Shown: positions 1 through 32,572 of the stretch, in pieces | How the letters are laid out: each line of letters starts with the position of its first letter | Position numbering within the stretch: the first letter of the stretch is position 1 | From: Candidatus Arthromitus sp. SFB-turkey | GTDB taxonomy: Bacteria > Bacillota > Clostridia > Clostridiales > Clostridiaceae | Reading direction: 5' to 3' | NCBI RefSeq assembly: GCF_001655775.1 | Contig: NZ_LXFF01000034.1 | Span: forward strand, 1 to 32,572 | Length of the DNA stretch: 32,572 nt | Notes under the pieces: model-generated | The model's input: the letters and a program-made list of their open reading frames with translations, nothing else | Databases searched by the model: none | Told to the model about the DNA's origin: nothing | Made by a program: the position numbers and the translations under genes

Positions 1-1
1 T

Positions 2-739
2 GAACCAAGCACTAGAACTCAAAATTCTTATTCCATAGCGGTTATGCGCTTAGGTGGACAAGTTATTACATTTGATAGAGAAGTTTCTTCTATGAAAAAA
101 GGTGAAACTTTTTATGATACTGTAAAAACATTTGAAGCTTTAGGATGTGATGCGGCTATTATTCGTCATAGTGAAAATGAATATTATAAGCAACTTAAAA
201 ATATAAAAATGCCTATACTTTCAGGTGGTGATGGTACAGGAAATCATCCTTCACAATCGCTTCTTGATTTGCTTACGATTAGGCAAGAATTTGATTGCTT
301 TGAAGGATTAAATGTATGTATAGTAGGAGATATTGTTCATTCTCGTGTTGCACATACTAATATAGAAGTTATGAAAAGATTAAAGATGAATGTTTATACA
401 TCTGGACCGCAAGAATTTAAGGAAGAAGGTCTTAATTATATTGATTTTCATAAAGCTGTAAAAGAAATGGATGTTATTATGCTTTTGAGAATTCAAAATG
501 AAAGATTGACTTCTAGTATGGTGTTAAGTAAAGAGGAATACAATAAAAATTTTGGTCTTAATAGAAATATAGTTGAATTGATGAAGGAAAAAGCAATCAT
601 AATGCATCCTGCTCCATTTAATCGTGGTGTTGAGATTGATGATGAATGTGTTGAATGTGAGAAAAGTAGAATTTTTAAACAAATGTCAAATGGTGTGTTT
701 GTAAGAATGGCTATTGTAGAGCGTGCCTTGAAAGATTGA
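2..739 (+). CDS. pyrB: Aspartate carbamoyltransferase catalytic chain, 5' end cut by the window
   Basis: This enzyme condenses carbamoyl phosphate with aspartate to give carbamoyl aspartate, the committed step of pyrimidine synthesis in the cytoplasm. The frame is already open at base 2 and begins with EPSTRT, the carbamoyl-phosphate-binding STRT motif of transcarbamylases, so the ATG at 44 is internal and the true start lies upstream of the window. The C-terminal signature HPAPFNRGVEI, which contributes to the aspartate-binding side, is present. About 245 residues are visible of a family usually near 300. No pyrI regulatory subunit gene follows; the next gene is pyrC after 171 bases. Family assignment is direct from motifs; membership in the pyr operon is clear from gene order. 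Confidence 0.95.
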   Translation, partial: EPSTRTQNSYSIAVMRLGGQVITFDREVSSMKKGETFYDTVKTFEALGCDAAIIRHSENEYYKQLKNIKMPILSGGDGTGNHPSQSLLDLLTIRQEFDCFEGLNVCIVGDIVHSRVAHTNIEVMKRLKMNVYTSGPQEFKEEGLNYIDFHKAVKEMDVIMLLRIQNERLTSSMVLSKEEYNKNFGLNRNIVELMKEKAIIMHPAPFNRGVEIDDECVECEKSRIFKQMSNGVFVRMAIVERALKD

Positions 740-847
740 TATGAATTAAATTGAGTGTTTAAAAAATTAAAGTGTACTTTGTTTTAAAAAATAAATTTTA
801 AAATTTTAAAAAAACATATAGTAAATTATGTTTAAATGTTATAGAAT

Positions 848-873
848 GATACCTAGTGTATCTTTTATGTATC
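848..873. promoter_or_regulatory. Competing short dyads in the pyrB-pyrC gap
   Basis: GATAC at 848-852 can pair with GTATC at 858-862 or, as TGATAC/GTATCA (847-852 with 869-874), with a second copy farther downstream, so two mutually exclusive hairpins are possible. There is no U-tract, so this is not a terminator. A TATGATAGAAT-like stretch at 883-893 could be a weak -10 for an internal promoter. No PyrR-binding-loop consensus was recognised. Function is a guess: an operator, an mRNA processing site or nothing. Confidence 0.25.
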
Positions 874-910
874 ACTTAAATTTATGATAGAATGAAGGGA
901 GGTCTCTTAA

Positions 911-2200
911 ATGAAAATTTTATTTAAGAATGGAATTGTTTATGTTAATGGGAATTTTAAAAAGTCTGATGTATTAATTCAAGATGGTATTGTTGTTGAT
1001 ATTCAAAGAGAAATTTCTTTGGATGATGTTGTTATTGTTGATTTAAATAATTTACATATATTGCCGGGTTTTGCAGATGTACATGTACATTTACGTGAAC
1101 CCGGTTTTTTTTATAAAGAGACCATTTTAAGTGGAACAAATGCGGCAGCAAAAGGAGGATTTACCCTTGTATGTAGTATGCCGAATTTAAATCCGGTTCC
1201 AGATAGTGTTGAAAATTTAAAAATTCAGCAGGATATAATTGATCGTGATGCAGTGATAAAAGTTTTGCCACATGCTTCGATTACCAAAAAACAAAGAGGA
1301 AAAGAGTTAGTTGATTTTGAAAGTTTAAGTGAAAAATGTTTTGCTTTCTCTGATGATGGAAGAGGAATACAAAGTCGAGAGATAATGAAAGAAGCTATGG
1401 AGATGGCCAAAAAATTTGGTAAGGCAATAGTAGCTCATTGTGAAGATGAAAGCTTAGTTTGTGGAGGATACATTCATGATGGTGAGTATGCAAAACTTCA
1501 TGGTCATAAAGGTATAAGCTCAGCTAGTGAATATAAACAAGTTCAAAGAGATGTAGAACTATGTGAGGAAGTTGGTGGGCAATATCATGTATGTCATATT
1601 TCAACTAAAGAAACAGTGGACATAGTTAGAAATGCAAAATCTAAAGGATTAAAAGTTAGTTGTGAAACCACCCCTCATTATTTAACTTTTTGTGATATGG
1701 ATTTAAAAGAAGAAGGAAGATTTAAAATGAATCCTCCAATAAGAAGTAGTGAAGATAGAGATGCTTTAATAGAAGGAATTAAAGATGGAACAATTGAGAT
1801 GATAGCAACAGATCACGCACCTCATACTGATGAGGAGAAAAGTAAAGGACTTAAAAGAAGTAATATGGGTGTTGTTGGACTAGAAACAAGTTTTGCAGTA
1901 ATAAATACTTTTATGGTTAATACAGGACATATTAGTTTTGAAAAATTAGTTGAATTAATGAGTATTAATCCTAGAAAAATTTTTGGTTTAGAATATGGAA
2001 TTAGCGTAGGTAAAAAAGCAGATTTTACTATTGTTGATAGAAATAAAGAATGGATAGTTAATCCAGATGAGTTTGTTTCAAAAGGAAAATCTACACCATT
2101 TGAAGGTATGAAACTTACTGGTGATATTTTGTTTACTATTTGTGATGGAAAAATTGTATACAATAAATTAATTAATATAAATGAAGGAGGAAGGGCTTAA
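911..2200 (+). CDS. pyrC: Dihydroorotase (type I, binuclear metal)
   Basis: Cyclises carbamoyl aspartate to dihydroorotate, the third pyrimidine step. The protein has 429 residues, normal for the Gram-positive type. Metal ligands can be read: H58 and H60 in HVHLREPG, an aspartate pair at about 148-149 (FSDDGRG) where the bridging acid is expected, H176 in VAHCEDE, H229 in VCHIS, and D301 in ATDHAPHT. The start is fixed by GGGAGG at 897-902, eight bases before the ATG. The end of the gene carries a strong AAGGAGG (2184-2190) placed as if for a next gene, but carB begins only at 2221 and no carA is present between them. Confidence in function is high. Confidence 0.97.
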   Translation: MKILFKNGIVYVNGNFKKSDVLIQDGIVVDIQREISLDDVVIVDLNNLHILPGFADVHVHLREPGFFYKETILSGTNAAAKGGFTLVCSMPNLNPVPDSVENLKIQQDIIDRDAVIKVLPHASITKKQRGKELVDFESLSEKCFAFSDDGRGIQSREIMKEAMEMAKKFGKAIVAHCEDESLVCGGYIHDGEYAKLHGHKGISSASEYKQVQRDVELCEEVGGQYHVCHISTKETVDIVRNAKSKGLKVSCETTPHYLTFCDMDLKEEGRFKMNPPIRSSEDRDALIEGIKDGTIEMIATDHAPHTDEEKSKGLKRSNMGVVGLETSFAVINTFMVNTGHISFEKLVELMSINPRKIFGLEYGISVGKKADFTIVDRNKEWIVNPDEFVSKGKSTPFEGMKLTGDILFTICDGKIVYNKLININEGGRA

Positions 2201-2220
2201 ATAAAAGCCTGAAAAAGATT
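2184..2220 (+). promoter_or_regulatory. Distant Shine-Dalgarno and hairpin before carB
   Basis: AAGGAGG at 2184-2190 is followed by a hairpin with stem GGCTT (2194-2198) and AAGCC (2205-2209), loop 2199-2204, then 11 bases to the carB ATG at 2221. No Shine-Dalgarno lies at a normal distance. If the hairpin folds, the gap between AAGGAGG and the ATG shrinks from 30 to about 14 bases, which could allow initiation. Alternatively the site is the relic of the start of a deleted carA. Both readings are inference. Confidence 0.45.
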
Positions 2221-5200
2221 ATGCCAAAAAGAACGGATATTAAAAAAATATTAGTTATAGGTTCAGGACCAATTGTAATAGGTCAAGCAGCGGAGTTTGA
2301 TTATGCAGGTACACAAGCATGTATTGCTTTAAAAGAAGAAGGATATGAAGTTGTTCTTATAAATTCAAATCCTGCAACTATAATGACAGATGTTAAAATG
2401 GCAGATAAAGTTTATATGGAACCACTTACACTTGAGTATGTAGCGAGAATTATTCGTCATGAAAGACCAGACGCAATAGTTCCAGGACTTGGAGGACAAA
2501 CAGGACTTAATCTTTGTGTTCAATTAGGAGAAAAAGGAATTTTAGATGAATGCCAAGTAGAAGTTTTAGGAACGAAGATAGATTCTATTAAGAAAGCAGA
2601 AGATAGAAATTTATTTAAAAAGATGTGCGAAGAAATTGGTGAGCCAGTTATTTCAAGTGAGATTGTTTATTCCTTAGAAGAAGGAATTGAAGCAATGAAA
2701 AGAATTGGACTTCCAGTAGTTTTAAGACCAGCATATACACTTGGAGGAACTGGAGGCGGATTTGCTGACACTGAAGAAGAATTTGTTGAGATGATGGAAC
2801 ATGCACTTGCTCTTTCTCCAGTTCATCAAGTTTTAGTAGAGAAAAGTGTAAAAGGATATCAAGAAATAGAATTTGAGGTAATGCGTGATAAAAATGATAA
2901 AGCTATAGCAATATGTGATATGGAAAATTTCGATCCAGTTGGTATACATACAGGTGACAGTATAGTATTTGCACCGTGTCAAAATCTTAAGAGTGAACAA
3001 CTTTCTATGCTCAAAGCTTCTGCATTAAAAATACTTAAACATTTGGAAATAGAAGGTGGATGTAATATTCAATTTGCACTTAAACCAGGAACAATGGAAT
3101 ATTACCTCATTGAAATTAATCCTCGAGTAAGTCGTTCTTCTGCTTTAGCATCAAAAGCTACAGCTTATCCAATAGCTAGAGTTACAGCAAAAATTGCTAT
3201 TGGTCTTACCCTTGATGAAATATCAATCAGTGGTATTCCAGCTTCAATAGAACCAGCTATTGATTATGTTGTTGCAAAAGTTGCTCGATTCCCATTTGAT
3301 AAATTTACATCAGCTTCAAATAAACTTTCTACACAAATGAAAGCTACTGGTGAAGTTATGAGTCTTGGTCAATCTGTTCAAGAGATTATGCTTAAAGCTG
3401 TAAGAGGTTTAGAAATTGGCGTTGATCATTTTGAAATGGAAAAGTTTAAAAGTTATACGAAAGAACAATTACTTGAAAATATAGCTACACCAACAGATGA
3501 AAGATTATTCTCCCTTTGTGAAGCTATTAGAAAAGGAGCTACTACAGAGGAAATAAATAAGGCAACAGCTATTATGCCACAATTTATTGATATGTTTAGA
3601 GAAGTTATTGACTATGAGGAAGTTATAAAATTAAACGTAAAAAATGTAGAAGTTTTAAGAAAAGCTAAAGATATGGGATTCTCAGACAGTTATATTGCAA
3701 GAATTTGGGGAATGAACAAATTAGAGTTGTTTAGGTTTAGAAAAGAAAATAATATAATGCCTGTTTATCGTATAGTTGATAATGTAAAACATCAACAAGA
3801 ATATGTTCCGTATTTTTATTCATGTTATCATGGACAAAATGAAAGTGTTATAACTGATAAAAAGAAAATTCTAGTTTTAGGTTCAGGACCTATTAGAATT
3901 GGACAAGGGGTAGAGTTTGATTATTCTACAGTTCATTCTGTATGGGCGATTAAAGAGGCAGGTTATGAAGCTATAATTATAAATAACAATCCAGAAACAG
4001 TTTCAACTGATTATACAACAGCAGATAAGTTATACTTTGAACCTCTTACAGTTGAAGATGTTATGAACGTTATTGAAATGGAGAAACCAGAGGGAGTGAT
4101 TGTTTCTCTTGGAGGGCAAACCGCTATTAATCTTGCAAATGACCTTAAAGAACTTGGTGTAAATATTATCGGTACAGATGTTGAAGCAATTGAAAATGCT
4201 GAGAATCGTGATAAGTTTGAAAAAATTATGCACGTTTTAGAAATTCCTGAGCCAAGTGGTCAAGCTGTTACAAATATTGAAGAAGGAATTAAGGTTGCAA
4301 ATAAAATTGGTTATCCTGTTTTAGTTCGACCGTCTTATGTTTTAGGTGGTAGGGCTATGCAAATTGTTCAAGATGATGAGGGATTAAAAAAATATCTTAA
4401 AACAGCAGTTTTAGTTGATGAAGATAAACCAGTTTTAGTTGATAAATATATCATTGGTAAAGAACTTGAGGTAGATGCTATATGTGATGGTAAAGATGTA
4501 TTTATTCCAGGTATAATGGAGCATGTTGAGGAAACTGGTATTCATTCTGGAGATAGTATTTCTGTTTATCCTGTTTACACTATTAGTAAAGAAGTTAAGA
4601 ATAAAATAATTGATTATACTATTAAGTTAGGTTTGGGAATTGGTATTAAAGGTTTATTTAACATTCAATTTATTGTTGATGAATTTGATAATGTTTATGT
4701 TATAGAAGTAAACCCACGTTCTTCAAGAACAGTTCCTTTCTTATCAAAAGCTACAGGAATTCCAATGGCGAATATAGCTACTAAGGTTATGTTAGGACAT
4801 TCTCTTAAATCGCTTGGTTATGGTACTTATGTTCAAGATGAATCAAAAAGATATTATGTAAAAGCTCCAACATTCTCTTTTTCAAAAATAGTAGGACTAG
4901 ATGCTTACCTTTCACCTGAAATGAAATCTACTGGTGAAGCGATTGGATATGATATTAAAATTAATCGTGCATTGTATAAAGCTTTACAAGCTTCTGGAGT
5001 TAAAGTTCAAAATTATGGTACGGTTTTGGTAACTCTTACAGATGGTGACAAACAAAAAGCATTACCTTTATTAAGACGTTTTTATAATTTAGGATTTAAT
5101 ATCGAGGCAACAGAGGGAACGGCTGAATTTTTAAAGAGAAATGGTATTAAAACAAAAGTAAGAGCAAAAATTTCTGATGGTAGTGATGATATTATTGATA

Positions 5201-5397
5201 GTCTTACAAATGGTTATGTAACTTACGTTATTAATACACAAAAAATTGGATCTGATACACAAGAAGATGGATTTTTAATTCGTCGTCATGCAGTTGAAAA
5301 TAATATTGGTGTATTCACAAGTCTTTCTACTGTGAATGTTTTATTAAATGTTTTAGAAGAAATAACTTTACCAGTATCTAGAATAGATGCTGAATAG
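2221..5397 (+). CDS. carB: Carbamoyl-phosphate synthase large chain
   Basis: Makes carbamoyl phosphate from bicarbonate, ammonia and two ATP; ammonia is normally supplied by the CarA glutaminase. The 1058 residues are the usual length. Two homologous ATP-grasp halves are visible, each opening with a GSGPI-IGQ-EFDY motif (about residues 14-27 and 555-570), each with a GGQT and a later LRPAYTLGGTGGG or VRPSYVLGGRAM nucleotide-binding segment, then E-NPR-SRS/T metal-site motifs. The C-terminal 130 residues look like the MGS-type allosteric domain. The start MPKRTDIKKILVIGSG matches the family. What is odd is the neighbourhood: no carA precedes it, and its Shine-Dalgarno is unusually far away. 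Function as a large chain is secure; the ammonia source is unknown from this window. Confidence 0.97.
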   Translation: MPKRTDIKKILVIGSGPIVIGQAAEFDYAGTQACIALKEEGYEVVLINSNPATIMTDVKMADKVYMEPLTLEYVARIIRHERPDAIVPGLGGQTGLNLCVQLGEKGILDECQVEVLGTKIDSIKKAEDRNLFKKMCEEIGEPVISSEIVYSLEEGIEAMKRIGLPVVLRPAYTLGGTGGGFADTEEEFVEMMEHALALSPVHQVLVEKSVKGYQEIEFEVMRDKNDKAIAICDMENFDPVGIHTGDSIVFAPCQNLKSEQLSMLKASALKILKHLEIEGGCNIQFALKPGTMEYYLIEINPRVSRSSALASKATAYPIARVTAKIAIGLTLDEISISGIPASIEPAIDYVVAKVARFPFDKFTSASNKLSTQMKATGEVMSLGQSVQEIMLKAVRGLEIGVDHFEMEKFKSYTKEQLLENIATPTDERLFSLCEAIRKGATTEEINKATAIMPQFIDMFREVIDYEEVIKLNVKNVEVLRKAKDMGFSDSYIARIWGMNKLELFRFRKENNIMPVYRIVDNVKHQQEYVPYFYSCYHGQNESVITDKKKILVLGSGPIRIGQGVEFDYSTVHSVWAIKEAGYEAIIINNNPETVSTDYTTADKLYFEPLTVEDVMNVIEMEKPEGVIVSLGGQTAINLANDLKELGVNIIGTDVEAIENAENRDKFEKIMHVLEIPEPSGQAVTNIEEGIKVANKIGYPVLVRPSYVLGGRAMQIVQDDEGLKKYLKTAVLVDEDKPVLVDKYIIGKELEVDAICDGKDVFIPGIMEHVEETGIHSGDSISVYPVYTISKEVKNKIIDYTIKLGLGIGIKGLFNIQFIVDEFDNVYVIEVNPRSSRTVPFLSKATGIPMANIATKVMLGHSLKSLGYGTYVQDESKRYYVKAPTFSFSKIVGLDAYLSPEMKSTGEAIGYDIKINRALYKALQASGVKVQNYGTVLVTLTDGDKQKALPLLRRFYNLGFNIEATEGTAEFLKRNGIKTKVRAKISDGSDDIIDSLTNGYVTYVINTQKIGSDTQEDGFLIRRHAVENNIGVFTSLSTVNVLLNVLEEITLPVSRIDAE

Positions 5398-5406
5398 AAA
5401 AGTAAA

Positions 5407-5430
5407 TAGCCGGGCTTTTTAGCTCGGCTA
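5407..5430 (+). other. Intercistronic hairpin between carB and pyrK
   Basis: TAGCCGGGC (5407-5415) pairs with GCTCGGCTA (5422-5430) around the loop TTTTTA, nine pairs with one G-U. What follows is A-rich, not U-rich, so it does not look like an intrinsic terminator. It may stabilise the upstream mRNA end or mark a processing site within the operon. Confidence 0.5.
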
Positions 5431-5454
5431 TAATAATAAAAAAGGAGGAAGTTA

Positions 5455-6192
5455 ATGTATAAAAAAAATATTTATACTGTTTTGGAAAATAAGAGAATAG
5501 CAAAAAATATTTTTTATATGGCGTTAGAAGGAGATACGTCTTTTATAACTGCTCCAGGACAATTTATTAATATTGAAATAGAAGGATTTTATCTTAGAAG
5601 ACCTATTTCTGTATGTGATTTTTATAATGATAAAATTATTATAATTTATAAAGTTGTGGGTGCAGGAACAAAAGCTATGTCAACTATGGGTGTTGGAACA
5701 AAACTAGATATTCTTACTGGACTTGGAAATGGATTTACAGTTAAAGATGAAAGTAAAAATCCTTTAGTTATTGGTGGAGGAGTTGGAGTGCCACCTATGT
5801 ATGGTTTAACAAAATTTTTAGTTAAAAAAGGTATTAGCCCTAAAATTATATTGGGATTTAATAGTAAAGAAGATGTATTTTTTGAAAAAGAATTTAAAAA
5901 ATTTGGATGTGAAGTTTACATAACAACAAATGATGGAAGTTATGGAACAAAAGGATTTGTTACAGATGTTATAGAGAAGCTATTAAATTATGATTATTTT
6001 TATGCTTGTGGACCTATTCCAATGCTTAGAGCAGTTTCAAATGTAACTAATTGTTCTGGACAACTTTCTTTTGAAGAAAGAATGGGTTGTGGTTTTGGAG
6101 CTTGTATGGGATGTAGTTGTGATACTCTTACAGGATATAAACGTGTTTGTAAAGAAGGTCCTGTATGGTTGAAGGAGGAAATTAAATGGTAA
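5455..6192 (+). CDS. pyrK: Dihydroorotate dehydrogenase electron-transfer subunit
   Basis: Carries electrons from the PyrD flavin through its FAD and a [2Fe-2S] cluster to NAD+, as part of the class 1B dihydroorotate dehydrogenase. The 245 residues show the FAD-binding RRPISVCD (48-55), the glycine-rich nucleotide-binding GGGVGVPPMYG (107-117) and four C-terminal cysteines at 212, 217, 220 and 232 with the spacing of the PyrK iron-sulfur site. AAGGAGG lies just before the ATG. It overlaps pyrD by 7 bases (ATGGTAA), so the two partners are translationally coupled. Its presence shows that this organism uses the NAD-dependent 1B enzyme, not the fumarate-dependent 1A type. Confidence 0.96.
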   Translation: MYKKNIYTVLENKRIAKNIFYMALEGDTSFITAPGQFINIEIEGFYLRRPISVCDFYNDKIIIIYKVVGAGTKAMSTMGVGTKLDILTGLGNGFTVKDESKNPLVIGGGVGVPPMYGLTKFLVKKGISPKIILGFNSKEDVFFEKEFKKFGCEVYITTNDGSYGTKGFVTDVIEKLLNYDYFYACGPIPMLRAVSNVTNCSGQLSFEERMGCGFGACMGCSCDTLTGYKRVCKEGPVWLKEEIKW

Positions 6193-7094
6193 ATACAAAA
6201 GTAACTTTATCTGGATGGCAATTAGATAATCCTATAATTCCTGCTTCTGGAACCTTTGGATATGGAGTTGAATTCAAGGATTTTTATGATATAAATATTT
6301 TGGGAAGTTTTTCTTTTAAAGGAACAACAAAAAATCCTCGTTTTGGGAATCCTACACCTAGAATTGCAGAAACACCTATGGGAATGATAAATTCTGTTGG
6401 TTTACAAAATCCTGGTATTGATGCAGTAATAAATTATGAGTTGCCGAATCTTAAGAAATTTTTTAATAAAAAGGTTATTGCGAATATATCTGGATTTTCT
6501 GTTGATGAATATGTACATTGTTGTAGTCTTATTGATAAAGAAAGTCAGGTTGGTATAATTGAGGTTAATGTATCTTGTCCAAATGTCAAATGTGGTGGAA
6601 TTGCTTTTGGTACTGATCCAAAAAATGTTTTTGAGGTTACAAAGTCAATAAAAGAAGTTACTACAAAACCTGTTTACATAAAGTTAAGTCCAAATGTAAC
6701 TGATATTGTTTCTATTGCTAAATCTGCAGAAGAGGCTGGTGCAGATGGTATTAGTCTTGTTAATACGTTTTTAGGAATGAGAATAGATTTAAACACTGGA
6801 AAACCTGTAATTGCTAATGTTATGGGAGGAGTTTCAGGACCTGCAATTTTTCCAATAGCTCTTAGAATGGTTTATCAAGTTTCACGTGCAGTAAAAATTC
6901 CAGTAATAGGAATGGGTGGAATTTCAATTGCAGAAGATGTAATTGAAATGATGTATGCTGGAGCTAAAGCAGTTCAGGTTGGATCGGCTAATCTTAAAAA
7001 TCCATATGCGTGTAAAGAAATTATTGAAAATTTACCTAAAGTTATGGAACGATATGGTATTAAAGATTTAAACGATATAATAGGTAAAGTTTAA
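6186..7094 (+). CDS. pyrD: Dihydroorotate dehydrogenase, class 1B catalytic subunit
   Basis: Oxidises dihydroorotate to orotate with FMN in a TIM barrel. The 302 residues carry NVSCPN at 128-133, with C131 as the catalytic base typical of class 1 enzymes, SFKGTT (43-48) and the C-terminal phosphate-binding segments GMGGI and VGSANL. The gene overlaps pyrK and is followed by pyrF after 11 bases. The pairing with PyrK makes the 1B assignment firm. Confidence 0.97.
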   Translation: MVNTKVTLSGWQLDNPIIPASGTFGYGVEFKDFYDINILGSFSFKGTTKNPRFGNPTPRIAETPMGMINSVGLQNPGIDAVINYELPNLKKFFNKKVIANISGFSVDEYVHCCSLIDKESQVGIIEVNVSCPNVKCGGIAFGTDPKNVFEVTKSIKEVTTKPVYIKLSPNVTDIVSIAKSAEEAGADGISLVNTFLGMRIDLNTGKPVIANVMGGVSGPAIFPIALRMVYQVSRAVKIPVIGMGGISIAEDVIEMMYAGAKAVQVGSANLKNPYACKEIIENLPKVMERYGIKDLNDIIGKV

Positions 7095-7105
7095 AGGAGG
7101 ATAAT

Positions 7106-7804
7106 ATGAAAAGAGATGTAATTATTGCTTTAGATTTTAAAGATGGTAAAACTGCTTTAAATTTTTTGGATAAATTTGTTGATAAAAAATTATTTGTAAA
7201 AGTTGGTATGGAGCTTTTTTATGCTGAAGGACCTTCTATAGTTAAAGAGATTAAAGAAAGAGGACATAAAATATTTTTGGATTTAAAACTTCATGATATT
7301 CCAAACACTGTAAAGGGAGGAATGAGAAGTTTATCTCATTTAGGAGTTGACATTGTTAATGTTCATGCTGCAGGAACTATTAGTATGATGAAAGCAGCTT
7401 TAGAAGGAAGTATAAGAGAAGACGGAACTCGTCCTCTTGTGATTGCAGTTACTCAACTTACATCAACAAGTGAGGAAAGAATGAAAGAAGAATTGCTTAT
7501 AGAATCAAAAATAAATGATACTATAGTTCATTACGCAAAAAATGCTAAAAAAGCAGGACTTGATGGAGTAGTTTGTTCTCCATTAGAGGCAGGAATGGTA
7601 AAGAATGCTGTGGGAATGGATTTTATAACCGTAACTCCTGGAGTAAGATTTGATGATGGAGAAAAAGGAGATCAGGTTCGAGTTACAACTCCTAAAAATG
7701 CTAAAGAGATTGGAACAGATTTTATTGTATTAGGTCGTCCTATTACTCAAGCAGAAAATCCAGTTGAAGTTTATAATCGTTGTGTAAAAGAATTTTGTGA
7801 ATAA
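7106..7804 (+). CDS. pyrF: Orotidine 5'-phosphate decarboxylase
   Basis: Final step of UMP synthesis, decarboxylating OMP. The 232 residues match the short bacterial form. The catalytic D-x-K-x-x-D array is seen in LDLKLHDIPNT (D59, K61, D64), and the phosphate-gripping end VLGRPIT is present near the C-terminus. AAAGGAGG precedes the ATG. The gene sits between pyrD and pyrE in one transcript. Confidence 0.97.
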   Translation: MKRDVIIALDFKDGKTALNFLDKFVDKKLFVKVGMELFYAEGPSIVKEIKERGHKIFLDLKLHDIPNTVKGGMRSLSHLGVDIVNVHAAGTISMMKAALEGSIREDGTRPLVIAVTQLTSTSEERMKEELLIESKINDTIVHYAKNAKKAGLDGVVCSPLEAGMVKNAVGMDFITVTPGVRFDDGEKGDQVRVTTPKNAKEIGTDFIVLGRPITQAENPVEVYNRCVKEFCE

Positions 7805-7825
7805 TTAAAGGAAGGAAAATTAATT

Positions 7826-8458
7826 ATGGAAAAGAAAATTGCAAAACATTTGTTAGATATAGGAGCGGTATTTCTTAGACCAGATAAACCTTTTGTTTGG
7901 GCATCTGGAATTGAAAGTCCTATTTATTGTGATAATAGACTTACACTTTCTTATCCTGAAGTGAGAAAAGATGTTGAAGAAGGTTTAGCAGAACTTATTA
8001 AAAAAGAGTATTCAGAATGTGAAGGAGTTTTTGGAACATCAACAGCTGGAATTGCTCATGCTGCAATTGTATCAGAAATTTTGGAATTGCCTATGGGATA
8101 TGTTCGTGGAAGTGCCAAAGATCATGGAAGGACAAATCAAATAGAAGGAAAAGTAGTAGAAGGGAGTAAAGTTGTTGTGGTTGAAGATCTTATTTCTACT
8201 GCTGGAAGTTGTGTTGATGTTGTAAATGTTCTTAGAAATGCAAACTGTGATGTTTTGGGAATTGTTTCAATTTTTACATATGGAATGAAAAAAGGAATTG
8301 ATAATCTTAAAAAAAATAATGTGAGAAATATTTCTTTATGTAATTTAGATGCTTTAGTTGAAGTTGCTGTGGAATATGGATTCATTAAAGAAAGTGATGT
8401 TAAGAAAATTATTACTTTTCGTGAAAATCCTTCTGATTCAATTTGGAAAGATATGTAA
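7826..8458 (+). CDS. pyrE: Orotate phosphoribosyltransferase
   Basis: Transfers phosphoribosyl from PRPP to orotate, giving OMP for PyrF. The 210-residue protein has the PRPP-binding motif VVVVEDLISTAGS at 116-128 and the basic flexible-loop region RGSAKDHGR at 94-102. GGAAGG precedes the ATG. It is the last gene of the operon and is followed by a terminator at 8482-8518. Confidence 0.97.
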   Translation: MEKKIAKHLLDIGAVFLRPDKPFVWASGIESPIYCDNRLTLSYPEVRKDVEEGLAELIKKEYSECEGVFGTSTAGIAHAAIVSEILELPMGYVRGSAKDHGRTNQIEGKVVEGSKVVVVEDLISTAGSCVDVVNVLRNANCDVLGIVSIFTYGMKKGIDNLKKNNVRNISLCNLDALVEVAVEYGFIKESDVKKIITFRENPSDSIWKDM

Positions 8459-8481
8459 TAAAAATTATAAATTTTATTTTG

Positions 8482-8518
8482 AAAATTCTTATCGTGTTTA
8501 TCGTTAGGAATTTTTTTT
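8482..8518 (+). terminator. Intrinsic terminator of the pyr operon
   Basis: AAAATTCTTA (8482-8491) pairs with TAGGAATTTT (8505-8514), one G-U, with a 13-base loop and a run of eight T at 8511-8518. It lies 23 bases after the pyrE stop codon. Confidence 0.85.
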
Positions 8519-8622
8519 GCATGAAATCATGAAATATATAATATGTTAAAAATAAATTATAATTAAATTACAAAAAAAAATCAACATATTATAAAGATTA
8601 ACAAAATAGTTACGAAAAAAGA

Positions 8623-8651
8623 TTGAAAAACAATTTCAAAAAATGTATAAT
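8623..8651 (+). promoter_or_regulatory. Sigma-A type promoter of the DUF4214 secreted protein gene
   Basis: TTGAAA at 8623-8628 and a perfect TATAAT at 8646-8651 are separated by exactly 17 bases. The expected start of transcription is near 8658, about 32 bases before the ATG at 8690. The rest of the gap 8519-8622 is AT-rich and shows nothing else. Confidence 0.85.
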
Positions 8652-8689
8652 TGTACTCAGATAAAAATTAATTAGTATAGGAGTTTGTT

Positions 8690-9538
8690 ATGAGTTCAAA
8701 ATTAATTAAAAAGATTATTGCTTCAACTTTAATATTTTCGATGACAGTTGCTATTGGTGTAAATGTGTTTGGTGAACCAACTATAACTGTACAAGCTGAT
8801 GATGATTGGTATGATAGATATGATGATGACTGGGATGACAGAGATATATTTAAAGGTAATATATCTATATCAGGATTAACTACGTATGGAGGAAGAAAAG
8901 CTGTAACAGTTGCTATTCCAAGTGGTATAAATATAAAAGAGGTTGATACAGAAAATGAGCCACATGATAATATAGATGAGGTAATTAGTGGAGGTAATAT
9001 TATTATATATGGATTAAGAGATGGTGTAACTTACAATAATCTTATTTTGAAGTTGGAAGATCGTTCAGGAATTGATTATAAATATAGAATTAATTCTTTT
9101 ACTATACAAGGTGGTAGTACAAATGGTGGTTCATCGACAGTTACAAGACCTATTGCAAATACTCAAGCAATTTCTGATTATTTAAGAGATGTTTATAAGA
9201 ATGTTTTTGGAAGAGAAGTTGACCAACAAGGCTTAAATTATTGGGTTCAAAAACTTTCGAGTGGACAAGTTGATTTGGATGACTTCTTTAAAAATTTATT
9301 ATCTGAAAATGAATTTTTAACTATTGCTCCAACTCCAGAAGATAAAATTAAAAAACTATATGCTGGAATATTCCAAAGACAACCAGATCAAGGAGGTTTC
9401 AACTACTGGCTTAACAGATATAAAGCTGAGTTAAGAGATGAAGGAAACGAAAGAGAAGCATTAAGAGAAGTAATTGATGATATGACTGATGGTGCTGAGT
9501 TTAAACAAATTTTAAGAAGACTTGGATTAGATGACTAA
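8690..9538 (+). CDS. Secreted protein with two DUF4214-type repeats
   Basis: A 282-residue protein with a Sec signal peptide (basic start, hydrophobic core, likely cleavage after A36 in TVQA) and therefore exported. Immediately after the cleavage site comes an Asp/Trp/Tyr/Arg-rich stretch, residues 37-52. A probable beta-rich region spans about 53-140, then a Gly/Ser/Thr linker at 141-151. Two copies of a DUF4214-like helical repeat follow: about 165-210 (VYKNVFGRE-D--GLNYW) and 222-271 (LYAGIFQR-PD-GGFNYW). DUF4214 is common in secreted and S-layer-associated bacterial proteins; its role is not settled. There is no LPXTG anchor or C-terminal membrane segment. The gene is monocistronic with its own promoter and terminator. 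The acidic segment resembles the broken gene at 23202-23438. I infer a surface or extracellular role and do not assign an activity. Confidence 0.8.
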   Translation: MSSKLIKKIIASTLIFSMTVAIGVNVFGEPTITVQADDDWYDRYDDDWDDRDIFKGNISISGLTTYGGRKAVTVAIPSGINIKEVDTENEPHDNIDEVISGGNIIIYGLRDGVTYNNLILKLEDRSGIDYKYRINSFTIQGGSTNGGSSTVTRPIANTQAISDYLRDVYKNVFGREVDQQGLNYWVQKLSSGQVDLDDFFKNLLSENEFLTIAPTPEDKIKKLYAGIFQRQPDQGGFNYWLNRYKAELRDEGNEREALREVIDDMTDGAEFKQILRRLGLDD

Positions 9539-9549
9539 TATAAAATTTT

Positions 9550-9585
9550 AAAAGGCAATTAGATAATTTCTAATTGCCTTTTTTG
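9550..9585 (+). terminator. Intrinsic terminator after the DUF4214 gene
   Basis: A perfect 14-base stem, left arm 9550-9563 and right arm 9569-9582 (core GGCAATTAGA with TCTAATTGCC), loop TAATT, followed by T residues. It is similar in sequence to the terminator at the other end of the restriction island (17775-17811). Confidence 0.9.
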
Positions 9586-9618
9586 TTTGACTTTATTTTT
9601 AAAGGTTATAAATTTATA

Positions 9619-9645
9619 TTTTGTTATTTATAACACATAACAAAA
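9619..9645. promoter_or_regulatory. Upstream operator-like dyad of the RM operon
   Basis: TTTTGTTAT (9619-9627) and ATAACAAAA (9637-9645) form a perfect 9-base inverted repeat around a 9-base spacer. The core TGTTAT-N9-ATAACA recurs at 9704-9724. This copy lies upstream of the -35 element. No regulator gene is visible in the window. Confidence 0.6.
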
Positions 9646-9662
9646 AAGTTTGCTAAAAATTA

Positions 9663-9691
9663 TTTACAAATTTAAAATTGCGATTTATAAT
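9663..9691 (+). promoter_or_regulatory. Promoter of the type I RM operon
   Basis: TTTACA at 9663-9668 and TATAAT at 9686-9691 are separated by 17 bases. Expected transcription start is near 9698. The promoter is bracketed by the two matching dyads, the downstream one lying in the untranslated leader. Confidence 0.8.
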
Positions 9692-9703
9692 TTAATTGAA
9701 AAA

Positions 9704-9724
9704 TGTTATTTTTACACCATAACA
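9704..9724. promoter_or_regulatory. Downstream operator-like dyad in the RM leader
   Basis: TGTTAT (9704-9709) and ATAACA (9719-9724) with a 9-base spacer, the same architecture as the copy 82 bases upstream; the spacers are also similar (TTATAACAC and TTTTACACC). It lies just after the predicted transcription start and before the GAGGTG ribosome-binding site of the first gene, where a bound repressor would block transcription. Confidence 0.6.
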
Positions 9725-9738
9725 AAAAGAGGTGAAAT

Positions 9739-10323
9739 ATGAAACTTAAAGAAGTGGCTTTTTTAAGAACTGGTCTTGTATTAAATAGAAAACAGGTCAA
9801 ACCTACAGATGTTGAAAAATTTAAATATAAGCAACTTACTTTAAAATCTATAAATAATGATGAAGTTATTAATGAGAATTATTTAGAAGAATTTATTTCA
9901 AATGAAAATTTGAAAGAAGAATATTTTACTCATAAAAATGATGTGATTGTACGTTTATCTTATCCATATACGGCAATTATAATTGATGAACAAACTGAGG
10001 GACTTCTTGTGCCTTCACATTTTGTCATTATAAGATGTGATTTAAAAAAAATTATACCAGGATATTTGCAGTGCATACTTAATTCAAATGAAATTCATAA
10101 ACAAATTTCACTGTCAACTAGCACATCAATGCTTGGAACAATACGACCATTATTTTTTTCAGAGCTTGAAATTAAAATTATATCATTAGAAAAGCAAGAA
10201 AAATTAGCTGAAATAAATAGGTTGTGCAAAGAAGAAATAATTTTACTTACAAAGTTGAAAGAGCAAAAGCAGAAGTATAATTCTCTGCTTATAAATAAAA
10301 TTCAAAAAGAAATGGAGAAATAA
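9739..10323 (+). CDS. Single-TRD HsdS-like (half-size specificity) protein
   Basis: The 194-residue protein resembles half of a type I restriction specificity subunit: one target-recognition-like domain (about 1-150) starting KLKEVAFLRTGLVLNRK, with V-P-HF-IIRCD and the late SELEIKIISLEKQEKLAEIN junction that precedes the conserved helix, then a Lys/Glu-rich coiled coil (150-194). A full HsdS of about 390 residues with two TRDs is encoded farther on at 12700, so this is not simply the operon's only S gene. It could be a stand-alone specificity module that dimerises, an HsdS-related regulator or a relic. GAGGTG at 9730-9735 sets the start. It is the first gene of the operon, four bases before hsdM. 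Confidence 0.75.
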   Translation: MKLKEVAFLRTGLVLNRKQVKPTDVEKFKYKQLTLKSINNDEVINENYLEEFISNENLKEEYFTHKNDVIVRLSYPYTAIIIDEQTEGLLVPSHFVIIRCDLKKIIPGYLQCILNSNEIHKQISLSTSTSMLGTIRPLFFSELEIKIISLEKQEKLAEINRLCKEEIILLTKLKEQKQKYNSLLINKIQKEMEK

Positions 10324-10327
10324 TAGA

Positions 10328-11860
10328 ATGACTACAAGAAAAGATGTTGAGAGAGTTTTGTGGAATGCGTGCGATAGTTTTAGAGGTAAAATTGATAGTT
10401 CACGTTATAAGGATTATATTCTTTCAATGTTATTTGTCAAATATTTAAGTGATGTTTATAAGGAAAGGAAAGAACAATATATAAATCGTTATGAAGGCGA
10501 TGAAATACGTGTTGAACGTGCAATGAAGCGAGAGCCTGTTTATTTAAATGAAGAAATTACTTTTGATTATCTTTATAGTAAAAGAAATGATAATGAAATA
10601 GGGCAAATAATAAATGTTGCTTTGAATTCTATTGAAGAGCATAACAGTGGAAAACTTAGAGATGTTTTTCGTTCTATTGATTTTAATAGTACGGTTGATT
10701 TTGGGGAAGTGAAACAGAAAAATGCTACTTTAAAAAATTTGCTTGAAGATTTTAATGTGCTTGATTTAAGACCTAGTCAGCTTGAGGAAGGTGATATTAT
10801 TGGAGATGCCTATGAATACATGATTGCGAATTTTGCTTCTGATGCAGGTAAAAAGGGAGGAGAATTTTACACTCCGAGTAATGTTTCAAAACTTGTTGCA
10901 AAATTAGTAGAGCCGAAAGAAAATGATAGAATTTATGATCCAACTTGTGGGAGTGGTGGTTTATTACTTAAGGCGTTTAAAGAAGTTGAGTCTAAAAAAG
11001 TTGCTATTTATGGTCAAGAACAAAATGCTCAAACTTGGGCGCTTTGTAAGATGAATATGTTTCTTCATGAAATTGACGATGCACAAATTCATATGGGAGA
11101 TACGCTTTCAGAGCCTAAGACAATTGAAAATGATAGTTTAATGAAATTTCAAGTAATTGTTTCGAATCCTCCATTTTCTTTAGATAAGTGGGATAGTGGA
11201 TTTTTATCAGCGGTAGCAAATGAGAATTCTAGTAAGAAAGAAAAAATGAGACCTGAGCTTGATTATTATAAGCGTTTTGAGTGGGGAGTTCCTCCAACAT
11301 CTAAAGGGGATTATGCTTTTGTTCTTCATATGATTAGTTGTTTAGATGGAGAAAGTGGAAGAATGGGAGTTGTTTTACCTCATGGGGTTTTGTTTAGGGG
11401 AGCGTCTGAGGGTAGAATTCGTAAAGAGATTATTGAATGTAATCTTTTAGATGCAGTAATTGGGTTGCCAGCGAATTTATTTTTTGGAACTGGTATACCT
11501 GCGTGTATTTTAGTGTTTAAGAAAAACAGAAAAACAAAAGATGTATTATTTATTGATGCGTCAGGAGAAGGGAATTTTGAGAAGGGCAAGAATCAAAATG
11601 TCTTACGTGAATGTGATATAGAAAAGATAGTTAGTACTTATAAGAATAGGGAAGTAGTGGAAAAATATAGTTATGTTGCGATGGTTGAGGAAATTAGGGA
11701 AAATGATTATAACTTAAATATTCCACGTTATGTTGATACTTTTGAGGAAGAAGAAATTGTTGATATTGATGAGGTAAAACAAAATATTGAAAAAATTGAA
11801 AATGAACTTCAATCTGTTCAATCTCAAATGAAAAAATATTTGGAGGAATTGGGATTATGA
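10328..11860 (+). CDS. hsdM: Type I restriction-modification methyltransferase subunit
   Basis: Transfers methyl from S-adenosylmethionine to adenine in the sites chosen by HsdS, and forms the core of the restriction complex. The 510-residue protein has the N-terminal helical domain (about 1-150), the KGGEFYTPSNVSKLVAKL entry to the catalytic domain (about 176), AdoMet motif I DPTCGSGG (204-211) and catalytic motif IV NPPF (280-283), which marks N6-adenine methylation. A C-terminal coiled coil (about 480-507) fits contact with HsdS. The Shine-Dalgarno GGAG is inside the end of the previous gene. The last bases overlap the next gene as ATGA. Confidence 0.96.
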   Translation: MTTRKDVERVLWNACDSFRGKIDSSRYKDYILSMLFVKYLSDVYKERKEQYINRYEGDEIRVERAMKREPVYLNEEITFDYLYSKRNDNEIGQIINVALNSIEEHNSGKLRDVFRSIDFNSTVDFGEVKQKNATLKNLLEDFNVLDLRPSQLEEGDIIGDAYEYMIANFASDAGKKGGEFYTPSNVSKLVAKLVEPKENDRIYDPTCGSGGLLLKAFKEVESKKVAIYGQEQNAQTWALCKMNMFLHEIDDAQIHMGDTLSEPKTIENDSLMKFQVIVSNPPFSLDKWDSGFLSAVANENSSKKEKMRPELDYYKRFEWGVPPTSKGDYAFVLHMISCLDGESGRMGVVLPHGVLFRGASEGRIRKEIIECNLLDAVIGLPANLFFGTGIPACILVFKKNRKTKDVLFIDASGEGNFEKGKNQNVLRECDIEKIVSTYKNREVVEKYSYVAMVEEIRENDYNLNIPRYVDTFEEEEIVDIDEVKQNIEKIENELQSVQSQMKKYLEELGL

Positions 11861-12690
11861 AAAAATTTATATATTTGGATCAAGATTATATTAATTCATA
11901 TTTAGCACAAATGAAAAAAGGATTACTTGTAAATTGCAGTAATGAGAAACAATCTTCTGAATCAACTTCACAGACAAAAGATTTGAATTTAAATGGAGTG
12001 ATTAGTGGTGAAATTGGAGTAGAAATACTCAAAATTTTAGGTTTAAATTTAAATGGTCAAGTTGAAAAAAATAATAGTTCAACTATATCGGATGAAAATA
12101 TTAAAAGTAGAATTGAGGAAAAAGTTTTACATGATTATTCTTTTGAAATGGTTGAAAAAATTTTAAAAGATAAAAATTTAATAAAAATAAATGATTTTAA
12201 TACCGGAGATATTATTTTAGAAGAAAATGAAATTACAATTATAGATTTTGAGTATTTTAAAAATATTTTTGGAAATGATGGGATTTTTAAAAATTTTAGG
12301 AACTTAAATAGAATAAATAAAAATACGAATTTAACGTTAAACAATAGAGAAAATGATATAAAATTTAGTTATGAAATAATAGTAATAATACAAAAAATAA
12401 TTCCTTATAAAAGATTTGCTATTTGTGGTAATTATTTAATATTATTAGATGATAAAAATTTTAGAGATAATCCAGATATAATTGCATTTAAATATGGCGG
12501 AAAAATAAAGTTTATGGGAAATATTACCAATATTATTAATATACAAGATAACCAAGATTATCAAGATGATTCAATTTTAGATGCTTTTAAAAATTTTTAT
12601 AAGATAATAAACGAAAGTATATTTGAAATGTTTTCAAATATTAACAAAATATATATTATTCATGCCATAGCATTGTATTATGAAAGTTAG
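11857..12690 (+). CDS. Unassigned protein inside the RM operon, possibly DUF6414-like
   Basis: A 277-residue, Asn/Ile/Lys-rich protein whose gene overlaps hsdM by four bases and ends nine bases before the hsdS start, so it is co-translated with the modification enzyme. The N-terminus KKFIYLDQDYINSYLAQ followed by a GL turn resembles a family I know as DUF6414, in which an h-YLD-x4-S-hAQ start precedes a Ser/Glu-rich segment (here about 28-45) and a Gly-containing segment (about 46-72); this recollection is not checked. No catalytic motif, signal peptide or clear membrane segment is visible. A beta-rich C-terminal half (about 170-235) seems likely. It is not a normal hsd component. Possible roles are regulation or inhibition of the RM complex, or an extra defence component. 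The function is unknown. Confidence 0.6.
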   Translation: MKKFIYLDQDYINSYLAQMKKGLLVNCSNEKQSSESTSQTKDLNLNGVISGEIGVEILKILGLNLNGQVEKNNSSTISDENIKSRIEEKVLHDYSFEMVEKILKDKNLIKINDFNTGDIILEENEITIIDFEYFKNIFGNDGIFKNFRNLNRINKNTNLTLNNRENDIKFSYEIIVIIQKIIPYKRFAICGNYLILLDDKNFRDNPDIIAFKYGGKIKFMGNITNIINIQDNQDYQDDSILDAFKNFYKIINESIFEMFSNINKIYIIHAIALYYES

Positions 12691-12699
12691 GGGGATATC

Positions 12700-13878
12700 A
12701 TGACGAAAGAAATCAAACAACGAATTGATCAAATAAAAAATGGTGAAGTCCCTCAAGGGTATAAGAAAACAAAAATTGGAATTGTTCCGAATGAGTGGGA
12801 AGAAAATAAATTGAAAGATATAGCCCCACTTCAAAGAGGTTTTGATTTACCAAGTTATCAAATTAATAAAGGAGTTTATCCTATATGTTGCTCAAATGGA
12901 ATTACTGGATATCACAATGAATTTAAAGTTAAAGGACCTGGAGTGTGGACAGGACGTTCAGGTACAATTGGAAAAGTTTTTTATACTGAGAAAAATTATT
13001 GGGCTCATAATACAAGTTTATGGGTAACAAATTTTATAAATAGCATACCAAAATATATTTTTTATCTATATACATTTATAGATTTTAGTAAATATGATGC
13101 TGGATCTACTGTTCCTACATTAAATAGGAATGATATTCATTCTTTAAAAATATCAATTCCCTCCATAGCTGAACAGCAAAAAATTTCCGAAATACTTTCA
13201 ACACAAGACAAAGTAATTGAATTGAAAGAGAAGCTTTTAAAAGAGAAAGAGAAACAGAAAAAATATTTAGTACAAAGTCTTGTTACAGGAAAGAAACGTT
13301 TAAAAGGTTTTAATGGTGAATGGAAGAAAGTTAAGTTGGGAAATTTAATGAACGAAAATAATGAATTTGTTGGTGATAGAAATATAAAACCAGTAGCTAT
13401 TGGAGTTTATGGAATAAGACAAAGAGAAGATATTTTTAGTAAAGATTTATCTAAAAATTATTCACGAAATAAAGTTTTTAAAAATAATCAAATTTGTTTT
13501 GGGATAGGAACAAATCAAATTGTTTACGGAGTTAATATAGTAAATAAAATTTATTGTGTTAGTCCTGCTTATAAAGTATTAGACATCGTAAATATTGATC
13601 CGTATTATTTAAAATTATTATTAGATATTAATAATTTAAGATTAAGTAGTTTGTATTTAATTATCTCTGCAAGACAAGGAAAAAGTGTAGATTTTGATGG
13701 ATTATTTAATGAAGAATTTGATATTCCATTATTCGAAGAACAAAAAGCAATTGCAGAAATCTTGACTACAGCAGATAAAGAACTTAAACTATTACAAGAG
13801 GAACTGGAAGAGGAAAAGCGAAAGAAAAAAGCATTAATGCAGTTATTATTGACGGGAATTGTTAGAGTGAAAGTATAA
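12700..13878 (+). CDS. hsdS: Type I restriction-modification specificity subunit
   Basis: Determines the bipartite DNA sequence recognised by the complex. The 392 residues show the standard layout: first target-recognition domain (about 20-150), conserved helix 1 starting IAEQQKISEILSTQDKVIE (about 155-195), second domain beginning at GEWKKVKLG (about 205-340) and conserved helix 2 with EEQKAIAEILTTADKELK (about 347-385). The two helix regions are clearly repeats of each other. GGGGG lies just before the ATG. The gene is followed by a hairpin with a T-tract, so hsdR may be read at reduced level. Confidence 0.94.
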   Translation: MTKEIKQRIDQIKNGEVPQGYKKTKIGIVPNEWEENKLKDIAPLQRGFDLPSYQINKGVYPICCSNGITGYHNEFKVKGPGVWTGRSGTIGKVFYTEKNYWAHNTSLWVTNFINSIPKYIFYLYTFIDFSKYDAGSTVPTLNRNDIHSLKISIPSIAEQQKISEILSTQDKVIELKEKLLKEKEKQKKYLVQSLVTGKKRLKGFNGEWKKVKLGNLMNENNEFVGDRNIKPVAIGVYGIRQREDIFSKDLSKNYSRNKVFKNNQICFGIGTNQIVYGVNIVNKIYCVSPAYKVLDIVNIDPYYLKLLLDINNLRLSSLYLIISARQGKSVDFDGLFNEEFDIPLFEEQKAIAEILTTADKELKLLQEELEEEKRKKKALMQLLLTGIVRVKV

Positions 13879-13892
13879 ATTTTAAAAATAGT

Positions 13893-13930
13893 ATTATAGC
13901 GAGTCTTTTCCAGTCTCGCTATAATTTTTT
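13893..13930 (+). terminator. Terminator-like hairpin between hsdS and hsdR
   Basis: ATTATAGCGAG (13893-13903) and CTCGCTATAAT (13915-13925) form a perfect 11-base stem with an 11-base loop, followed by TTTTTT. It has every feature of an intrinsic terminator but sits inside the RM cluster, 18 bases before the hsdR start. No strong separate promoter for hsdR was seen. Confidence 0.8.
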
Positions 13931-13948
13931 ATTTACAGGAGGTAGAGT

Positions 13949-16900
13949 GTGAACGGAGATTTATTTTCAGAATTTAATATAAGCCAAAAACCTGCCCTAG
14001 AACTTTTACAAAAAATGGGTTATACATATATTTCTCCTGAGGAATGCGATATTCAAAGGGGTTCTTTATATAAAGTGCTTCTAAAAGGAATATTAAGAGA
14101 ACAACTTAAAAAACTTAATAAAGTTAATTTTGGAAGTCAGTCTATGGAATTTTCTTCTGCTAACATAGAAAAAGCTATTGAAGATCTGGACGAACCTTTG
14201 ACCAATGGACTAGTTCCAACTAGTGAAAAAATTTATAATATTCTTCTTCTTGGAAAAAGTTATTCCGAAATCGTTGGAAATGGAAAAGTTCAAAACTTTA
14301 ATTTAAAATATATAGATTGGGAAAATATAGAAAATAATGTTTTCCATGTTACAGATGAATATCAAGTTGAAAGTATTGATAAACAACATAACGCCCGTCC
14401 CGATATCGTTCTATTTGTTAACGGTATCCCTTTCGCTGTAATTGAATGTAAAAAATCTGATGTTTCTGTTGAACAAGGTATAGAACAAACCATAAGAAAT
14501 CAAAAATCAGAATATATTCCACAACTCTATAAATTTGCCCAAATTCTCATGTCAACAAATAAAAATAATGTAAAATACGCAACAACAAACACTCCAAAAA
14601 AGTTTTGGAGCGTGTGGAAAGAACAAGATGAATCTTTTTTAGAACAATCAATACCAAAATATATTTCTGATAGATTTGCAACTGTTCAAGACAAAAATAT
14701 TATTTTTATGTTTTCAAAAGAAAGACTCTTAGAACTTACAAAATATTTTGTACTCTTTGATGCAAATGTGAAAAAAATATGTAGATATCAACAATATTTC
14801 GCAATCAAAGAAATTATAAAAACAATTAATGAAAATGATGAAAATGGAAATAGACAAAGTGGTGTTATTTGGCACACTCAAGGAAGTGGAAAGTCTTTAA
14901 CAATGGTAATGCTTTCGAAATATATTTTGATGGAATTTTCACAGTTTAACCCCAAAGTTGCAATTGTTACAGACAGAAAAGAACTTGATTTTCAAATTTC
15001 AAAAACTTTTGCCCATACAAGGCTTAACCCTGCAAGAGCTACAAGTGGAAAACATTTAATCGAACTTATTGAAAATGGTAAAGCTGATATTATTACATGT
15101 ATTATAAACAAATTTAATACTGTTGAAAGTAGTGGTTTAAAACGTGAAGGAAGAGATATTTTTATTTTAGTTGATGAAAGCCATCGTTCAAATTATGGAG
15201 AATTGGCAATAAAAATGAGAAAAGTTTTTCCAAATGCTTGTTACATTGGTTTTACTGGTACGCCTTTAATGAAAAAGGAAAAGAACACAATGACAAAGTT
15301 TGGAAAACTAATTCATAAATACACAATTAAAGATGGTGTTGATGATAATGCAATTGTTCCTCTTATTTATGAAGGGCGTTTTGTTGAACAAAAAGTCGAT
15401 GAGCAAAATATAGACCTTTGGTTTGAAGAAATTACAAAAAGACTTACTGACAATCAGAAAAAAGACTTGAAAAATAAATGGAGTAAAATAAGAAGACTTA
15501 CTTCAACCGATGCAAGAATTAAGCGTATTGCACTTGATATTAATAGACATTTTATTGATGGTTATAAAGATACTGGATTTAAGGCCATGCTCGCAACAAA
15601 TTATAAAAAAGATGCAATTCGTTATCTAGAAGCATTTGAACAAATGGGAGATTTAAATTGTGCTGTTGTAATTTCTTCTCCTGATATGCGTGAGGGTCAT
15701 GATGATGTAGATGAATCAAATGACGACAAAGTAAAATCATATTGGGCAAAAATTATAAGAGAATATGGAAGTGAAGAGCGTTACGAAGAAGTTGTTAAAG
15801 ATAGATTTATTCACGGAAAACATGGAGAAGATGAGGGAATTGATATTTTAATTGTTTGCTCAAAACTTTTAACAGGATTTGACGCACCTATTTGTCAAGT
15901 TCTTTATATTGATAAGGAACTTAAAGAACATTCACTATTACAGGCTATTGCTAGAACAAACCGTTTAATGGAAGGAAAAGATTACGGACTAATTGTTGAC
16001 TATAGAGGACTTATAGAAAAGCTTGACAGTGCAATGAATATGTATAGTGGAGCAGGACTTGAATTATATGATGGGGAAGATCTTAAGGGAACTATAACAG
16101 ATGTCATATCTGTAATTGGAGATTTAAGGAATAGTTATTCTCGTATTTCAGATTTATTTTTACATATAAAAAATAAAGATGATATTGAAGAAATTGAAAC
16201 TTATTTAGAAGATGAAAGTATACGTAATGATTTTTATAATTTTCTTTGTGATTTTGGTAGAAATCTTAATACTGCTTTGAATTCTGAAGCGGTTTATTCT
16301 AAAATTTCTCCTGAAGAGTTAAAGAAGTATAAACAATCTTTTACCTTTTGGCAAAAACTCCGTAGAAGTGTAAAAGTAAGATATTTTGATGCTATTGATA
16401 ACAAAGAATATGAACCACTTATGCAAAATTTACTTGATACACATTTATCTGTTGAAGGTCTAAGAAAAATTACAGCTCCTGTAGATATATTGAATAAAGA
16501 AGAGTTTGAACGTGAAATTAAAGAACTTACTTCTAAAAAAGCACAGGCAGATGCTATAAAAAGTCGAATCACTAAAAGTATAAGTGAAAAATATGACGAA
16601 AATCCTGCATATTATGAAAGCTTTTCTGAAAGAATTAAAATAGCTTTACAAGAATACAAAGATAGAAGAATTAATGATGCAGAATATCTTGAAAAAATGA
16701 AAAAAATAATGGAAGATTATTTTCAAAGAAGAAGCAGTGTAAATTATCCTGATAAAATTAAGAATGATGTACACGCTCAAGCTTTTTATGGTGTACTAGG
16801 TGCTCTTTTAAATGATAAATTTGATTTAGATTTTATAGCAGAAATTTCAATTGAGATTACAAAAATAATTAAGAAACATAGCAAAGTTGATTGGAGAAAT

Positions 16901-17044
16901 AATAAATCTGTTCATGATAAAATTTCACAAGATATTGAAGATTTATTTTATGATTATGGTGAAGATGTACGTGAAAAAATTTCTCATGATTTAACTGACA
17001 AAATTGTAGAGAATGTAAAGACTGTTGCACTTAGGAGGTTTTAA
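13949..17044 (+). CDS. hsdR: Type I restriction endonuclease subunit
   Basis: ATP-driven translocase and nuclease of the complex, cutting unmethylated foreign DNA. The 1031 residues carry the PD-(D/E)xK nuclease site (D152, E166, K168 in PDIVLFVNGIPFAVIECKK), helicase motif I TQGSGKS (310-316), DEAH-like DESH (409-412), FTGTP (435-439) and a late motif with LLTGFDAP and QAIARTNR. The C-terminal third is the helical HsdR tail. The start is GTG at 13949, chosen because AGGAGG ends six bases before it. The first part of the gene uses more C-ending codons than its neighbours, which fits acquisition by transfer. It overlaps the next gene by one base. Confidence 0.96.
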   Translation: MNGDLFSEFNISQKPALELLQKMGYTYISPEECDIQRGSLYKVLLKGILREQLKKLNKVNFGSQSMEFSSANIEKAIEDLDEPLTNGLVPTSEKIYNILLLGKSYSEIVGNGKVQNFNLKYIDWENIENNVFHVTDEYQVESIDKQHNARPDIVLFVNGIPFAVIECKKSDVSVEQGIEQTIRNQKSEYIPQLYKFAQILMSTNKNNVKYATTNTPKKFWSVWKEQDESFLEQSIPKYISDRFATVQDKNIIFMFSKERLLELTKYFVLFDANVKKICRYQQYFAIKEIIKTINENDENGNRQSGVIWHTQGSGKSLTMVMLSKYILMEFSQFNPKVAIVTDRKELDFQISKTFAHTRLNPARATSGKHLIELIENGKADIITCIINKFNTVESSGLKREGRDIFILVDESHRSNYGELAIKMRKVFPNACYIGFTGTPLMKKEKNTMTKFGKLIHKYTIKDGVDDNAIVPLIYEGRFVEQKVDEQNIDLWFEEITKRLTDNQKKDLKNKWSKIRRLTSTDARIKRIALDINRHFIDGYKDTGFKAMLATNYKKDAIRYLEAFEQMGDLNCAVVISSPDMREGHDDVDESNDDKVKSYWAKIIREYGSEERYEEVVKDRFIHGKHGEDEGIDILIVCSKLLTGFDAPICQVLYIDKELKEHSLLQAIARTNRLMEGKDYGLIVDYRGLIEKLDSAMNMYSGAGLELYDGEDLKGTITDVISVIGDLRNSYSRISDLFLHIKNKDDIEEIETYLEDESIRNDFYNFLCDFGRNLNTALNSEAVYSKISPEELKKYKQSFTFWQKLRRSVKVRYFDAIDNKEYEPLMQNLLDTHLSVEGLRKITAPVDILNKEEFEREIKELTSKKAQADAIKSRITKSISEKYDENPAYYESFSERIKIALQEYKDRRINDAEYLEKMKKIMEDYFQRRSSVNYPDKIKNDVHAQAFYGVLGALLNDKFDLDFIAEISIEITKIIKKHSKVDWRNNKSVHDKISQDIEDLFYDYGEDVREKISHDLTDKIVENVKTVALRRF

Positions 17045-17754
17045 TGTTAAGAGTAGTTTCTGCTATGGATAGAGACATTAATTATACACTTACATACAAA
17101 AACGTAAAAAATATTAATTTAAGAATTAAATTTGATGGAAGTGTTTGTGTTTCAGCGCCTAAATATATTGATGTTTTTAGAATAGATGATTTTGTTATTT
17201 CAAAAGGAGAATATGTTTTATCATCAATAGAGAAATTTAAAAAGATGCAAGGTTTTAAGAAGGCACCTAAAAAATATGTTAGTGGTGAAAGTTTTAAGAT
17301 TTTGGGAAAAGATTTAAGATTAAAAGTTATTATATCTAATGATGAAGAAGTTTATAGTGATGGTGTGTTTATTTATTTGAAAGTTTGCAATGATGATTTT
17401 TTGAAAAAACAAAATCTTATTAATAAATGGATAAGTGAGAAAACAGTCGAGATTTATAATGAAATTGCAAATGAGGTTTATAAAAAATTTGAAAAGTATG
17501 GAGTTTCATTTCCAGAAATAAAAATTAGGAAAATGTCTACAAGATGGGGATCATGTCAACCAATAAAAGGAGTTATTACAATTAATTCAAGATTAATTGA
17601 AGCTTCAAGGATATGTATTGAATATGTAATGATGCATGAGTTTTGTCATTTTATTCATGCGAATCATTCAAAAAACTTTTATTTACTACTTCAAGTAATG
17701 ATGCCAGATTGGAAATATCGAAAAAATATTTTAGAATCGAGTATATATTTTTAG
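17044..17754 (+). CDS. YgjP/SprT-type zinc metallopeptidase
   Basis: A 236-residue protein of the YgjP-like (DUF45) family. It has the WGSCQPIKGVITINSRLI segment (about 177-194) and the zinc motif HEFCH (H198, E199, H202) followed by H--NHSKNFY, as in M48-like peptidases. Proteins of this family often sit beside hsdR, where their role is not established. The TAATG overlap with hsdR shows co-translation. It is the last gene of the RM operon and is closed by a terminator. The substrate is unknown. Confidence 0.88.
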   Translation: MLRVVSAMDRDINYTLTYKNVKNINLRIKFDGSVCVSAPKYIDVFRIDDFVISKGEYVLSSIEKFKKMQGFKKAPKKYVSGESFKILGKDLRLKVIISNDEEVYSDGVFIYLKVCNDDFLKKQNLINKWISEKTVEIYNEIANEVYKKFEKYGVSFPEIKIRKMSTRWGSCQPIKGVITINSRLIEASRICIEYVMMHEFCHFIHANHSKNFYLLLQVMMPDWKYRKNILESSIYF

Positions 17755-17774
17755 TAAATTTGTTAGATAAGATC

Positions 17775-17811
17775 AAAAGGACAATTAGAATTTTTCTAGT
17801 TGTCTTTTTTT
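17775..17811 (+). terminator. Intrinsic terminator of the RM operon
   Basis: GACAATTAGA (17780-17789) pairs with TCTAGTTGTC (17795-17804), one G-U, extended by an A/T stem and followed by seven T. It is closely related in sequence to the terminator at 9550-9585 on the other side of the island. Bases 17812-17988 are AT-rich and show no convincing promoter or gene. Confidence 0.85.
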
Positions 17812-17988
17812 GTTTGTTAAATTTAGTTAATATTTAAAATTTGATATTTAAAGCAAATTTAATTTTTGTTATCATAAATTTTGTGAAAAAAGTCGAAAAA
17901 GCAATTATTTAATAATGAGAAAAATTTTCTAAAATTTAATTACATAGACAAGCTTATTTAAATTTTATAATTGTTGGAGTGTTTAAGC

Positions 17989-18436
17989 ATGGAAGATAAT
18001 ATTTTAAAAATTTTATTATCATCAGGTGTAATTGCAAATTTAGTTACATCAATTTTTAACCTTACTCAAGGATTTCATAAGGATAAAATAGATAATGTTA
18101 TAAAAGAACGGAAATCTTGGAGGGAAAAAATTAGAGAAATTGCTTTAAATTTAGAGAATGCATATAATTATTCTCATATGGCAAGTTATTAAAAAGATAG
18201 AAGATGATACAGGTTCTTTTGAAAAAAATAAGGAATTGTTGATAAAATATTTATCTTTATTATTAAAATATGATTGGGAAAGAAGTAAAAAAGAAATTAG
18301 TTATTTTATTTGGCCAATTTATATTTTTGGTTTTTTAAATTTATTATTAGTAATGTTTGGAATTTTATTAAATTATGTTTATATTTGGAAAGAATTTATA
18401 AAAAATATTGTTGAAAATATAACAAAAAAGTATTAA
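17989..18436 (+). pseudogene. Small membrane protein gene with a one-base frameshift
   Basis: Two overlapping frames fit one protein of about 149 residues. The first begins at ATG 17989 (GGAG at 17976-17979) and reads MEDNILKILLSSGVIANLV to a stop at 18190-18192; the second continues as KKIEDDTGSFEKNK to 18436. Restoring one T in TATT near 18189 gives ASYLKKIEDD and joins them. The layout is an N-terminal hydrophobic segment, a charged middle (KERKSWREKIREI) and a C-terminal membrane segment FGFLNLLLVMFGILL, a pattern seen in small phage- or defence-associated membrane proteins, which is only a loose analogy. It may be a real pseudogene, a sequencing error or a frameshift site; there is no obvious slippery heptamer. 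Confidence 0.65.
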
Positions 18437-18471
18437 AATTTAGTTAATTGTGAAAGGGGGATAATAAAATT

Positions 18472-18900
18472 ATGAAGCCGAAAACTATTTTGAAGGCGTC
18501 AATGTGGTACTTTATATTTGCTATGATATTTGGAGTATTTTATAGGGAAGTTACAAAATTCACAAACTTTACAGGGAAAACAACTTTGTCAGTTGTACAT
18601 GCACATGGAGTTGTATTAGGAACAATTTTATTTTTAATTTTGTTTGTATTATCTGTAAGTAAGAATTTTGGTCAAGGAAGTTTGTTTAGTAAATTTTTTA
18701 AAACATATAATATTGCTCTTCCGTTTATGCTTATTATGCTTATTGTTAGAGGAGCTACTCAAGTATTTAATGTGGTGATAACTTTTACACAAAGTGCAAT
18801 AATTTCTGGTCTTTCTGGTTTAAGTCATATTATCATGTTAATAGCTTTCATAATGTTATTTAGGTGTTTATTTCAATTTTGCAAGGAGCTAGAGAAATAA
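18472..18900 (+). CDS. DUF2871-like four-helix membrane protein
   Basis: A 142-residue integral membrane protein with four hydrophobic segments (about 7-22, 39-62, 82-103 and 110-132). The HAHGVVLG motif after the first loop, preceded by a Lys/Thr-rich loop, resembles DUF2871 proteins, where conserved histidines hint at metal or heme contact. GGGGG lies about 11 bases before the ATG. The next gene, for a lipoprotein, starts eight bases after its stop, so the two are probably cotranscribed. No function is assigned. Confidence 0.75.
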   Translation: MKPKTILKASMWYFIFAMIFGVFYREVTKFTNFTGKTTLSVVHAHGVVLGTILFLILFVLSVSKNFGQGSLFSKFFKTYNIALPFMLIMLIVRGATQVFNVVITFTQSAIISGLSGLSHIIMLIAFIMLFRCLFQFCKELEK

Positions 18901-18908
18901 TTTAAATT

Positions 18909-19400
18909 ATGAGGAAAATATTTGGTTTAGTTTTTAGTTTAATGTGTTGTTTAGTAATTGTCAGTTGTGTAAAAAAACAAGAAACTTCTGTTGGAATCGG
19001 AAATCCTTTTATTGAAGTAAATACTTTAAAAGAAGCTGAAGATATTGCGGGATTTCAATTAGCTCTTCCTGATAATTTTTTTGATAAAAGTTATGAGAGA
19101 AAAATTAAAGCAATAGAAAATAAATTTATTGAGGTTGACTATAGAGGTTTAGAAGAGTGGATAATAATTCGTAAATCTTTATATGATGGTGAAGAAGATA
19201 TTAGTGGTGATTATAACGAGTATCCAGAAGAGAGGACAGAAATTTATGGAGATATTAAAGTTCTTCTAAGAGGAAATGAAGGAAAAATAAATGTTATTTC
19301 TTGGAGAGATGGAGATTACGTATACTCTGTTAATATTAATCCGGGCGGAATTGGAATTGATGAAGAAGTTCTTTATGAAATGACGTGGCAAGTTGATTAA
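18909..19400 (+). CDS. Small lipoprotein, DUF4367-like
   Basis: A 163-residue exported lipoprotein: hydrophobic signal segment ending in the lipobox IVSC with C20 as the lipidated cysteine. The mature part starts with NPFIEVNTLKEAEDIAGF, followed by LPDNF, which resembles the opening of DUF4367 domains found on extracytoplasmic proteins. No close Shine-Dalgarno is seen; AAGGAG about 20 bases upstream lies within the previous gene. It ends at a strong terminator (19403-19436). The domain call is from memory and is moderate; the lipoprotein call is firm. Confidence 0.75.
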   Translation: MRKIFGLVFSLMCCLVIVSCVKKQETSVGIGNPFIEVNTLKEAEDIAGFQLALPDNFFDKSYERKIKAIENKFIEVDYRGLEEWIIIRKSLYDGEEDISGDYNEYPEERTEIYGDIKVLLRGNEGKINVISWRDGDYVYSVNINPGGIGIDEEVLYEMTWQVD

Positions 19401-19402
19401 TT

Positions 19403-19436
19403 AAAATCCTATGAATTTTTTCATAGGATTTTTTTT
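19403..19436 (+). terminator. Terminator, copy 1 of a repeated sequence
   Basis: AAAATCCTATGA (19403-19414) and TCATAGGATTTT (19421-19432) form a perfect 12-base stem with loop ATTTTT and a T-tract. About 38 bases around it (19399-19437) recur almost unchanged at 22865-22902, at the end of the heme cassette. Confidence 0.92.
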
Positions 19437-19479
19437 GCGCAATTATTTAATATAGAAGATTTTAAAAAAATAATTTAAT

Positions 19480-19523
19480 TGATATTGATTATTATTTACA
19501 ATAGAAAATAATTATGATATAGT
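19480..19523 (+). promoter_or_regulatory. Fur-type box and promoter of the heme-uptake cassette
   Basis: The 15-mer at 19480-19494 (TGATATT-G-ATTATTA) matches the 7-1-7 Fur/PerR pattern TGATAAT-N-ATTATCA at 12 of 14 positions. It abuts the -35 TTTACA (19495-19500); TATAGT (19518-19523) follows after 17 bases. A bound Fur-family repressor would cover the -35, so iron-repressed heme uptake is expected. The leader is about 130 bases and holds an AAAGGAG (19597-19603) with no ATG/GTG/TTG start near it. Confidence 0.75.
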
Positions 19524-19661
19524 TATGTTGTTGTGAAAAATCAACAGTTAAAATTTGATTTATAGTGGTTGTAATTATCTTAATTAAAGTATTAAGAAAG
19601 GAGCAAGAAATTACAAAGTATAAAATTTAAATTAGATTGTTAATTGAAAGCGAGTAAAGTT

Positions 19662-20594
19662 ATGATATTTAAGATTGCTGTGTGTGTTGTTTTAATGTTT
19701 AGTTTGTTTACCAGTTGTAGTAGTAATTCACAGCAAACTATAAACGATACATCACAGAATATTCAAAACGATATTGTTGTTAATGATGAAAATATTAAAA
19801 TATCTGTTGCTAGTGTTGCGATTTCTCAAATATTAGCAGAGATGAATCAAGAAATAGTGGGTAGACCTACAACGAAATTAGATTTGCCAGAGAGATATTT
19901 AGAGATTGAGGAGATAGGAAGTTCTTTTTCTCCAGATTTTGAAAAAGTGTTGGCAGTTGGAACAGAACTTTTAATAGGAGATTCTTTGTTCAAGGAAAAA
20001 ATTGATGCAACTGCAAAACAATATGGTATAGATACTTTTTATATTGATACTTCTACTTATGAAAGTTTTTTGTTTGGAATAGATGAACTTGGTAGAAAAA
20101 TTGGTAAGGAGGAAGAGGCGACTAGCATAATAGCTAGATTTCAAGAACCTTTAAATAATTTAAAAGATATAAATAAGGATTTAAAAGTAGCTATAATTTT
20201 TGGTACTTCTGAAAGTAATATGTTGGCAACAGAAGACACATATGTTGGAAGTTTAATTAAGGCGTTAGGATTAAAAAATGTAGTAACAGAGATAACTGGT
20301 AGTACAAGCTTAGGTTCAGAAGTTCATGAAACAAATAGTAGTTATGTAAATCTGAATTTAGAACAATTGCTTCAAAATCAACCAGATGTAATTTTAAGAT
20401 TTGGTCATGGAAATATAGAAGAAGCAAATAGAGCTTTTGAAAAATTATTTAATGAGAATCCAGCTTGGAAAAATTTAGAGGCTGTAAAGAATGGTAAGAT
20501 ATATGATTTAGATCCAAATATATTTGGTTCATCTGCTAACAATCATGTAGATGAAGCTTTGATGCAGCTTGGAGAGATTTTTAATGGTCTATAG
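19662..20594 (+). CDS. Heme/iron-complex ABC transporter substrate-binding lipoprotein
   Basis: Captures heme or a ferric chelate outside the membrane and hands it to the permease. Starting at ATG 19662 it has 310 residues, normal for class III binding proteins such as HmuT, IsdE or FepB. A signal segment ends in FTSC, the probable lipid attachment cysteine (C19). The pattern of a family PF01497-like domain is visible: KISVASVAISQILAEM at the start of the first lobe, EEIGSSFSPDFEKVLAVGTELLIGD, and the second lobe with NQPDVILRF and NGKIYDLD. A TTG 18 bases upstream is a less likely start; the Shine-Dalgarno is weak. The substrate is inferred to be heme because a HugZ/HutZ-like gene is in the same operon. 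It overlaps the permease gene by 11 bases. Confidence 0.87.
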   Translation: MIFKIAVCVVLMFSLFTSCSSNSQQTINDTSQNIQNDIVVNDENIKISVASVAISQILAEMNQEIVGRPTTKLDLPERYLEIEEIGSSFSPDFEKVLAVGTELLIGDSLFKEKIDATAKQYGIDTFYIDTSTYESFLFGIDELGRKIGKEEEATSIIARFQEPLNNLKDINKDLKVAIIFGTSESNMLATEDTYVGSLIKALGLKNVVTEITGSTSLGSEVHETNSSYVNLNLEQLLQNQPDVILRFGHGNIEEANRAFEKLFNENPAWKNLEAVKNGKIYDLDPNIFGSSANNHVDEALMQLGEIFNGL

Positions 20595-21575
20595 CAAAGT
20601 GAAGCAAGTTAGTTTAATAATAACTTCCTTTATAATATTATTTTGTTTAATATTTCTATTTTGTGCTTTTGGAAGCGTGAAATTTAGTTTGAAAGATATA
20701 ATTCTTTCTATATTTACTAAAGAAAATGAAGTATTAAATATAATAGTTTACGATATAAGGTTACCTAGAAATTTAATAGCAGCTTTTGTTGGGGCGGGAT
20801 TATCTGTTTCAGGTACACTTTTACAAGCAGTGATGAGAAATCCTTTAGCAGATCCAGGAATAACAGGTGTTTCTTCTGGAGCAAGTGTTATGGCTATAAT
20901 TATACTTTTGGTATTTCCATCATTTTCATTTATTTTACCAGTGGCATCTTTTATTGGGGGATTGTTCGCTTGTACATTAGTATTTTTATTAGCTTGGAAA
21001 AATGGAGAAATAAGTCCAAGCAGAATTATCTTTCAGGTGTTGCGGTGAATGCTATTTTTGGAAGTATCATATCAATTTTTACAATAATGTATAGTGATAG
21101 AATACAAAGTGCTTTATTATGGTTAAACGGAAGTTTAGCACAAAAAACTTGGGCGGATTTTAAACTTTTGTGCATTTATATTACATTTGGTCTAATAGTT
21201 TCTTTATTTTGTATAAGACCATCTAACATATTGGCACTTGGTGAAAAAACTGTTTTAAGTTTGGGATTTAATATTACACATTTAAGATTGTTTGTAACTA
21301 TTGTAGGCGTTTTCTTGGCAGGTGTTTGTACTTCTATAGTTGGTATAATTGGTTTTGTAGGACTTATAATACCCCATATTTCTAGAATAATTGTAGGTTG
21401 TGATTATAAATATTGTTTACCTTTATCCATTTCTTTAGGGGGAATAATTGTATTAATAGCAGATACCATTGCAAGGACAATAGGAGGGAGTGTTGAGTTA
21501 CCAGTTGGAATAGTGATGTCGTTAATAGGAGCACCATTTTTCTTATATTTACTTAGAAAAAGGAAGGGTGAATAA
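20584..21575 (+). pseudogene. Heme/iron ABC transporter permease (FecCD family), frameshifted
   Basis: The membrane channel of the transporter, about 331 codons from ATG 20584, which is the family's usual length. Frame 1 contains RLPRNLIAAFVGAGLSVSG, the LLQAVMRNPLADPGITGVSSGAS signature region and runs to a stop at 21048. The next part of the family pattern, LSGVAVNAIFGS, is in another frame that continues to 21575 through FVGLIIPHISR and the C-terminal helices. One base is missing near 21028-21031 (RII to LSG). All domains are otherwise intact and both neighbours are whole, so either the loss is recent or the base is a sequence error. If real, heme import would need another permease. The start overlaps the binding-protein gene; the end overlaps the ATPase gene by one base. 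Confidence 0.85.
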
Positions 21576-22357
21576 TGTTATTAAGTGTAAAAAATTTGAA
21601 TGCAGGATATGAGAATAAAAAAATAATAGATGAATTATCGTTGAATGTAGAAAAAGGTGAAATAGTAACGATATTAGGTCCAAATGGTTCTGGAAAATCA
21701 ACTCTTCTTAATTGTTTAACTAGGTATATAAGGCCAATGTCAGGGAAAATTTTTTTGGAAAATGAGGATATATATGATAAATCTATAAAAGAATTTTCTA
21801 AGAGAGTTGCTATTTTATCACAGCATAATTCTTTGACTGGAAATGTAACTGTAAAACAATTAATTTCCTATGGAAGGCTACCTCATAAGAAGTGGTATGA
21901 AAGAAAAAATAAAGAAGATTATGAAATAGTTAAACAATCTATGGAGTATACAGATACCTTACAATATGAAAATAAATTTTTAAATAGTTTATCTGGTGGA
22001 GAGCAGCAAAGAGTTTGGATAGCTATGGCTTTAGCACAAACCCCAGATTTGTTATTGTTAGATGAACCAACAACTTACTTAGATATATCTCATCAGATTG
22101 AATTGATGAAGTTGATATGTGATATCAATAGAGATAAGAATATTACAGTTATTATGGTTTTGCATGATTTAAATCAAGCAAGCCAGTATAGTGACAAAAT
22201 AGTGCTTATGAAAGAAGGAAAAATATATGACTATGGAACTCCAAAAGATGTTATAAATTATGAAAGTTTAAAAAATGTATATAACATAAAATGCCATATA
22301 CATGAGAATTATAACAAACTCATAATAACACCTATTGATGTTGATAGAAAAATTTAA
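21575..22357 (+). CDS. Heme/iron ABC transporter ATP-binding protein
   Basis: The cytoplasmic ATPase that powers the transporter, 260 residues, FecE/HmuV type. Walker A GPNGSGKST (35-43), Q-loop near SQHNSLTGNVTV, signature LSGGEQQR (about 140), Walker B LLLLDEP (about 160) and switch histidine in VLHDLNQA are all intact. ATG overlaps the permease stop by one base (TAATG). It is followed by the HugZ-like gene after 18 bases. Confidence 0.94.
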   Translation: MLLSVKNLNAGYENKKIIDELSLNVEKGEIVTILGPNGSGKSTLLNCLTRYIRPMSGKIFLENEDIYDKSIKEFSKRVAILSQHNSLTGNVTVKQLISYGRLPHKKWYERKNKEDYEIVKQSMEYTDTLQYENKFLNSLSGGEQQRVWIAMALAQTPDLLLLDEPTTYLDISHQIELMKLICDINRDKNITVIMVLHDLNQASQYSDKIVLMKEGKIYDYGTPKDVINYESLKNVYNIKCHIHENYNKLIITPIDVDRKI

Positions 22358-22375
22358 TTGAAAGGGGATAGAGAA

Positions 22376-22843
22376 ATGAAAGAACTTTTGGAAAAACAAA
22401 AAACAATGTTTATATCATCATTAGATGAAAACAATTTACCTCAAGCGAGCTATGCTCCATATGTTATGATAGAGGATAGAGTGTATATTTATATAAGTGA
22501 GGTGGCTGAGCATTATAGAAATTTGGAAAGAAATGAAAATGTTGCTTTTATGATGATTGAAGATGAATCTTTTTCTGAAAATTTATTTGTTAGAAAAAGA
22601 GTAAGTTTTAGAGGTAAAGCAAAAAAGATTTTAGATGTACCAGAAGATATAAAAAAGAAATTCGAAGCCATTCATGGTGAAAATATGATGAATTTATTGT
22701 ATAAGATGGATTTTAAATTTTTTGAAATAAATATTACTAGAGGAAGATTGGTTGAAGGTTTCGGAAAAGCATTTGATTTGAGTTATGAAAATGGCAAGTG
22801 GAAACGTGAAAGTGTATCTTCAGAAAAAGTAAATCATAGATAA
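22376..22843 (+). CDS. HugZ/HutZ-family heme utilization protein
   Basis: A 155-residue protein of the split-barrel, pyridoxamine-phosphate-oxidase-like fold. The series N-PQASYAPYV, YIYISEVAEHYRNLERNENVAFMMIEDE, ENLFVRKRVSFRGKA, IHGENM, and the C-terminal RLVEGFGKAFDLS follows the HugZ/HutZ heme-oxygenase family closely. Members bind heme and help release its iron in the cytoplasm. The start is ATG 22376 with AAAGGGG before it, in preference to an in-frame TTG at 22358. As last gene of the cassette it explains the transporter as a heme importer. Terminated by the hairpin at 22869-22901. Confidence 0.88.
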   Translation: MKELLEKQKTMFISSLDENNLPQASYAPYVMIEDRVYIYISEVAEHYRNLERNENVAFMMIEDESFSENLFVRKRVSFRGKAKKILDVPEDIKKKFEAIHGENMMNLLYKMDFKFFEINITRGRLVEGFGKAFDLSYENGKWKRESVSSEKVNHR

Positions 22844-22868
22844 TAAGTATTTTGAAATTTATATAATT

Positions 22869-22901
22869 AAAATCCTATGAAATTTTTCATAGGATTTTTT
22901 T
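22869..22901 (+). terminator. Terminator, copy 2 of the repeated sequence, probably bidirectional
   Basis: AAAATCCTATGA (22869-22880) and TCATAGGATTTT (22887-22898) form a 12-base stem followed by seven T. On the minus strand the stem is followed by TTTT, so it may also end the small convergent gene at 22908. It matches copy 1 at 19399-19437 except for one substitution and one T. Confidence 0.92.
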
Positions 22902-22907
22902 GTAAAA

Positions 22908-23081
22908 TTAATCTTGAAAATTGTGTAGTTGAGTACAAGCTGAATTTATGGAATTAATAGCAGATTGAATTACATTTTTATTTTCTTGTTTTTCGCAACA
23001 CATCATTGCTTGCTCTAAATTATTTAAAGCACTTTTAATTGAATTTAAGCCTAAATTTACATTATCTTGAGCCTTTTTCAT
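22908..23081 (-). CDS. Small helical protein with a Cys-Cys pair, unassigned
   Basis: About 57 residues from ATG 23081: KKAQDNVNLGLNSIKSALN, then an acidic/polar helix with MMCCEKQE and a C-terminal NSINSACTQLHNFQD. The upstream in-frame ATG at 23093 is only one base from AAAGGA, so the second ATG, 12 bases away, is preferred. The whole protein looks like two amphipathic helices with regular Leu/Ile spacing. Length and pattern remind me of DUF1657-type small clostridial proteins, but the match is weak. There is no signal peptide. An 11-base inverted repeat lies upstream (23104-23131). Probably a real gene, given clean boundaries and coding character. Confidence 0.6.
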   Translation of the reverse strand: MKKAQDNVNLGLNSIKSALNNLEQAMMCCEKQENKNVIQSAINSINSACTQLHNFQD

Positions 23082-23103
23082 AAATAAAATCATTCCTTTG
23101 TTT

Positions 23104-23131
23104 AATAATATTAGAACACACTAATATTATT
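23104..23131. repeat. Perfect 11-base inverted repeat upstream of the small Cys-Cys gene
   Basis: AATAATATTAG (23104-23114) and CTAATATTATT (23121-23131) around AACACA. It lies 8 bases upstream of the AAAGGA of the minus-strand gene. It could be an operator or a 5'-leader hairpin; there is no T-tract on the minus side close to it. Confidence 0.6.
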
Positions 23132-23201
23132 CCATGTTAAAAAATATTTATACAAAAAAGAACCACATAAGACAGAATATTTCTAAAAGTATCAAAATAA
23201 A

Positions 23202-23438
23202 TTAATCATCCCAACGATTATCTAAAAAGTCATCAAAATCATATCTATCGTCCCAGTCGTTATCCTAATGATCATCCCAGTAGTCATATCTATTATCATC
23301 CAAATTGCTGTAATAAAAACCACTTAAAGTTTTTGTTTCTTGTCCACTTCCGCTTCCTGAAGTTGTAGTTGTTATAGGAACAGCCAATATAGCTGCTGTA
23401 GTAGCGCTAACTGCTAAATTTTTAAATACTCTTTTCAT
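23202..23438 (-). pseudogene. Small secreted Asp/Trp/Tyr-rich protein gene with in-frame TAG
   Basis: Starting at ATG 23438 (AAGGAG eight bases upstream) the frame encodes a signal-peptide-like start, KRVFKNLAVSATTAAILAV, then a Gly/Ser linker and an acidic aromatic tail. It reads LDDNRYDYWDDH, then TAG at 23265-23267, then DNDWDDRYDFDDFLDNRWDD and a TAA at 23202-23204. The repeat-like tail continues smoothly past the TAG, so the stop looks like a point change, for example from a Tyr codon. Without it the protein would have 78 residues. The tail resembles residues 37-50 of the secreted DUF4214 protein at 8690. There is no clear promoter between it and the terminator just upstream (23478-23505). 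It may be a pseudogene; suppression of TAG is possible but unsupported. Confidence 0.7.
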
Positions 23439-23477
23439 AATATAACTCCTTTTTAATAAGTAATTTTTTGTTTAAGA

Positions 23478-23505
23478 GAAAAAAGAACCATATAATATGG
23501 TTCTT
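23478..23505 (-). terminator. Intrinsic terminator on the minus strand
   Basis: AGAACCATAT (23484-23493) and ATATGGTTCT (23495-23504) form the stem. Read on the minus strand it is followed by TTTTTT. It closes the broken gene at 23538-23730. A partial echo, GGTTCTTTTTT, is seen on the minus strand after the gene at 23202 (near 23156-23166). Confidence 0.85.
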
Positions 23506-23537
23506 AATAAATTATGGACGCATTGGTGGTCTTTAGA

Positions 23538-23730
23538 TTAATCCTCCTGGTCTATTATAACAATTTTCTTAAGCTTTATCTTGCCAATCTGGTCCATTTC
23601 TAAATCCTCAAGTGTACCAAAGTTTATAATAGCTTTTGCCTCTTGTCCAGCACTACTTACAATTACTGGAATAGCTAATGCCATTGTTGTAGCAACATTA
23701 GCTATTAATTTCTTAAGTCTTTTTTTTCAT
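23538..23730 (-). pseudogene. Small secreted protein gene with frameshift in an A8 tract
   Basis: AGGAGG precedes an ATG at 23728-23730 by ten bases, but the run of eight A (plus-strand T at 23720-23727) shifts the frame and translation stops after MKKKT. With seven A the frame would read RLKKLIANVATTMALAIP, followed by VIVSSAGQEAKA and a short tail to a TAA at 23538-23540. This is a full signal peptide ending in a good cleavage site, closely like that of the intact protein at 24234. In a third frame farther on, GFRNGPDWQDKA and YNRPGGLI, interrupted by stops, also look protein-like, so there may be a second lesion. It is either a decaying gene or one switched by slippage in the A tract. Confidence 0.7.
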
Positions 23731-23775
23731 AAATAGGAACCTCCTAAGACTAATAAATTTTTTACCTTGAAAATT

Positions 23776-23781
23776 ATTATA
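23776..23781 (-). promoter_or_regulatory. Probable -10 element for the A8-tract gene
   Basis: On the minus strand TATAAT occupies 23781-23776, about 45 bases before the ATG. The -35 match (TTACTT at 17-base spacing) is weak. Confidence 0.4.
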
Positions 23782-23783
23782 AT

Positions 23784-24188
23784 ACAAAAATTATAAAAAA
23801 GTAACAAAAAATTAATATTTTTAAATATTATTTAAAATATTTAAAAATAGAAAAAACATTAACATATTGTTAGTAATATAAATTAAAGTAAAGAAATAAA
23901 CTTGGTGGTTTTTGATGACTTATTCCATAATTACCAAATAAAAAATCTTTAATAGTGTTTATGCATCGTCATGAGGGAAAAATTTATCTTTATTTATCTT
24001 ATAAAGAACCAAACTCTTTTGTAGTACTTTTAAACTAAGTATGTGTTATTTGATTACTAATAACTCTATGATTATTTGTTATTTAAAATTTTTATTAATT
24101 TTTTGTATAAAATTTTTTACCGTTGTTGTAGTAAAATGTTATGTTAATTTAAAAACATATGAGTTTAGAAGAATAATGATTAATAATG
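23784..24188. other. Intergenic stretch without a supported gene
   Basis: About 400 AT-rich bases between the broken secreted-protein gene and the terminator of the gene at 24234. A plus-strand frame at 24041-24223 has 60 codons but lacks a good ribosome-binding site and resembles no protein. A short minus-strand frame with KINKDKFFPHDDA ends near 23956 but is open for only 28 codons. I see decayed coding-like fragments and nothing I can name. Confidence 0.4.
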
Positions 24189-24217
24189 AAAAAAGAGATA
24201 TGAATTTCATATCTCTT
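24189..24217 (-). terminator. Intrinsic terminator of the secreted protein gene
   Basis: AAGAGATATGAA (24193-24204) and TTCATATCTCTT (24206-24217) are perfect complements. On the minus strand the stem is followed by TTTTTT. It lies 17 bases beyond the stop of the gene at 24234-24707. Confidence 0.88.
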
Positions 24218-24233
24218 ACATAATAAACGTGTT

Positions 24234-24707
24234 TTATGGGAATATTTTTTCATAAAGATCATAATAGTGCGCTAATTCATCAGGATCACCTTGATCTACA
24301 GGGTCACGTCCAGAAAGAATCAGAGTTACATTCATTGTGTAAAGCCATTCATCAAATGTTAATATATGTGGATTTCCAGACACATAAATAAAATCCTTCA
24401 TATTTTCATAAAGATATTCATTAAATAACTTTATATCACGATCTGCACACTGAAATAAAAAACGATTAAAGGAATCTCTATTTCCAAGCATTTTTGGAAT
24501 TGAGAAGTAACCATTTTCAAGATAATAACGTTCAAATGTACGAATTATATGATCAATACCCCAATATCTACCTAAGTTATCGTAATCTATAAGTGCGGCG
24601 TTAGCAACTTGTGTTTGTCCTCCAGAAAAATCTATTGAAGTAAATGGAATAGCTAAAGTTATTGAAGCAATAATACTTGCAATTAACTTTTTTATATTTT
24701 TTTTCAT
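24234..24707 (-). CDS. Small secreted protein of unknown function
   Basis: A 157-residue exported protein. Residues 1-37 form a signal peptide (KKNIKKLIASIIASITLAIP, cleavage after VANA), very like the one of the broken gene at 23538. The mature part, about 120 residues, is rich in Tyr, Phe, Asp and Leu, has one cysteine (C87) and seems mostly helical, with FERYYLENGYFSIPKML, FNRFLFQCADRDIKLFNEYL and a C-terminal acidic DELAHYYDLYEKIFP. The order of helices and the D-D-E-spacing loosely recall DUF4214-type repeats (LF-EYLYEN) but the pattern is too divergent to claim. AGGGAGG lies eight bases before the ATG, with its own promoter and terminator. I do not recognise the family. Confidence 0.75.
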   Translation of the reverse strand: MKKNIKKLIASIIASITLAIPFTSIDFSGGQTQVANAALIDYDNLGRYWGIDHIIRTFERYYLENGYFSIPKMLGNRDSFNRFLFQCADRDIKLFNEYLYENMKDFIYVSGNPHILTFDEWLYTMNVTLILSGRDPVDQGDPDELAHYYDLYEKIFP

Positions 24708-24741
24708 TTCAAATCCTCCCTAAAATTATCAATCTTACACA

Positions 24742-24770
24742 ATTGTATCATGAAATTAATATAAAGTAAA
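24742..24770 (-). promoter_or_regulatory. Promoter of the 24234-24707 secreted protein
   Basis: On the minus strand TTTACT (24770-24765) and TACAAT (24747-24742) are separated by 17 bases. The -35 begins six bases after the rqcH stop codon, and no terminator separates the two genes. Confidence 0.7.
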
Positions 24771-24775
24771 TAAAA

Positions 24776-26485
24776 TTAATTATTATATAAATGTATATTT
24801 AATTCATTTATAGAAGAAGGAGGAGTTGTATAAATTGTTTTATTTGAAGAATATATTACCATTCCAGGTTTTGCATGAGGCATTTTTTTAATATTTTTAA
24901 CTTTGGTGTAGTCAACGGGAACATTTGATGAAGTTGAAGCTTTGCTATAAAAGGCTGCGAGTTTTCCTGCTATTTCTATTAGTTTGTCATCTGGGTTGTT
25001 GTGAGCAAGAATTACATGACTTCCTGGAATATTTTTTGTATGAAACCATGTATAATCTTCTTTTGAAATTTTAAATGTTAAAGATTCATTTTGGATATTA
25101 TTTTTACCTACAAAAATTGAAATTCCACTTGATGTTATGTAATGATAAGGTTGTGATTTAACAATTTCATTTTTGGTTTTAGTTTTAATATTTTTTAAAT
25201 ATCCACTTCTAACAAGCTCTTCTCTAATTTCATCAATATCATTTTCATTTTGTATTTTATCTAGATTATTTAAAACAGAATTTAAATATTCAATTTCTTT
25301 GGTGCATTCTAGTATGTTTTGCTCGTTCATAGTTTCAGACTTTTTAAGCTTTTTGTATTTTTTATAGTAGTTCTCTATGTTTTGTGAAGCGTGTAATTTT
25401 GGATTTAGTTTTATTGTTATATTTTCTAAATTTTCACTAAAATAATTTTGTACAGTTATCGAACTTTCTCCACCTTTTAACATGAAAATATTTGCAGAAA
25501 TTAAATCTCCATACAATTTGAAGATATCTTTATTTTCACTTTCTTTAAGAGCATTTTTAAATATCTCAATTTTTTTACTAGATTTTTGAATAACGGAGTT
25601 TATAACCTTTTTAATATTTGTAATTTTATTGTTTAGATTATCAAAAATATTTTTATTAACTATGAAATTATCAAGAAGCTCATTTAAGTTGTTAAATTCT
25701 ATTTTTTGATCATAAGAGTTAATATCAAAACAGTAAAAATCTTTGTACGTATTATTTGTCATATATAATATAGGTTTTGTTTTGATATTTTTAAATAAAT
25801 CTTCTATTATATTAAATTTTTGTTCAATGGATTTATCATCTACAAGATTGAAAATAAATTTTGATAAGGGGGTAGATATTCCTTGAAATATTTTAGAGTA
25901 CATATTTTCATTAATTTCTATAATATTTAGAAGTTTTTTAAAATCCTCAAACTCAAAATTAAAAGGGTTTAATTTCAAATCATCTTTAGGAGGATATTTG
26001 TATATTGAACCAGGTAAAAGTGTTCTATAGGAATTGTTGTTATGTGAAAGATGTTTTATTGAATCTAAAACTTTGTTAGTTGATTTATCAATTAAAGAAA
26101 TATTGCTATGTTTACCCATAAGTTCAATTATTAGTTCAAAGCTATTCATATCTCCAAGTTCATTTCTGTTATCTATAATCAATTTTAAAATCCTATCATT
26201 TTCAATTTGAATGATTTCTTTTATAGTTCCGTTAAGTATGTATTTTTTAAGGATTGTGTTAAACATAAAGTTTGATTTTTGAGTTTCGTATTTATTATTT
26301 GTAAAATTTATTGTGCTGTATTTTGAATTTGCACTTATTAATAAATTGTGATTTTCTCCATTGCATCTTATTGTAAAAATAACATCGTGTTTTTCAAATT
26401 GGTTTATTTTACGAATCTTACCATTTGTTATTTTTGGAACCAATTCTTTAATTAATGTGTTTAGAAATACTCCATCCATTGGCAT
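24776..26485 (-). CDS. rqcH: Ribosome quality control protein RqcH (NFACT / fibronectin-binding-A family)
   Basis: In Bacillus, RqcH binds stalled 50S subunits and adds C-terminal alanine tails to nascent chains with tRNA-Ala, marking them for degradation. The protein has about 569 residues from MPMDGVFL at 26485, chosen because GAGGTG lies six bases upstream; an in-frame GTG at 26494 is part of that site. The NFACT-N domain includes the D97-R98 pair (ENDRILKL) that in B. subtilis RqcH is needed for tRNA binding. A long Lys/Asn-rich middle with coiled coils follows (about 285-430), and the NFACT-R domain is at about 440-545 (YHYITSSGISIFVGKNN, WFHTKNIPGSHVIL, NVPVDYTKVKNIKK). Older annotations call the family fibronectin-binding protein. 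Confidence is high. Confidence 0.93.
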   Translation of the reverse strand: MPMDGVFLNTLIKELVPKITNGKIRKINQFEKHDVIFTIRCNGENHNLLISANSKYSTINFTNNKYETQKSNFMFNTILKKYILNGTIKEIIQIENDRILKLIIDNRNELGDMNSFELIIELMGKHSNISLIDKSTNKVLDSIKHLSHNNNSYRTLLPGSIYKYPPKDDLKLNPFNFEFEDFKKLLNIIEINENMYSKIFQGISTPLSKFIFNLVDDKSIEQKFNIIEDLFKNIKTKPILYMTNNTYKDFYCFDINSYDQKIEFNNLNELLDNFIVNKNIFDNLNNKITNIKKVINSVIQKSSKKIEIFKNALKESENKDIFKLYGDLISANIFMLKGGESSITVQNYFSENLENITIKLNPKLHASQNIENYYKKYKKLKKSETMNEQNILECTKEIEYLNSVLNNLDKIQNENDIDEIREELVRSGYLKNIKTKTKNEIVKSQPYHYITSSGISIFVGKNNIQNESLTFKISKEDYTWFHTKNIPGSHVILAHNNPDDKLIEIAGKLAAFYSKASTSSNVPVDYTKVKNIKKMPHAKPGMVIYSSNKTIYTTPPSSINELNIHLYNN

Positions 26486-26503
26486 ATAAATCACCTCAAC
26501 TAG

Positions 26504-26512
26504 ATTATAACA
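26504..26512 (-). promoter_or_regulatory. Extended -10 promoter of rqcH
   Basis: On the minus strand TGTTATAAT, a TG-extended -10 element, covers 26512-26504. The leader before the ATG would be only about 13 bases, just enough for GAGGTG. No good -35 is seen, as is usual for extended -10 promoters. Confidence 0.55.
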
Positions 26513-26552
26513 TAAAACAATTTTAAAAAAATATTTTACATTTATAATTAAG

Positions 26553-26613
26553 TAATAATTATTAATATTTAATATTAATTATCATTTACAAATAAAATTA
26601 ATTATGATATAAT
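26553..26613 (+). promoter_or_regulatory. Fur/PerR-type boxes and promoter of the peroxiredoxin gene
   Basis: The 15-mer TAATATT-A-ATTATCA at 26570-26584 matches the Fur/PerR 7-1-7 pattern at 12 of 14 positions and abuts -35 TTTACA (26585-26590). TATAAT follows at 26608-26613 after 17 bases. The perfect 12-base palindrome TAATAATTATTA at 26553-26564 could be a second site. The block 26569-26613 agrees at 37 of 45 positions with 19479-19523 in front of the heme cassette. Confidence 0.75.
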
Positions 26614-26711
26614 GAATTCGTGATATGAAGCTTATGTCTTAAGTTTCGTTTTATAGTCCATATTGGTTATGGTTTTCATTTTAAAATATTAGAGAAGAGA
26701 GGTAATGGAAT

Positions 26712-27275
26712 ATGTCACTTATAAACAAAGAAGTTTCTGATTTTAATGTACAAGCTTTTCATAATGGTGAGTTTAGAACTGTAAGTAAGAATGATATTTT
26801 AGGTAAATGGAGTGTATTTTTCTTCTATCCAGCAGATTTTACATTTGTGTGTCCAACCGAGTTAGAAGATTTAGCTAACCTTTACAGTGAATTTAAAGAG
26901 GCAGGATGTGAAGTTTATTCAGTCTCTACTGATACACATTTTGTACATAAGGCATGGCATGATGCTTCTGAAAGTATAAAGAAAATTAAATATGTTATGT
27001 TAGGAGATCCTGATCACGTTCTTTCTAAAGATTTTGAAGTTTATATTGAAGGTGCAGGTTTAGCAGAGCGTGGTACTTTCATTGTTAATCCAGAAGGGAA
27101 AATAGTTTCTTATGAAGTAAGTGCTGGTAATGTTGGACGTAATGCTGAAGAATTACTTCGTAAATTACAAGCTAGTCAGTTTGTAGCACAATATGGGGAT
27201 CAAGTTTGTCCTGCAAGATGGAAACCTGGAAGCGAAACATTAAAACCAGGTATAGATTTAGTAGGTAAACTATAA
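26712..27275 (+). CDS. ahpC: Alkyl hydroperoxide reductase C / 2-Cys peroxiredoxin
   Basis: Reduces hydrogen peroxide, organic peroxides and peroxynitrite. The 187 residues match AhpC: peroxidatic C47 in DFTFVCPTE, resolving C166 in VCPARW, T44 and the catalytic arginine region AERGTFIV. The C-terminal GSETLKPGIDLVGKL is typical of AhpC. The start is ATG 26712, with GAGAGG nine bases upstream. No ahpF reductase gene follows; the reductant partner must be elsewhere. It is monocistronic with a strong terminator. The promoter carries a Fur/PerR-type box, so induction by peroxide or iron limitation is expected. Confidence 0.95.
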   Translation: MSLINKEVSDFNVQAFHNGEFRTVSKNDILGKWSVFFFYPADFTFVCPTELEDLANLYSEFKEAGCEVYSVSTDTHFVHKAWHDASESIKKIKYVMLGDPDHVLSKDFEVYIEGAGLAERGTFIVNPEGKIVSYEVSAGNVGRNAEELLRKLQASQFVAQYGDQVCPARWKPGSETLKPGIDLVGKL

Positions 27276-27304
27276 TTTTGAGTTTTATACTTGTTTCTGT
27301 AATT

Positions 27305-27346
27305 AACAAGCTTGTTGTATATTACAACAGGCTTGTTTTTATTTTT
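27305..27346 (+). terminator. Intrinsic terminator of ahpC
   Basis: AACAAGCTTGTTGTA (27305-27319) pairs with TACAACAGGCTTGTT (27323-27337), 15 pairs with one G-U, loop TAT, then T-rich sequence. The gap 27347-27453 shows no convincing promoter for the pilus operon. Confidence 0.92.
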
Positions 27347-27453
27347 TGTATTTTATGAAAATAAAAATATTTTATTATTTTGTGATTATTTGAATAATTA
27401 GCAAAAAATGTGAAATAACTTAAATAAATTTTATTGAATTTGGGGTGGTTATT

Positions 27454-28848
27454 GTGGTTTTAGAAGATATTGAATTGAATTTATTAATGTATGTTAATTA
27501 TGATTTTGCAAAAAAATTTAACGTTTTACCTATAAGGAGATATGAAAACGGAATCATAATAATTTGTTCTGAAATCAAAGATAGCGTAATGAATGATTTA
27601 AAAATTATGTTTAATGAAAACATAGTTCCTTATGTTCATTCAAGAGAAACAGTTGAAGAAAACATAAATTATTATTATGAAATTTTTAATGAGAGACAAG
27701 CATCATCTGAAAATTATTCAGAAGATTTATATGAAGAAATATTTAAAACAGCTATAAAAATGAGAGTAAGTGATATACATATTGAACCTCAAAGTGATGG
27801 AGTGAATGTTAGATTTAGATATAATGGAGATCTTAAAATTTTTAAAAAGATATCCTATGTTTCTTATAAATTTATATCTACAAAGATAAAAGTTTTAAGT
27901 AATCTTGATATAACAGAGAAGAGAATATCTCAAGATGGAAAAATAATTTACAATTATAATGGAAATAAATACAACATACGTGTCTCTACATTGCTAATTT
28001 CTAAAGGGGAAAAAATTTCTCTTAGAATTCACTATAATGAAATGATTTATGAAAATATTGAGGATTTAGGTTTTAGTGAAGAGCAAGTTGAAATTTTAGA
28101 AAAGTATTTAAAAAAGAAGAGCGGAATGATTGTATTATCAGGTCCTACAGGAAGTGGGAAATCTACAACTTTATATAAATTTATTGAGTATTTAAATAAT
28201 GAAAAAGTTAGCATCTATACAATTGAAGACCCTATAGAGTATGAAATTGATGGAGTGAATCAAAGTTCTACAAATGAAAAAGTTGGACTTACTTTTGAAA
28301 AAATATCGAGAAATATTTTAAGACATGATCCGGACATATTTATGATTGGAGAAATAAGAGATTATGAGACTGCAAAGGTTGCTGTGTCGTCTTCTGTAGT
28401 TGGTCATAAAGTTTTTTCAACAATACACGCTAAAGATTCAATTTCTGTAATTACTCGTTTAATTGATTTGGGTGTTAGTGAGTTTTTAGCAATAGACTCT
28501 ATAGATTTAGTTATTTCACAGAGATTAGTAAAAAAATTATGTAGATGTAAGAGAAAAGAATCGCTTGAAGAACGAATTATATTTAATACAAAATACGAAA
28601 AAGGCAAATATTATTCGCCAAAAGGTTGTGAAAAATGTAAATTTACAGGATATAGTGGAAGAATTTTATTGAATGAAATTTTAATAATAGATGATATAAT
28701 AAAGGATATGCTTTTGGAAAAAAAATCCATTAATGAAATAAAACAGTATATAAAAAGCAAATATTTTAAATATTCCTTTGAATATAACGTTAAAAATCTT
28801 ATAGATAGTGGTGATGTATATATATTAGATTTGGAGATGTTAAAGTAG
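27454..28848 (+). CDS. GspE/PilB/ComGA-type pilus assembly ATPase
   Basis: Cytoplasmic hexameric ATPase that drives pilin polymerisation. From GTG 27454 it has 464 residues; GGGGTGG ends five bases upstream, and another in-frame GTG at 27445 lies inside that site. An N-terminal GspE-II-like domain is short. Then come VSDIHIEP, Walker A GPTGSGKST (about 230-238), the Asp-box EDPIEYEIDGVNQ, Walker B around MIGEIRD (about 299) and the His-box STIHAKD. A zinc-type tetracysteine is present (CRCKRKE and CEKCKFTGYSGR), typical of assembly rather than retraction ATPases. It heads the operon with the PilC-like gene immediately after. The system could be a type IV pilus, a type II secretion system or a competence pseudopilus. 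Confidence 0.93.
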   Translation: MVLEDIELNLLMYVNYDFAKKFNVLPIRRYENGIIIICSEIKDSVMNDLKIMFNENIVPYVHSRETVEENINYYYEIFNERQASSENYSEDLYEEIFKTAIKMRVSDIHIEPQSDGVNVRFRYNGDLKIFKKISYVSYKFISTKIKVLSNLDITEKRISQDGKIIYNYNGNKYNIRVSTLLISKGEKISLRIHYNEMIYENIEDLGFSEEQVEILEKYLKKKSGMIVLSGPTGSGKSTTLYKFIEYLNNEKVSIYTIEDPIEYEIDGVNQSSTNEKVGLTFEKISRNILRHDPDIFMIGEIRDYETAKVAVSSSVVGHKVFSTIHAKDSISVITRLIDLGVSEFLAIDSIDLVISQRLVKKLCRCKRKESLEERIIFNTKYEKGKYYSPKGCEKCKFTGYSGRILLNEILIIDDIIKDMLLEKKSINEIKQYIKSKYFKYSFEYNVKNLIDSGDVYILDLEMLK

Positions 28849-28849
28849 A

Positions 28850-30040
28850 ATGGGGAATTATATTATTTTAATTAGAGATAATGGAATATTTAAAATTATT
28901 ACATATTGTGGAAATTTTATTGATTTTTTAAATGAATGTAAATACAAAATTTATTTCAAAATTAGAGTGCCATCGTTTTTAGTTTTTCGTAGAAAATTGA
29001 AAATATCGTGGTACAAAAGATTTTGTGAAGATCTTTATTTTTTACATATAAGTGGAGTGTCTATAATAGATTCAATATCTATTTTCAAACAAAATGTTGA
29101 AAATTCTAAGAACAAAAAGATGAGTTTATTTTATAAAGTTATATATGATAAGTTAATAAAAGGAAATTCTTTATACAAATCTATAAAGTCTACAAAATAC
29201 GAATTTGATAATATATTTTTGTCTTTGATAAAGATTAGTGAGGAAACAGGAAATTTATCTGAAATATTAAAGAATTTATCTAAATATTATGAAGAAAAGA
29301 TTTTAATAAATAATAAGGTTAAGTCATCTCTTTTATATCCTACATTGTTATCTGGAGTTTTATTTATATTGTTTAATCTATGTATCTTATATTTTATTCC
29401 TAATTATGTTGATTCATTTCAATCGCAGTTTTCCAATTTACCAAGTTATAGTTTAGTGTTTATAAATGCATGTTTATTTATAAATGATAATTATGGTGTG
29501 TTTTTAATTATTATGTTGTTATTTTTATTAATTTTTATAAAAAGTTTTAGAGTGAAAGGATTTTTAACAAAATTTTTTCTAAAGATTTCTTTATTTAGAA
29601 AAATATATTTTAAGTATTGTCAATTAAAATTTATACAAGCATTGTATTACATGATAAATAGTGGAATTGATATATCAAAAGCATTAAAAATAATGTCTTC
29701 CATAAAAAGCGAGCCTTATGCGATTTATTCAAAATATGTTTATGAGCAAATAAATCAGGGATTTGATTTTTGTGAAGCTTTGAAGAGTGCAAAAATTTTT
29801 GAATCTGAAGTTATTTCTATAATAAAAGTTGGGGAAAAGAGTTCAAATTTAAATTTGTCATTAAAAAATATTTGGACAGGTTGTTCGAAAAAGTATTATC
29901 AAATTATGGATAGAAGCACAAAGTTAATAGAGCCAATTTTTATTTTAATTTGTGGGATTTTAGTAATAATATTTGTTTCAATTTTTATATTGCCTCTTAT
30001 ATCTTATGACAATTTTAGTCATATTTGGGAGGGGATATAG
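28850..30040 (+). CDS. GspF/PilC/ComGB-type inner-membrane platform protein
   Basis: Membrane protein that links the ATPase to the growing pilus. The 396 residues have the two GspF domains (about 55-180 and 255-385): first FCEDLYFLHISGVSIIDSI and SLIKISEETGNLSEIL, second FIQALYYMINSGIDISKAL and SIIKVGEKSSNL. Membrane segments are at about 160-182, 215-232 and 361-384. The gene starts one base after the ATPase stop and overlaps the next gene by one base (TAGTG), so all are translated together. Confidence 0.92.
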   Translation: MGNYIILIRDNGIFKIITYCGNFIDFLNECKYKIYFKIRVPSFLVFRRKLKISWYKRFCEDLYFLHISGVSIIDSISIFKQNVENSKNKKMSLFYKVIYDKLIKGNSLYKSIKSTKYEFDNIFLSLIKISEETGNLSEILKNLSKYYEEKILINNKVKSSLLYPTLLSGVLFILFNLCILYFIPNYVDSFQSQFSNLPSYSLVFINACLFINDNYGVFLIIMLLFLLIFIKSFRVKGFLTKFFLKISLFRKIYFKYCQLKFIQALYYMINSGIDISKALKIMSSIKSEPYAIYSKYVYEQINQGFDFCEALKSAKIFESEVISIIKVGEKSSNLNLSLKNIWTGCSKKYYQIMDRSTKLIEPIFILICGILVIIFVSIFILPLISYDNFSHIWEGI

Positions 30041-30474
30041 TGAAAAAACAAGGAGTTATTATTTTAGAAAATTTATTAGCATTTGTTTTAATTATGGTTA
30101 TTATGGGGGGAATCTTTCTGGGGGTTGACCAATTAAAAAATGTTTATAGTAAATATGAACATAATAAGTTTAAAATGCAATTTTTAAATTTTATTAATTT
30201 GGGAAAGTACAAAGCTTTTAATGATTCAAATATGTACACTATAAGATTTGATGAAAAAAGTATATCTCTTATTGATAAAGAACACGTTATAGTTAATAGA
30301 TTTAATTTTCCTAAAAATATTAAAATGGTTAAATTTAATGGGATTAATAATAGAACTTTAACCATTCAAAGTAATGGACTAATAGCAAGAGGTGCAACAT
30401 TTACATATTCATTTGATAAAAAATTAAATGAAATAACAATAGCTGCTGTTACAGGGAAAGTTAATTATGGTTAA
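30040..30474 (+). CDS. Pseudopilin, GspH/ComGD-like
   Basis: The start is GTG 30040, chosen over a TTG 15 bases upstream because GGGAGGGG precedes it and it gives a canonical prepilin leader KKQG. Processing after that Gly would leave VIILENLLAFVLIMVIMGGI with the conserved E5 and a long hydrophobic helix. The remainder, about 105 residues, is beta-rich with SNGLIARGATFTYSF and ITIAAVTGKV near the end, the pattern of GspH/FimT and ComGD minor pilins. The role is probably at the pilus tip or as priming subunit. It overlaps the next gene by eight bases. Confidence 0.87.
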   Translation: MKKQGVIILENLLAFVLIMVIMGGIFLGVDQLKNVYSKYEHNKFKMQFLNFINLGKYKAFNDSNMYTIRFDEKSISLIDKEHVIVNRFNFPKNIKMVKFNGINNRTLTIQSNGLIARGATFTYSFDKKLNEITIAAVTGKVNYG

Positions 30475-30859
30475 AGTGCGAAAAGAAGGTTCAATATTAA
30501 TTAGAAGTTTATTTTTTGTAGTTATAATTTTTACACTAAGTTTATCTATTTTTAGATTTCAAAATTTAAATTTAAGAAGTGTGCATTTCGTATTGATTAC
30601 AAAGAAAATTACTAATTATATTGATGTTATAAAAAATGAATTGTATTTTAATAAACAAAATTTGTACATAGGAAATGGAATTTATATAAGGGAAGAAAAT
30701 TTAAATTTAAAAAACTATAAAGAGTTTAATGAAATTTTCGAAAATAATGTTGATAATGACGAAAATTATTTTTATTTAGAATCAAAATCTCCCAATGTTA
30801 TTAATATAACTTATTTTTATAAACAAAAATCGTTATTAAGTGAAGAATTTGAAATTTAA
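30467..30859 (+). CDS. Pilin-like protein without E5, possibly ComGE-like
   Basis: The 130-residue protein begins KVRKEG, then SILIRSLFFVVIIFTLSLSI. This has the prepilin shape (basic leader ending in Gly, then hydrophobic helix), but position 5 of the mature form is Arg where Glu is normal. Position in the operon and size fit ComGE. The C-terminal part is Asn/Glu/Tyr-rich, without clear motifs. It starts within the end of the previous gene. Confidence 0.7.
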   Translation: MVKVRKEGSILIRSLFFVVIIFTLSLSIFRFQNLNLRSVHFVLITKKITNYIDVIKNELYFNKQNLYIGNGIYIREENLNLKNYKEFNEIFENNVDNDENYFYLESKSPNVINITYFYKQKSLLSEEFEI

Positions 30860-30879
30860 TATTTGGAGGTGTACTGAAT

Positions 30880-31347
30880 ATTATAGGACTTAAAAAAAGT
30901 GGTAGTATGCTTTTGGAATCTGTAGTTTGTTTATTGATTTTTGTAGTTATTGGAATATTTATAAGTAATTTTATTATAGGAAGTTCAAAAAGCGTGATTT
31001 TAAATAACCAACTTTCATCTGATACTTTAAAAATGAGAGAACTTGAAGTTTTTTTGAATAGTGAGTTTGATGAATATTCTTTTGATTTTAAGATTGTATC
31101 GGATAATAAAATTTACTACAAAAAGATAGTTCCTATTAGTTCAGAAAAGTGTGAGGTAAAAGAAAGAGAAATAAGTTTTAAAAATGGAGTTATCCAACTT
31201 AGATATGATAATAGAAATGTTACGAATTTATTAAGAGGAGTACAAAAGTTTGAAATTTATAACAGAGGAAAATTAATATTTGTTGATATTGAATTAAATG
31301 ATATGAAGTTAACAAAGGTTATTTCTTCAATGTCTTATAATATTTGA
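30880..31347 (+). CDS. Pseudopilin, ComGF-like, with probable ATT start
   Basis: The frame's first ATG (30907) would give MLLES, which lies inside the mature helix and lacks the leader. Read upstream in frame, the peptide is IIGLKKSG followed by SMLLESVVCLLIFVVIGIFI, a perfect prepilin cleavage site (after the Gly at 30901) with E5. GGAGGT (30865-30870) lies nine bases before ATT at 30880, and no ATG, GTG or TTG is available in this frame upstream. So initiation at ATT (or the CTG at 30874, which is too close) is proposed, giving 155 residues. The C-terminal part with FKNGVIQLRY and LLRGVQKFEIYNRGKLIFVDIEL resembles ComGF. Confidence 0.7.
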   Translation: MIGLKKSGSMLLESVVCLLIFVVIGIFISNFIIGSSKSVILNNQLSSDTLKMRELEVFLNSEFDEYSFDFKIVSDNKIYYKKIVPISSEKCEVKEREISFKNGVIQLRYDNRNVTNLLRGVQKFEIYNRGKLIFVDIELNDMKLTKVISSMSYNI

Positions 31348-31349
31348 TA

Positions 31350-31790
31350 ATGAAAAAAAGAGGGGTAATTTATATACCATTTTTAATGGTATTAATATTA
31401 ATATTTGGTTTTGTAATCAATTCAAATTATATAAGTAGAAATATAGAAGTTTATTTGGATTATGAAAATATTTCTGAAATTCATAAGATTGATGCCATAG
31501 ATAAATTTATTTCACAGCTTGAGTTTTACAAAGATGATTACTATAACAAAGTTGATCTTGAATTTATAGATGGTGGGGTCACTTTTTTAGATTATGTGAA
31601 AAATAATAATTTAAAATTATTTAAGGGGAATTTTTATATTTTAGATTTTATATTGGGGAATAAAGTGAATCCAAATAATGATAAGATTGTATTTTATTAT
31701 AGCACTGAAAATAGAGAGGGGTACTATTTTTATGTTAAAGAACACGGAAGAAATATTGATTTGAATATTGCTCGTGTTTTTAGAGTTTAG
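31350..31790 (+). CDS. Pilin-like protein without E5, possibly ComGG/GspK-like
   Basis: The gene starts at ATG 31350, two bases after the previous stop and without a clear Shine-Dalgarno, so by coupling. The N-terminus is KKRG, then VIYIPFLMVLILIFGFVI, prepilin-like but with Pro in place of E5. Lack of E5 is typical of GspK/PilX-class tip pilins. About 147 residues; the rest is Asp/Tyr/Asn-rich with a beta-type C-terminus. It is the fourth pilin-like gene of the operon. Confidence 0.7.
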   Translation: MKKRGVIYIPFLMVLILIFGFVINSNYISRNIEVYLDYENISEIHKIDAIDKFISQLEFYKDDYYNKVDLEFIDGGVTFLDYVKNNNLKLFKGNFYILDFILGNKVNPNNDKIVFYYSTENREGYYFYVKEHGRNIDLNIARVFRV

Positions 31791-31807
31791 TGTGTTTTGG
31801 AGGGATT

Positions 31808-32572
31808 ATGAAAAATTTAATTTATTATGATAAAGAAAAATGTGATGTGTATTTTAAAAAGATAAGCAATAAATATGAGAAAGCTAATAAAACACAGATA
31901 TATATTAAGGATATAGATAAATTTAATATAAAGAATTGTATTGTAACTTTTGATGTTAAAGATTTTTTAATAAAGTCTTTATGTATGCCACTTGATAATT
32001 ATATAAATGAAAGAGTTTTAAATTCATTGAAGTTTTATTTCAATAATTTTAATGATGATGTACTTTATGATTACTTTTTACTTGATTCAGATTTAGAAAT
32101 GGGACAAGTAAAGATATTATTGTACGCTATAAAGATTCAAGATGATGTACAAAATATATTGAAATATATTGATAAATCTTATTTGGTTGTAAGACCATTG
32201 CAGTTCATAATGTTAGAATATTTAACTCATAAATTTGATATATCTAATGGAATATTTATAAATAAAATTAATGAAGAACAGTACAATATAATTATGTTTA
32301 GGAATTCATTAATATTATTAAATGATTATATTAATAATGAAGATTTGAAATATTTAGATGATTATATAGAAGATAAAATTGATTATGTAAAAAAGGAATT
32401 TAATGTTGAATTAAATAAAGATGTTTATTTTTTAAATGATAAACAAGATAAAGATATGTATAATTACAAATTTAAATTTGGTTTTATAAATTACACTATG
32501 GAGGAAATTTTAACAGAACATGATTACGTCAGAAGTAAATTTTCTAAGTTTTGGAAAAAGAGAGAAAATTTT
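31808..32572 (+). CDS. PilM/GspL-like pilus assembly protein, cut by the window end
   Basis: The frame is open from ATG 31808 to the end of the window (255 codons, no stop), preceded by GGAGGGA at 31799-31805. It reads KNLIYYDKEKCDVYFKKIS at the start. The segment LCMPLDNYINERVLNSLKFYF followed by YDYFLLD fits the actin-like fold of PilM and GspL cytoplasmic domains, which help build the inner-membrane assembly platform. The final FSKFWKKRENF may precede a membrane helix, as in GspL or a PilM-PilN fusion, outside the window. Position after the minor pilins supports this. The sequence match is weak, so the call rests largely on context. Confidence 0.55.
   Translation, partial: MKNLIYYDKEKCDVYFKKISNKYEKANKTQIYIKDIDKFNIKNCIVTFDVKDFLIKSLCMPLDNYINERVLNSLKFYFNNFNDDVLYDYFLLDSDLEMGQVKILLYAIKIQDDVQNILKYIDKSYLVVRPLQFIMLEYLTHKFDISNGIFINKINEEQYNIIMFRNSLILLNDYINNEDLKYLDDYIEDKIDYVKKEFNVELNKDVYFLNDKQDKDMYNYKFKFGFINYTMEEILTEHDYVRSKFSKFWKKRENF

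Follow-up and report, generated by a model that had tools for sequence, protein, structure and literature searches.

Twin palindromes as predicted operators of a type I restriction-modification operon headed by a single-TRD HsdS relative in Candidatus Arthromitus sp. SFB-turkey

The stretch of DNA analysed here, hereafter called the window, covers 32,572 nucleotides (positions 1 to 32,572 of contig NZ_LXFF01000034.1) of the genome of Candidatus Arthromitus sp. SFB-turkey, which comprises 1,631,326 bases in 41 contigs (1.63 Mb). It contains the genes for HsdM, an HsdS protein with two target-recognition domains (TRDs) and HsdR, all recognized by searches with Pfam, PADLOC and NCBIfam, and thus a complete set of type I restriction-modification genes. 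They belong to the following operon:

9739..10323, + strand: half-S, 194-aa single-TRD HsdS-like protein, the proposed autoregulator (PADLOC Specificity_I, 1.6e-12)
10328..11860, + strand: hsdM, type I methyltransferase subunit (Pfam N6_Mtase, 9e-109, and HsdM_N; NCBIfam hsdM above cut-off)
11857..12690, + strand: DUF6414 protein, accessory gene (Pfam, 5.7e-20)
12700..13878, + strand: full-length HsdS with two TRDs (Pfam Methylase_S, two stretches)
13949..17044, + strand: hsdR, type I endonuclease subunit (Pfam HSDR_N and SWI2_SNF2; NCBIfam hsdR above cut-off)
17044..17754, + strand: YgjP-like metallopeptidase, the final gene of the operon (Pfam, 1.7e-49)

The operon order is half-S, HsdM, DUF6414, HsdS, HsdR and YgjP, and the usual order in the 19 stretches compared was half-S, HsdM, an optional accessory gene, HsdS, HsdR and YgjP, with the YgjP family present in 13 of the 19. 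As in operons led by hsdS_short, the window has a single-TRD HsdS homologue of about 190 aa directly 5' of hsdM and a separate full hsdS, whereas the staphylococcal order hsdR-hsdS_short-hsdM-hsdS_long is not matched, hsdR being located downstream in the window as in other clostridial relatives. Half-S adjoins HsdM in the operons compared, with the exception of one in which a Bro-N gene is placed in between. The optional accessory gene encodes a Bro-N domain in the one case tested, and the DUF6414 protein occupies the slot where several relatives carry a Bro-N domain protein; no relative of DUF6414 was identified in the other 18 stretches. In one relative (L124 in genome G349), the HsdS region is split into two open reading frames of 215 and 204 aa. 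No HTH family or known regulator domain was identified in the 10 proteins scanned with Pfam; the initial annotation had noted no C-protein gene in the window.

The half-S protein of the window has no Pfam match of its own at 1e-3. The profile of its family (A1) gave weak matches to solved HsdS chains, with E-values of 2e-4 to 3e-4, and five half-S relatives match Pfam Methylase_S above the gathering score. Taken together with the PADLOC match, these results suggest that the product of the gene at 9739 is a relative of HsdS with a single TRD, for which we use the name half-S. The AlphaFold model of half-S was poor (pLDDT 54.6), and a Foldseek search with this model returned 48 matches, none of which had an E-value of 0.001 or better. 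The chains named Esub1 in PDB entries 8vsq and 8vsr, of about 200 aa, weakly match profile A1 (E 0.0016-0.0017) and could be half-size relatives of half-S.

The region upstream of the operon contains a promoter-like sequence flanked by two dyads:

9622..9642, no strand: predicted operator 1, the upstream dyad TGTTAT-N9-ATAACA (TGTTATTTATAACACATAACA), centred at about -66 relative to the inferred start
9663..9668, + strand: -35 hexamer TTTACA, matching the consensus at 11 of 12 positions jointly with the -10 hexamer
9686..9691, + strand: -10 hexamer TATAAT, a consensus match separated by N17 from the -35 hexamer
9704..9724, no strand: predicted operator 2, the downstream dyad (TGTTATTTTTACACCATAACA) in the 5' leader, centred at about +16, ahead of the ribosome-binding site

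TTTACA-N17-TATAAT was the top scorer among five promoter-like sites on both strands between 9500 and 9800, where 2.1 were expected, and the distance to the -10 hexamer places the transcription start at about 9698. Operator 2 is followed by a ribosome-binding site and then by the ATG at 9739. The two dyads, which have identical 6-bp arms and 9-bp spacers and are located 82 bp apart, lie around the -35 and -10 hexamers just as the initial annotation had described. It had set the start of the pair at 9619, whereas the first arm begins at 9622, although the three additional base pairs extend that dyad symmetrically. A strong bidirectional terminator at 9550-9582 (14 pairs, -17.8 kcal/mol) separates the operon from a DUF4214 gene, and the single match in a search against Rfam, which was below threshold, fell on this terminator.

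The exact sequence TGTTAT-N9-ATAACA occurs in two places in the genome, both at the promoter of this operon, and the reversed pattern used as a control occurs in none; the random genome-wide frequency that had been named as grounds for dismissing the motif was thus not observed. From base composition, about 1.2 exact sites per genome would be expected by chance, compared with about 8e-5 exact pairs within 82 bp. Whereas a single exact site is unremarkable in such an A+T-rich genome (the G+C content of the window is 27%), the same does not hold for an exact pair this close together. The window pair has an identity of 24/24, and twin dyads of at least 23/24, with any half-site, were found in 11 of 4080 shuffled upstream regions. 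A search with two mismatches inside the window alone yielded 9 sites against 8.07 expected, which is not above chance, and the signal is thus the exact pair together with its conservation.

We also considered the possibility of a wider regulon, which was rejected at the level of one mismatch, given 22 such dyads in the genome as compared with 27 in the control. Likewise, the looser pattern WGTYAW-N9-WTRACA stayed at background level both here (8 forward, 18 in the control) and overall in 18 genomes, among the matches listed, with counts that exceeded the control in some of them (for example G061, G349 and G535) and fell below it in others. An RNA hairpin formed by the downstream dyad was also rejected, as the dyad does not form the minimum-energy hairpin of the leader (z -1.29).

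To place the window among its relatives, half-S loci were gathered by protein similarity and not by DNA. A protein search with P0001 gave matches in 17 of 146 genomes, several of these being full-length HsdS; profile A1 was searched against 391 genomes, and profile A4, at E 1e-20, recovered 13 of 398 and 10 of 225 genomes. Plasmids were also searched, and a contig scan added two half-S loci, from Terrisporobacter and a Campylobacteraceae MAG, the sampling of the Campylobacterota consisting of one genome contig and two plasmids. Scans of phages and IMG/VR gave no confirmed half-S relative, the pattern matches in IMG/VR included.

For a de novo test, the window was held out and all 4096 hexamer palindromes with spacers of 3-15 were counted in the 180 bp that precede each of 21 half-S genes, after removal of the near-duplicates L069, L072 and L023 and of repeat fetches of the same place. 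TGTTAT-N9-ATAACA, with at least 10 of 12 positions matched, was recovered upstream of 12 of the 21 genes, compared with 1.17 expected from shuffles. It had the most loci among the 30 palindromes listed and ranked third by z (10.0), after two one-base neighbours of itself (10.4), and N9 was the sole spacer to stand out, the others giving 0-5 loci. Inspection by eye shows the pair TGTTATTTATTACTCATGACA and TGTTATTTTTTTCTCATGACA flanking TTGACA-N17-TATAAT in L041, and the pair TGTTATATGGTAAATTTAACA and TGTTATATTATATATATAACA in L007. The dyad was found together with half-S across different families and classes.

The conservation is nevertheless partial. Nine of the 21 half-S genes have no dyad at 10/12 (L081, L020, L021, L022, L040, L042, L073, L074 and L083), so that the expectation of conserved dyads in related promoters held for 12 genes and failed for the other nine, and the picture of an autorepressed operon with paired palindromes around the promoter, conserved along with the regulator gene, fits in part. 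One of these nine (L040) has a variant dyad pair by eye, and some of the others, L081 and L083 excepted, sit close behind another gene. Furthermore, in several of the 12 positive loci the second site matches at merely 8-9 of 12 positions, which is near noise, as 9 of the 24 control loci have a match of 9/12.

As controls we used 24 HsdM loci with no half-S match upstream, among 30 of the 38 HsdM matches listed from 117 genomes, their sources being closer relatives than those of the half-S set. A 10/12 dyad within 180 bp is absent from all 24, and the one such match within 1300 bp is located at -958. The difference between 12 of 21 and none of 24 corresponds to a Fisher p of about 1e-5, with kinship ignored. 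A full HsdS open reading frame directly precedes HsdM in six of the controls, for which the 180 bp thus do not represent a promoter. The nearest controls by HsdM, G065 (66% identical) and G036 (62%), have neither half-S nor the dyad, and in G036 this is so despite the presence of HsdM, HsdS, HsdR and YgjP.

The half-sites also differ between half-S subfamilies, and some of the more distantly related half-S genes are preceded by twin dyads of another sequence. The window-like subfamily has TGTTAT-N9 half-sites, whereas twins of TGTAGT-N8-ACTACA (23/24, 55 bp apart) were found on four staphylococcal hsdRSMS plasmids, from S. nepalensis, S. equorum, S. casei and S. xylosus, the hsdS_short of which matches the half-S profile with E-values of 3e-11 and 9e-10. 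One dyad of each staphylococcal pair is located inside an apparent hsdR terminator hairpin. Twins of GTAATT-N6-AATTAC (24/24, 63-74 bp apart) were found in Halobacillus, Sutcliffiella and L. salivarius ZLS006, with weaker pairs of 22/24 in L. salivarius UCC118, L138 and L139, and twins of GCTATT-N6-AATAGC (23/24, 53-54 bp apart) in two clostridial genomes. A further search of 348 genomes gave no additional half-S of the GCTATT type at E 1e-25 and two of the staphylococcal type at E 1e-10, both with twin pairs of 22/24. In Leuconostoc (L143), half-S is located close behind another gene and the best pair is 21/24, with no strong twin dyad. This homologue, on plasmid III of Leuconostoc gasicomitatum, precedes genes for cytosine and adenine methyltransferases, and no hsdM is present in the 4-kb stretch analysed.

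Twin dyads of at least 23/24 are present in 11 of 44 half-S regions, none of 24 controls and 11 of 4080 shuffles, giving a Fisher p of 0.006 for half-S regions against controls, with kinship ignored and the 11 positives forming about seven groups of relatives. At a threshold of at least 22/24, the counts are 17 of 44, 1 of 24 and 97 of 4080, and 33 of the 44 regions lack a 23/24 pair. These numbers come from an identity-based scan that superseded a weighted-score scan; for shuffles of at least 23/24, an earlier run had given 0 of 1350, and the final figure is used here. The weighted-score scan flagged the staphylococcal and GCTATT pairs but was too blunt, since it missed the window pair (p 0.146, other repeats being chosen) and gave p 0.024 for two controls. 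The best promoter-like hexamers are placed wholly between the dyads in 6 of the 17 regions that reach 22/24 (the window, L041, L138, L142, L144 and L146) and overlap a dyad or lie elsewhere in the remainder. In the relatives, the two dyads are between 34 and 88 bp apart, a variation that indicates no common helical phase and gives no special support for looping.

Comparisons of closely related operons show that half-S is conserved while the full HsdS varies. In the pair G564 and G630, the identity is 99% for half-S, 100% for HsdM and 41% for HsdS, and the upstream DNA is identical at 180 of 180 positions. The corresponding values for S. nepalensis and S. equorum are 87%, 98% and 34%, with 95 of 100 upstream positions identical, and those for G573 and G535 are 95%, 98% and 43%, the dyad TGTTAAATAAAATATTTAACA being present in both. 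Half-S thus tracks the promoter rather than the TRDs responsible for the choice of methylation target.

Based on these sequence patterns, we regard it as very probable that the twin dyads are operators of this operon, as had been proposed from their arrangement: they are exact nowhere else in the genome, recur ahead of related operons and are absent from the control HsdM loci. We also consider it likely, if with less assurance, that the operon is autogenously controlled, which is the simplest reading, and that the binder of the predicted operators is the product of its first gene. Of the two operon proteins put forward as candidate regulators by the initial annotation, the half-S protein is thus the probable one, while the DUF6414 protein, so far confined to the window among the stretches compared, is not favoured. 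Half-S likely binds the dyads either alone or with HsdM. HsdS proteins are described as reading bipartite sites with one TRD for each half (PMC12429846), and two copies of a protein with one TRD would then read a bipartite palindrome, so that the dyads fit a half-S dimer.

In the favoured model, a half-S homodimer, perhaps with HsdM, would occupy each bipartite palindrome with one TRD per half-site. At the downstream dyad, just past the start, it would block initiation or clearance, and the upstream dyad could add to cooperativity, allow a loop to form or provide a position for activation. Half-S is probably a dedicated autoregulator that acts as a repressor, repression rather than activation being suggested by the dyad position. 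Expression of the whole half-S-HsdM-DUF6414-HsdS-HsdR-YgjP operon would in this way be kept at a defined level by half-S, and the methylation target would be determined by the separate full HsdS, which could exchange its TRDs freely. More tentatively, and with rather more doubt than confidence, we propose that half-S dimers on twin operators represent a class of TRD-based, non-HTH regulators that control type I operons in the Bacillota, with operators that change along with half-S.

Half-S may well do more than this. With expression from a foreign promoter in E. coli, proper methylation is reported to require the staphylococcal hsdS_short, which is conserved across strains that differ in their targets and is toxic when overexpressed alone, and a stabilizing role was suggested by the authors (PMC10030836). 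The requirement of the S. xylosus half-S for full methylation from a foreign promoter indicates that promoter binding is not its sole role there, and a second role besides regulation is thus likely for half-S. Since half-S seems to join the methyltransferase in the staphylococci, according to the published data, the amount of HsdM-free half-S could be what is reported to the promoter, tying expression of the operon to enzyme assembly.

The same results can be read in another way, namely that half-S serves primarily as a structural component of the methyltransferase. A complex of half-S and HsdM on the dyads would then turn the methyltransferase into its own repressor, which might respond to methylation of the bound site. 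The position of half-S next to HsdM and the conservation of HsdM (98-100%) alongside half-S in three operon pairs are consistent with this reading. We nevertheless find it unlikely: the spacing of the adenines in the dyads looks wide for type I methylation, and the two HsdM relatives (62-66%) that lack both half-S and the dyad indicate that HsdM alone is no explanation. In its favour, too, S. xylosus hsdSMS is listed with 93-98% methylation, as compared with low fractions or no proper motifs for hsdMS without hsdS_short (PMC10030836, Table 3). A switch resembling that of C proteins, which act in this manner (PMC12707154), would place activation at the upstream dyad (about -66) when half-S is low and repression at the downstream dyad (about +16) when it is high. 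The dyad positions in the window do resemble an activator site and a repressor site, but given the variable distance between the sites in the relatives (34 to 88 bp) and promoter hexamers so near the consensus (11/12) that activation is not obviously needed, this switch is improbable.

Slightly less probable again is the binding of the dyads by another regulator, either a host factor or another product of the operon. Host regulators often bind palindromes of this kind, and the comparison of loci with and without half-S is compatible with an unlinked factor. However, the exact sites are unique to this promoter with no excess of one-mismatch sites, the dyad accompanies half-S across families and classes, and its half-site changes with the half-S subfamily; the distribution of DUF6414 likewise argues against this gene. 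That the dyads have no regulatory role at all, and arose by chance or serve as an RNA hairpin or for recombination, is hardly credible. Palindromes are common at 27% G+C and chance alone would give about one exact dyad in the genome, but the held-out test recovered the same dyad and spacer, the downstream dyad does not form the favoured leader fold, and Rfam gave no family apart from the sub-threshold terminator match. We therefore favor the hypothesis of operators bound by half-S.

The closest known systems are the staphylococcal hsdRSMS operons (PMC10030836), which share with the window the single-TRD HsdS homologue of about 190 aa directly before hsdM, the full hsdS behind it, the conserved half-S with a variable full HsdS and, as found here, a promoter with twin dyads. 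They differ in the upstream location of hsdR, in the dyad TGTAGT-N8-ACTACA and in the role in methylation assigned to half-S. The passages of PMC10030836 considered here make no mention of twin dyads, and the words "repress" and "transcriptional regulator" are absent from its text. Single-TRD and full HsdS proteins also occur in one type I operon in BlihIA of Bacillus licheniformis, with its single-TRD HsdSIA, where the authors speculate on regulation through hybrid dimers, although the regulation suggested concerns enzyme specificity and not transcription (PMC12429846).

In the proposed logic, the window operon resembles that of RptR in the Gammaproteobacteria, described as a homodimer that is encoded at the head of a type I operon and acts as a repressor on its own promoter via repeated palindromes (PMC12255303). 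RptR is, however, a 9-kDa all-helical protein with 6-bp TAGCTA sites overlapping the -10, whereas the first protein in the window is HsdS-like and TAGCTA is absent between 4780 and 13394. C proteins, including one at a type I locus in Mycoplasma gallisepticum, likewise combine a small leading regulator gene, autogenous control and paired operators, but are HTH proteins (PMC12707154), a family for which no member was found in the window operon. A modification protein that doubles as a repressor is known from the Ecl18kI, SsoII and EcoRII methyltransferases, in which the regulatory DNA reader is an added HTH (PMC12707154); in half-S this task would fall to the target-recognition domain. No HsdS-type transcription regulator was found in the titles and abstract openings of the papers listed by searches of an open-access library, which is weak evidence of absence.

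Control by half-S would offer a candidate answer to the puzzle, raised in print, of why the short HsdS found in some type I systems is conserved although their long HsdS is variable (PMC10030836). It also bears on how two kinds of HsdS fit into one system, for which models were said to be lacking (PMC12429846). If correct, it would mean that target-recognition domains have been co-opted as transcription regulators and that type I operons may contain a built-in, non-HTH controller, recognizable from the sequence by a pair of palindromes ahead of its gene. In one of the relatives (L122, contig 65 of G096), half-S and hsdM are both disrupted by stops or frame changes, while both dyads are intact.
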